Of a DNA stretch of 64,000 nucleotides, positions 1 through 64,000 are shown piece by piece. Made by a program: the position numbers and the translations under genes. The stretch is taken from the NCBI GenBank assembly GCA_026874595.1, contig CM049309.1:95874723-95938722 (forward strand), read 5' to 3'. The DNA is from Sipunculus nudus. Its lineage: Eukaryota > Annelida > Sipuncula > Golfingiida > Sipunculidae. Positions within the stretch are counted from its first letter, which is position 1. The number at the start of each line of letters is the position of its first letter. The notes beneath the pieces are model-generated. The model saw nothing but the letters and a program-made list of their open reading frames with translations. It had not been told where the DNA came from and made no database searches.

Positions 1-326
1 AGGACTTATTTAGAAGGATAGTGATTGCATTTTAAGCCAATCCTTTCATCCCAAAGCTTCATGTAGGACATATAGGTGACCTGCAAATAGGAATTGAAGC
101 TGATTGATTTGGGGATGTCGGAGGTCAAGGTCACAGTGGCCACCTGTCAACATATTTGTTTCTGAATGATAACTCCAATTTGGATCAACATATTGTTTTC
201 AAACTTGATCACAGGATCTGCATTTTGAAAAGGCTAATAAACATCCTAATAGACAAATTCAGCTGATTATAAAAAATATTCTCACAATCAATATCAGCTG
301 AGCGCCGTGACCCCCAAGTCCCTTGT
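1..326 (+). mobile_element. 3' part of dispersed element family B
   Basis: This is the end of a dispersed non-coding repeat also seen at 6995-7915 and 36775-37641. Shared landmarks are 'gcattttaagccaa', 'aggtcaaggtcac', 'gataactccaatttggat' and the terminus 'cagctgagcgccgtgaccc' followed by 'tcccttgtta'. There is no open frame of note. It enters from outside the window, so its 5' end is unseen. I infer a non-autonomous element; no transposase is visible. Confidence 0.65.
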
Positions 327-1521
327 TATATCTACAATACATTAATTCTGTTGACACTTCATTTATTTTTGTGACACTCCTTTATTAATTTCCATCATGT
401 AGAAATCCCTACATTTAAGAAATAATATTCCCCACATTGAATTGTGGCTTTGATGAAAAAATTAAATACTTATATTTGGTCATATTAGAGCATTATCTTT
501 TTATTCGAAAACAGCATCATGTCCACGTGGTCTCTGTTGAAAATTCATTTAACTCTGTAGAATTTAGATTTTGTGCAAGTCCAGTCAGTCCTACCGGGTC
601 TTCTGGAGGAACCTTAGCTTATGCCACGCAATATTCCTGAAACTTATCAGTTGTTTGCAAGTGCATGGGGGCTCTCTTGTGGTGTTGTGGTTTGACTAAT
701 ACCTTAGGGACTTGAGCTCCGAGCAATGTACCTTTGGACGCTCCTCACGGACGCCGTAGGGTGCAATTTGTTCAAAATCTAAAGGGTCTTTGCCTGGGGT
801 AAATTGGAGTACTGGACGGGTTGTCACCATGAGCTGACTCTGATAACGGCTGCATCGATCGTGGCATTAGTCTACTAACCAAAGAAGACCCTGGGAAATG
901 CCAGCTATGACGTCAAGAAATCTATCCCACCAATTCGACCGCCTGGCACATGGGCGGACCTGGCATTTCACGGAGCCCCCAAGCGAACAAGAGTCTTGTG
1001 CCAGCGGCCAGACGACCTCCTTCCCACGCTGTAATAGTTGTCAAGCTACCCAGAGCAACGGATCTCACTCTCCTCCCAACATGCGAACCGGGTCAAGTGC
1101 TTGACCACAAAGGCTCACAAAAAGGGGGCCTGAATCCCCGATCAATAAGCACAACTGCTCACTACTGTATTGATATGTGGCCTCTAGCCATTCGGTGTCT
1201 GAACAATTTCGCCCACAACCTATATTAATTATCCCGCCGTTTCAATTTTCATGTAAACATAGACACGCAAACTTAAATACGCATCCGTTGTCGATAATGT
1301 CATTTGATTGGATGCACCACAAATTAAACTATTAATTATGGATGGATATGCTATATGGGAAATGATTGATATAATATGAATGAAAAATCGACGTTATAGT
1401 TAGCACAAATGTGGGGTCCATATGTTATAGTATAGTAGTAAAGTAGAGTTGTCGAATTAAACGAGTTGCTTCACCATGTTTAATAAAAGATCAAACCAGA
1501 AATAAGTCTCCTTTTTTGCAG
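327..1521 (+). other. Intronic or upstream DNA before exon A
   Basis: This stretch holds no supported gene. The part from about 660 to 1230 is richer in G+C than its surroundings and has short overlapping open frames (for example 898-1104 and 950-1228) without recognisable domains or good splice context. From about 1230 to 1510 it is AT-rich and ends in the polypyrimidine tract and acceptor 'cttttttgcag' of exon A. It is most likely the last part of the intron between the ubiquitin-like-domain exons of midnolin and exon A. Confidence 0.5.
908..915. promoter_or_regulatory. Perfect CRE-type palindrome TGACGTCA
   Basis: The octamer TGACGTCA is the consensus binding site of CREB/ATF-family bZIP factors. 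It lies in a locally G+C-richer, non-repetitive stretch about 600 bases upstream of exon A. Whether it is used cannot be judged from sequence; a single octamer can occur by chance. Confidence 0.3.
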
Positions 1522-1971
1522 GTCAACGATTTTCTATCGGGAAAAGCCCCCTTGACGCTTGCGATGCGCCTGAGTGATCACATGGTGTTTATGCAACTTC
1601 AACTGTCAACATCTCCAGCTGGCTGCAAGAGAGTATCAACAGGACCGACACGCCAAGCTTCTTCCAGCAGTCGGAACACCCGTGCAGCAAGCAAAGCCAG
1701 TCCGGCCAACACAGGCCATACCAGAGTTCCAGTGGTCCTTCCGCATCCCTTCGGGCATTCTTCTTCCGTCTCCGGACAAAAGCCTTCCTTTACTCCACGT
1801 TTTAACAGTGCTTCCCAGCCCGCCAATCATGGAGGCAGGCCGCACAAAGGGCCACATGTGCCCGTGTTGGACCGTCGCACTCTAGCAGAGGCCAGTAGGA
1901 ATTTATCGCAAAAACTCAAGGAGCTTACCCAGTATACCCCGACGCCATCAACAGAAAGTACCCCTGAAGTT
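1522..1971 (+). CDS. MIDN: Midnolin homologue, internal exon A (post-ubiquitin-like block and linker)
   Basis: This exon encodes 150 codons in phase 0 at both ends. Codons 1-28 read [20 protein letters not shown] followed by MVFMQLQL, which matches the block directly after the ubiquitin-like domain of midnolin proteins (vertebrate VNDFLSG, PLTLA, GDHMMFVQLQLA). In midnolin, two separated conserved regions fold together into the substrate-catching domain that holds beta-strand degrons of short-lived nuclear proteins for ubiquitin-independent proteasomal degradation; this block should be the first of them. Codons from about 30 to 118 form a Ser/Pro/Arg/His-rich linker, and about 119-141 ([20 protein letters not shown]) look helical. 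The acceptor is 'ttttttgcag' ending at 1521 and the donor is the consensus GTAAGT at 1972-1977. Exons for the ubiquitin-like domain must lie upstream. Opposite-strand frames here are shadows. Confidence 0.9.
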
Positions 1972-4789
1972 GTAAGTATATCTAATTTTATAAGGAATTA
2001 TCTAATTTTATAAAGAATTATCTATCTCATTTTGAATACACCATTAACTGCATGAGTTTTTTTTATGTAAATTTTACTACGCTCAGGTGGACTGAAGATT
2101 CATATTAATAAATAATTCACATTAAATGTCCACTGGTGAAATGTGTGTTGTCGAGATTACTTAACAACTGTGGCGGCAGCCTCGGTCGTTATCAGAGCTG
2201 ATTTAACCTATCATTGCAATTCCATTTTAAAAATTTCAAGAACGTGATACTTCACATGCAGTGTCATTCCTAAGTGGTCCTGGTATTTTCTCGTGTTCCC
2301 ATGGTGATCTAAAACAGGTCACAAGACGCTTTCCTGGTAAACTTGTTTTCGGGACCATCGAGTACGAAAGACATTTCTTTTCCTTTCTGAGCACAACACC
2401 GCATCCACCAAAGCCTCGTTATGAAATTTTGCTGAATAAGCAAAATCAGGTCCCGAGGCATTTGTTTTCCCCGAGCACAATTTGGCCTTTAAGTTGTTGT
2501 TTACCGGCAGAATTTCAGACGTCAGCAGTCGCCCGAGCTGCTCTTTATGTTTGTTTACCAGTCCACGGGAAAAACCAAGGGAGGCACTCGAGTGACAGTG
2601 GCCACCTTTGGTTATCATTCCAAAGCAAATTCTGACATTCTAGTGCGTCATATGCCGAGCTCCGTGGTTGCGTATCTAGCACTAAGAAGCCCCGGTTTAC
2701 TGATGGCTTATGCGCCCATTGACGTCATAGCGCTGAAGCGGTGGCCCCATGCGAGAAAACAGGCCAGTGTTTTGGTGTGAGCGATGTCTGCCACAATCCA
2801 TAATTGAACAGGGTTGATTTTCATTCTTCATAAGCGCGCTGGGCTCTTCCCAGTCCAAGTTAACTGCAGTCTCGACATTTTTGATGATGGGCGAGGCTTT
2901 GTTTATGCGACAAAAATAAAGGACGATAGGCCAGTAAACGGCTTTTACAAAAGATTCTAGCATGTCGTACAACAAGAGGCAGACCAATTTAATACATATT
3001 TCTGCTTGGTTCAATTACGCCAATTTTCCAATTGGTACACGCTCGCCAGAGGAATGGAATACTCTTATATGATTTAAAAAAACATCTGGCCAAAGATATA
3101 CCACCTTGGGCGACATTTTGGAAGGCGGCTAAGAGTGGTAGATGGTATGTGGTTTTATCGTCTGCAACGTTGCAGACGGCAAATTGCATAACAGTAACTT
3201 GTACTGGTCACAGCAGTATTGGCTGTTAGTGAAATTATTCTGTGCTAGGCAGCGTTGTTATCAGTTATAACACAATGATGGAAATTAATCTGCTGCCTGG
3301 CTGAGATTTAGCGGTTTTTATCGCCGCACGTGTGAACAGTCTACTTGGCACAGCTATAGAACTGACTCTCCTCTCCCACACTACTCTAGATAAAAGTAAA
3401 TTTTATCAGCCTGTAATCAATGCTAAAGCTTCATCCAGAACTAGGATAAAAACAAAAATTTAATCGTGTATTGGTAAGATATTATTATATTGGAATAAAG
3501 AATGACACTATTTTGTTCTTTAAAACTCGGGTAAAGTTAATCATTCTTAGTGCATTCATTGATTGATGCATATTATTAATTGTGCCTTGTTTACGTAATC
3601 GGTGAAAGTAAGAGCGATTACAGCTGTAAGTCCACATTTCCCAGGAAACATGTAGCTCCAAGGCTTGTATTTGTTCAGCTCCACCAACCGGACTGGTGGG
3701 TGATAAAGATCATCTGTGGGCTCCCGGATGTCGGATTCCTGGAAACTGGTGAACCCACGATCGCTTGCAAGTGCTTGGCTTGAACGGATTCAAATACACA
3801 AAACTGACCTGATTTCCACTGCATTCCGCCAGCACTACTTAGCAACACATTATTTTCATAACTCCCCATTCCCTTTAGAATTACTTTATTATTTTAGCAC
3901 CCAGCAACCACACTACTTGTCAATTTTCAGATGAATTATTTGAAAAGTGACGCTTAAACACCTACTGTATAACAACAGTGGATTAAATGTCCCACTGCGT
4001 TATAGTTATTGAACTGGCGACGAGGTTACGCTGAAGGTTTGATATTCACTTGATTACACGCGGCAGATAACCACGATAAACACCGCCTTATTAGAAAACA
4101 TGCTTCAGAGGGAAAAAAATTATATAATAATGGTCACCTTTGATATTTACCTTGCAACTTTGGTCATGGAGTGAATAAGCTATGCCAAGACATTAATATT
4201 GATTTCCTGTTAAATTCAATTTATTTGATAATGCTAGAATCAGTTTATCATCCCATGTAGATGGATTTAATTGTATAATTCTATTACAAGCTCAGCTTGC
4301 TTCTTAGGTTGTAAAGTATTAGTTACAATATGCACCTTTTTTGTCAGAGCAAGATCAAAATTGGTCTAATTATATACATTACATACACATTAAGTGTTAA
4401 GGGGTACACCAGAAACAACAAGTTGCTTTCTTAAAGTAGAAATGTACATGTGGTATTATTTCAGATCACAAGTTTAAAAGTAAAACAAGCCCCATGGTTC
4501 TACCTTAAATATTAATTTGCTACAATTTTTACTAATGTTGACAAATAGTGAGAGTATTACATGATGAATTTTCATAATAACATCATAGATACCTTATAAG
4601 ATTAAGATCATAAGTTAAGCATTTAACAGGAACTAATGCAGTTCAGATAGGCACCAGGTTGTATTTCTGTACCACCAGAAAGTTTGTTTCATATTCAAAG
4701 CAGAAATGCCCATCTCATCTGGCTTTGTTCAAATTGAATTTAGCCACATCATCTTTATCCATCAGTTTTACTCTAAAAGATGCCAACTG
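1972..4789 (+). other. Start of midnolin intron A-B, no gene seen
   Basis: This single-copy-looking intron sequence begins at the GTAAGT donor. The part from about 2160 to 3350 is again richer in G+C than the rest and contains a second TGACGTCA. Open frames there (2261-2635, 3032-3229) have no recognisable domain. From about 3350 to 4789 it is AT-rich and I see nothing identifiable. Confidence 0.5.
2720..2727. promoter_or_regulatory. Second perfect CRE-type palindrome TGACGTCA
   Basis: This perfect TGACGTCA octamer lies about 750 bases inside the first visible intron, in a G+C-richer island flanked by AT-rich DNA. It could mark an intronic enhancer or internal promoter bound by CREB/ATF factors. 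No TATA box or CpG-rich promoter pattern could be confirmed by eye. Confidence 0.3.
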
Positions 4790-5330
4790 CACTTAGGTCA
4801 ACTGAGCAATAGTGATCGGTCAGTGGCCATCTGTATGTCAGTCTGTTATACACTGTTGAACCAACAAATCGGAAATTAGGCATATAGTAAAATATCCCTA
4901 AGTTCTCCTACCAAACCTAAAATTATGTCACTGCAAATTCATTCTTTTGAGAATTTAAGCAAAAAAAAAAACAATTTTACGCGGGTAAAAATAAAATGTT
5001 GTAATAACTAAAGACCAAAAATCACTAGCTTCAATTTGTTTATATTCGGCATATATGGTCCTTAATATATTTTCTCTGCAAATGCCATACATAAGGTCAA
5101 TATTGCCTAACTTTAAGGATCTATGTATCTGAAAATAATGGACCTTTTCAGAATATCAGGAAATATATTTAGCCACTTCTCATTGTAATTTATGAAGCTG
5201 AAGAACCTTTTTTCAAGTATTCAATTGATATTAACTAGGATGCTGACTGATCACTACAGCCAGAAATTAGATCAGAATTTTGTAAATTTAAGTTTTTAGC
5301 ATATATAAAAATGTAAAATCAGTACCTTTA
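4790..5330 (+). mobile_element. Divergent copy of dispersed element family A
   Basis: Landmarks shared with the better copy at 9232-9975 are, in order: 'aactgagcaatagtgatcgg' (the degraded 5' end), a CTGT-rich stretch, 'gttctcctaccaaacc', a long run about gene-less AT-rich DNA, and 'aatatcaggaaatatattt'. No coding capacity is seen. It sits inside the midnolin intron. Confidence 0.55.
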
Positions 5331-5553
5331 ATTTGGCCTTACTGAAGTTTCTTGGGGGACATACTGAACATTTTGCATTGTCAAACTCAGCCAGCTGGTC
5401 AGGTCACAGAAGTGCATTCTTCTCTGGTACCAGATCAGTCATGCCTCCTTTGGGCAGCACCCTTGCCATGCTGTGTCACAGATATTCTGTTAATCCCTTA
5501 TCTTCCTCACTGTACAACAATATTCTCTGTGTGCAATGCACTAATTGTCAGTG

Positions 5554-5826
5554 TTTAAAGTGTATTGCCTAAGACTGTTGATACACAACAACTGGATGTT
5601 TTAAAGTGTATTGCCTAAGACTGTTGATACACAACAACTGGATGTTTATAATATATTGCCTAAAACTGTTGATACACAACAACTGGATGTTTAAAGTGTA
5701 TTGCCTAAGACTGTTGATACACAACAACTTGATGTTTAAAGTGTATTGCCTAAGACTGTTGATACACAACAACTGGATGTTTATAATGTATTGCCTAAGA
5801 CTGTTGATACACAGCAACTGGATGTT
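5554..5826. repeat. 45-bp minisatellite, about 6 copies
   Basis: The unit contains 'gtattgcctaagactgttga' followed by 'tacacaacaactggatgttt'. Unit starts, tracked by 'tattgcc', fall at 5563, 5609, 5654, 5699, 5744 and 5789. Because 45 is a multiple of three and the unit lacks stops in some frames, it produces open frames on both strands (5606-5866 and 5569-5817) that are not genes. Confidence 0.95.
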
Positions 5827-6039
5827 GCATGAACATTTTTGTCAGAAGTGGAGGGTTAATGTATGACAAGAGTCAATATGCAAGGTAGAGTATTATTCAA
5901 TGAAGGAACTAAATCTTGAAGTTCAAGGTTTCTTTAGTATTTATATTTATATGAAGGATATATTAATAATTATGATAACAGTAACATTTCTGAATTAGCA
6001 TAAATTAGCAGGTCTTTGATCTGAACTTTACATTTTGCA

Positions 6040-6990
6040 TTTTTAGTTAAGCTGACTGAAAGTCTTCTGAGCTATAGTGATCACTCTTTTTTTTTCTGTC
6101 GTCCGTGTTTCTGTCCATCTGTCTGTCTGTTAACTGGGCACTAATCATAACCACTGGCCCTTGAATCTTCTAACTTGACATCCAAGGAGGTCCATGAAAT
6201 ATATCCTTGGAAACCTGAAATTAGGTCTCTGTTACCCATTTCCTCCAAGCTATAGGGCTCATTAATACCCCCAGAATAATTAAAAAAATCAAAAAGCTCA
6301 GGAATCTGAACAAAAAATGCATTGATCAGCATGATTCTCTGCATGAATATTGATCATGGAGTGTATCATCAGTTCCTGCAGACTGGTGGCACCACCTGGA
6401 TTTTTCCTAATGTTTACACATTTTTTCACCATTTTTGAGACCTTCAAAGATGCTGACATCTGTTAACATTGTGCAACCTGGATTTTTTTCAAATTTTTAC
6501 TCTTTTTAGCTGAGCTGTAGTCGTGGTCTGTCCTAGTTCATTCAGACTTCTGTTAATGGGAGTGTTTTGAAACCGTTAGCCCTACATATCTGAAATTTGA
6601 CATAGAGTTAAAAATCTCCCACCATACCAAAAATTGGGTCACTATGACTTTGTTCCTTCGAGATATTAAGGAAAAACATCAAATTCTGTTCAAAACCATT
6701 TGTGTCACTTCAGGAATGCATAATATCAAAACCACTGACCTGATGTCTATCAATACTGTAAGTCAACTGAGCTATAGTGATTGGTCAGTGTCTGTCGTCA
6801 TTCAGTCTGTCTGTCTGTAAGACTGGTACCTTTTGACACTGCTGTATCTAGAAACCTGTAACTGAAAATCCAGGGAGGTGCTGTTAGACATAGTAAATGT
6901 CCACCTCATAACTTGCACTGTCAGACAGAAACTGCTCACGTAATAACTTGCGCTGCAAGACACAGTAAAGAGGCATTCACACCTATCCAT
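6040..6990 (+). mobile_element. Cluster of fragments of element family A
   Basis: At least three partial 5' ends occur: near 6046 ('ttagttaagctgactgaaag'), near 6507 ('tttttagctgagctgtagtc') and near 6765 ('caactgagctatagtgattg'). Each is followed by CTGTCTGTC-like tracts and 'gaaatt' motifs typical of the family. The pattern suggests repeated insertion or rearrangement in one place. No coding capacity is seen. About 5827-6039, just before, is AT-rich and featureless. Confidence 0.55.
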
Positions 6991-6994
6991 TTTT

Positions 6995-7915
6995 AGCTCA
7001 GCTGACATGAATTCAACTGGGTATAGGAATGGCGCTATTGTCGACTATTGACATATCAATTTCAAACTTGAAGTATATATGGCCCACCTCTAAAGCAAGA
7101 AATATATTGATTTTTGGGTCAATAAGTCAAAGGTCAAGGACACAGGACCCACTTATTTAGAAAGTTTACGGATGCATTTTAAGCCAACCTTTTCATCCCA
7201 AACCTTCAAACTGGCAAATAATTAAAGGTGACCTGCAAATAGGAGATGAAGCTAATTATTTTTTTTTTTATGTCAGAGGTCAAGGACACAGGTGTCATCT
7301 GTCCACATACTGTTTCCAGATGATAGCTCCAGGTTGGATTGAAATATTGGTTTCACACTTGACTAATATATGGCCCATCACTAATGTAAGAACCCTTTTG
7401 AGATTGGGGTCATGAGGTCAAAGGTCAAGGTCACAGGATTCACTCCTTTTAAAAGATTGTGGATGCATTTTAAGCCAAACTGTTCATCCCAAACCTTTCA
7501 TCTCCCACTTTTTTCTCACCTGCCAATAGCGGAAGAAAATAATGGATTTGGGGGTCAAAGGTCAAGGTTACAGAGGCCATCTGTCCACATATGTTTCCAA
7601 ATGATAGCTCCAGTTTGGAATGACAAATGGATATCAAAATTGTTCTGATTTGAAAAATTGAATTTTTTATTATTTTTTAACACCCTCATTTCAATTAATA
7701 AATTCAATGTGTATGATTATACTTTGATCAACTCATCTCCACTTTCTTCTTATTTAATAATTTACATGCATATCACAGACACTTAGTTCAGATACCAATA
7801 CAAGTATGTAATCATGGGAGGCTAACTGTGGTCATATTTCCAAATGTTAGGTTCTTATAAAAAAAATATTCTTATAATCAATTTCAGCTGAGCACCATGA
7901 ACCACAGGTCGCTTG
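6995..7915 (+). mobile_element. Dispersed element family B, near-complete copy
   Basis: It opens with 'ttagctcagctgacatgaat' and closes with 'cagctgagcaccatgaacca' followed by 'caggtcgcttgttttt'. The first and last parts contain the same GCTCAGCTGA core in opposite orientation, so the element has short inverted ends. Internally it repeats sub-blocks with 'gaggtcaaaggtcaaggtca' and 'gcattttaagccaa'. There is no transposase frame, so I infer a non-autonomous element. Confidence 0.65.
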
Positions 7916-8022
7916 TTTTTAATTTGTATTTTTTAGACCTTCAAAGATGCGGTTGTCCATTAACAGGGCACAAATTGTAACCATTAAACCCTGAATCTTC
8001 TAACTTGACAAAAAATCTACTG

Positions 8023-9209
8023 AACCATCACAGACACTTCCTTTATATTGATAGTATTAGTTACTTAACCATCACAGACACTTCCTTTATATTCATGGAG
8101 TTACTTGACCATCACAGATGCTTCCTATATATTTATGAAGTTACTTAAACATCACAGACACTTCCTGTATATTCATGGAGTTACTTAACCATCACAGACA
8201 CTTCCTATACATTCATGGAGTTACTTAACCATCACAGACACTTCCTATATCTTCATGGAGTAACTTAACCATCACAGACACTTCCTATATCTTCATGGAG
8301 TAACTTAACCATCACAGACACTTCCTATATCTTCATGGAGTAACTTTACCATCACAGACACTTCCTATATCTTCATGGAGTAACTTAACCATCACAGACA
8401 CTTCCTATATCTTCATGGAATAACTTAACCATCACAGACACTTCCTATATCTTCATGGAGTAACTTAACCATCACAGACACTTCCTATACATTCATGGAG
8501 TAACTTAACCATCACAGACACTTCCTATACATTCATGGAGTAACTTAACCATCACAGACACTTCCTCTACATTCATGGAGTAACTTAACCATCACAGACA
8601 CTTCCTCTACATTCATGGAGTAACTTAACCATCACAGACACTTCCTATACATTCATGGAGTTTCTTAACCATCACAGACACTTCCTATACATTCATGGAG
8701 TAACTTAACCACCTCAGACACTTCCTATACATTCATGGAGTAACTTAACCACCACAGACACTTCCTATACATTCATGGAGTAACTTAACCACCACAGACA
8801 CTTCCTATATCTTCATGGAGTAACTTAACCACCACAGACACTTCCTATACATTCATGGAGTAACTTAACCATCACGGACACTTCCTATATCTTCATGGAG
8901 TTACTTAACCATCACAGACACTTCCTATATCTTCATGGAGTTACTTAACCACCACAGACACTTCCTATATCTTCATGGAGTAACTTAACCATCACGGACA
9001 CTTCCTATATCTTCATGGAGTTACTTAACCATCACAGACACTTCCTATATCTTCATGGAGTTACTTAACCACCACAGACACTTCCTATATCTTCATGGAG
9101 TAACTTAACAACCACAGACACTTCCTATACATTCATGGAGTAACTTAACCACCACAGACACTTCCTATATCTTCATGGAGTTACTTGACCATCACAGACA
9201 CTTCCTATA
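8023..9209. repeat. 40-bp minisatellite, about 30 copies
   Basis: The unit contains 'atcacagacacttcctatat' then 'cttcatggagtaacttaacc'. Copies are highly uniform, with recurrent variants (atac/attc versus atat/cttc, ATCAC versus ACCAC). A higher-order 120-bp block (three units) is repeated back to back at about 8872-8991 and 8992-9111. It is flanked on the left by a fragment ('ctgaatcttctaacttgaca') of family A. Confidence 0.97.
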
Positions 9210-9231
9210 GTGCTGGGTTGTTTGTTTGGGA

Positions 9232-9975
9232 TTTTTAGCTCAGCTGACTATAAGTCATCTGAGCTATAGTCGTGGTCAATTGTCTGTTGTCCATCCGTCC
9301 GTCTGTCTGTCATGCCGTCTGTCCGTCCGTCCATAGATGTGGCACGTTTTGCAACCGCAAGAGCTAGGAATCCAAAATTCAGCATAATGTTAGATTTCCC
9401 CAAGATCTCCTACCAAGCCGAAAACTGGGTCTTAGCGACTTTGTTCCTTTGAGATATTAAGGAAAAACCTCAATTTTTTATTAAAATCCTATTTTCACAC
9501 TTCAGGACTGCCTCAAATCAAAACCACTCATCTGTTTTTCCTCATATTTACCATAAATATTCCTCTATATAGTTCGATGTACATGCCAGAAATTATGTCT
9601 GTTAAGTATAAATTCTTTAAGTTATGGGCCCAACCATAATGGACTTTGTAAAAAATCAGGAAAAATATTTACTGACTTAACATGAAAAATTTTGAAACTA
9701 GAGTCTATTTTCTCAACTAAATAACTATGTTTAATTAAGATTCAATTGTATACCCAAAATTAGATCTGAATTTTGTAATTTTTTAAGTTATAAGCATAAA
9801 AATAAAATCAGTTTCTTAAATTTTGCGTAACTTTGACCATGGCACGTTTTTTTTCCTGTAAGTACCATTGATTTAATTTTCACAGCATGTAAACATAAAT
9901 ATTTAATTTGTTTAAATCTGAAATTTGAAAATTAAAACCTTGAAAATTAGGCTAGTTATTGTATTCGCCAAAACA
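9232..9975 (+). mobile_element. Dispersed element family A, well-preserved copy
   Basis: It begins 'tttttagctcagctgactat' with the diagnostic 'catctgagctatagtcgtgg', then a CCGTCCGTC/CTGTCTGTC tract and 'ggcacgttttgcaaccgcaa'. Further in come 'gatctcctaccaagccgaaa', 'cacttcaggactgcctcaaa' and 'acatgccagaaattatgtct'. The same order is found inverted at 39135-39841 and again at 63556-64000. No protein is encoded. Confidence 0.7.
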
Positions 9976-9985
9976 GAGTTTTGCA

Positions 9986-11305
9986 GATACTATGTTTTCA
10001 GCTGCCCGCCGCCGCCGCCGCCGCCGCGTAGGTGTCCGGAGAACTCCTCCGTAACCGCTGGGTGGAATTTTACGAAACCCGGGATTATGTTCAGGTCACG
10101 TGAACTGCTGCGCCCCGATTTTGTTTTGACCTCTGACCTTTCCTCTGTGCTCTGCGTCCATTTGTGCGTCTGTTTCCACACATAAACCCACATATCTCGG
10201 GAACCGTTTGATCGATCAGGAAAATTTTTTTGCACAAATGTAGCCCTTGGAGAGCTTTATAACTTACACAAAAAATGGTGGCGCCACCTGCAACCATGTT
10301 TGCACAGTGTCCATCTGTTCGTCTGCCTTGGGTTAAAATCACTCACATCTCTGCAGTGACTTGACTAATTCACCTGAAATTTGGCATGCGTATACATCCT
10401 GGATAGCTTTTCTGATTTTGTGACAGGTGGCGCCACCTACATTCACGTTTACCCTGCAGACATCCAAGCTCATATCTCGGGAACCGTTTGACCGATCAGG
10501 AAAATTTTTTGCACAAATGTAGCCCTTGGAGAGCTTTATAACATACATCAAAAATGGTGGCGCCACCTGCAACCATGTTTGCACAGTGTCCATCTGTTTG
10601 TCTGCCTTGGGTTAAAATCACTCATATCTCTGCAGTGACTTGACTAATTCACCTGAAATTCGGCATGCGTATACATCCTGGATAGCTTTTCTGATTTTAT
10701 GACAGGTGGCGCCACCTACATTCACGTTTACGCTGCTGACATCCAAGCTCATATCTTGGGAACTGTTTGACCGATTGGGCCAAAATTTTGCATGTGTATA
10801 GATCTCACATAGCTCTTTATCATACGCAAAACTGGTGGGGCCACCTGCAGCCATTTTTGCACAGCTCCTGTCTGTCTGTCTGCCATGGGATAAAATCACT
10901 CATATCTCGGCAGTGGTTTGACATATCTGGCTAAAATTTTGCAGGTTTATACATCCCTGACAGCTATCTTGATTTTATGACAGGTGGCGCCACCTGCATT
11001 CTAGTTTATGCAGCAGACATCCAAGCTCATATCTTGGGAACCGTTTGACCGATTAGGCCAAAGTTTTGCATGTGTATAGTTCTCACATAGCTCTTTATCA
11101 TATGCAAAACTGGTGGCGTCACCTGCAACCATTTTTGCTCAGCGTCCATCTGATTGTCTGCCACGGGCTAAAATCACTCATATACATGTAGTGGTTTGAC
11201 TTATCTGCCTTAAATTTTGCATATGTATACAACTTGGATGGCTTTCTGGATTTTGTGGTAGGGGGGGCAACCTTCACACACAATTTGGCTGCAGACATCC
11301 ATGCT
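9986..11305 (+). mobile_element. GGTGGCGCCACC-bearing element with a 279-bp module in about four tandem copies
   Basis: The left end 'atactatgttttca' plus a (GCC)n tract at about 10004-10027 resembles the start of element C at 35612. It is followed by four tandem modules that begin with 'catatctcgggaaccgtttg' or a variant at 10191, 10471, 10750 and 11028, so the period is 278-280 bp. Most modules carry the 12-bp palindrome GGTGGCGCCACC twice (first at 10277-10288), with one copy mutated (GGTGGGGCCACC). The fourth module runs straight into the 61-bp array. Short minus-strand frames here are artefacts. Confidence 0.75.
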
Positions 11306-11307
11306 AA

Positions 11308-14300
11308 TATGTTTACTGTTATGTTTACTGTAGAACAAGCCTCCTGTGTGGACAGAGTGTGACAGCAGTAAATGGTGTGTTATGTTTACTGTAGAACAAG
11401 CCTCCTGTGTTGACAGCATGTGACAGCAGTAAATGGTGTGGTATGTTAACTGTAGAGCAAGACTTCTGTATGGACAGAGTGTGACAGCAGTAAATGGTGT
11501 GTTATGTTTACTGTAGAACAAGCCTCCTGTGTGGACAGCATGTGACAGCAGTAAATGGTGTGTTATGTTTACTGTAGAACAAGCCTCCTGTGTGGACAGT
11601 GTGCGACAGCAGTAAATGGTGTGTTATGTTTTCTGTAGAACAAGCCTCCTGTGTGGACAGAGTGTGACAGCAGTAAATGGTGTGTTATGTTTTCTGTAGT
11701 ACAAGCCTCCTGTGTGGACAGCATGTGACAGCAGTAAATGGTGTGTTATGTTTACTGTAGAGGAAGACTTCTGTATGGACAGAGTGTGACAGCAGTAAAT
11801 GGTGTGTTATGTTTACTGTAGAACAAGCCTCCTGTGTGGACAGAGTGTGACAGCAGTAAATGGTGTGTTATGTTTCCTGTAGTACAAGCCTCCTGTGTGG
11901 ACAGAGTGTGACAGCAGTAAATGGTGTGTTATGTTTTCTGTAGAACAAGCCTCCTGTGTGGACAGAGTGTGACAGCAGTAAATGGTGTGTTATGTTTACT
12001 GTAGAACAAGTCTCCTGTGTGGACAGAGTGCGACAGCAGTAAATGGTGTGTTATGTTTTCTGTAGAACAAGTCTCCTGTGTGGACAGAGTGCGACAGCAG
12101 TAAATGGTGTGTTATGTTTTCTGTAGAGCAAGACTCCTGTGTGGACAGAGTGTGACAGCAGTAAATTGTGTGTTATGTTTACTGTAGAGGAAGACTTCTG
12201 TATGGACAGAGTGTGACAGCAGTAAATGGTGTGTTATGTTTACTGTAGAACAAGCCTCCTGTGTGGACAGAGTGTGACAGCAGTAAATGGTGTGTTATGT
12301 TTCCTGTAGTACAAGCCTCCTGTGTGGACAGAGTGTGACAGCAGTAAATGGTGTGTTATGTTTTCTGTAGAACAAGCCTCCTGTGTGGACAGAGTGTGAC
12401 AGCAGTAAATGGTGTGTTATGTTTACTGTAGAACAAGTCTCCTGTGTGGACAGAGTGCGACAGCAGTAAATGGTGTGTTATGTTTTCTGTAGAACAAGTC
12501 TCCTGTGTGGACAGAGTGCGACAGCAGTAAATGGTGTGTTATGTTTTCTGTAGAGCAAGACTTCTGTGTGGACAGAGTGTGACAGCAGTAAATTGTGTGT
12601 TATGTTTTCTGTAGAACAAGTCTCCTGTGTGGACAGAGTGTGACAGCAGTAAATGGTGTGTTATGTATACTGTAGAGCAAGACTCCTGTGTGGACAGAGT
12701 GCGACAGCAGTAAATGGTGTGTTATGTTTTCTGTAGAACAAGCCTCCTGTGTGGACAGCATGTGACAGCAGTAAATGGTGTGTTATGTATACTGTAGAGC
12801 AAGAATCCTGTGTGGACAGAGTGTCACAGCAGTAAATGGTGTGTTATGTTTACTGTAGAACAAGCCTCCTGTGTGGACAGAGTGCGACAGCAGTAAATGG
12901 TGTGTTATGTTTACTGTAGAACAAGCCTCCTGTGTGGACAGAGTGCGACAGCAGTAAATGGTGTGTTATGTTTACTGTAGAACAAGCGTCCTGTGTGGAC
13001 AGAGTGTGACAGCAGTAAATGGTGTGTTATGTTTACTGTAGAACAAGCCTCCTGTGTGGACAGAGTGTGACAGCAGTAAATGGTGTGTTATGTTTACTGT
13101 AGAGCAAGACTCCTGTGTGGACAGAGTGCGACAGCAGTAAATGGTGTGTTATGTTTACTGTAGAGCAAGACTTCTGTATGGACAGAGTGTGACAGCAGTA
13201 AATGGTGTGATATGTTAACTGTAGTACAAGCTTCCTGTGTGGAAAGCAAGTGACAGCAGTAAATGGTGTGTTATGTTTTCTGTAGAACAAGCCTCCTGTG
13301 TGGACAGCATGTGACAGCAGTAAATGGTGTGTTATGTTTACTGTAGAGCAAGACTCCTTTGTGGACAGCATGTGACAGCAGTAAATGGTGTGTTATGTTT
13401 TCTGTAGTACAAGCTTCCTGTGTGGACAGCAAGTGACAGCAGTAAATGGTGTGTTATGTTTTCTGTAGTACAAGCTTCCTGTGTGGACAGCAAGTGACAG
13501 CAGTAAATGGTGTGTTATGTTTTCTGTAGAACAAGCCTCCTGTGTGGACAGCATGTGACAGCAGTAAATGGTGTGTTATGTTTACTGTAGAGCAAGACTC
13601 CTGTGTGGACAGAGTGTGACAGCAGTAAATGGTGTGTTATGTTTTCTGTAGAACAAGAATCCTGTGTGGACAGCATGTGACAGCAGTAAATGTTGTGTTA
13701 TGTTTTCTGTAGAACAAGCCTCCTGTGTGGACAGCATGTGACAGCAGTAAATGGTTTGTTATGTTTACTGTAGAGCAAGCCTCCTGTGTGGACAGAGTGT
13801 GACAGCAGTAAATGGTATGTTATGTTTTCTGTAGAACAAGCTTCCTGTGTGGACAGCATGTGACAGCAGTAAATGGTGTGTTATGTTTACTGTAGAGCAA
13901 GCCTCCTGTGTGGACAGAGTGTGACAGCGGTAAATGGTGTGTTATGTTTACTGTAGAGCAAGCCTCCTGTGTGGACAGCATGTGACAGCAGTAAATGGTG
14001 TGTTATGTTTTCTGTAGAAATAGCCTCCTGTGTGGACAGCATGTGACAGCAGTAAATGGTGTGTTATGTTTACTGTAGAGCAAGACTCCTGTGTGGACAG
14101 AGTGTGACAGCAGTAAACGGTATGTTATGTTTTCTGTAGAACAAGCTTCCTGTGTGGACAGCAAGTGACAGCAGTAAATGGTGTGCTATGTTTTCTGTAG
14201 AACAAGCATCCTGTATGGACAGCAAGTGACAGCAGTAAATGGTGTGTTATGTTTACTGTAGAGCAAGACTCCTGTGTGGACAGAGTGTGACAGCAGTAAA

Positions 14301-16857
14301 TGGTATGTTATGTTTTCTGTAGAACAAGCTTCCTGTGTGGACAGCATGTGACAGCAGTAAATGGTGTGTTATGTTTACTGTAGAGCAAGCCTCCTGTGTG
14401 GACAGAGTGTGACAGCAGTAAATGGTGTGTTATGTTTTCTGTAGAACAAGAATCCTGTGTGGACAGAGTGTGACAGCAGTAAATGGTGTGTTATGTTTTC
14501 TGTAGAACAAGCCTCCTGTGTGGACAGCATGTGACAGCAGTAAATGGTGTGTTATGTTTACTGTAGAGCAAGACTCCTGTGCGGACAGAGTGCGACAGCA
14601 GTAAATGGTGTGTTTTACTGTAGAACAAGCTTCCTGTGTGGACAGCAAGTGACAGCAGTAAATGGTGTGCTATGTTTTCTGTAGAACAAGCATCCTGTGT
14701 GGACAGAGTGTGACAGCAGTAAATGGTATGTTATGTTTTCTGTAGAACAAGCTTCCTGTGTGGACAGCAAGTGACAGCAGTAAATGGTGTGCTATGTTTT
14801 CTGTAGAACAAGCATCCTGTGTGGACAGCAAGTGACAGCAGTAAATGGTGTGTTATGTTTACTGTAGAGCAAGACTTCTGTATGGACAGAGTGTGACAGC
14901 AGTAAATGGTGTGTTATGTTTACTGTAGAACAAGCCTTCTGTGTGGACAGCATGTTACAGTAGTTAATGGTGTATTATGTTTTCTGTAGAACTACCGTCC
15001 TGTGTGGACAGTGTATGACATCAGTAAATGGTGTGTTATGTTTACTGTAGAACAAGCCTCCTGTGTGGACAGAGTGTGACAACAGTAAATGGTGTGTTAT
15101 GTTTACTGTAGTACAAGCCTCCTGTGTGGACAGAGTGCGACAGCAGTAAATGGTGTGTTATGTTTACTGTAGAACAAGCCTCCTGTGTGGACAGAGTGCG
15201 ACAGCAGTAAATGGTGTGTTATGTTTTCTGTAGAACAAGCCTCCTGTGTGGACAGAGTGTGACAGCAGTAAATGGTGTGTTATGTTTACTGTAGAACAAG
15301 CCTCCTGTGTGGACAGCATGTGACAGTAGTAAATGGTGTGTTATGTTTACTGTAGAGCAAGACTCCTGTGTGTACAGAGTGTGACAGTAGTAAATGGTGT
15401 GTTATGTTTACTGAAGAGCAAGACTCCTGTGTGGACAGAGTGTGACAGCAGTAAATGGTGTGTTATGTTTACTGTAGAACAATCCTCCTGTGTGGACAGA
15501 GTGTGACAGCAGTAAATGGTGTGTTTTGTTTACTGCAGAGCAAGACTTCTGTATGGACAAAGTGTGACAGCAGTAAATGGTGTTTTGTTTACTGTAGAAC
15601 AAGCGTTCTGTGTGGACAGCATGTTACAGTAGTTAATGGTGTGTTATGTTTTCTGTAGTACAAGCCTCCTGTGTGGACAGAGTGTGACAGCAGTAAATGG
15701 TGTGTTTTGTTTATTGTAGAGCAAGACTTCTGTATGGACAGAGTGTGACAGCAGTAAATGGTGTGTTTTGTTTACTGTAGAACAAGCGTTCTGTGTGGAC
15801 AGCATGTTACAGTAGTTAATGGTGTGTTATGTTTTCTGTAGAACAAGCCTCCTGTGTGGACAGCATGTGACAGCAGTAAATGGTGTGTTTTGTTTACTGT
15901 AGAGCAAGACTTCTGTATGGACAGAGTGTGACAGCAGTAAATGGTGTGTTTTGTTTACTGTAGAACAAGCGTTCTGTGTGGACAGCATGTTACAGTAGTT
16001 AATGGTGTGTTATGTTTTCTGTAGAACAAGCCTCCTGTGTGGACAGAATGTGACAGCAGTAAATGGTGTGTTATGTTTACTGTAGAACAAGCCTCCTGTG
16101 TGGACAGTGTATGACATCAGTAAATGGTGTGTTATGTATACTGTAGAGCATGACTCCTGTGTGGACAGAGTGTGACAGCAGTAAATGGTGTGTTATGTTT
16201 ACTGAAGAGCAAGACTCCTGTGTGGACAGAGTGTGACAGCAGTAAATGGTGTGTTATGTTTACTGTAGAGCAAGACTTCTGTATGGACAGAGTGTGACAG
16301 CAGTAAATGGTGTGTTATGTTTACTGTAGAACAAGCGTTCTGTGTGGAAAGCATGTTACAGTAGTTAATGGTGTGTTATGTTTTCTGTAGAACTACCGTC
16401 CTGTGTGGACAGTGTATGACATCGGTAAATGGTGTGTTATGTATACTGTAGAGCATGACTCCTGTGTGGACAGTGTGACAGCAGTAAATGGTGTGTTATG
16501 TTTACTGTAGAGCAAGACTTCTGTATGGACAGAGTGTGACAGCAGTAAATGGTGTGTTATGTTTACTGTAGAACAAGCGTTCTGTGTGGACAGCATGTTA
16601 CAGTAGTTAATGGTGTGTTATGTTTTCTGTAGAACTACCGTCCTGTGTGGACAGTGTATGACATCAGTAAATGGTGTGTTATGTATACTGTAGAGCATGA
16701 CTCCTGTGTGGACAGAGTGTGACAGCAGTAAATGGTGTGTTATGTTTACTGTAGAACAAGCATCCTGTGTGGACAGCATGTGACAGTAGTAAATGCTGTG
16801 TTATGTTTACTGTAGAACAAACGTCCGGTTTGGACAGCGTGTGACAGCAGTAAATGC
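11308..16857 (+). repeat. 61-bp satellite array built from the exon B acceptor junction, about 90 copies
   Basis: The unit reads 'gttatgtttactgtag' (a 3' splice-acceptor-like sequence), then 'aacaagcctcctgtgtggac' and 'agagtgtgacagcagtaaat' and 'ggtgt'. Unit spacing measured from 'tagaacaag' at 11331 and 11392 is 61 bp. Variants include T/A before CTGTAG, GAGCAAGACT for GAACAAGCCT, and GCATGTGAC for GAGTGTGAC. The last copy overlaps exon B and is the most divergent in its exonic part. Since 61 is not a multiple of three, minus-strand frames such as 13033-13371 are not genes. The unit also contains a donor-like 'agcagtaaat'. Confidence 0.97.
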
Positions 16858-16972
16858 AGCAGCAACAGCAGCAGTGCCAGCAGTACAGGTGGCAGCAGTG
16901 GAGCCTATAACGGGCCAGTCATCGAGAGCATGCAGAATCATGGTGGAGGGGTTTACTCAGGAACATTCTCAG
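16816..16972 (+). CDS. MIDN: Midnolin homologue, internal exon B
   Basis: This exon encodes 52 codons plus one base. The chosen start follows 'tgtttactgtag' at 16804-16815, the only acceptor that keeps phase 0 from exon A without a stop. The translation is NKRPVWTACDSSKC, then a Ser/Asn-rich run, then GPVIESMQNHGGGVYSGTFS, which matches vertebrate midnolin (VIESFVNH, GVFSGTFSG). In midnolin this begins the second half of the substrate-catching domain. The donor GTATGT is at 16973. The first 42 coding bases are the last unit of the 61-bp array, while the final 36 bases begin the 51-bp repeat downstream. An alternative acceptor ('aaatgcag' ending at 16859) would need an unseen extra exon to fix the phase. 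Confidence 0.85.
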
Positions 16973-17142
16973 GTATGTTGTCATTGAGATCATGGTGTAG
17001 GGTTTACTCAGGAACATTCTAAGGTATGTGGTCATTGAGATCATGGTGTAGGGTTTACTCAGGAACATTCTAAGGCATGTGGTCATTGAGATCATGGTGG
17101 AGGGGTTTACTCAGGTACATTCTCAGGTATGAGGTCATTGAG
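16937..17142 (+). repeat. 51-52 bp tandem repeat of the exon B donor junction, 4 copies
   Basis: The unit contains 'atcatggtggaggggtttac', 'tcaggaacattctcag' and the donor 'gtatgttgtcattgag'. Copies start at 16937 (the exonic copy), 16989, 17040 and 17091. Donor-like GT sites remain at 16973, 17024 and 17127; in the third copy the site is GC ('aaggcatgt'). Reading on past the true donor meets TAA in the next copy. The last copy is closer to the exonic one (GGAGGGG, TCTCAG) than the two middle copies are. Confidence 0.93.
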
Positions 17143-18305
17143 TTCACCCTATACCATGTTTATATATGTATATACAGTTAAGCCCTTCCTGACGACCACC
17201 TGGGTAAGAGTACCACCCCACCTTGCTGACTCTTGTTTCAGTCCAAAGACAGTAGTCAACATAACTCCACTATAAAGAGTATTTATGTCGACAGTGAAGG
17301 TGTCCTGGTAGCAAGGCTACACTTCATGCAAGTCTGTAAATTTGAAAACTGACCACATCCTTGGGAGAAGTTCAAGACTTGTTCATAGATATTTTCTTTT
17401 GAAAAAAAAGCAACTTTCAAACAGAGGGCCTAGGAGAAGTCTGTAAACTTCTTGCAAAGAGACATAAATCCTGCAAGTAAACTTTATTTATTCCAGAGTA
17501 TTTCTCCTGTACATACTCATGGTTTTAACTATAATTCCATATTAACACATGAAATATTAAATTGAGCAGATACACATATACAGTCAATTAGGTTTCATCT
17601 TTACCAAGTTGTCCACAAAAGTAGTTGGTAGTTCTAAGTTATATTGAAGTGGGGCTGGACAGGTACACAAGACATTCAGTAATGTAAAATTAAGCTCAGT
17701 AATTTAATTGGCAGTCAAAATGATCATCCAACAAGTAAATAAAGTGTTCTTTGAGTTTCTATAATTATAATATTAATATTTGTAAAAGTACGAATAAAAA
17801 GCCATGATTCATTATTGTTTAGAATTGTTTAATGTTAAGTTGGTTAGCAAAATAACAGACTACAATTAATCAAACTAAACCAATTCCAATATGGTAGGCT
17901 GCTTTTCTTTTACCATTGTGAGACATGATCATATATATTGTATTTTCAAATACCTGGTATTTTTTACGCAGTCTGGTTTACTCAAGAAAGACGGTTAGGG
18001 AGAGCAGATGGCATTATTGAATCTGTCTCTCTTAAGAGGCCCGTTCTTCAAGTCTAAATAATGTAAAAGTGTATGAAAAAACTGCACCGCGGGTCATTTT
18101 CTGGCACACACAGGACAGGTGTTTGTCTCTATATGCCACACAGCAGGCTTTTGTACCAGAATCCCCGCTGATCATATTACTTTTTACATATAAAACCCCA
18201 CTAAGGACACCACACACTAAGTACATCAGTTTAACCTGGCAGTACTGTGATGTATGACATAAGCACTATCGCAGATGGTCTGTTTGGTAATCTACTAGTC
18301 CAATT

Positions 18306-18331
18306 CCCCCCCCCCCCCCTCCCCCCCCCCC
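18306..18331. repeat. C-rich homopolymer interrupted by one T
   Basis: About 25 cytosines are broken by a single T. It is strongly asymmetric between strands and could form G-quadruplex or i-motif structures. Its length is likely to be unstable or mis-sequenced. Confidence 0.9.
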
Positions 18332-18420
18332 GCACCTGCTCAGTGGGACACATTCAATAAATGGATTTATATTAGGATTATAAAATACCTGTAACCACAG
18401 ACCTGACTCTCCTGGAATGT

Positions 18421-18548
18421 TGTCAGTATATTTGTAATATCTGTAGTCAGTATATGTGCATTATCTGTAGTCAGTATATGTGCATTATCTGTAGTCAGTA
18501 TATGTGTATTATTTGTAGTCAGTACAAGTGTAATATCTGTAGGCAGTA
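18421..18548. repeat. 24-bp minisatellite, about 5 copies
   Basis: The unit is 'gtcagtatatgtgcattatc' plus 'tgta'. Five successive copies show substitutions increasing towards both ends. The unit length is a multiple of three, which explains the small CIICSQYM frame at 18454-18657. Confidence 0.93.
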
Positions 18549-19911
18549 TTCCAATGGAGCTCCCAATCTGACTTGTAATTATCTGGTGTTATCTGTTAAT
18601 GACTGGTACCGGTATTATCCGAGTACATTTACCACAAGCATTACTGGTAACAAGTGACGTGTTTAAAAACAATATATATTTACAAATATGATTATGAAGA
18701 TTAAACCTGCCCTGACAAATAGAGTCAGTTGTTTTATGTCTTGATGTTGACTTTTACAGAAAAATAACGAACTGTGAACTAAATTTTATGAACTTGAATG
18801 ATGCAATAATGTTTCCTTACATTTTGCTCTGCATGATTTAAAAAATATTACAAATACTTATTAGTTTCACATTTGGAAATATGGCACAGAATAAAACTCT
18901 TACATTCTGGCGCTAGATCTCAAATTCTGCAGGTCTCATAACTCTGCAGACAGATAAATTCATATTAATTTTTAAAAGAATAAAGTACAGGTTTTTACAA
19001 AACCCACCTGAGGACACTTTGAATGCTGTCAATAATCAGTCAATTACTTGTTAAGAGAATGTGAAAATCTATAAGATAAGGCCATGCTAAGATTTGATGG
19101 TATAATAATTGAGCTAAGCTTTTCAGAATATAAATGAAAATATAAACAATGACATTAGAACTGCAAGTCAGCATTTGAAGTTCTGACGCATCTTTTTATT
19201 TCTGCAGGAATATGATCTAGAACAACTATATGATGTTCATTAAAAGCTAACGTGTGTGAGAAGGCCAAGATTTTTTTGTAAATCCATTTTTTATACATTT
19301 TTAACCAGTTGACTGTTGCATGTTAAAGACATTTTGAGTTGCTCCCACTGTCTGTTTTTGATTTAGCTGTGAAGTGTATAAATATGTTGATAATTCAACA
19401 TGTGGCCTTATAAAACCGGGATGGCAGTATGTACACCAGATAGTGGCAGAGGATGGTAAATATGCCAGGGGAGAGGAAATCAAAACAAACAGATGAAAGA
19501 AAAAGGATCATTGTGGTCTGAAACTGGAACAGACCCCCAGATATTGTGGCAAGAAAGGTCAAATTGAGTATTTTCCAAGATATATGAACTTGGTATGACA
19601 CGTGCTGGCAGAGGGTGGTAAAGCTTAAGGAATGAAGGTGACATCCTGTACTGTAGTAACAGCCCACACATATGGTTATTGTAATGGTTGGCAGGAGTTC
19701 TGACCATCAGCCAGCAGTTCAGGGTCAATAAAGGTCAAGGATATGCTTGCCAAAGGTCACCATCTCCTCCCACTTCCTGTGTGGGAGTCTTTGAGGGAGC
19801 CCTTGCCAGTAATGACAGACTGGATCATCTATCTGTGCTGGGACTGCTTTAGCTCTGGCCAAGCTACAGCGGAGCACAGGGAGGGGACCCAGGACAGTGG
19901 GTCAGCTGCTC

Positions 19912-22900
19912 CAAACAAAGTAGTGAAAGTCCAGGTCCACCTGCACGAATGATCTAAACAAAGTAGTGAAAGTCCAGGTCCACCTGCACGAATGATCCAA
20001 ACAAAGTAGTGAAAGTCCAGGTCCACCTGCACTAATGATCCAAACAAAGTAGTGAAAGTCCAGGTCCACCTGCACTAATGATCCAAACAAAGTAGTGAAA
20101 GTCCAGGTCCACCTGCACTAATGATCTAAACAAAGTAGTGAAAGTCCAGGTCCACCTGCACTAATGATCCAAACAAAGTAGTGAAAGTCCAGGTCCACCT
20201 GCACTAATGATCTAAACAAAGTAGTGAAAGTCCAGGTCCACCTGCACTAATGATCCAAACAAAGTAGTGAAAGTCCAGGTCCACCTGCACTAATGATCCA
20301 AACAAAGTAGTGAAAGTCCAGGTCCACCTGCACGAATGATCTAAACAAAGTAGTGAAAGTCCAGGTCCACCTGCTCTAATGATCCAAACAAAGTAGTGAA
20401 AGTCCAGGTCCACCTGCACTAATGATCCAAACAAAGTAGTTAAAGTCCAGGTCCACCTGCACTAATGATCCAAACAAAGTAGTGAAAGTCCAGGTCCACC
20501 TGCACTAATGATCCAAACAAAGTAGTGAAAGTCCAGGTCCACCTGCTCTAATGATCCAAACAAAGTAGTGAAAGTCCAGGTCCACCTGCACTAATGATCC
20601 AAACAAAGTAGTGAAAGTCCAGGTCCACCTGCACTAATGATCCAAACAAAGTAGTGAAAGTCCAGGTCCACCTGCTCTAATGATCCAAACAAAGTAGTGA
20701 AAGTCCAGGTCCACCTGCTCTAATGATCCAAACAAAGTAGTGAAAGTCCAGGTCCACCTGCACTAATGATCCAAACAAAGTAGTGAAAGTCCAGGTCCAC
20801 CTGCACTAATGATCCAAACAAAGTAGTGAAAGTCCAGGTCCACCTGCTCTAATGATCCAAACAAAGTAGTGAAAGTCCAGGTCCACCTGCTCTAATGATC
20901 CAAACAAAGTAGTGAAAGTCCAGGTCCACCTGCTCTAATGATCCAAACAAAGTAGTGAAAGTCCAGGTCCACCTGCACTAATGATCCAAACAAAGTAGTG
21001 AAAGTCCAGGTCCACCTGCTCTAATGATCCAAACAAAGTAGTGAAAGTCCAGGTCCACCTGCACTAATGATCCAAACAAAGTAGTGAAAGTCCAGGTCCA
21101 CCTGCTCTAATGATCCAAACAAAGTAGTGAAAGTCCAGGTCCACCTGCTCTAATGATCCAAACAAAGTAGTGAAAGTCCAGGTCCACCTGCTCTAATGAT
21201 CCAAACAAAGTAGTGAAAGTCCAGGTCCACCTGCTCTAATGATCCAAACAAAGTAGTGAAAGTCCAGGTCCACCTGCTCTAATGATCCAAACAAAGTAGT
21301 GAAAGTCCAGGTCCACCTGCTCTAATGATCCAAACAAAGTAGTGAAAGTCCAGGTCCACCTGCACTAATGATCTAAACAAAGTAGTGAAAGTCCAGGTCC
21401 ACCTGCTCTAATGATCCAAACAAAGTAGTGAAAGTCCAGGTCCACCTGCACTAATGATCCAAACAAAGTAGTGAAAGTCCAGGTCCACCTGCTCTAATGA
21501 TCCAAACAAAGTAGTGAAAGTCCAGGTCCACCTGCACTAATGATCCAAACAAAGTAGTGAAAGTCCAGGTCCACCTGCACTAATGATCCAAACAAAGTAG
21601 TGAAAGTCCAGGTCCACCTGCACTAATGATCCAAACAAAGTAGTGAAAGTCCAGGTCCACCTGCTCTAATGATCCAAACAAAGTAGTGAAAGTCCAGGTC
21701 CACCTGCACTAATGATCCAAACAAAGTAGTGAAAGTCCAGGTCCACCTGCACTAATGATCCAAACAAAGTAGTGAAAGTCCAGGTCCACCTGCACTAATG
21801 ATCCAAACAAAGTAGTGAAAGTCCAGGTTGGCCTGCTCTAATGGTCCACACAAAGTTGTGTAAGTCCAGGCTGGCCTGCTCTAATGGTCCAAACAAAGTA
21901 GTGAAAGTCCAGGTCCACCTGCTCTAATGGTCCACACAAAGTTGTGTAAGTCCAGGTTGGCCTGCTCTAATGGTCCAAACAAAGTAGTGAAAGTCCAGGT
22001 CCACCTGCTCTAATGGTCCACACAAAGTTGTGTAAGTCCAGGCTGGCCTGCTCTCATGGTCCAAACAAAGTATTGAAAGTCCAGGTTGGCCTGCTCTAAT
22101 GGTCCACACAAAGTTGTGTAAGTCCAGGCTGGCCTGCTCTAATGGTCCAAACAAAGTAGTGAAAGTCCAGGTCCACCTGCTCTAATGGTCCACACAAAGT
22201 TGTGTAAGTCCAGGTTGGCCTGCTCTAATGGTCCAAACAAAGTAGTGAAAGTCCAGGTCCACCTGCTCTAATGGTCCACACAAAGTTGTGTAAGTCCAGG
22301 CTGGCCTGCTCTAATGGTCCAAACAAAGTAGTGAAAGTCCAGGTTGGCCTGCTCTAATGGTCCACACAAAGTTGTGTAAGTCCAGGCTGGCCTGCTCTAA
22401 TGGTCCAAACAAAGTAGTGAAAGTCCAGGTTGGCCTGCTCTAATGGTCCACACAAAGTTGTGTAAGTCCAGGTTGGCCTGCTCTAATGGTCCAAACAAAG
22501 TAGTGAAAGTCCAGGTCCACCTGCACTAATGATCCAAACAAAGTAGTGAAAGTCCAGGTTGGCCTGCTCTAATGGTCCACACAAAGTTGTGTAAGTCCAG
22601 GTTGGCCTGCTCTAATGGTCCAAACAAAGTAGTGAAAGTCCAGGTCCACCTGCACTAATGATCCAAACAAAGTAGTGAAAGTCCAGGTCCACCTGCACTA
22701 ATGATCCAAACAAAGTAGTGAAAGTCCAGGTCCACCTGCACTAATGATCCAAACAAAGTAGTGAAAGTCCAGGTCCACCTGCACTAATGATCCAAACAAA
22801 GTAGTGAAAGTCCAGGTTGGCCTGCTCTAATGGTCCACACAAAGTTGTGTAAGTCCAGGTTGGCCTGCTCTAATGGTCCAAACAAAGTAGTGAAAGTCCA

Positions 22901-25900
22901 GGTCCACCTGCACTAATGATCCAAACAAAGTAGTGAAAGTCCAGGTCCACCTGCACTAATGATCCAAACAAAGTAGTGAAAGTCCAGGTTGGCCTGCTCT
23001 AATGGTCCACACAAAGTAGTGAAAGTCCAGGTTGGCCTGCTCTAATGGTCCAAACAAAGTAGTGAAAGTCCAGGTCCACCTGCACTAATGATCCAAACAA
23101 AGTAGTGAAAGTCCAGGTTGGCCTGCTCTAATGGTCCACACAAAGTTGTGTAAGTCCAGGTTGGCCTGCTCTAATGGTCCAAACAAAGTAGTGAAAGTCC
23201 AGGTCCACCTGCACTAATGATCCAAACAAAGTAGTGAAAGTCCAGGTCCACCTGCTCTAATGATCCAAACAAAGTAGTGAAAGTCCAGGTCCACCTGCAC
23301 TAATGATCCAAACAAAGTAGTGAAAGTCCAGGTCCACCTGCACTAATGATCCAAACAAAGTAGTGAAAGTCCAGGTCCACCTGCACTAATGATCCAAACA
23401 AAGTAGTGAAAGTCCAGGTTGGCCTGCTCTAATGGTCCACACAAAGTTGTGTAAGTCCAGGCTGGCCTGCTCTAATGGTCCAAACAAAGTAGTGAAAGTC
23501 CAGGTCCACCTGCTCTAATGGTCCACACAAAGTTGTGTAAGTCCAGGTTGGCCTGCTCTAATGGTCCAAACAAAGTAGTGAAAGTCCAGGTCCACCTGCT
23601 CTAATGGTCCACACAAAGTTGTGTAAGTCCAGGCTGGCCTGCTCTCATGGTCCAAACAAAGTATTGAAAGTCCAGGTTGGCCTGCTCTAATGGTCCACAC
23701 AAAGTTGTGTAAGTCCAGGCTGGCCTGCTCTAATGGTCCAAACAAAGTAGTGAAAGTCCAGGTCCACCTGCTCTAATGGTCCACACAAAGTTGTGTAAGT
23801 CCAGGTTGGCCTGCTCTAATGGTCCAAACAAAGTAGTGAAAGTCCAGGTCCACCTGCTCTAATGGTCCACACAAAGTTGTGTAAGTCCAGGCTGGCCTGC
23901 TCTAATGGTCCAAACAAAGTAGTGAAAGTCCAGGTTGGCCTGCTCTAATGGTCCACACAAAGTTGTGTAAGTCCAGGCTGGCCTGCTCTAATGGTCCAAA
24001 CAAAGTAGTGAAAGTCCAGGTTGGCCTGCTCTAATGGTCCACACAAAGTTGTGTAAGTCCAGGTTGGCCTGCTCTAATGGTCCAAACAAAGTAGTGAAAG
24101 TCCAGGTCCACCTGCACTAATGATCCAAACAAAGTAGTGAAAGTCCAGGTTGGCCTGCTCTAATGGTCCACACAAAGTTGTGTAAGTCCAGGTTGGCCTG
24201 CTCTAATGGTCCAAACAAAGTAGTGAAAGTCCAGGTCCACCTGCACTAATGATCCAAACAAAGTAGTGAAAGTCCAGGTCCACCTGCACTAATGATCCAA
24301 ACAAAGTAGTGAAAGTCCAGGTCCACCTGCACTAATGATCCAAACAAAGTAGTGAAAGTCCAGGTCCACCTGCACTAATGATCCAAACAAAGTAGTGAAA
24401 GTCCAGGTTGGCCTGCTCTAATGGTCCACACAAAGTTGTGTAAGTCCAGGTTGGCCTGCTCTAATGGTCCAAACAAAGTAGTGAAAGTCCAGGTCCACCT
24501 GCACTAATGATCCAAACAAAGTAGTGAAAGTCCAGGTCCACCTGCACTAATGATCCAAACAAAGTAGTGAAAGTCCAGGTTGGCCTGCTCTAATGGTCCA
24601 CACAAAGTAGTGAAAGTCCAGGTTGGCCTGCTCTAATGGTCCAAACAAAGTAGTGAAAGTCCAGGTCCACCTGCACTAATGATCCAAACAAAGTAGTGAA
24701 AGTCCAGGTTGGCCTGCTCTAATGGTCCACACAAAGTTGTGTAAGTCCAGGTTGGCCTGCTCTAATGGTCCAAACAAAGTAGTGAAAGTCCAGGTCCACC
24801 TGCACTAATGATCCAAACAAAGTAGTGAAAGTCCAGGTCCACCTGCACTAATGATCCAAACAAAGTAGTGAAAGTCCAGGTTGGCCTGCTCTAATGGTCC
24901 ACACAAAGTTGTGTAAGTCCAGGCTGGCCTGCTCTAATGGTCCAAACAAAGTAGTGAAAGTCCAGGTCCACCTGCTCTAATGGTCCACACAAAGTTGTGT
25001 AAGTCCAGGTTGGCCTGCTCTAATGGTCCAAACAAAGTAGTGAAAGTCCAGGTCCACCTGCTCTAATGGTCCACACAAAGTTGTGTAAGTCCAGGCTGGC
25101 CTGCTCTAATGGTCCAAACAAAGTAGTGAAAGTCCAGGTTGGCCTGCTCTAATGGTCCACACAAAGTTGTGTAAGTCCAGGCTGGCCTGCTCTAATGGTC
25201 CAAACAAAGTAGTGAAAGTCCAGGTTGGCCTGCTCTAATGGTCCACACAAAGTTGTGTAAGTCCAGGTTGGCCTGCTCTAATGGTCCAAACAAAGTAGTG
25301 AAAGTCCAGGTCCACCTGCACTAATGATCCAAACAAAGTAGTGAAAGTCCAGGTTGGCCTGCTCTAATGGTCCACACAAAGTTGTGTAAGTCCAGGTTGG
25401 CCTGCTCTAATGGTCCAAACAAAGTAGTGAAAGTCCAGGTCCACCTGCACTAATGATCCAAACAAAGTAGTGAAAGTCCAGGTCCACCTGCACTAATGAT
25501 CCAAACAAAGTAGTGAAAGTCCAGGTCCACCTGCACTAATGATCCAAACAAAGTAGTGAAAGTCCAGGTCCACCTGCACTAATGATCCAAACAAAGTAGT
25601 GAAAGTCCAGGTTGGCCTGCTCTAATGGTCCACACAAAGTTGTGTAAGTCCAGGTTGGCCTGCTCTAATGGTCCAAACAAAGTAGTGAAAGTCCAGGTCC
25701 ACCTGCTCTAATGGTCCACACAAAGTTGTGTAAGTCCAGGTTGGCCTGCTCTAATGGTCCAAACAAAGTAGTGAAAGTCCAGGTTGGCCTGCTCTAATGG
25801 TCCACACAAAGTTGTGTAAGTCCAGGTTGGCCTGCTCTAATGGTCCAAACAAAGTAGTGAAAGTCCAGGTTGGCCTGCTCTAATGGTCCAAACAAAGTAG

Positions 25901-26925
25901 TGAAAGTCCAGGTTGGCCTGCTCTAATGGTCCACACAAAGTTGTGTAAGTCCAGGTTGGCCTGCTCTAATGGTCCAAACAAAGTAGTGAAAGTCCAGGTT
26001 GGCCTGCTCTAATGGTCCAAACAAAGTAGTGAAAGTCCAGGTCCACCTGCTCTAATGGTCCACACAAAGTTGTGTAAGTCCAGGTTGGCCTGCTCTAATG
26101 GTCCAAACAAAGTAGTGAAAGTCCAGGTTGGCCTGCTCTAATGGTCCACACAAAGTTGTGTAAGTCCAGGTTGGCCTGCTCTAATGGTCCAAACAAAGTA
26201 GTGAAAGTCCAGGTCCACCTGCTCTAATGGTCCACACAAAGTTGTGTAAGTCCAGGTTGGCCTGCTCTAATGGTCCAAACAAAGTAGTGAAAGTCCAGGT
26301 CCACCTGCTCTAATGGTCCACACAAAGTTGTGTAAGTCCAGGTTGGCCTGCTCTAATGGTCCACACAAAGTTGTGTAAGTCCAGGTTGGCCTGCTCTAAT
26401 GGTCCAAACAAAATAGTGAAAGTCCAGGTTGGCCTGCTCTAATGGTCCACACAAAGTTGTGTAAGTCCAGGTTGGCCTGCTCTAATGGTCCAAACAAAGT
26501 AGTGAAAGTCCAGGTCCACCTGCTCTAATGGTCCAAACAAAGTAGTGAAAGTCCAGGTCCACCTGCACTAATGATCTAAACAAAGTAGTGAAAGTCCAGG
26601 TCCACCTGCACTAATGATCCAAACAAAGTAGTGAAAGTCCAGGTTGGCCTGCTCTAATGGTCCAAACAAAGTAGTGAAAGTCCAGGTCCACCTGCTCTAA
26701 TGGTCCACACAAAGTTGTGTAAGTCCAGGCTGGCCTGCTCTAATTATCGAAACAAAGTAATGTAAGTCCAGGCTGGCCTGCTCTAATTATCAAAATCAAG
26801 AAATGTAAGTCCAGGTTGGCCTGCTCTAATTATCGAAACAAAGTAATGTAAGTCCAGGTTGGCCTGCTCTAATTATCCAAACAAAGTAATGTAAGTCCAG
26901 GCTGGCCTGCTCTAATGATCAAAAC
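19912..26925. repeat. 43-bp satellite array with higher-order structure, about 163 copies
   Basis: The unit contains 'caaacaaagtagtgaaagtc' and 'caggtccacctgcactaatg' plus 'atc'. From 19912 to about 21820 the array is one nearly uniform type. From there to 26925 it mixes this type with a 'ttggcctgctctaatggtcc'/'acacaaagttgtgtaagtcc' type in ordered blocks. A marker variant 'tattgaaagtcc' occurs at 22071 and 23662, exactly 37 units (1591 bp) apart, inside a long repeated block. The right edge (26740-26925) is made of degraded units ('ctaattatcgaaacaaagta'). Minus-strand frames of 76 codons are artefacts. Confidence 0.97.
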
Positions 26926-28502
26926 TAAAAACTTGTTTACAACTGCTAGTCCTAGATTTAAGGTAAATAATTGTGCACCTTACCCTCTCTACAAAAACTT
27001 GTTCACCAAAATTACCCAGATATTCACGACGTACAAGGAAGACTGATAGGCAGAGTTAACAATGTTTGAATGTTATTCTGGAGATTGTACTCTTTTGATA
27101 AAATTACAAGCAGATTATATTAGGACCAACTACAAACTGTAGGTTTATAATTTTGTCCTGTCATAATTTTGTATTAAGTTAAAACATGTTAGATATACAA
27201 CATGCTGTTCTGGGAAAATAACAGATGCTTCCTCTTTTAAATCTAGGTTATGTAAATCATATGTCTAGTTGAGAAAAGTTGGTCATCCTCTAAATATTAG
27301 GCAACAAAATATCATTCAACCCAATCAGGAGCTACAGGCTTACCAGGAATACACAAGCGGACACGTTTTTGTGTCAGTGTCATTTATTGAGGTAAGGCCA
27401 TGAACTTTGTACAATGCTTGTTTTATCTCAGGTCTGTTGTATGAACAGGGAAGTTTCACATGGTTTATACAGCTGATCCAGTTCCTGGTGTGGTAAAGAT
27501 TAAAATGATTAAAGTAACCTGACTCTGCACAGTAGCAGGTACCTGACAAGTAAAATCTACATATTTTAACCTGCATAGAAATAATATTTGTAATTTCATC
27601 ACAACATACACCTATGAAATCTCAGGAAGCAATATACAGGGGACTCATAGAACAAATCCTCAATGAACTTCTGTCAGGCTGCTCTTTAGTTCCATTGGAA
27701 TAGAAAATTAATGAACTACATATCAACCTGACATGATTCAAATCACACGATGACACATTAATGTACAGTGCAAGGGGTCAAGCAGTAAGAACCTTGGCTG
27801 ACAACACTTAGTCGTGATCACACATTCCTTCCATAGATCACTTGTACTGTTTACCTGCAGCACCCAGTGTGTATAAATAGGTCACACACAGGTCACTGAT
27901 GAATACAGTATGACATCATCCTACAGTGCACATGTAACCATGGTGCTAGCAGTGACTGTAAGAACTTGTTTGTGATAAGAACAGGTACACAGGGGTCAGA
28001 GTTGGTGACTACTGCCTAAGGTGTAGATTTCATTCAGAGCAGTGACACTCCAAACTGAGGCCTCAGCGATATCACGGGAGAGGGGAAGATTTGGTCATGT
28101 GTTGTTGACATAAATCAGTGATATGTAGACTGTATTTAAAGGGATGACCTCATTGGTGTCATAAAAGTGCATATATTTTTACCTGTATGTAAATTTTAAA
28201 ACTGCTACAAGGCATTTACCAAACCTTACTTTAATTGGACACTCACTTTCCAAATGTTGTGAATGTTGTATTTTTCATTTTTCAGTCAGGATAACAACAA
28301 CAAAGGGCTTGAAACACAACCTTTTCAGTCTGATAGATCTAGGTAAAATATCCAACAATTAAGTCACTCTGACCTTTCTCTCAGCGTTATATTGCAAAAA
28401 AATGTATATCAGCACCTCAGAAGCCAGGTCTCCTAACAGTAACATTTCTCAAATTCACTGGATTGATTGTCTTGAAACCCTGAATGCTTACTAATTAAAA
28501 GG
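26926..28502 (+). other. Midnolin intron B-C, no feature seen
   Basis: This AT-rich sequence has one minus-strand frame at 27340-27576 without recognisable domains. No repeat, RNA gene or regulatory motif could be supported. Confidence 0.5.
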
Positions 28503-30028
28503 AACTTTATATGCTACAGAAGACTTGAGCTTTATATGCTACAGAAGACTTGAGCTTTATATGCTACAGAAGACCTGAGCTTTATATGCTACAGAAGACC
28601 TGAGCTTTATATGCTACAGAAGACCTGAGCTTTATATGCTACAGAAGACCTGAGCTTTATATGCTACAGAAGACCTGAGCTTTATATGCTACAGAAGACC
28701 TGAGCTTTATATGCTACAGAAGACCTGAGCTTTATATGCTACAGAAGACCTGAGCTTTATATGCTACAGAAGACCTGAGCTTTATATGCTACAGAAGACT
28801 TGAGCTTTATATGCTACAGAAGACCTGAGCTTTATATGCTACAGAAGACCTGAGCTTTATATGCTACAGAAGACCTGAGCTTTATATGCTACAGAAGACC
28901 TGAGCTTTATATGCTACAGAAGACTTGAGCTTTATATGCTACAGAAGACCTGAGCTTTATATGCTACAGAAGACCTGAGCTTTATATGCTACAGAAGACC
29001 TTAGCTTTATATGCTACAGAAGACCTGAGCTTTATATGCTACAGAAGACCTGAGCTTTATATGCTACAGAAGACTTGAGCTTTATATGCTACAGAAGACT
29101 TGAGCTTTATATGCTACAGAAGACTTGAGCTTTATATGCTACAGAAGACCTGAGCTTTATATGCTACAGAAGACCTGAGCTTTATATGCTACAGAAGACC
29201 TGAGCTTTATATGCTACAGAAGACCTGAGCTTTATATGCTACAGAAGACTTGAGCTTTATATGCTACAGAAGACTTGAGCTTTATATACTACAGAAGACC
29301 TGAGCTTTATATGCTACAGAAGACCTGAGCTTTATATGCTACAGAAGACCTTAGCTTTATATGCTACAGAAGACCTGAGCTTTATATGCTACAGAAGACC
29401 TGAGCTTTATATGCTACAGAAGACCTGAGCTTTATATGCTACAGAAGACCTTAGCTTTATATGCTACAGAAGACCTGAGCTTTATATGCTACAGAAGACC
29501 TGAGCTTTATATGCTACAGAAGACTTGAGCTTTATATGCTACAGAAGAGTTGAACTTTATATGCTACAAAAGACTTGAGCTTTATATGCTACATAAGACT
29601 TGAGCTTTATATGCTACAGAAGACCTGAGCTTTATATGCTACAGAAGACCTGAGCTTTATATGCTACAGAAGACCTTAGCTTTATATGCTACAGAAGACC
29701 TGAGCTTTATATGCTACAGAAGACCTGAGCTTTATATGCTACAGAAGACCTGAGCTTTATATGCTACAGAAGACCTGAGCTTTATATGCTACAGAAGACC
29801 TGAGCTTTATATGCTACAGAAGACCTGAGCTTTATATGCTACAGAAGACCTTAGCTTTATATGCTACAGAAGACCTGAGCTTTATATGCTACAGAAGACC
29901 TGAGCTTTATATGCTACAGAAGACTTGAGCTTTATATGCTACAGAAGACTTGAACTTTATATGCTACAGAAGACTTGAGCTTTATATGCTACAGAAGACT
30001 TGAACTTTATATGCTACAGAGGACTTGT
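28503..30028. repeat. 25-bp minisatellite, about 61 copies
   Basis: The unit is 'agctttatatgctacagaag' plus 'acctg'. Copies are almost identical; the main variants are ACTTG for ACCTG and a CCTTAG form that recurs at intervals. The near-identity suggests recent expansion or gene conversion. The array is followed directly by the 3' half of a family A element. Confidence 0.97.
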
Positions 30029-30475
30029 GGTGCCATTTGCATTATTTCTATTTTTACACATTTTAACATTTAACATTAATAAATATTCCTTTATATAATT
30101 CCTATGTACATGCGAGAAATTAAGTCTGTATTATATAATTTTAAAAAGTTATGGGCCCAAACATAATGGACTTTGTAAAAAAATCAGGGAAGATATTTGG
30201 TCACTTAAGACCAAAAATGTTAAACCTAGGGACTTTTTTAGTTAAGTTCTTTAATTGCATTGCTGTTTTCGATCCAATGTATACAACTTTTCCTTAGACA
30301 CACATTCTTGTACATATTTGAAATACTGATCCTTCTATATTACTGTTCTGTTCAACTACATAATTAATACTAAAAATTACATCTGTCAAAATGAAATCTT
30401 ACATACAACAATGGTGATACAATTATATCTGTCACATTCAGCTGAGCGCTGTTACCCATGGGTCCCTTGTTTTCT
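30029..30475 (+). mobile_element. 3' half of dispersed element family A
   Basis: Shared landmarks are 'acatgcgagaaattaagtct', 'gttatgggcccaaacataat', 'aaatcagggaagatatttgg' and the terminus 'cagctgagcgctgttaccca' followed by 'tgggtcccttgttt'. The 5' half is missing, apparently replaced by the 25-bp array. Confidence 0.65.
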
Positions 30476-31884
30476 AATAGTAATAAATCAGATTAAACAT
30501 TTTGGTTTAGTATATTGACTTGTATCAATGGTCCAATAAATCCTGAAAGCTTCCCAGATTCCGAATATGATCTCTGTAGTGGTAAACTAGTGGTTAGATG
30601 GATCATGTGATACAGGGGTGATCAAGAGATACAGGGGTGATCATGTGATACAGGGGTGATCATGTGATACAGAGGTTTCTGTGTCCTTTCACACTGATCT
30701 GATACAGATGAAAGCTCAACAGAACTCCCTCTGAAAGGTCATTATAATTTGTGACCATTTTAATAAGTGATTCATAAAAAAATCAGATTTTCAGATAAGT
30801 TAGAAACCTATTTAGGGAATATATTCAAGATATATTCAAATTTAATTTTTGTCCAAGCTTTTATTTCAATACTTTGAGTCATCAGATTGGTTGATACATG
30901 ATATCAGATATGATACAGTAATTACTGAAGTCAGTCTTGGATGATGTCTTGTTTGATAAAATATTATCAGTTTCTTTTAATTCTAATGGCACTCTTAAGG
31001 TACAGAGACCAGGGATAAATTCAAATTCACCATTGATATCAAATCTTATTACTTTATGTCAGCAAGGTTGCCAGAAAAATGTATATAAAAGTGAGAGAAA
31101 ATGGGATCATGTTTGTGTTTTCATATAAAACCACAACAACCTCTCCAAGGCAGCTGCTCAGGCAATTTAATAAAGTCACTGTAGATTGAGGTGAGGAGAG
31201 CTTACAAAATGACAAAACAAATTATCAACTCCCACAAGTGACAGCTCCCTCAAGTCAGCTTTAGCTGTTTATGTAGTTTGTTCTAGATACAACAAGAGTC
31301 CAGGCTCACAAATGGGTCACCTTCCGGAGAAAGCACAGTGATTGGGACAGGATGTTTTTTATGTGGGACTACCCTGGCCTGCTGCCAGATATGTAGTGAT
31401 AACAACCTCAAGTCCTTATGTTAATTTTCCAAACTTCCTGTAACATGTTACATTGTGGTCCAGGCACTGTCACTTGTGTGTACATCAGTAAATATGGAAT
31501 AAATGTTGTTGAAATAATTAAATATTGCAATAATTGTTTAAACTGGGAACTTGAACTATACATGTACTCCTGCCTACTCTGATACACTGCTTTCGGTATG
31601 AGAATTAAAGTAGCTGTGGTTTTCACACTTGTTGGTATCATTTAACAGGTGGTTTAAAAAACCAGACCAGCTGTAAAACTTGTCCCACATTTAAAATAAG
31701 CTTGTGCTGTGTCTATGCCTTCAGCATAACAGGCCTATAGATCTGAATAGTGTTAGTGATGTACCTCTAGGGCTTCTTAATCACAATGGAAGATCCAGCA
31801 GCACAAGGGGGGGGGGGGGGGAGTCAAGGGGGTCCTACCTAGGGATGACCTTCCCATTTCCAAAATCCTGGATCAGCCCCTGAA
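30476..31884 (+). other. Midnolin intron B-C, no gene seen
   Basis: A 19-bp repeat ('gatcatgtgatacaggggt', about 4 copies) lies at 30600-30677. A run of 15 guanines lies at 31807-31821. The 63-codon frame at 30937-31128 and the minus frame at 31408-31641 show no domains. The rest is AT-rich. Confidence 0.55.
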
Positions 31885-33965
31885 TCAGCAATCTGAACGG
31901 TGTGATGTTTGTATGGATCTGTGAATAGTGATGTAGGGCTTCATAATCAGTGGTCTGAACTGTGTGATGTTTGCATGGATCTGTGAATAGTGATGTGCGG
32001 CTTCATAATCAGTGGTCTGAAATGTGTGATGTTTGTATGGATCTGTGAATTGTGATGTAGGGCTTCATAATCAGTGGTCTGAAATGTGTGATGTTTGTAT
32101 GGATCTGTGAATAGTGAAGTGCGGCTTCATAATCAGTGGTCTGAACTGTGTGATGTTTGTATGGATCTGTGAATTGTGATGTAGGGGTTCATAATCAGTG
32201 GTCTGAACTATGTGATGTTTGTATGGATCTATGAATAGTGATGTAGGGCTTCATTATCAGTGGTCTGAACTGTGTGATGTTTGTATGAATCTGAATAGTG
32301 ATGTAGGGCTTCATATTCAGTGGTCTGAAATGTGTGATGTTTGTATGGATCTGTGAATTGTGATGTAGGGCTTCATATTCAGTGGTCTGAACTATGTGAT
32401 GTTTGTATGGATCTGTGAATTGTGATGTAGGGCTTCATAATCAGTGGTCTGAACTGTGTGATGTTTGTATGGATCTGTGAATAGTGATGTAGGCCTTCAT
32501 ATTCAGTGGTCTGAACTATGTGATGTTTGTATGGATCTGTGAATAGTGATGTAGGGCTTCATATTCAGTGGTCTGAACTATGTGATGTTTGTATGGATCT
32601 GTGAATAGTGATGTAGGGCTTCATAATCAGTGGTCTGAACTGTGTGATGTTTGTATGGATCTGTGAATAGTGATGTAGGGCTTCATAATCAGTGGTCTGC
32701 ACTGAGTGATGTTTGTATGGATCTGTGAATAGTGATGTAGGGCTTCATAATCTGTGGTCTGAACTGTGTGATGTTTGTATGGATCTGTGAATAGTGATGT
32801 AGGGCTTCATAATCAGTGGTCTGAACTGAGTGATGTTTGTATGGATCTGTGAAAAGTGATGTAGGGCTTCATAATCAGTGGTCTGAACTGTGTGATGTTT
32901 GTATGGATCTGTGAATTGTGATGTAGGGCTTCATATTCAGTGGTCTGAACTGTGTGATGTTTGTATGGATCTGTGAATAGTGATGTAGGGCTTCATATTC
33001 AGTGGTCTGAACTATGTGATGTTTGTATGGATCTGTGAATTGTGATGTAGGGCTTCATAATCAGTGGTCTGAACTGTGTGATGTTTGTATGGATCTGTGA
33101 ATAGTGATGTAGGGCTTCATAATCAGTGGTCTGAAATGTGTGATGTTTGTATGGATCTGTGAAAAGTGATGTAGGGCTTCATAATCAGTGGTCTGAACTG
33201 TGTGATGTTTGGATGTTATGATCTGTGAATAGTGATGTAGGGCTTCATAATCTGTGGTCTGAACTGTGTGATGTTTGTATGGATCTGTGAATAGTGATGT
33301 AGGGCTTCATAATCAGTGGTCTGAACTGAGTGATGTTTGTATGGATCTGTGAAAAGTGATGTAGGGCTTCATAATCAGTGGTCTGAACTGTGTGATGTTT
33401 GTATGGATCTGTGAATTGTGATGTAGGGCTTCATATTCAGTGGTCTGAACTGTGTGATGTTTGTATGGATCTGTGAATAGTGATGTAGGGCTTCATATTC
33501 AGTGGTCTGAACTATGTGATGTTTGTATGGATCTGTGAATTGTGATGTAGGGCTTCATAATCAGTGGTCTGAACTGTGTGATGTTTGTATGGATCTGTGA
33601 ATAGTGATGTAGGGCTTCATAATCAGTGGTCTGAACTGAGTGATGTTTGTATGGATCTGTGAAAAGTGATGTAGGGCTTCATAATCAGTGGTCTGAACTG
33701 TGTGATGTTTGGATGTTATGATCTGTGAATAGTGATGTAGGGCTTCATAATCAGTGGTCTGAACTGAGTGATGTTTGTATGGATCTGGGAATAGTGTTGT
33801 AGGGCTCTTAATCAGTGGTCCAGCTGAACTGAGTGATGTTTGTATGGATCTGTGAATAGTGATGTAGGGCTTCATAATCAGTGGTCTGAACTGTGTGATT
33901 TTTGTATGGATCTGTGAATTGTGATTTAGGGCTTCATAATCAGTGGTTTGAACTGTGTGATGTTT
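31885..33965. repeat. 62-bp minisatellite, about 33 copies
   Basis: The unit contains 'ggatctgtgaatagtgatgt', 'agggcttcataatcagtggt' and 'ctgaactgtgtgatgtttgt'. A rare unit with an insertion ('ggatgttatgatctg') occurs at 33211 and 33711, exactly 500 bp apart with matching order of variants between, so there is an eight-unit higher-order duplication. The minus-strand 152-codon frame at 33561-34019 is made by this array. Confidence 0.96.
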
Positions 33966-34767
33966 AATGAGGAAACATAATTGCTGTAGCTTACAGAACC
34001 TGGTCATCCATAATGTCAATGATAGATAAAATGATAAACTTCTGAAAAAATGGAATACATGCTAAAGAGCAGATACATGCCTGGTGGCTTATCAGCTAAA
34101 TGTAATCAATCTCCTTCTTCCTTAATTTATGTAATAGCACTAACATAGTCCACAACATGTTGGTGCCCAAGTCTGTTCTTTCTACAATGCAGGTAGCAAT
34201 TTACAAACAGACAAAACTCTCTGGGTCAGGAGATGCTCCACTGTATAATGAATTCCTTGTCTTAACCATTTTTTTTTTCAAATTACATGTATTTTTTTCA
34301 GGGAAGACAGATCAGTGAAATTACTGTGGTTGCCTTTTTGTTTGCGATGGTTTCAAATCTGCGATATGCACAAAAGGGGAATTATAATGAAAATAAAGCC
34401 ATAACAGGTCCCATTGCTGAAAGCAGATTGAAAGATAAAAGATGTGACTAATAATATACCTTGTATATTCAAAGACTGCTATTAGAATGTTATCATGAAG
34501 ATCTCCAAATTAACTGTCATTGATGAATTACATTTTTCACTCGGTCCATATTCCCTTGGGTTCCCATGCAATGATTAAGATTTTACACACTTATTATTTG
34601 ATGTAGGTAATATATAAACTAATAGAAATACTCAGCATAGGTCTCTTTTAAGGTGAGATCACGAAAATGGAACCCTCACAAAACATTGAAAAGGTGAAAA
34701 TCCAAAATTTTACCCCACAAATATTAAGCCATCCACAAGTCTATCCCTATGGGTGAAGGGAAATCAA
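33966..34767 (+). other. Midnolin intron B-C, no feature seen
   Basis: AT-rich single-copy-looking sequence without recognisable genes or motifs. Confidence 0.5.
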
Positions 34768-35324
34768 GTGGTAGTTACCATTGCTTGTCACAGTTTTTGT
34801 GTGCTAAGATGTGGTAGTTACCTGTGCTTGTCACGGTTTTTGTGTGCTAAGATGTGGTAGTTACCGTTGCTTGTCACAGTTTTTCTGTGCTAAGATGTGG
34901 TAGTTACCGTTGCTTGTCAGTTTTTGTGTGCTTAGATGTGGTAGTTACCTGTGCTTGTCACGGTTTTTGTGTGCTAAGATGTGGTAGTTACCGTTGCTTA
35001 TCACAGTTTTTGTGTGCTAAGATGTGGTAGTTACCGTTGCTTGTCACGGTTTTTGTGTGCTAAGATGTGGTAGTTACTGTTGCTTGTCACAGTTTTTGTG
35101 TGCTAAGATGTGGTAGTTACTGTTGCTTGTCACAGTTTTTGTGTGCTAAGATGTGGTAGTTACCGTTGCTTGTCACAGTTTTTGTGTGCTAAGATGTGGT
35201 AGTTACTGTTGCTTGTCACAGTTTTTGTGTGCTAAGATGTGGTAGTTACCGTTGCTTGTCACAGTTTTTGTGTGCTAAGATGTGGTACTTACTGTTGCTT
35301 GTCACGGTTTTTGTGTGCTAAGAT
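34768..35324. repeat. Second, unrelated 43-bp minisatellite ending just before exon C, about 13 copies
   Basis: The unit contains 'gtggtagttaccgttgcttg' and 'tcacagtttttgtgtgctaa' plus 'gat'. Spacing of 'gtggtag' is 43 bp (34811, 34854). It stops about 25 bases before the acceptor of exon C, so its T-rich unit ('agtttttgtgtg') lies where the branch point and polypyrimidine region of that intron should be. The sequence is unrelated to the 43-bp array at 19912. Confidence 0.95.
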
Positions 35325-35348
35325 TTCATAAAAAATTTTCTTGTACAG

Positions 35349-35516
35349 GTACACTGAACCCAGCCTTGCAGGATAAAGATGGCCGACTAAAACGAAACAC
35401 GAGCACGATCATTCACATTCTAAATGATCTCCTGGGAGCTACCCCTCAGTACAGCCATCAGCTGGGTCATCAGCGAGAACAGAGAGATAGGATTCACCAC
35501 CGATTCCATGCCAACC
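35349..35516 (+). CDS. MIDN: Midnolin homologue, internal exon C
   Basis: The exon has 168 bases; the first two complete the Gly codon split by the intron (G|GT), and it ends one base into a codon. It encodes TLNPALQDKDGRLKRNTSTI, then IHILNDLLGATPQYSHQL, then a basic tail GHQREQRDRIHHRFHAN. This matches the vertebrate midnolin TLHP...QD..GR.RRD..TI..ILNDLLSAT block, part of the second substrate-catching segment. The acceptor is 'tttcttgtacag' and the donor is the consensus GTAAGT at 35517. Frames that continue to 35770 run through the intron into element C and are not real. The downstream proteasome-binding helix of midnolin is not in this exon. Confidence 0.92.
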
Positions 35517-35611
35517 GTAAGTCCCCTTCCAATCATTATCAACTGTACCTTGTCCCAGCAGAGAGGGTCTGTGCAATTATACCACCCTTGGAAATGGCCA
35601 AATGGGTTCTT

Positions 35612-36774
35612 AATTGTATCCCCAGACAAAGTCGGGGGATACTATGTTTTCATACCGGTCCCGCCGCCGCATATAAATCTTGTTGGCGCAATAACTCAAA
35701 AAATATTTCACGGATCTTTACCAAACTTGGTTTTTGTGTAGATATGGGTGAGAGGACGACGCCTATTTAAAATGAGGTCATGACCTTTACAAGGAGAGTG
35801 TCTTTGACCTTTAATAGGTCCAATTTTGGGGAAAATCACACAAATTCTTTAATATCTCAAGAAATTTTGCATGGACTTATCCCAAAATCAAGTTGATGGA
35901 AGATCATGGATAGGGTTGTCATGTTCCAGAAACTGGTGGCGCCACCTATTATTCTTTACTTGTTTTCGTGCCGTTTAATACCCTCAAAATTGCCACCTTA
36001 CAGTACTGTGAGCATTATAAGTAAAAAACTAATGGACAGATTTCTTTTATATTATGCATATACATAGGTATGGGTTATGGGATGATGTTTATTTAAATTG
36101 GGGTCATGACCTTTCCTATGAGAGTGGCCTTGACCTTGAATATTGCCATATATGGTGAAAATCACACACCTCTTATGATATCTCCAGTGTTGATAGCCAT
36201 ATGGATTTCAAACATGACTTATGTATGGCCCACCACTAAAGTAAGAACCCTATAGGTTCTAAGGTCATGAGGTCAAAGGTCAAGGTCACTGGACTGGCAT
36301 CTTAAAGATACTGTGGATGCATTTTAAGCCAAACTTTCATCCCAGGTCTTCCATCTTGAATATATAGCTCACTTGCCAATAGTGGATGATCCATATAAAT
36401 TTTGGGGTCACAAGGTCAAAGGTCAAGGCCACAGGAGCTATCTGTCCAAAAATTAGTTTCTGGATGATAATTCCTGCTTTTATTGATGTATGGATTTCAA
36501 ACTTGACTTGTATATGTTCCATTGGAAAAGCAAGACCCAAATTGATTTTGGGGTCATGAGGTCAAATGTCAAGGTCACAGGACACATCTTTAAAAAGACC
36601 AAGGTCACAGGACCAACATCTTCAACAAGATTGTGGATTGATAGATGGTAGAAACAATAAATATGCCAAGTGTCAGTATATGTTGCTAAAAATGGGGGCC
36701 TATTCTTAAAGGGGGGGGGGGCTACTATGTCTGGGGATACTCTGGCACCTGCGGTGCCAAGAAATGTCTAGTTT
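35612..36774 (+). mobile_element. Element C with an embedded family B segment
   Basis: The element starts 'aattgtatccccagacaaag' and ends 'tgtctggggatactctggca' followed by the hairpin GGCACC-TGC-GGTGCC at 36744-36758. TATCCCCAGACA at the two ends is inverted, as expected for terminal inverted repeats. A (GCC)-type tract and GGTGGCGCCACC occur near the left end. From about 36180 to 36640 the sequence switches to family B ('gaggtcaaaggtcaaggtca'), then returns to the element C tail. No transposase frame is seen. Confidence 0.7.
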
Positions 36775-37641
36775 AGAAAGATTGTGGATGCATTTTAAGC
36801 CAAACTTTTCATCCAAAAACCCTTCAATCTTGCACATATAGCTGAGCTGCCAATAGGGGAAGAAATTGATTGATTTAGGGGTCACAAGGTTAAAGGTTAT
36901 CATCACAGGGGCCCCATCTGTCCACATATTTATTTCTGGATGATAACTCCAATTTGGATTGACATATTGGTTTCAATTTTGACTTATATATGACGCACCA
37001 ATAATGTAAGAACCCTATTGATTTTTTGGTCTGAAGGCCAAAGGTCAAGGTCACTGGACCCACTTCTTTAAAAAGAATGCATATGCATTTGAAGCCAAAC
37101 TTTTCATCCCAAACATTCTATCTTCCAGATGTTGCTCACCTGCCAATAGTGGAAGTAACTGATGGATTTTGGGGTCACAAGGTCAAGGTCATGGGGCCAT
37201 CAATCCACATATTAGTTTCCAGATGATAACACCAGTTTAGTTTAAAATATTGGTTTCAAACTTTACTTAAATATGGCCCACTACTAAAGTAAGAAATGTT
37301 GATTCTGGGGTCATGAGATCATAGGTCAAGGTCACAGGACCCTTTACTTTAGAAAGAATGTGGATGCATTTAAGCCAAACTTTTCATCTCAATCCTTCCA
37401 TCATTAACATGTGGTGCACCTGCCAATAGGGGAAGTTTCCTTTTGATGTTGGGGTCATAAGGTCAAAGAATAAGATCACAGGGCCCATCCATTCACAAAT
37501 TAGTTTATGGATGATAACTCCAGTTTGGGTAGACAGGTTGGCTTCAAACTGATCACAGGACCAACATTTTGGAAAACCTCATAAACATATATCCTTATAG
37601 ACCAATGCAGCTGAGCGTCGAGACCCAATGGTCCCTAGTTT
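36775..37641 (+). mobile_element. Element family B, 3' part
   Basis: It resumes directly after the element C tail with 'attgtggatgcattttaagc' and runs through several 'aggtcaaggtcac' blocks to the terminus 'cagctgagcgtcgagaccca' and 'atggtccctagtttt'. With 36180-36640 it probably forms one B copy interrupted by the end of element C. Confidence 0.6.
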
Positions 37642-38845
37642 TTGGTAGTGCCAGTGTTGTTTGTTTGTAGGCCAACTTAAGATGGCCAACACATGAAGGG
37701 CCATGTGATACAAAATCAGCTAAATTTTTCAGTTACTTGAGAATCTATTCTGACAAAGGAGCTTCTCATTGTTAAGCTTTTTGTTTGTAGGGACTGTCAG
37801 GTTACCAAAACAAGAGAAATGATACATAAAAATGGGACACTGAGATAACCTTAGATGATACACAACCTGGAACATTATTCAACAAAACTCATGTTGCATG
37901 TGTTCTTTGTAATGCATGCTGTACAAACAGGGAGCATTCAAAACGTGTCAACTGTGTCATCAGGGAGAGGTCTGTCTTTCAAACTGTGTTATCAGGGAGA
38001 GGTCTGTCAGAGGGTGCTTTTATTTCTGCTTGCTGAAGCTTGAGTGATCATAATATGCTGTAGAGACAGCCTTCTGTCAAGTATTGAAAGAATGTGGTCA
38101 CGCATGAATGATCAACATGCAGCAAGCACCACACCCCCCCAGAACCAGGATGTAGTTCAGGTATCCTGACATACTCTACTCCTTAGCCTGTAGTGAACCA
38201 CATGACAACAATCTGGTAAACATAAGGCCAGCATTCTGGGGTGAAGAGCTACTCTTACCCAGACATTAAAATATTATTACTCCTCCCACAGCATTTATCC
38301 AGTACCTGGGTCAGTGTCATGTTTAATCACACTGTTCAGTATAGATAATCCTCTTATCTGCAGTGTCAGGGGATTAGTGTATTACATCAACAGTAGCTGC
38401 TTTCACCAGACAGGTACCATTGGACACCAAATCAAATACCATTTTATAATCTCCAAATTTATTGACACTTAATTCTCCTGCATGTTTTGATCTATTTTGG
38501 ATTTTAAAACGACTGAGGAGGTAGTTTAGAACTCAGTACCATTTTGATAATACTGTATCAATTAGTGGCACAGCAGTGTGAAAACATATTTAGAAGTGCT
38601 CCAAGTTGAAGACAGTTTCTGTGTCTTGGATTTTTTTAAAATAATATTTTATGACCAAACCATGCATTTCCTAATGTTAAAATTGAAGCATGTGAGCAGT
38701 TTGTAACCATAAGATGAATATTAATACCATGATCATTGGTTGGCTTTTTGATAAACTGTTGACAGTTCAGTAGTTTACACATTTGTTAAATTGCATATAT
38801 ATATATATATTATATATTATATATTTTATATATATATATATATAA

Positions 38846-38901
<56 letters not shown>

Positions 38902-39134
38902 GTGTGTGTGTTTTTTTTCTATTTTATAAAATGTATACAGTTGAAATATAACATATCCCCAGTCCACAGATGTAAGGCCTTGGGGGTGGACAGTATGGGG
39001 TGGTGATAGGAGAATAACTGTACACCTGTCACAGCAGGGGATCTCCCCCAGTGACTGTAACAAATTAGGAACCCTGGCATAGCTAACTTCCAGTGACCAA
39101 GAGTGACCAACCTCCATGTTGACAAAGCAAGTGA
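37642..39134 (+). other. Midnolin downstream intron, mostly featureless
   Basis: No gene is seen. A short direct duplication containing 'tcagggagaggtctgtc' lies at about 37950-38010. A TA-rich microsatellite at 38797-38900 accounts for the Ile/Tyr-rich frames at 38767-39156 and 38791-39006. Confidence 0.55.
38797..38900. repeat. (TA)n microsatellite
   Basis: About 100 bases of nearly pure TA dinucleotide with a few interruptions, ending in TGTGTGTG and a T run. It is expected to extrude cruciforms and to vary in length. Confidence 0.97.
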
Positions 39135-39841
39135 CTGCAAAAAGCCTCAAATTCAATAACTAGCCTAATTTTCAAGCTTTGGTGTTCAAATTTCAGATTT
39201 AAACTTATTAAATACTTATGTTTACATGCTGTGAAAATTAAATCAACAGTACTCACAGGAAAAAAATGTGCCAAGGTCAAAGTTGGGCAAAATTTAAGTT
39301 ACTGATTTTATTTTTATGCTAAAAACTTAAAAATTTACAGAATTCAGATCTAATTTTTGGTATACTTTTGAATATTAATTAAAGAAAGTAATATACTTGT
39401 GAAAAAAGTCTCTAGTTTCAAAAGTTTTCATGTTAAGTGAGTCAATATTTTTCCTGATTTTTTTTTCAAGTCCATTATGTTCGGGCCCATAACTTTAAGA
39501 AATTAGACTTAATAGACATAATTTCTGGCATGTATATAGGAAATATATATGAGAATACTTCAGGAAAATATTAAGAAAAACGGATAAGTGGTTTTGATAT
39601 GAGGCAGTCCTGAAGTGTGATAATAGGTTTTTAATTGAAATTTGAGGTTTTTCCTTAATATCTCAAAGGAACAAACTCATACTGACCCAATTTTTGGTAT
39701 GGTAGGAGATTTTTGGGACATCTAATGATATGCCAAATTTTTTATTCATAGGTTTAATGGTTTCTAACGGACGGACAGACGGACCGACGGACAATGGACC
39801 ACGACTATAGCTCAGATGACTTACAGTCAGCTGAGCTAAAA
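39135..39841 (-). mobile_element. Dispersed element family A, inverted copy
   Basis: The right end reads 'cagtcagctgagctaaaaat', the reverse complement of the family A start, preceded by a GGACGGACAGACGG tract and 'gaccacgactatagctcaga'. The left part matches the reverse complement of 9830-9960 ('acatgctgtgaaaattaaat'). It is homologous along its length to 9232-9975, in opposite orientation 30 kb away. Confidence 0.7.
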
Positions 39842-40245
39842 ATATATCCCAGTAACAGTATGAACATACATTCACACATGTTCATTAATTATATTCACAT
39901 CAAATGTACTGTACTGCACCCAGTGGGCCAATATGTCAGAGATATCACAAAGCTATCTAATTAATTTGAAGAGAGTAGGAGGCTCAGATGTCTAAAGAAT
40001 AAGTCATCTCCACCTTGATTTTGTTAATGACACTGATACATGTATAGTTAACAACTTATGGTCAATCAACTTCAGCTGTATTTCTTTTGTATACTTCTTT
40101 CCTGTGTCTGCTATTAAATGGCTGGAATTTGTAATGGTGTTTTAGCCACTGAATGGTTCAAGCAGTGTGAGTGCATAACAGGGCAGAGTGTTTATTATTA
40201 ATGAAACTGCCCTTTGAATTGGTTTGGTCATGCACAGGTTGGGCA
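39842..40245 (+). other. Intronic spacer, no feature seen
   Basis: AT-rich sequence between the inverted family A element and the 47-bp array. Nothing identifiable. Confidence 0.5.
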
Positions 40246-41945
40246 GTAAGATGCTGGCCAATAATGCTAACCTTACAAGCACTTGGCCACTGACTGTTTT
40301 CTGACTAATGATGCTAACCTTACATGCATTTGGCCACTGACTGTTTTCTGGCCAATCTTGCTAACCTAACATGCACTTGGCCTCGGACTGTTTTCTGGCC
40401 AATAATGTTAACCTTACATGCACTTGGCCATTGACTGTTTTCTGGCCAATTATGTTAACCTTACATGCACTTGTCCACTGTTTTCTGGTCAATGATGCTG
40501 ACCTTACATGCACTTGGCCACTTGACTGTTTTCTGGCCAATAATGTTAACCTTACATGCACCTTACATGCACTTGGCCACTGACTGTTTTCTGGTCAATG
40601 ATGCTAACCTTACATGCACTTGGCCATTGACTGTTTTCTGGCCAATGATGCTAATCTTACATGCACTTGACCACTGACTGTTTTCTGGCCAATGATGCTA
40701 ACCTTACATGCACTTGGCCACAGACTGTTTTCTGGCCAGTGATGCTTACCTTACATGCATTTGGCCACTGACTGTTTTCTGGACAGTGATGCTTACCTTA
40801 CATGCACTTGACTACTGACTGTTTTCTGGCCAATCTTGCTAACCTTACATGCATTTGGCCATTGACTGTTTTCTGGCTAAAGATGCTCACCCTTACATGC
40901 ACTTGACTACTGACTGTTTTCTGGCCATCTTGCTAACCTTACAGGCACTTGGCCATTGACTGTTTTCTGGCCAATGAAGCTAACCCTGAATGCACTTGGC
41001 CATTGGCTGTTTTCTGGCCAATGATGTTAACCTTACATGCACTTGGCCATTGACTGTTTTCTGGCCAGTAGCAACATTACATGCATTTGGCCACTGACTG
41101 TTTTCTGGCCAGTGATGCTTACCTTACATGCACTTGGCCACTGACTGATTTCTGGAAAGAGATGCTAACCGTACATGCACTTGGCTACTGACTGTTTTCT
41201 GGCCAATCTTGCTAACCTAACATGCACTTGACTACTGAATGTTTTCTGGCCAATGATGCTAACCTTACATGCACTTGGTCATTGACTGTTTTCTGGCCAG
41301 TAGCAACCTTACATGCATTTGGGCCTTGACTGTTTTCTGGCCAGTGATGCTTACCTTACAAGCACTTGGCAACTGACTGTTTTCTGGCCAATGATGCAAA
41401 CCTTACATGCATTTGGCCACTGACTGTTTTCTGGCAAATCTTGCTAACCTAACATGCACTTGACTACTGACTGTTTTTTGGCCAATCTTGCTAACCTTGC
41501 ATGCACTTGGCCATTGACTGTTTTCTGGCCAATCTTGCTAACCTTACATGCACTTGGCCATTGACTGTTTTCTGGCCAATGAAGCTAACCTTACATGCAC
41601 TTAGCTGCTGACTGTTTTCTGGCCAATCTTGCTTACCTTACATGCACTTGGCTACTGACTGTTTTCTGGCCAATCTTACTAACCTTACATGCACTTGGCT
41701 ACTTACTGTTTTCTGGCCAATGATGCTAACCTTACATTCACTTGGCTACTGACTGTTTTCTGGCCAATCTTGCTAACCTAACATGCACTTGACTACTGAC
41801 TGTTTTCTGGCCAATGATGCTAACCTTAATGCACTTGGCTACTGACTGTTTTCTGGCCAATCTTGCTAACCTAACATGCACTTGACTACTGACTGTTTTC
41901 TGGCCAATCTTGCTAACCTGACATGCACTTGGCCATTGACTATGA
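40246..41945. repeat. 47-bp minisatellite, about 36 copies
   Basis: The unit contains 'atgctaaccttacatgcact' and 'tggccactgactgttttctg' plus 'gccaatg'. Spacing of 'ctgttttctg' is 47 bp (40294, 40341). Copies are more diverged than in the other arrays, with short deletions and a local duplication of 'cttacatgcac' near 40560. The frames at 40371-40677 (+) and 41738-42019 (-) come from it. Confidence 0.95.
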
Positions 41946-42599
41946 CTGTCTGTCTTTCTGTTGGCTGGTCCTATATTGGCCATGTATTGATACAGGGACT
42001 TCTGACAATACTGATACAATAATTGATTTTGCAGCCCCAGTATGTTTATTGTGGGGACAATCTATTATGGTGTGTGAAAATAGCTGGCACTTCATGTATT
42101 CACATATTCAGTTAGTGCAGACTAACAGAGAACTACAGCTTACCAGACTCTGTGGTTTTCAAAACCAGTTGGTGTGAATCATATTTCCACTGGTTGCACT
42201 CACAAAACGAGGAAATATTAATTTCCCTGAACTGTGTCCATCCTGCATTCACTTTGAGTCTTGATGATAATGAAAGCTGCCCGACTGATATTTGTCAATT
42301 AAAATTTTGAAAAAGTGACTGCTTTCAGACATTTAATTGCTGATGATCACATGACAGACATCACTTGTAACATATTAATATTTTACCTATTATTGTGTGA
42401 CTGCTATAAGCATGGCTCAGTCCCAGAGAAGGATTACAGATTTATGTACAATCCTAATCAGCAGGACCCATGGAAGGAACACTATGACAGCTAGCCTGAA
42501 TATTTTGGTATAAATAAATATGGGTTTTTCTAACCAACTAATGGAAGGTGAAATATTGGCAATAGAAAAACAATATATAATATTTGTTTTCTCAGAAGT
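41946..42599 (+). other. Intronic spacer, no feature seen
   Basis: Sequence between two arrays. Short frames at 41923-42177 (+) and 42417-42617 (-) show no domain. Confidence 0.5.
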
Positions 42600-45472
42600 A
42601 CATACTAGTAACCACAATACACTTGAATCAAGGACTCTATTTAATTAGGCAACTACAATACTCTTTAACTCAAGGACTATTTTAGTATGTACCAGTAACC
42701 ACAGTACTCTTGACTCAAGGACTATTTAAGTAACTACAATATTCATGACTCAAGGACATTGTTCAAGTACATACCAGACACCACAGTACTCTTGACTCAA
42801 GGAATATTTAGGTAACCACAGTACTCTTGACTCAAGGACTATTTAAGTACATGCCAGTAATCACAGTACTCTTGACTCAAGGACTATTTAAGTACATACT
42901 AGTAACCACAATACTCTTGACTTAAGGACTCTATTTAATTAAGTAACCACTGTACTCTTGACTCAAGGACTATTTAAGTAACCACAGTACTCTTGACTCA
43001 AGGACTATTTTAGTACATACTAGTAACCACAATACTCTTGACTTAAGGACTTTTTTTAATTAAGTAACCACAGTACTCTTGACTCAGGGACTATTTTAGT
43101 ACATACCAGTAACCACAGTACTCTTGACTCAAGGACCATTTAAGTAACCACAGTACTCTTGACTCAAGGACCATTTAAGTAACCACAGTACTCTTGACTC
43201 AAGGACTATTTAAGTAACCACAGTACAATTGACTCGAGTACTCTTTTAGTATTTACCAGTAACCACAATACTTTTGACTCAAGGACTATTTTAGTATATA
43301 CCAGTAACCACAATACTCTTGACTTAAGGACTCTATTTAATTAAGTAACCACAATACTCCTGACTCAAGGACTATTTAGGTAACCACATTACTCTTGACT
43401 CAGGGACTATTTTAGTACATACCAGTAACCACAATACTCCCGACTCAAGGACTATTTAAGTAACCACAGTACTCTTGACTCAAGGACTAAGTAACCACAG
43501 TACTCTTGACTCAAGGACTATTTAAGTACACACTAGTAACCACAATACACCTGACTCAAGGACTATTTAGGTAACCACAGTACTCTTGACTCAAGGACTA
43601 TTTAAGTAACCACAGTACTCTTGACTCAAGGACTATTTAAGTAACCACAATACTCTTGACTCAAGGACTATTTAAGTAACCACAATACTCTTGACTTAAG
43701 GACTCTATTTAATTAAGTACCCACAATACTCCTGACTCAAGGACTATTTAGGTAACCACAGTACTCTTGACTCAGGGACTATTTAAGTAACCACAGTACT
43801 CTTGACTCAAGGACTATTTAAGTAACCACAATACTATTGACTTAAGGACTCTATTTAATTAAGTACCCATAATACTCCTGACTCAAGGACTATTTAAGTA
43901 ACCACAGTACTCTTGACTCAAGGACTATTTAAGTAACCACAGTACTCTTGACTCAAGGACTATTTTAGTATATACCAGTAACCACAATACTTTTGACTCA
44001 AGGACTATTTTAGTATATACCAGTAACCACAATACTTTTGACTTAAGGACTCTATTTTATTGAGTAACCACAATACTCCTGACTCAAGGACTATTTAGGT
44101 AACCACAGTACTCTTGACTCAGGGACTATTTTAGTACAGACCAGTAACCACAATACTCCTGACTCAAGGACTATTTAAGTAACCACAGTACTCTTGACTT
44201 AAGGACTATTTAAGTAACCACAGTACTCTTGACTCAAGGACTATTTAAGTACATACTAGTAACCACAATACTCTTGACTTAAGGACTCTATTTAATTAAG
44301 TAACCACAATACTCCTGACTCAAGGACTATTTAAGTAACCACAGTCTTGACTCAAGGACTATTTAAGTACATACCAGTAACCACAGTACTCTTGACTCAA
44401 GGACTATTTAAGTACATACTAGTAACCACAATACTCTTGACTTAAGGACTTTATTTAATTAAGTAACCACAGTACTCTTTACTTAAGGACTAGTAACCAC
44501 AATACTCCTGACTCAAGGACTACTAGTAACCACAATACTCTTGATTTAAGGACTTTATTTAATTAAGTAACCACAATACTCTTGACTTAAGGACTAGTAA
44601 CCAGAATACTCCTGACTCAAGGACTACTAGTAACCAGAATACTCCTTACTTAAGGACTATTTAACTAACCACAGTACTCTTGACTCAAGGACTATTTTAG
44701 TACATACCAGTAACCACAATACTCTAAGACTCAAGGACTATTTAAGTAAAACCTAGTAACCATAATACTCTTGACTTAAGGACTCTATTTTATTAAGTAA
44801 CCACAATACTCCTGACTCAAGGACTATTTAAGTAACCACAGTACTCTTGACTCAAGGACTATTTTAGTACATACCAGAAACCACAGTTCTCTCGACTTGA
44901 GGACTATTTTAGTACATACCTGTAACCACAATACTCCTGACTCAAGGACTAAGTAACCACAGTACTCTTGACTCAAGGACTATTTAAGTACATACTAGTA
45001 ACCACAATACTCCTGACTCAAGGACTATTTAGGTAACCACAGTACTCTTGACTCGGGGACTATTTTAGTACAGACCAGTAACCACAATACTCCTGACTCA
45101 AGGACTACTAGTAACCAGAATACTCCTTACTTAAGGACTATTTAACTAACCACAGTACTCTTGACTCAAGGACTATTTTAGTACATACCAGTAACCACAA
45201 TACTCTAAGGCTCAAGGACTATTTAAGTAAAACCTAGTAACCATAATACTCATGACTTAAGGACTCTATTTTATTAAGTAACCACAATACTCCTGACTCA
45301 AGGACTATTTAAGTAACCACAGTACTCTTGACTCAAGGACTATTTTAGTACATACCAGTAACCACAGTTCTCTCGACTCGAGGACTATTTTAGTACATAC
45401 CTGTAACCACAATACTCCTGACTCAAGGACTACTAGTAACCACAATACTCCTGACTCAAGGACTATTTAATT
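42600..45472. repeat. 35-bp minisatellite family with longer composite units
   Basis: The basic unit is 'taaccacagtactcttgact' plus 'caaggactatttaag'. Many units carry an extra 'tacataccag' or 'tacatactag' or a 'ctatttaattaag' form, giving composite units. A block of several hundred bases marked by 'tttaagtaaaacctagtaac' at 44741 is repeated at 45222, 481 bp further on. There are roughly 70 or more basic units. Confidence 0.95.
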
Positions 45473-46580
45473 ATTTTACAGATAGAATTAAGAATGTTCT
45501 GTCACATTATGTTGGCAACTGAAGCTTTTATGGTTTCCAGGTGGTTGTACAGGCCATATCATACCAGTCAGTGCAGCTTTGTTTCACTTTATGCATCTGG
45601 CTTAAAATCAATAGCACAGCTATAACACTAAATTTATGAATTTGAAAATACCATACAAAATAATTGAGGACAAATATACTTGCAAGTGGTCCTAAACCAG
45701 AGAGTGTGTACCAACCTGTGCCTTCATTACTGTAAGTGCAGATATAATACATCATACAGGGTTAGAGCATAGCAGATCTGGTACAACCAGCATGAGTGAT
45801 AATTTAAAGCATAAATTGATAAATGTGCATGGAACACTAGCTAGAGTATATTGATTTAATTTGTCAATTCAGCTGCAGCTACAAGCAATTATGGGCAATA
45901 TGCAGGGGCTGCCACTTCAATCACCAAAACCTCACTTGTTGTGGGCGGGGCTGACTGGTTTGTAACACACTGGGTACTGCTGACCAATAATACACAGTGG
46001 CCTTGCCCTGTTATGCCCACAAGGATTGCAGGGTTCTTTGTACCCTAGATCCTACATTATAGAGAAGCAATATATATCACTGACAGCCCAACCACAGGAA
46101 AGCCTGGCTGGTTACACAGCTGTATCGATGAAGTATAAAACTTGACACACATCTCCCCCCCCCCCCCCGAAATAAACTATACCAACTGTGACATCTAGTT
46201 ATAGCAAACTAATAATAAATAATAAACAATTAATCCTGGAACAAATAACAAGAATGTTTAGACCTGAAGTTGTAATGTCTGAGCTCAGTAGGTTGATGGG
46301 GTGGTTATGGCTGCGGATGGTACAGCTTAATTACCATAATTTATAGTAAATACTACCTGTGTGATTATTAATTAGGGTGTTTGGTCCCCAGTGCCTTGGT
46401 GCTCGTGCTCAGTGGCATCCCCTCCTTATCCCTGTCTCATGAATATTCATTAGGATTATAGTGCTTTTTGTAAACAGGGACATTTGGCAAAATAGTTCCC
46501 TGACATTGGATCCAGCTGTTTGACCACAGAATAGTAGTTTTGGCAGTATAGGGTAACATGAGTACACCTATTATATTAAA
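45473..46580 (+). other. Intronic spacer, no gene seen
   Basis: Single-copy-looking sequence with a run of 14 cytosines at 46155-46168. The minus-strand frame 45528-45755 has a hydrophobic middle but no recognisable family or start context. Nothing else could be supported. Confidence 0.5.
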
Positions 46581-48680
46581 AACATCACAGAATTTACATT
46601 CATCATCAGCATCACAGAATTAACATACATCATCAGCATCACAGAATTAACATACATCATCAACATTACAGAATAAATGTCCAGCATCAACATCACAGAA
46701 TAAACATGCATCATCAGCATCACAGAATTAACAAACATCATCAACATCACAGAATTAACATACGTCATCAACATCACAGAATTAACATACATCATCAACA
46801 TTACAGAATTAACATTCATCATCAGCATCACAGAATTAACATACATCATCAGCATCACAGAATTAACATACATCATCAGCATCACAGAATTAACATACAT
46901 CATCAACATCACAGAATTAACATACATCATCAACATCACAGAATTAACATACATCATCAACATCACAGAATTAACATACATCATCAACATCACAGAATTA
47001 ACATACATCATCACCATCACAGAATTAACATACATCATCATCATCACAGAATTAACATACATCATCATCATCACAGAATTAACATACATCATCAACATCA
47101 CAGAATTAACATACATCATCATCACAGAATTAACATACATCATCATCACAGAATTAACATACATCATCATCATCACAGAATTAACATACATCTTCACCAT
47201 CACAGAATTAACATACATCATCACCATCACAGAATTAACTTACATCATCACCATCACAGAATTAACATACATCATCATCACAGAATTAACATACATCATC
47301 AACATCACAGAATTAACATACATCATCAACATCACAGAATTAACAAACATCATCATCATCACAGAATTAACATACATCATCACCATCACAGAATTAACAT
47401 ACATCATCAGCATCACAGAATTAACATACATCATCACCATCACAGAATTAACATACATCATCACCATCACAGAATTAACATACATCATCATCACAGAATT
47501 AACAAACATCATCATCATCACAGAATTAACAAACATCATCATCATCACAGAATTAACATACATCAACATCACAGAATTAACAAACATCATCAGCATCACA
47601 GAATTAACATACATCATCAGCATCACAGAATTAACATACATTATCACCATCACAGAATTAACATACATCATCACCATCACAGAATTAACATACATCATCA
47701 TCACAGAATTAACAAACATCATCACCATCACAGAATTAACAAACATCATCATCATCACAGAATTAACATACATCATCATCACAGAATTAACATACATCAT
47801 CATCACAGAATTAACATACATCATCACCATCACAGAATTAACAAACATCATCACCATCACAGAATTAACATACATCATCAGCATCACAGAATTAACATAC
47901 ATCATTAACATTAAAGAATTAACATACATCATCATCACAGAATTAACGTACATCATCAACATCACAGAATTAACATACATCATCAGCATCACAGAATCAA
48001 CGTACATCATCAACATCACAGAATTAACATACATCATCAGCATCACAGAATTAACAAACATCATCACCATCACAGAATTAACATACATCATCATCACAGA
48101 ATTAACATACATCATCATCACAGAATTAACATACATCATCAACATCACAGAATTAACAAACATCATCACCATCACAGAATTAACATACATCATCACCATC
48201 ACAGAATTAACATACATCATCATCACAGAATTAACATACATCATCATCACAGAATTAACATACATCATCAACATCACAGAATTAACAAACATCATCACCA
48301 TCACAGAATTAACATACATCATCAGCATCACAGAATTAACATACATCATCAGCATTAAAGATTTAACATACATCATCATCACAGAATTAATGTACATCAT
48401 CAACATCACAGAATTAACATACATCATCAGCATCACAGAATCAACGTACATCATCAACATCACAGAATTAACATACATCATCAGCATCACAGAATTAACA
48501 AACATCATCACCATCACAGAATTAACATACATCATCAACATCACAGAATTAACATACATCATCAACAGCACAGAATTAACATACATCATCAACATCACAG
48601 AATTAACATACATCATCAACATCACAGAATTTTATGTACATCACCAACATCAGAATTAATTTATATTGAACATCAGAATT
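46581..48680. repeat. 27/24-bp minisatellite, about 80 copies
   Basis: The main unit is 'aattaacatacatcatcaac' plus 'atcacag' (27 bp), with 24-bp copies that lack one CATCAT-type triplet. All unit lengths are multiples of three and the unit has no stop in one plus frame and one minus frame. This generates 400-codon HHQHHRIN-type (+) and 461-codon MMYVNSVM-type (-) frames that have no start context or sequence complexity. The right edge decays before element C. Confidence 0.96.
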
Positions 48681-49637
48681 AATTGTATCCCCAGACAAAA
48701 GTCGGGGGATACTGTTTTCATGCTGGTCCCGCTGCCGCCTCCGCATATAAATCTTGTTGGAGCAATAACTCGAAAAATATTTCACAGATCTTTACCAAAC
48801 TTGGTATATGTATAGATATGGGTGAGAGGACGACGCCTATTTAAGATGAGGTCATGACCTTTACTAGTGTCCTTGACCTTGAATAGGTCCAATTTTGGAG
48901 AAAATCACACAAATTCTTAAATATCTAAAGAAATCTTGCATGGATTGATCCCAAAATCAGGTTGATCGAAGATCATGGATAGGGTTGTCATGTACCTGTT
49001 ATTCTTTGTTTTCATGCCATATAATACCCTCATCACTGCCACTTAACAGTACTGCAAGCATTATGAGTCAGAAACTAATGGACAGATTTCTTTTATATTA
49101 TGCATATATATAGATATAGGTTATGGGATGACCTTTCCTATGACAGTGGCCTTGAACTGGAATATTCCCACAAAATCATATATATTTAAATAAGAAATGC
49201 ATGGATTGGTCCAAAAATCAAACTGACTGAAGATCTTGGATAGCTTTGTCTTCTGCAGAAGACAGGTGGCACCACCTTCTGTCCTTTTCTTGTTTTCGCG
49301 CTTTTTAACACCCCATCATTGCTACTTGACAGTACTGAGCATTATGGGTCTAAAGCTAAAGGACAGATTAGGCTGAAATTGTGCATGTCCATTGATCTTG
49401 GATACCTCCATCTTGTATTCAAGAGTGGTGGCACTATCTGCAATCATTATTGTGTGGCGTCCATCCATATGTTTACTTTTGGTAAAAATTGCTCATATAT
49501 CCGGAGTGGTTCAAGGTATTGGTATTGGTCTGAAATTATTTGCTGCTGAAGATGGGGGGACTATTCTTAAAAGGGAGGGGGGGGTTAATTGTCTGGGGAT
49601 ACTGTGGCACCTGCGGTGCCAAGAAATATCGAGTTTA
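48681..49637 (+). mobile_element. Element C copy inserted in the 27/24-bp array
   Basis: It starts 'aattgtatccccagacaaaa' and ends 'attgtctggggatactgtgg' with the terminal hairpin GGCACC-TGC-GGTGCC at 49606-49620. It is homologous along its length to 35612-36180 plus the tail at 36645-36774, without the family B segment. Units of the 27/24-bp array lie on both sides. There is no protein-coding frame of note. Confidence 0.75.
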
Positions 49638-49725
49638 TATTCAAAATCACAGGATTAATTTATATTCAACATTTCAGAATTAATTTACATCATCAACATC
49701 ACAGAATTAACATACTTCATCCTAA
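49638..49725. repeat. Detached right part of the 27/24-bp array
   Basis: It contains 'aatttacatcatcaacatca' and 'cagaattaacatacttcatc' after some decayed units ('attcaacatttcagaattaa'). Identity with the array left of element C shows that the two parts were once joined. Confidence 0.85.
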
Positions 49726-51800
49726 TTCTGGATCAGTAATTAGACATGGCCAGTTTTAGTTTGGCATTGCTCCTGAATCTCGCTAGCATTAAGATTGTGC
49801 ATCTTTTTTGGGAGGCATTATCAGATGTGATTGGGAAACTTTATGGCAGCAGAAACAGTTGGAAAGGTGGGCAACAGTAGCTAAGATTCAATCCAAGATT
49901 ATGCTCAAACTTGATTACACTGTGGACAATCAGTAGGGCAAGTTGATATGGCATGCTGGTTTTTACTGAGCTGGCTTGATTTCAACACCATGTGTAATTT
50001 AGGGTTGCCACAGGCTTATTGAGTGCAAACTAAAGGTCAACAAATGTCAGCAGAAATAACAGAGTTTGTGATTTAAAAAACCAGCAGGCTTGATTAGCAT
50101 TGCTCTGGCAGCTTCGTTCTCAGGTGTATACACAGTTTAACTGACCTTTATAGTCTGTGCCTTCAGCTCCTTCAGAAAATGAACCAAATTATCTTCCTCG
50201 TTTTCAAATGTCACAGAAAAAGAATTTTATTATCTCATAAAGTGCATTTCATCTTGTCTGGTAATTTTGATGGTTTATTTTAAAGCTGACCAGGTTTCAT
50301 GTTTTTTCCACCTGACATGACTCACTCCTCTTCAAAGGATGTTTTGAAGTAGATTTTACTTGCATTATTTAGTTGAATCTGTTACCAAGTCTGTTCCATA
50401 CAGTCCTTTTCAACATGGAGCTTTTTTCATGTCTTGACATTCATTTTAAAAAAAATTATGTAGAGGGAAATAATTACAACTAGAGATTGCTCATTTGAGC
50501 ACTATATAGACTGAGAACTGCAAATGAAAATATTCTGGATCTAAATTGAAACTTAATTAAATGAGCCCACCACATTTCTTCTATTTCTTCTGAAAATATC
50601 CTTAAAATCCATTGGAATTGAGTATTTGTGAAATTTGACAAACCAACCTATAATAGGAAATAAAGAAACTCAACAATGAACTACGTAGTACCTGTGCGGT
50701 GGAAATGAAAAGCTTTATAGTTCATGGATACACTTTCACGGAGTGTGTAAGTATAAGTTAACGTCCCTGGGTTTTTGGAAAGGTTAAATATCAGGGTACA
50801 CACTTGTACAGCCACTACATGAACTTAGGTGTATTCAGTATATTTGATGCAGTGGTTATGTTAATGTTAACATTTTACAAAGATATGCTTAGGTGCTCTG
50901 TAATGGGATTACCATGAACCTGAACACCTGTCTCGTGCATGGTCTAGTTGTGGACACTTGGCACGCTGCCATAGCATATTGTGTAATAGAACTGTTGATC
51001 CTACTGAGATGTCTAACATGAACTGTCTAAAAATATACAAAAGATTTATTCCAGTAAGGAAATATGAACATTTGATTCACCAGAAATTTCCAGGCAGCCA
51101 AAGAATAACATTTGTACAGAGACCACAGAACATTAAAATAATGAATGATAGCATTTAGGGAGGTTGTTATGCTGGTAAGTTGATTTCAAAACACCTCTGC
51201 CTGTAGCAGGTAAATCATTGGAGCATGCAGTATGGAGCCCTTTTCATCTGACCTAAGTTTGTATCGGTGCCCTTGGTTTACTAGTGGGCTGACTGTATAC
51301 ACGTGGATTTAGTATATATGTGGGTTGTGGATCTGTTGCTGTGTTTATTTGGACATGCTTGGGTGAGCTGGAGCACATGATCTGACCCTGCTTCGTGTGC
51401 TCAGCTTTCTGTGAGTACACCATAGGTCAAAGCTAAGGTGTGGTTTTATTGGCAAGGTTCAGTTGACGCTGTAGTGGTGATGCCTGTCTGGTTCACACAC
51501 CACCATTCATAGGAGGGCACCAGGGGCCTCACTTCAAGGTCCTGCAAAAAAAAGAAATATCTATCATCTAATTAAGATAAATAGTTTCTAAATTCTTATC
51601 ATATAGCTAAATTAGTCATCATTTATTAGGTTATTAAATGGTCCACACCATGAAACTATTTTATCCAACTTGTATTCCAGGCAAGTAACCCTGGTTAACA
51701 GGTCTTTACATTTTCGTTTGATTTGAGAGCTCTTGTCAATTTAGAATCCTGCTGTACAAAAGAATCCCAAACTTTTTCCACAAATTTCTTTTACCATATA
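49726..51800 (+). other. Intronic spacer, no gene supported
   Basis: This mostly AT-rich sequence has a 66-codon frame at 50958-51158 (starts MARCHSILCNRTVDPTEMSN) that resembles no family I recognise and has no clear flanking splice sites. I see no repeats. Confidence 0.5.
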
Positions 51801-51801
51801 T

Positions 51802-51957
51802 CATATAAAGACAGATTTGACCTCAGGCATTCATATTAAGACAGATTTGACCTCAGGCATTCATATTAAGACAAATTTGACCTCAGGCATTCATATTAAG
51901 AAAGATTTGACCTCAGGCATTCATATTAAGACATATTTGACCTCAGATATTCAGCTC
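51802..51957. repeat. 30-bp tandem repeat, about 5 copies
   Basis: The unit is 'cattcatattaagacagatt' plus 'tgacctcagg'. Five near-identical copies. Confidence 0.95.
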
Positions 51958-52950
51958 AGAACAATGAAACATTCTGCAAACTAAACTACTGCTCAATGTT
52001 GAACATGTTCAGGATCAAATCATTATGAGAAGGTGAACACAATACTTAAATCAACAGTCCTGAAGTTAACACACATGAGAAGAAAGTGTATGACTGTGCA
52101 TGTACAAGGCACAAAGTCTGGTCACATGACCTATTGGGACAAATGATTAGTATTTAGTCATCCTGCCAAGTGCATTCTTCCATCCACATGTGGAGTAAAT
52201 ATATGTAAACACAGGCCTCCCCCCCCCCCCCCCCCCAACCTGTCCACCCCCACACTAACATGTACTGATCCAGGGTACCAGTCCAAACATACCACACACA
52301 CCAGGTCCCTCCCACACACGTATCAACTTCTCAGGGTTCCCTAGTTTGATGCCTATCTATAACAGCTGTACGTGGGCTGCTGTGATTAAAGTTCCCCTAA
52401 TTGGTTTCATCCAGGGGTCAAAGCAGCTCTTCTCATGACAGGTAGTTTCTTGTTTCTGACAGAGTACATCAGTTATTTATGGACTGTTATTGCAAAATTG
52501 TAACATTCTAAAATCACTCGGTAAGGAAATGTGAAGTATGAATGTACACATAATTAGTCTGGGTGTATGTATATAGGCATGCATGATAATGAAGTATATT
52601 TAAGGCCAAAAAAATAAAAGGGTATGGTTCTCAGGCACTTTTTTTCAAAAATCAATGCGGGCGGGCGGTATTTTATTTTTGACCTTTTGTATGTTTCGAT
52701 AAAATGTCATATGATCAGGGAAAAGCATGTAAATGAAAGGTTTCTTCTTGCTAAGCAGGTAAAAGCACTATATAACAAAGGAAATTGTTTCAAAATTGTA
52801 TCATTTTACCATTTTGAATGACAAAATCACAATAAAAATGTTTGATGCGGGGGGTTAAAATTGACGCGGGCGGTGCCTGAGAACCTTTTATTTTTTTTGG
52901 CCTAAGAGCTGTAAAAAGTGCTAGTGGCTCCCGCAAAATTCTAATCATGT
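51958..52950 (+). other. Intronic spacer with an 18-C run
   Basis: No gene is seen. A run of 18 cytosines lies at 52219-52236. At 52640-52900 two related pieces face each other ('ggttctcaggcact' at 52627 and 'tgcctgagaacc' at 52874), so they form a short inverted repeat around a G-rich 'gcgggcgg' core, possibly a small foldback element. Confidence 0.5.
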
Positions 52951-53136
52951 GAATTCCTGCTCTCTGTGAATTCCTGCTCTCTGTGAATTCCTGCTCTCTG
53001 TGAATTCCTGCTCTCTGTGAATTCCTGCTCTCTGTGAATACCTGCTCTCTGTGAATTCCTGCTCTCTGTGAATTCCTGCTCTCTGTGAATTCCTGCTCTC
53101 TGTGAATTCCTGCTCTCTGTGAATTCCTGCTCTCTG
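52951..53136. repeat. 17-bp minisatellite, 11 copies
   Basis: The unit is 'gaattcctgctctctgt'. Ten of the copies keep GAATTC, so EcoRI sites recur every 17 bp; one copy reads GAATAC. Three units make 51 bases, which explains the repetitive minus-strand frames at 52790-53255. Confidence 0.97.
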
Positions 53137-53400
53137 ACATCCTTTGTATCAGCATTAAGTGTATGTATGTATTTCTGATAACCTGACCAGTCTGACACAT
53201 TGCTTCTTTGTCTGTAAGTTGTAATTACTAAATCTTCCAAATCTTTTATATCCACATCTTTGGATGAAATGTCATTTCCTTAAGGATTTTCTGATTTGAT
53301 CTGAGTTTTTCCTGTTGTTTCTATGACATGTAAAAATACCTGTATACAGACCTGTATATATTACTGCTGTCACAACCTCCTGAAGAAGGTGCAGTGAGTG

Positions 53401-53840
53401 GTACAGAACAGTTTTTAAAAATTGCTGTATGGAAAATAGTCTTTGATAAAAGCTGTACAGAACAGTTTTTGATAAACGCTGTATGGAACATAGTCTTTGA
53501 TAAAAGCTGTACAGAACAGTTTTTGATAAACGCTGTATGGAACATATGTCTTTGATAAAAACTGTACAGAACAGTTTTTCATAAACGCTGTATGGAACAT
53601 ATGTCTTTGATAAAAGCTGTACAGAACAGTTTTTCATAAACGCTGTATGGAACATATGTCTTTGATAAAAACTGTACAGAACAGTTTTTGATAAACGCTG
53701 TATGGAACATAGTCTTTGATAAAAGCTGTACAGAACAGTTTTTGATAAACGCTGTATGGAACACATTTTTTTATAAAAGTTGTACAGAACAGTTTTTGAT
53801 AAACGCTGTATGGAACATAGTCTTTGATAAAAGCTTTGAG
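53401..53840. repeat. 54-56 bp minisatellite, about 8 copies
   Basis: The unit contains 'acagaacagtttttgataaa', 'cgctgtatggaacatagtct' and 'ttgataaaagctgt'. The 56-bp form carries ATATGT for ATAGT. The two halves of the unit share TTTGATAAA, which suggests that it grew from a shorter ancestor. The minus-strand frames at 53272-54143 are products of it. Confidence 0.94.
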
Positions 53841-53974
53841 CAGTGGCCCTGTTATAAAAGGTGAATATATGACTAATGTCTTAAGTTGTAAAGTCCACCA
53901 ACATTTGCCCACATGAAATACCTCATGTTCTCTAGGCAATTGGTGCGCTGTTCTTTTCAAGATATGTTTATAAC

Positions 53975-54450
53975 TAGATGTGTCGGAATGACACGAATGC
54001 CTCCGCCTAGGGCAAATAAGAAACATTTGTAAAATTTTGACAAAAATTTTTAAGTTCAGGAGGTGTCGTATGGTCAAAAGTAGGTCAACTAGGGCAAAAT
54101 GCAAACTCGATCTGTAACGGGTCATTATCAAGCAACACACCAAAAATCATGCCAGTATATGCAGGCATTGTGAAAAAAAGTCCATACAAGGCTATTTGTC
54201 ATGAAAATTTATATTTTACATGAAATTTTCTATGTTCAGGAGCTGTAAAACGGTCAAAAGAAGGTCAACCGGGACGAAACGCGAACTCGATCTGTAACTG
54301 GTCATTATCTGCCTACACACCAAAAATCAGGCCAATATCTGCAGGCATTGCGAAAAAAAGTCCGTACATGTGCATTTGTCATGAAATTTCTATTTTTCAT
54401 AAAATTTTCTAAGTTTAGGAGCCGTAAAACGGTCAAAAGTAGGTCAACCG
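53975..54450 (+). repeat. 180-bp dispersed repeat, about 2.5 tandem copies
   Basis: Copies share 'cggtcaaaagtaggtcaacc', 'gcgaactcgatctgtaactg' and 'cacaccaaaaatcaggccaa', recurring about every 180 bp (landmark near 54072, 54252 and 54431). It begins near 'tgtcggaatgacacgaatgc'. The third copy is cut off by the 27-bp array within the shared landmark. Confidence 0.75.
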
Positions 54451-55086
54451 GTGGTTATGGTAGGGTTTTTAGAGTGTGTGGTTATGAGTAGGGTTTTTAG
54501 GTGTGTGGTTATGGTGGGGTTTTTAGGTGTGTGGTTATGAGTAGGGTTTTTAGGTGTGTGGTTATGAGTAGGGTTTTTAGGTGTGTGGTTATGAGTAGGG
54601 TTTTTAGGTGTGTGGTTATGAGTAGGGTTTTTAGGTGTGTGGTTATGAGTAGGGTTTTTAGGTGTGTGGTTATGAGTAGGGTTTTTAGGTGTGTGGTTAT
54701 GAGTAGGGTTTTTAGGTGTGTGGTTATGGTAGGGTTTTTAGGTGTGTGGTTATGGTAGGGTTTTTAGGTGTGTGGTTATGAGTAGGGTTTTTAGGTGTGT
54801 GGTTATGAGTAGGGTTTTTAGATGTGTGGTTATGAGTAGGGTTTTTAGGTGTGTGGTTATGAGTAGGGTTTTTAGGTGTGTGGTTATGGTAGGGTTTTTA
54901 GGTGTGTGGTTATGAGTAGGGTTTTTAGGTGTGTGGTTATGGTAGGGTTTTTAGAGTGTGTGGTTATGAGTAGGGTTTTTAGAGTGTGTGGTTATGAGTA
55001 GGGTTTTTAGGTGTGTGGTTATGAGTAGGGTTTTTAGGTGTGTGGTTATGAGTAGGGTTTTTAGGTGTGTGGTTATGAGTAGGATT
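54451..55086. repeat. 27/24-bp GT-rich minisatellite, about 24 copies
   Basis: The unit is 'ggtgtgtggttatgagtagg' plus 'gttttta'. A shorter form has GGTAGGG for GAGTAGGG. Both lengths are multiples of three, which gives an open frame at 54501-54758. It is not the animal telomere repeat TTAGGG. Confidence 0.95.
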
Positions 55087-55435
55087 TTTGGTGTGGTTTT
55101 GGATTTTGAAAAGCTTCACTTTTCTCAGTTGTTAAAGAGTCTGCCATAAAACCACCTGCCTCAGTGCACAGGCTGCACCGCTACTTTTGAACCTAAACTG
55201 AACAAGTTAATAATGGAAAACAGTTCTCCTTAAATCCTGTTACTGCTGATTCATCAAGTATTTCCATTCCCTGAGATTCACAGTATATGAATTGTCCTTT
55301 AATCTTAATGTCAGATTACACTAAAGAACAAAACAGGGAGTTAAGGTGATAAAATACTCCAGATAATGTTGAGTAATACATTTTTTTTGGCAATGGAGAC
55401 CTGGCATTATTGAGCTCAAGTAAAGATAGGGTAAT
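55087..55435 (+). other. Intronic spacer, no feature seen
   Basis: AT-rich sequence between two arrays. Nothing identifiable. Confidence 0.5.
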
Positions 55436-55920
55436 TGTATGGTTTTTGTTTACCAGCACTGTCTTTAGTCTGTGGTTTTCAGTCCTGTCCCTGTCATGGT
55501 CAGTCTGTATGTTCACCAGCACAGTCTTCAGTGACTGTTGTTTTCAGTCCTGTCTCTGTCATCATCAGTCTGTATGTTCACCAGCAAAGAGCTCAGTGTA
55601 TTGGTTTTAGTCTTGTCCCTGTCATGGTCAGTCTGTATGTTCACCAGCACAGTCCTCGGTGACTGTTGTTTTCAGTCCTGCCTCTGTCATCATCAGTCTG
55701 TATGTTCACCAGAACAAAGCTCAGTGTATTGGTTTTAGTCTTGTCCCTGTCATGGTCAGTCTGTATGTTCACCAGCTCAGTCCTCAGTGCGTTGTTTTCA
55801 GTCCTGCCTCTGTCATCATCAGTCTGTATGTTCACCAGCTCAGTCCTCAGTGCGTTGTTTTCAGTCCTGCCTCTGTCATCATCAGTCTGTATGTTCACAA
55901 GCACAGCTCTCAGTGTGTTT
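55436..55920. repeat. 63-65 bp minisatellite, about 7.5 copies
   Basis: The unit contains 'cagtctgtatgttcaccagc', 'acagtcctcagtg' and 'tttcagtcctgcctctgtca'. Starts of 'cagtctgtatg' are at 55501, 55566, 55629, 55694, 55757, 55820 and 55883. 63-bp and 65-bp copies alternate in the first half, which is a two-unit higher order. The plus and minus frames here are artefacts. Confidence 0.95.
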
Positions 55921-56825
55921 TTTTTTTCAATTTTGAAGGCATTGCACATTTTGTCTTTAAATTTGATAGACAAAATGTTTCAACTAAGTTCTCAAAGGGC
56001 TTTGAAAACATATGACCTTGGCCTTAATTGAATCAGCGGAATAAACTTCCATCTTTAGCATTTTTAAGATGCAGTAGCTTTGGAAGTATTGGGTGTGTGT
56101 CCCACAAATTTGACACAAGTTGTTTCCACTAAGTCCTCGGAGAAAACTGGTTATCATATTTCCTCTTGAGCATCCTGTAGACTAGTAATGACTGGAATCG
56201 GTCTTCAGATGTGTGTGACCCATCACTTAAAGAAGAACGAGGCTGACTGCTTCACAAGATCATATCTGAAGTTAATCTCAGTTTGGTTTTCAGATGATAA
56301 AGTTCCTGTTAAAAAATGTTAGTCTATAACGTCATGCTGAGCGTCATGATCCATAGGTCACTTGTTATCTCTGCAGTACTAAGTCCATTGTCAAGGATAT
56401 TCAGTAAATTTGGTTCAACCTACAAAATATATTGTTCATCTACTTGTGCAACAAGATGACTAAAAAAAATAACTGACATACATGTGGCTATTTGTGCATG
56501 ATTGAGTATGTAAATAATGATAATAAAATATAACTGATGCACATTATCATTATTAAAGACAAAGATGGAATTAACATGTATCATGTCAACACCCTGACCC
56601 ATGCATCACAGTTCTTGTTTAAAGGGAACATATTAACAGGAACTGCGTAATAAGCTGTAATGCCAAACTTGATTCAGTGCTCCAAGAGATAGATGTAATC
56701 TTCCTCTAGAAACGATTTTAAGCCAAGCTCGTGGGATGTTTACTAGTGTGTGTGAAAGGAAAACCACCAGGATGTCAGTTAGGTCATTGGAATCAAAGTG
56801 TATAAACTGTCTTTCCCCTTCCAAG
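55921..56825 (+). other. Intronic spacer with a family B fragment
   Basis: At about 56140-56365 lies the truncated end of a family B element ('ttttcagatgataaagttcc' and 'gctgagcgtcatgatccata'). The remainder is AT-rich. The last bases, 'actgtctttccccttccaag', form a strong polypyrimidine tract and acceptor for the candidate exon that follows. Confidence 0.55.
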
Positions 56826-57031
56826 AAATGCCAGCAGTAGTTAACAAAACAAGAAGCAGTACTTGGAAACAAGAAGTGCCAATAACAAGGAGCTGTAATC
56901 CTGAAGCAGGGCCAAATACAAAGTGTACATCACTAGCACTGATTGATCCAAATCCCATCAGCAACATGAATCCCACCCACTCACTAGTTGTGGTGCAGCC
57001 AGTGCATGGGGAGGCCAACCAACCTAGTTGA
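56826..57031 (+). CDS. Candidate alternative last exon of the midnolin homologue
   Basis: The acceptor 'gtctttccccttccaag' is strong. Joined to exon C the split codon becomes CAA, and the frame stays open for 68 codons to TGA at 57029-57031. It starts QMPAVVNKTRSSTWKQEVPI and ends VVVQPVHGEANQPS. The composition looks like a polar linker; I see no match to the basic C-terminal helix of midnolin. No good donor lies before the stop, and AATAAA follows at 57074. Joined exons A-D give 327 codons including the stop. If real, it would make a shortened product without the proteasome-binding end. It could also be a chance frame; the support is splice signal, phase and the poly(A) hexamer only. Confidence 0.4.
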
Positions 57032-57073
57032 ACCCATCAACTTGCTGTTAATGTGGAGTCAGTGCTGTTCCAG

Positions 57074-57079
57074 AATAAA
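57074..57079 (+). promoter_or_regulatory. Possible polyadenylation signal AATAAA
   Basis: A canonical AATAAA lies 43 bases after the TGA of the candidate last exon, with a TG/T-rich stretch ('gtttctctgtctgcattggc') about 25 bases further on. The hexamer is common by chance in AT-rich DNA. Confidence 0.3.
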
Positions 57080-57275
57080 GACTGGCCTGCTGCTGATTCA
57101 GAACAGTTTCTCTGTCTGCATTGGCTGTTTCATCAGAGTCTGTGTGCTATCATGTCTAGTCTAAACAGCTTTGGTTACCTCCACTCAGGATGTCAGGCCC
57201 GGAAATGTGATTACCAAGTATTCAACCATTGTCCTTAACCATCTTCGTAATGCTGTTACTATGTGTCTAACTCAG

Positions 57276-60200
57276 AAGAAAGCTAGTCTCCCTGTCTGAA
57301 AAAAACATGACCAAACTGAGGTATAGGAAAACCTGTCTCCCTGTCTGATAAAAAACATGACCAAACTGAGGTATAAGAAAACCTGTCTCCCTGTCTGATA
57401 AAAACATGACCAAACTGAGGTATAAGAAAACCTGTCTCCCTGTCTGATAAAAACATGACCAAACTGAGGTATAAGAAAACCTGTCTCCCTGTCTGATAAA
57501 AAACATGACCAAACTGAGGTATAGGAAAACCTGTCTCCCTGTCTGATAAAAAACATGACCAAACTGAGGTATAAGAAAACCTGTCTCCCTGTCTGATAAA
57601 AACATGACCAAACTGAGGTATAAGAAAACCTGTCTCCCTGTCTGATAAAAACATGACCAAACTGAGGTATAGGAAAACCTGTCTCCCTGTCTGATAAAAA
57701 CATGACCAAACTGAGGTATAAGAAAACCTGTCTCCCTGTCTGATAAAAACATGACCAAACTGAGGTATAAGAAAACCTGTCTCCCTGTCTGATAAAAAAC
57801 ATGACCAAACTGAGGTATAGGAAAACCTGTCTCCCTGTCTGATAAAAAACATGACCAAACTGAGGTATAAGAAAACCTGTCTCCCTGTCTGATAAAAACA
57901 TGACCAAACTGAGGTATAAGAAAACCTGTCTCCCTGTCTGATAAAAACATGACCAAACTGAGGTATAGGAAAACCTGTCTCCCTGTCTGAAAAAAACATG
58001 ACCAAACTGAGGTATAGGAAAACCTGTCTCCCTGTCTGATTAAAACATGACCAAACTGAGGTATAGGAAAACCTGTCTCCCTGTCTGATAAAAACATGAC
58101 CAAACTGAGGTATAGGAAAACCTGTCTCCCTGTCTGATAAAAACATGACCAAACTGAGGTATAGGAAAACCTGTCTCCCTGTCTGATAAAAACATGACCA
58201 AATTGAGGTATAAGAAAACCTGTCTCCCTGTCTGATAAAAACATGACCAAACTGAGGTATAAGACAACCTGTCTCCCTGTCTGATAAAAACATGACCAAA
58301 CTGAGGTATAAGAAAACCTGTCTCCCTGTCTGATAAAAACATGACCAAATTGAGGTATAAGAAAACCTGTCTCCCTGTCTGAAAAAAACATGACCAAACT
58401 GAGGTATAGGAAAACCTGTCTCCCTGTCTGAAAAAAACATGACCAAACTGAGGTATAGGAAAACCTGTCTCCCTGTCTGATTAAAACATGACCAAACTGA
58501 GGTATAGGAAAACCTGTCTCCCTGTCTGATAAAAAACATGACCAAACTGAGGTATAAGAAAACCTGTCTCCCTGTCTGATAAAAACATGACCAAACTGAG
58601 GTATAAGAAAACCTGTCTCCCTGTCTGATAAAAACATGACCAAACTGAGGTATAGGAAAACCTGTCTCCCTGTCTGAAAAAAACATGACCAAACTGAGGT
58701 ATAGGAAAACCTGTCTCCCTGTCTGATTAAAACATGACCAAACTGAGGTATAGGAAAACCTGTCTCCCTGTCTGATAAAAACATGACCAAACTGAGGTAT
58801 AGGAAAACCTGTCTCCCTGTCTGATAAAAACATGACCAAACTGAGGTATAGGAAAACCTGTCTCCCTGTCTGATAAAAACATGACCAAATTGAGGTATAA
58901 GAAAACCTGTCTCCCTGTCTGATAAAAACATGACCAAACTGAGGTATAAGACAACCTGTCTCCCTGTCTGATAAAAACATGACCAAACTGAGGTATAAGA
59001 AAACCTGTCTCCCTGTCTGATAAAAACATGACCAAATTGAGGTATAAGAAAACCTGTCTCCCTGTCTGATAAAAACATGACCAAACTGAGGTATAAGAAA
59101 ACCTGTCTCCCTGTCTGATAAAAACATGACCAAACTGAGGTATAGGAAAACCTGTCTCCCTGTCTGAAAAAAACATGACCAAACTGAGGTATAGGAAAAC
59201 CTGTCTCCCTGTCTGATTAAAACATGACCAAACTGAGGTATAGGAAAACCTGTCTCCCTGTCTGATAAAAACATGACCAAACTGAGGTATAGGAAAACCT
59301 GTCTCCCTGTCTGATAAAAACATGACCAAACTGAGGTATAAGAAAACCTGTCTCCCTGTCTGATAAAAACATGACCAAACTGAGGTATAGGAAAACCTGT
59401 CTCCCTGTCTGATAAAAACATGACCAAACTGAGGTATAGGAAAACCTGTCTCCCTGTCTGATAAAAAACATGACCAAACTGAGGTATAAGAAAACCTGTC
59501 TCCCTGTCTGATAAAAACATGACCAAACTGAGGTATAAGAAAACCTGTCTCCCTGTCTGATAAAAACATGACCAAACTGAGGTATAGGAAAACCTGTCTC
59601 CCTGTCTGATAAAAACATGACCAAATTGAGGTATAAGAAAACCTGTCTCCCTGTCTGATAAAAACATGACCAAACTGAGGTATAAGACAACCTGTCTCCC
59701 TGTCTGATAAAAACATGACCAAACTGAGGTATAAGAAAACCTGTCTCCCTGTCTGATAAAAACATGACCAAACTGAGGTATAAGAAAACCTGTCTCCCTG
59801 TCTGATAAAAAACATGACCAAACTGAGGTATAGGAAAACCTGTCTCCCTGTCTGATAAAAAACATGACCAAACTGAGGTATAAGAAAACCTGTCTCCCTG
59901 TCTGATAAAAACATGACCAAACTGAGGTATAAGAAAACCTGTCTCCCTGTCTGATAAAAACATGACCAAACTGAGGTATAGGAAAACCTGTCTCCCTGTC
60001 TGATAAAAACATGACCAAATTGAGGTATAGGAAAACCTGTCTCCCTGTCTGAAAAAAAACATGACCAAACTGAGGTATAGGAAAACCTGTCTCCCTGTCT
60101 GATAAAAACATGACCAAACTGAGGTATAAGAAAACCTGTCTCCCTGTCTGATAAAAACATGACCAAACTGAGGTATAAGAAAACCTGTCTCCCTGTCTGA

Positions 60201-62500
60201 TAAAAACATGACCAAACTGAGGTATAAGAAAACCTGTCTCCCTGTCTGATAAAAACATGACCAAACTGAGGTATAGGAAAACCTGTCTCCCTGTCTGATA
60301 AAAACATGACCAAACTGAGGTATAAGAAAACCTGTCTCCCTGTCTGATAAAAACATGACCAAACTGAGGTATAGGAAAACCTGTCTCCCTGTCTGATAAA
60401 AACATGACCAAACTGAGGTATAAGAAAACCTGTCTCCCTGTCTGAAAAAAACATGACCAAACTGAGGTATAGGAAAACCTGTCTCCCTGTCTGATAAAAA
60501 ACATGACCAAACTGAGGTATAAGAAAACCTGTCTCCCTGTCTGATAATAACATGACCAAACTGAGGTATAAGAAAACCTGTCTCCCTGTCTGATAAAAAC
60601 ATGACCAAACTGAGGTATAGGAAAACCTGTCTCCCTGTCTGATAAAAACATGACCAAATTGAGGTATAGGAAAACCTGTCTCCCTGTCTGATAAAAACAT
60701 GACCAAACTGAGGTATAGGAAAACCTGTCTCCCTGTCTGATAAAAACATGACCAAACTGAGGTATAAGAAAACCTGTCTCCCTGTCTGATAAAAACATGA
60801 CCAAACTGAGGTATAAGAAAACCTGTCTCCCTGTCTGATAAAAACATGACCAAACTGAGGTATAGGAAAACCTGTCTCCCTGTCTGATTAAAAACATGAC
60901 CAAACTGAGGTATAGGAAAACCTGTCTCCCTGTCTGATAAAAACATGACCAAACTGAGGTATAAGAAAACCTGTCTCCCTGTCTGATAAAAAACATGACC
61001 AAACTGAGGTATAAGAAAACCTGTCTCCCTGTCTGATAAAAACATGACCAAACTGAGGTATAAGAAAACCTGTCTCCCTGTCTGATAAAAAACATGACCA
61101 AACTGAGGTATAGGAAAACCTGTCTCCCTGTCTGATAAAAACATGACCAAACTGAGGTATAGGAAAACCTGTCTCCCTGTCTGATAAAAAACATGACCAA
61201 ACTGAGGTATAAGAAAACCTGTCTCCCTCTCTGATAATAACATGACCAAACTGAGGTATAGGAAAACCAGTCTCCCTGTATGATAAAAACATGACCAAAT
61301 TGAGGTATAAGAAAACCTGTCTCCCTGTCTGATAAAAAACATGACCAAACTGAGGTATAAGAAAACCTGTCTCCCTGTCTGATAAAAAACATGACCAAAT
61401 TGAGGTATAAGAAAACCTGTCTCCCTGTCTGATAAAAAACATGACCAAACTGAGGTATAGGAAAACCTGTATCCCTGTCTGATAAAAACATGACCAAATT
61501 GAGGTATAAGAAAACCTGTCTCCCTGTCTGATAAAAACATGACCAAATTGAGGTATAAGAAAACCTGTCTCCCTGTCTGATAAAAAACATGACCAAACTG
61601 AGGTATAGGAAAACCTGTCTCCCTGTCTGATAAAAACATGACCAAATTGAGGTATAAGAAAACCTGTCTCCCTGTCTGATAAAAACATGACCAAACTGAG
61701 GTATAGGAAAACCTGTCTCCCTGTCTGATAAAAACATGATCAAACTGAGGTATAAGAAAACCTGTCTCCCTGTCTGATAAAAAACATGACCAAACTGAGG
61801 TATAAGAAAACCTGTCTCCCTGTCTGATAAAAAACATGACCAAACTGAGGTATAAGAAAACCTGTCTCCCTCTCTGATAATAACATGACCGAACTGAGGT
61901 ATAGGAAAACCAGTCTCCCTGTATGATAAAAACATGACCAAACTGAGGTATAAGAAAACCTGTCTCCCTGTCTGATAAAAACATGACCAAACTGAGGTAT
62001 AAGAAAACCTGTCTCCCTGTCTGATAAAAACATGACCAAATTGAGGTATAAGAAAACCTGTCTCCCTGTCTGATAAAAACATGACCAAACTGAGGTATAG
62101 GAAAACCTGTGGTTCCTGTCTGATAAAAACATGACCAAATTGAGGTATAAGAAAACCTGTCTCCCTCTCTGATAAAAACATGACCAAATTGAGGTATAAG
62201 AAAACCTGTCTCCCTGTCTGATAAAAAACATGACCAAATTGAGGTATAAGAAAACCTGTCTCCCTGTCTGATAAAAAACATGACCAAACTGAGGTATAAG
62301 AAAACCTGTCTCCCTGTCTGATAAAAAACATGACCAAACTGAGGTAAAAGAAAACCTGTCTCCCTGTCTGATAATAACATGACCGAACTGAGGTATAGGA
62401 AAACCAGTCTCCCGGTATGATAAAAACATGACCAAATTGAGGTATAAGAAAACCTGTCTCCCTGTCTGATAAAAAACATGACCAAACTGAGCTAAAGAAA
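57276..62500. repeat. 49-bp satellite array, about 106 copies
   Basis: The unit contains 'aaaacctgtctccctgtctg', 'ataaaaacatgaccaaactg' and 'aggtataag'. 50-bp copies carry one extra A in the A run. The unit has no stop in any of the three minus-strand frames, so frames drift through all three and stay open for up to 1746 codons (57283-62523). Protein-level repeats (GDRFSYTSVWSCF, GRQVFLYLSLVMF, ETGFLIPQFGHVF) are the same DNA read in three frames. Large parts recur as higher-order blocks; variants such as AAGACAACC mark repeated sets. The right edge (61200 onward) is more diverged. Confidence 0.97.
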
Positions 62501-63555
62501 AACCATGACCATATATGCCTCACAAGATTATATTTAATACAGAATCAGTTGTACTTATGACAAACAGAAAAAGAAATCAAGAACAAACAGAAAAAGAAAT
62601 CAAGAAAACAATGGTTGATTTATTAGAGAGTAATCAGTAAATTATTGAAAGGACCAACTATTTCCCAAACTAAGTAATGATTTGTTGACATATTTCATAA
62701 TCACAGTTAATTACACAATAATTACAATAGGCTTATCAGTGTATGTGATACTGGCAAGTTATAAAAAGTCCATCAGCTTCCCTTGTTTCTATTATAATAC
62801 AGCAAACTTAATAACGGTGGTGGAGCTTTTATCTGCATTGTCCTTGAAGCTGACAGGTATCCTGCAGTACCCCAGATACTGGACAGACACTGATGTTTAT
62901 TAAAGACTAGCATTCACTCTCAAGACCATTCAGATGAGGCCACTTCTGGAATGAATGACAAATGTTAGTTTTGCTGCAGGCAGACATTCATACATACCAG
63001 GAGGAGTGGCCTGTTAGGCGAGACAAAAGATGCTGTACAAAACATGGAGGATTAACGTGTAGGAGTTGTTGTGTTGTAGGATGTGTGTGGGAAGGCCCAC
63101 CTGTCTCTCATAATCAGGATACACCTAAATCTACACCAAAATATTTACATCAGTTTCCCTGGCTGGTCAGTCAGCATGATGACATACGTTTTTATACACC
63201 ACTGTATTCCCACCTGGCTGCACTGGAGACCTGGGATGAATGTTTTTACAGGTAGACCCAATTCAGGACTAGGAAGATGTTTACACAGCAACTAGTAGTG
63301 ACTTGTTTGTGGTCTTACTACAAGGTTCTAAGATAAAAGTCAAATTTTGTTAAGAATACAGTTTCAGATCATTGAGTATAAATCATATGGCCAAGATATT
63401 TGTATATTAGTTGTGTTATATTTTCTTCTGTCAGGTTTCATTAGTTGTTGTAGTGTTGGTCTCCTCTGAAAAGGAAAAAAAAAATCAATTTAGAAGATTT
63501 TATATCAGGAAGAATATTAAATTCTGGAGATGAACAAGATTTAGTCCAAGCCTTT
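62501..63555 (+). other. Spacer with one unexplained open frame
   Basis: A 22-bp direct repeat 'acaaacagaaaaagaaatca' lies at about 62560-62605. An open frame at 62962-63255 could be an exon from 62980 (after 'ttttgctgcag') and encodes a Cys-rich then aromatic-rich segment containing LHQFPWLVSQHDDIRFYTPL; I recognise no family. The rest is AT-rich. Confidence 0.4.
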
Positions 63556-64000
63556 TTAGCTCAGCTAACTATAAGTCATCTGAGCTTTAGTCGTGGTCCA
63601 TTGTCCATTGTCTGTCTGTCTGTCTGTCCATCTGTAAGACTGGCACGTTTCGACACCATTGGACCTACGAATCTGAAATTCAGCATACAGTTAGATGTCC
63701 CCAAAATCTCCTACCATGCTGAAAATTGGATCAATAGGACTTCGTTCCTTCAAGATATTAAGGAAAAACCTCAATTTTTTATAAGAAATCTATTTTCACA
63801 CTTCAGGACTGCCTAATATCAAAAACCACTCCTCTGGTTTTCTTCATAATTACCATAAATATTGCTCTCTATAGTTCCTATGTACATGCCAGAAATTAAG
63901 TCGGTATTATTTAATTTAAAAAAGTTATGGGCCAAAACATAATGGACTTTTTAAAAAAAATCAGGAAAGATATTTTGTCACTTAAGACCAAAAGTGTTAA
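63556..64000 (+). mobile_element. Dispersed element family A, 5' part, cut by the window end
   Basis: It starts 'tttttagctcagctaactat' with 'catctgagctttagtcgtgg', followed by CTGTCTGTC and the same ordered landmarks as 9232-9975. It includes 'acatgccagaaattaagtcg' and 'aaatcaggaaagatattttg'. It continues beyond the window. Confidence 0.7.

Follow-up and report, generated by a model that had tools for sequence, protein, structure and literature searches.

Tandem copies of the splice boundaries at both ends of a midnolin exon

Introduction

The boundary-spanning minisatellites of lancelets, called mirages, were reportedly first described by Canestro et al. in 2002. They are known at Adh3, the globin genes Gb6 and Gb9, troponin C, and PGBD5, where tandem copies span exon-intron boundaries and carry splice signals in many of their units. 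Both 5' and 3' boundaries are reported to be affected, and the Gb6 array is described as having a homogenised interior and a distinct edge unit (PMC3087553, PMC3902484). Comparable arrays are described in humans. The 31-bp VNTR at the boundary of CBS exon 13 and intron 13 (c.1444_1467+7) consists of the exon end and the start of the donor and is present in 16 to 21 copies (PMC2630376). In addition, some genes in human segmental duplications are reported to carry variable tandem repeats at exon-intron boundaries, by which splice sites are moved or created (PMC2812944). Tandem duplication has also been proposed as a model of intron gain (PMC3087553), and a Drosophila paper concerns introns that arise through sliding or tandem duplication (PMC2891723).

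Here, we describe exon B of a midnolin gene, which shares with the lancelet mirages the boundary-spanning units, the repeated splice signals, the involvement of both kinds of boundary, and, in its longer array, the homogenised interior with a distinct edge unit. It differs from them in the gene concerned and in that both ends of one exon are copied; it has 90 extra acceptor copies, compared with 6 and 3 units in two Gb6 haplotypes (PMC3087553). The CBS array, in contrast, lies on the donor side only, is polymorphic, and has a copy number that has been linked to enzyme activity (PMC5188458). Unlike intron gain by tandem duplication, the copying at midnolin shows no new intron and lengthens existing ones. 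In a word-based search of open-licence papers, no boundary-spanning minisatellite outside chordates appeared among the papers listed. Since lancelet mirages and the VNTR at human CBS exon 13 match it, the phenomenon itself is already known, and exon B is a mirage of exceptional size. What it adds is the copy number, the two-sidedness, and a host that is probably not a lancelet: its assembly, at 1.43 Gb, is much larger than lancelet genomes, which are about 0.5 Gb.

Results

Midnolin governs the turnover of short-lived nuclear proteins. In the window (the whole 64-kb stretch of DNA that was analysed), exons A, B, and C join into one open frame with midnolin identity (best E 1.5e-24, phmmer against midnolin PDB chains). 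Exon A carries the first Catch segment. A tblastn search with a human query placed the midnolin segments (ubiquitin-like and Catch) in exon order across ~82 kb, with weak matches for exons 2 and 3 (E 0.80 and 0.085). A Pfam search with exons A, B, and C joined returned no family at E values of 1 or below, and scanning the window with Rfam and ARAGORN also found nothing.

Table 1. Coordinates of midnolin exons, boundary arrays, and putative splice signals within the window.
Feature	Position	Strand	Remarks
Midnolin exon A, first Catch segment	1522..1971	+	Phase 0 end at donor GTAAGT; midnolin PDB chains, tblastn
61-bp array: 90 decoy acceptor units and the real boundary	11310..16856	+	Unit of ~20 nt intron 3' end and 41 nt exon 5' end
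Branch-point-like GTGAC (putative)	16780..16784	+	A at 16783, 32 nt from last acceptor
Midnolin exon B	16816..16972	+	157 nt, phase 0 to 1; midnolin PDB chains, tblastn
Part of exon B common with array unit (NKRPVWTACDSSK plus two bases)	16816..16856	+	36/41 identical to array consensus
51/52-bp donor-side array: real exon B end and three tandem copies	16937..17142	+	Each runs from exon end through donor into 5' intron
Decoy donors in donor-side array	after 17023, 17074, 17126		GTATGT, GCATGT, and GTATGA, respectively
Midnolin exon C (GTLNPALQDKDGR...)	35349..35516	+	Entered in phase 1; no boundary copies detected; midnolin PDB chains

The array in front of exon B comprises 91.0 copies of a 61-bp unit (11317-16856, 90% matches). 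It contains 91 in-register acceptors, 87 of whose 90 spacings are exactly 61 bases, and AG is kept at the acceptor position in every unit. An initial sequence-only reading had placed the 16-mer tttactgtag/aacaag in all units; the exact 16-mer occurs in 24 of the 91, TGTAG in 88, and AACAAG in 47. The same reading assigned the correct phase for exon B to the last acceptor, and this we confirm: the G at 16815 opens exon B in the right phase, from the phase 0 end of exon A to the phase 1 start of exon C, so that the exon joins its two neighbors.

The array has intronic sequence at its start and exonic sequence at its end, the layout that tandem copying of the junction would give. At the real boundary, whose exon edge is placed by phase and frame, 18 of 18 intronic and 36 of 41 exonic bases match the array consensus. 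The last unit had been read as running 42 bases into the exon; 41 of these stand, but the 42nd departs from the consensus. When it is counted, six codons differ, three of them synonymously, as originally claimed. The exon B bases at positions 6, 12, and 15 are absent from all other units; a C at position 42 is shared by the real boundary and the adjoining unit alone. The authentic boundary is an edge unit that has diverged from the homogenised array interior.

On average, a full-length unit departs from the consensus at 3.7 of 61 positions (86 units), with no codon-position bias of note within the array (0.068, 0.085, and 0.059). An exact repeat of 395 bp at a lag of 427 points to a recent duplication of seven units and is suggestive of length polymorphism or somatic instability of the array. 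All 82 matches to the unit in the 1.43-Gb assembly (153 contigs, with lengths of up to 98 Mb) lie inside the array; repeat counts are lower bounds, and very common words were skipped in the search. At the sensitivity of this search, a dispersed satellite family is rejected, the unit being restricted to one locus. A COX1 search of the assembly led to a contig (C123) that was bacterial.

The end of exon B is also repeated. Three tandem copies follow the real exon end, and GT is present at the donor position in three of the four units and GC in the other. The coding part of these copies, NHGGGVYSGTFSG, can be aligned to solved midnolin chains in the PDB. Thus, on the donor side, we regard it as certain from the alignment that copying went from the gene to the repeat. 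This amplification was absent from the sequence-only reading and is the strongest evidence that we have.

Boundary copies are confined to exon B among the seven midnolin exons examined. None were detected at exons A, C, E2, E3, and D at the thresholds used, and exon E1 gave 130 matches, of which the seven listed all lie 22 to 40 bases past the exon end in an AT-type microsatellite. None of 20 sampled myosin exons had boundary copies either; a self-match by one of them (L052) was judged by eye to be intronic, beyond the donor, and was not counted. Small as the sample is, this suggests that boundary copying is no general habit of this genome. Separately, a 43-bp array (34768-35324) ends 24 bases before exon C. 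Matches of exon C to this array were rejected as boundary copies, being the array's own tail in the query flank.

From position -18 to -1, 37 of the 90 decoy acceptors are identical to the real one, and 34 score at least as high on a rough weight matrix. Site strength alone therefore cannot explain correct splicing. Each unit had also been credited with a donor-like site 34 bases past the acceptor; GTAAAT is exactly there in 83 of 91 units, but GCA/GTAAAT makes a weak donor (3.1, versus 9.9 for the real exon B donor, on a similarly rough matrix). As the sequence-only reading anticipated, entry at any upstream acceptor leads to a stop (90 of 90, after 1 to 39 codons), and use of any of the three extra donors likewise brings an in-frame stop. 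The branch-point-like GTGAC (Table 1) sits in exon-derived sequence of the unit before the real boundary, and 67 of 91 units have the same motif at the equivalent place.

Discussion

We propose that both ends of exon B were tandemly duplicated, giving a lancelet-type mirage whose decoys are ignored by splicing and for which no regulatory role is needed; we give this reading a probability of roughly 0.8. The sequence-only reading had already derived the 61-bp array from the intron-exon boundary itself. That origin is well supported by the layout of the array, its frame, its restriction to the locus, and the independent donor-side array of conserved midnolin coding sequence, although for the acceptor side it is not proven.

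The repeat might instead have come first. An unrelated intronic satellite would then have reached exon B and its last AG would have been adopted, adding the 14 codons NKRPVWTACDSSKC to the exon. Such exonisation is unlikely, although several observations are in its favor. Within exon B, the alignment with midnolin PDB chains begins only at residue 161 or 182 of the 258-residue query, leaving residues 151-160 unmatched; ten of the 14 codons, those at the start, thus have no counterpart in these chains, and the rest fall in a low-complexity Ser-rich alignment. Furthermore, the region is rich in arrays unrelated to exons (19 arrays, 52% of the window). At the donor end of exon B, however, copying ran from exon to repeat, and the first codons of exon B continue into a Ser-rich coding stretch. 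Three of the five differences between exon and array are synonymous (P ~0.02 under random mutation, a post hoc value), which also argues against exonisation. So do the alternative AGs between 16837 and 16928, among which the top score is 1.7 versus 6.1, and the only frame-keeping one scores -6.9 (rough matrix).

The sequence-only reading had suggested either strict discrimination between the sites or a nonsense-decay switch built into the array. A further proposal, compatible with a mirage origin, is that decoy acceptors and donors compete with the real sites and divert some midnolin transcripts to nonsense-mediated decay, in a proportion that would depend on copy number. The universal stops behind decoy acceptors and donors, the many decoys identical to the real acceptor, and the lower activity reported with more copies of the human CBS array (PMC5188458) are consistent with this idea. 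We nevertheless consider it improbable. A repeat that shifts the reading frame should produce stops by chance alone, so that they are no sign of design, and lancelet mirages are reported without disturbance of regular splicing (PMC3087553, PMC3902484). The stronger form, in which the two arrays together act as a splicing dial whose unstable decoy numbers set the productive midnolin fraction, is slightly less probable still. If it were true, midnolin level would vary with array length between individuals or cell lineages.

Inflation of the array or its copy number by mis-assembly is very improbable: the 395-bp exact internal repeat could be taken as a trace of it, but the array lies inside a 97.5-Mb contig, and its units vary too much for simple duplication errors.

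Under the mirage reading, the acceptor boundary of exon B (~20 intronic and 41 exonic bases) would have been tandemly duplicated into a minisatellite, which unequal exchange or slippage may have expanded to 90 extra copies. The donor boundary would have been duplicated separately, into three. Through exon definition, the nearest acceptor-donor pair would be chosen, that is, the last acceptor and the first donor, and the decoys would be passed over. The branch point for exon B splicing may itself lie in the last decoy unit, and nonsense-mediated decay would clear any mis-spliced transcripts. The arrays are most likely a by-product of tandem duplication and would be tolerated because it is the closest acceptor and donor that are paired across exon B during splicing.

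With these arrays, the known range of boundary-spanning minisatellites comes to include the two ends of a single exon, in an animal that is probably not a lancelet. Such arrays matter as a proposed source of new introns (PMC3087553) and, in human CBS, have been linked to expression level (PMC5188458). Midnolin exon B offers a natural test of splice-site choice, in which the spliceosome picks one acceptor among 91, although 37 of the other 90 match it base for base in the final 18 nucleotides of the intron.

Anatomy of the exon B arrays

Judged by their anatomy, the arrays at midnolin exon B form a large, real, two-ended mirage, the lancelet name for a minisatellite spanning an exon-intron boundary. 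The joined frame of exons A, B, and C matches human midnolin chains in PDB (best E 1.5e-24); no Pfam family was found for it at E up to 1. In flanking sequence of the same assembly, a human midnolin query placed three further segments upstream (window coordinates about -9560 to -8017), two of them weak matches (E 0.80 and 0.085), and put a C-terminal exon near 73000. The gene thus looks intact across about 82 kb. The phase assigned to exon B by the sequence-only reading is borne out: it is entered in phase 0 after GTAAGT and left in phase 1.

Features of the midnolin locus and neighboring repeats (window positions)
Feature	Positions	Remarks
Exon A	1522-1971	Joins exons B and C in one open frame
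20-bp x 2.3 repeat	1979-2024	Begins 8 bases past exon A end
278-bp x 4 repeat	10191-11310	Abuts 61-bp array; diverged relatives at 49362-49511
61-bp acceptor array	11310-16856	91.0 copies, 90% matches (Tandem Repeats Finder)
Exon B	16816-16972	Joins exons A and C in one open frame
Real exon B end with donor GTATGT	16937-16988	First unit of donor-side array
Three extra copies of exon B donor end	after 16988, to 17142	
43-bp x 13 array	34768-35324	Stops 24 bases short of exon C acceptor
Exon C	35349-35516	Joins exons A and B in one open frame
49-bp tandem array	57283-62544	Positions given for the stop-free frames through it, which are very long (e.g., 1753 aa)

Registered on the acceptor, the 61-bp units hold 91 AG acceptors from 11333 to 16815, the last base of the real one, and spacing is exactly 61 bases in 87 of 90 intervals. 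The motif tttactgtag/aacaag had been claimed for each unit; the exact 16 bases occur in only 24 of 91, whereas the AG is present in all 91 and TGTAG in 88. Retention of the AG requires no special cause, because 25 of 61 columns are invariant among the 86 full-length units. All 82 matches to the unit found in the assembly lie inside the array. It also contains an exact 395-bp repeat whose copies are offset by seven units, a sign of recent block duplication.

The donor end of exon B, overlooked in the sequence-only reading, also occurs in tandem copies, with decoy donors GTATGT, GCATGT, and GTATGA.

Origin of the arrays

The copied exonic part on the donor side belongs to NHGGGVYSGTFSG, aligned to NHAPGVFSGTFSG of the PDB midnolin chains. 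By this alignment, the coding sequence is older than the repeat, and copying on this side ran from exon to repeat.

On the acceptor side, the array has intron-like sequence at its left end and ends on the right within exon B, the layout expected if a segment of about -20 to +41 around the exon B acceptor had been duplicated. The real boundary agrees with the array consensus at 18/18 intronic and 36/41 exonic bases. Exon B bases at positions 6, 12, and 15 are found in no other unit, and a C at exon position 42 is common only to the real boundary and the adjoining unit. Of the five mismatches in those 41 exonic bases, three are synonymous; this bias is weak and post hoc (simulated random mutation gave P about 0.02, or 0.03 once position 42 is counted). 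Alternatively, the satellite may have come first, its last unit later becoming coding; in keeping with that order, the PDB midnolin chains offer no counterpart to residues 151-160 of the joined protein.

Splice-site choice

Local site strength cannot pick the correct acceptor, since 37 of 90 decoys are identical to it over -18 to -1 and 34 of 90 equal or exceed its score on an approximate weight matrix. The simplest account of how splicing copes is exon definition, in which the last acceptor would be paired across the 157-nt exon with the first strong donor. Pseudo-exons of 34 nt from the array units are unlikely because their donor-like GCA/GTAAAT is weak (3.1 versus 9.9 for the real donor, again on an approximate matrix). 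GTGAC, 32 nt ahead of the last acceptor and inside the exonic portion copied in the preceding unit, appears branch-point-like; the original branch point may be CTAAT, 26 nt ahead of the first acceptor.

Entry at an upstream acceptor had been predicted to meet a stop, and all 90 decoys do so after 1-39 codons. Use of any of the three decoy donors would lengthen the exon and bring in a stop after 68 codons; exon B skipping likewise yields stops. Such products would be decay targets. These stops are no evidence for a switch, because frame-shifting repeats yield stops by chance. Most probably the mirage arose as a side product of tandem duplication and is tolerated, rather than being a dedicated switch.

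Boundary copies and arrays elsewhere

Boundary copies were found in one of seven midnolin exons examined, exon B. Midnolin exon 1 gave 130 matches; the 7 listed sit in an AT-type microsatellite past the exon end. No exon C sequence was detected by blastn in the 43-bp array. Exonic boundary copies were found in 0 of 20 myosin exons by a test whose reach from the exon is about 600 bases; the count leaves out one self-match judged intronic by eye. This sample was drawn from 75 matches, mostly top-scoring, some being passed over to spread it across genes. At C2:44849337-44852248, four separate matches lie close together, all to positions of about 109-153 in the myosin head model, and are perhaps mutually exclusive exons.

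Nineteen tandem arrays, with unit lengths of 17-278 bp, make up 52% of the window, and arrays cover 43% of the surrounding 264 kb. Cover is 2.2% in 1.5-kb exon-centered myosin stretches, which hold little deep intron and were scored with a slightly looser cut-off. The contig that holds the window is 97.5 Mb long and extends about 1.6 Mb past the window's right edge. Array cover was 0, 0, 0.48, 1, and 1 (mean about 50%) in five 1-kb samples taken some 1.6 Mb in from chromosome ends, compared with 0, 0, 0.71, 0, and 0 (mean 14%) in five mid-chromosome samples. This small sample suggests, without proof, that chromosome ends are rich in arrays. The long frames across the 49-bp array seem to result from the repeat itself and not to be genes.

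The assembly also contains bacterial sequence: a bacterial-type oxidase gene lies on the 112-kb contig C123, of which 20 kb was read (GC 53%). Eight other contigs (C60-C62, C66, C72, C74, C75, and C89) hold nine oxidase frames of 577-578 aa with nearly equal scores, perhaps from several related cobiont strains.

Known counterparts

The exon B arrays are, by anatomy, of the same kind as lancelet mirages and a human CBS repeat. Reports on lancelets describe mirages in Adh3 and the globins Gb6 and Gb9 (PMC3087553), and in PGBD5 and troponin C (PMC3902484). The Gb6 mirage comprises an intron 3' end and the 5' part of the next exon, two haplotypes carrying 6 and 3 units; that of Gb9 lies at the 3' boundary of an exon, and RT-PCR on mirage genes suggests regular splicing (PMC3087553). 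The host of the midnolin mirage is probably no lancelet, judging by its 1.43-Gb assembly, since lancelet genomes measure about 0.5 Gb. In human CBS, a 31-bp VNTR (c.1444_1467+7; 16-21 copies) crosses the exon 13-intron 13 boundary (PMC2630376), and higher copy number is reported with lower activity (PMC5188458). The midnolin exon B mirage is of value as an experiment of nature on how splice sites are chosen.
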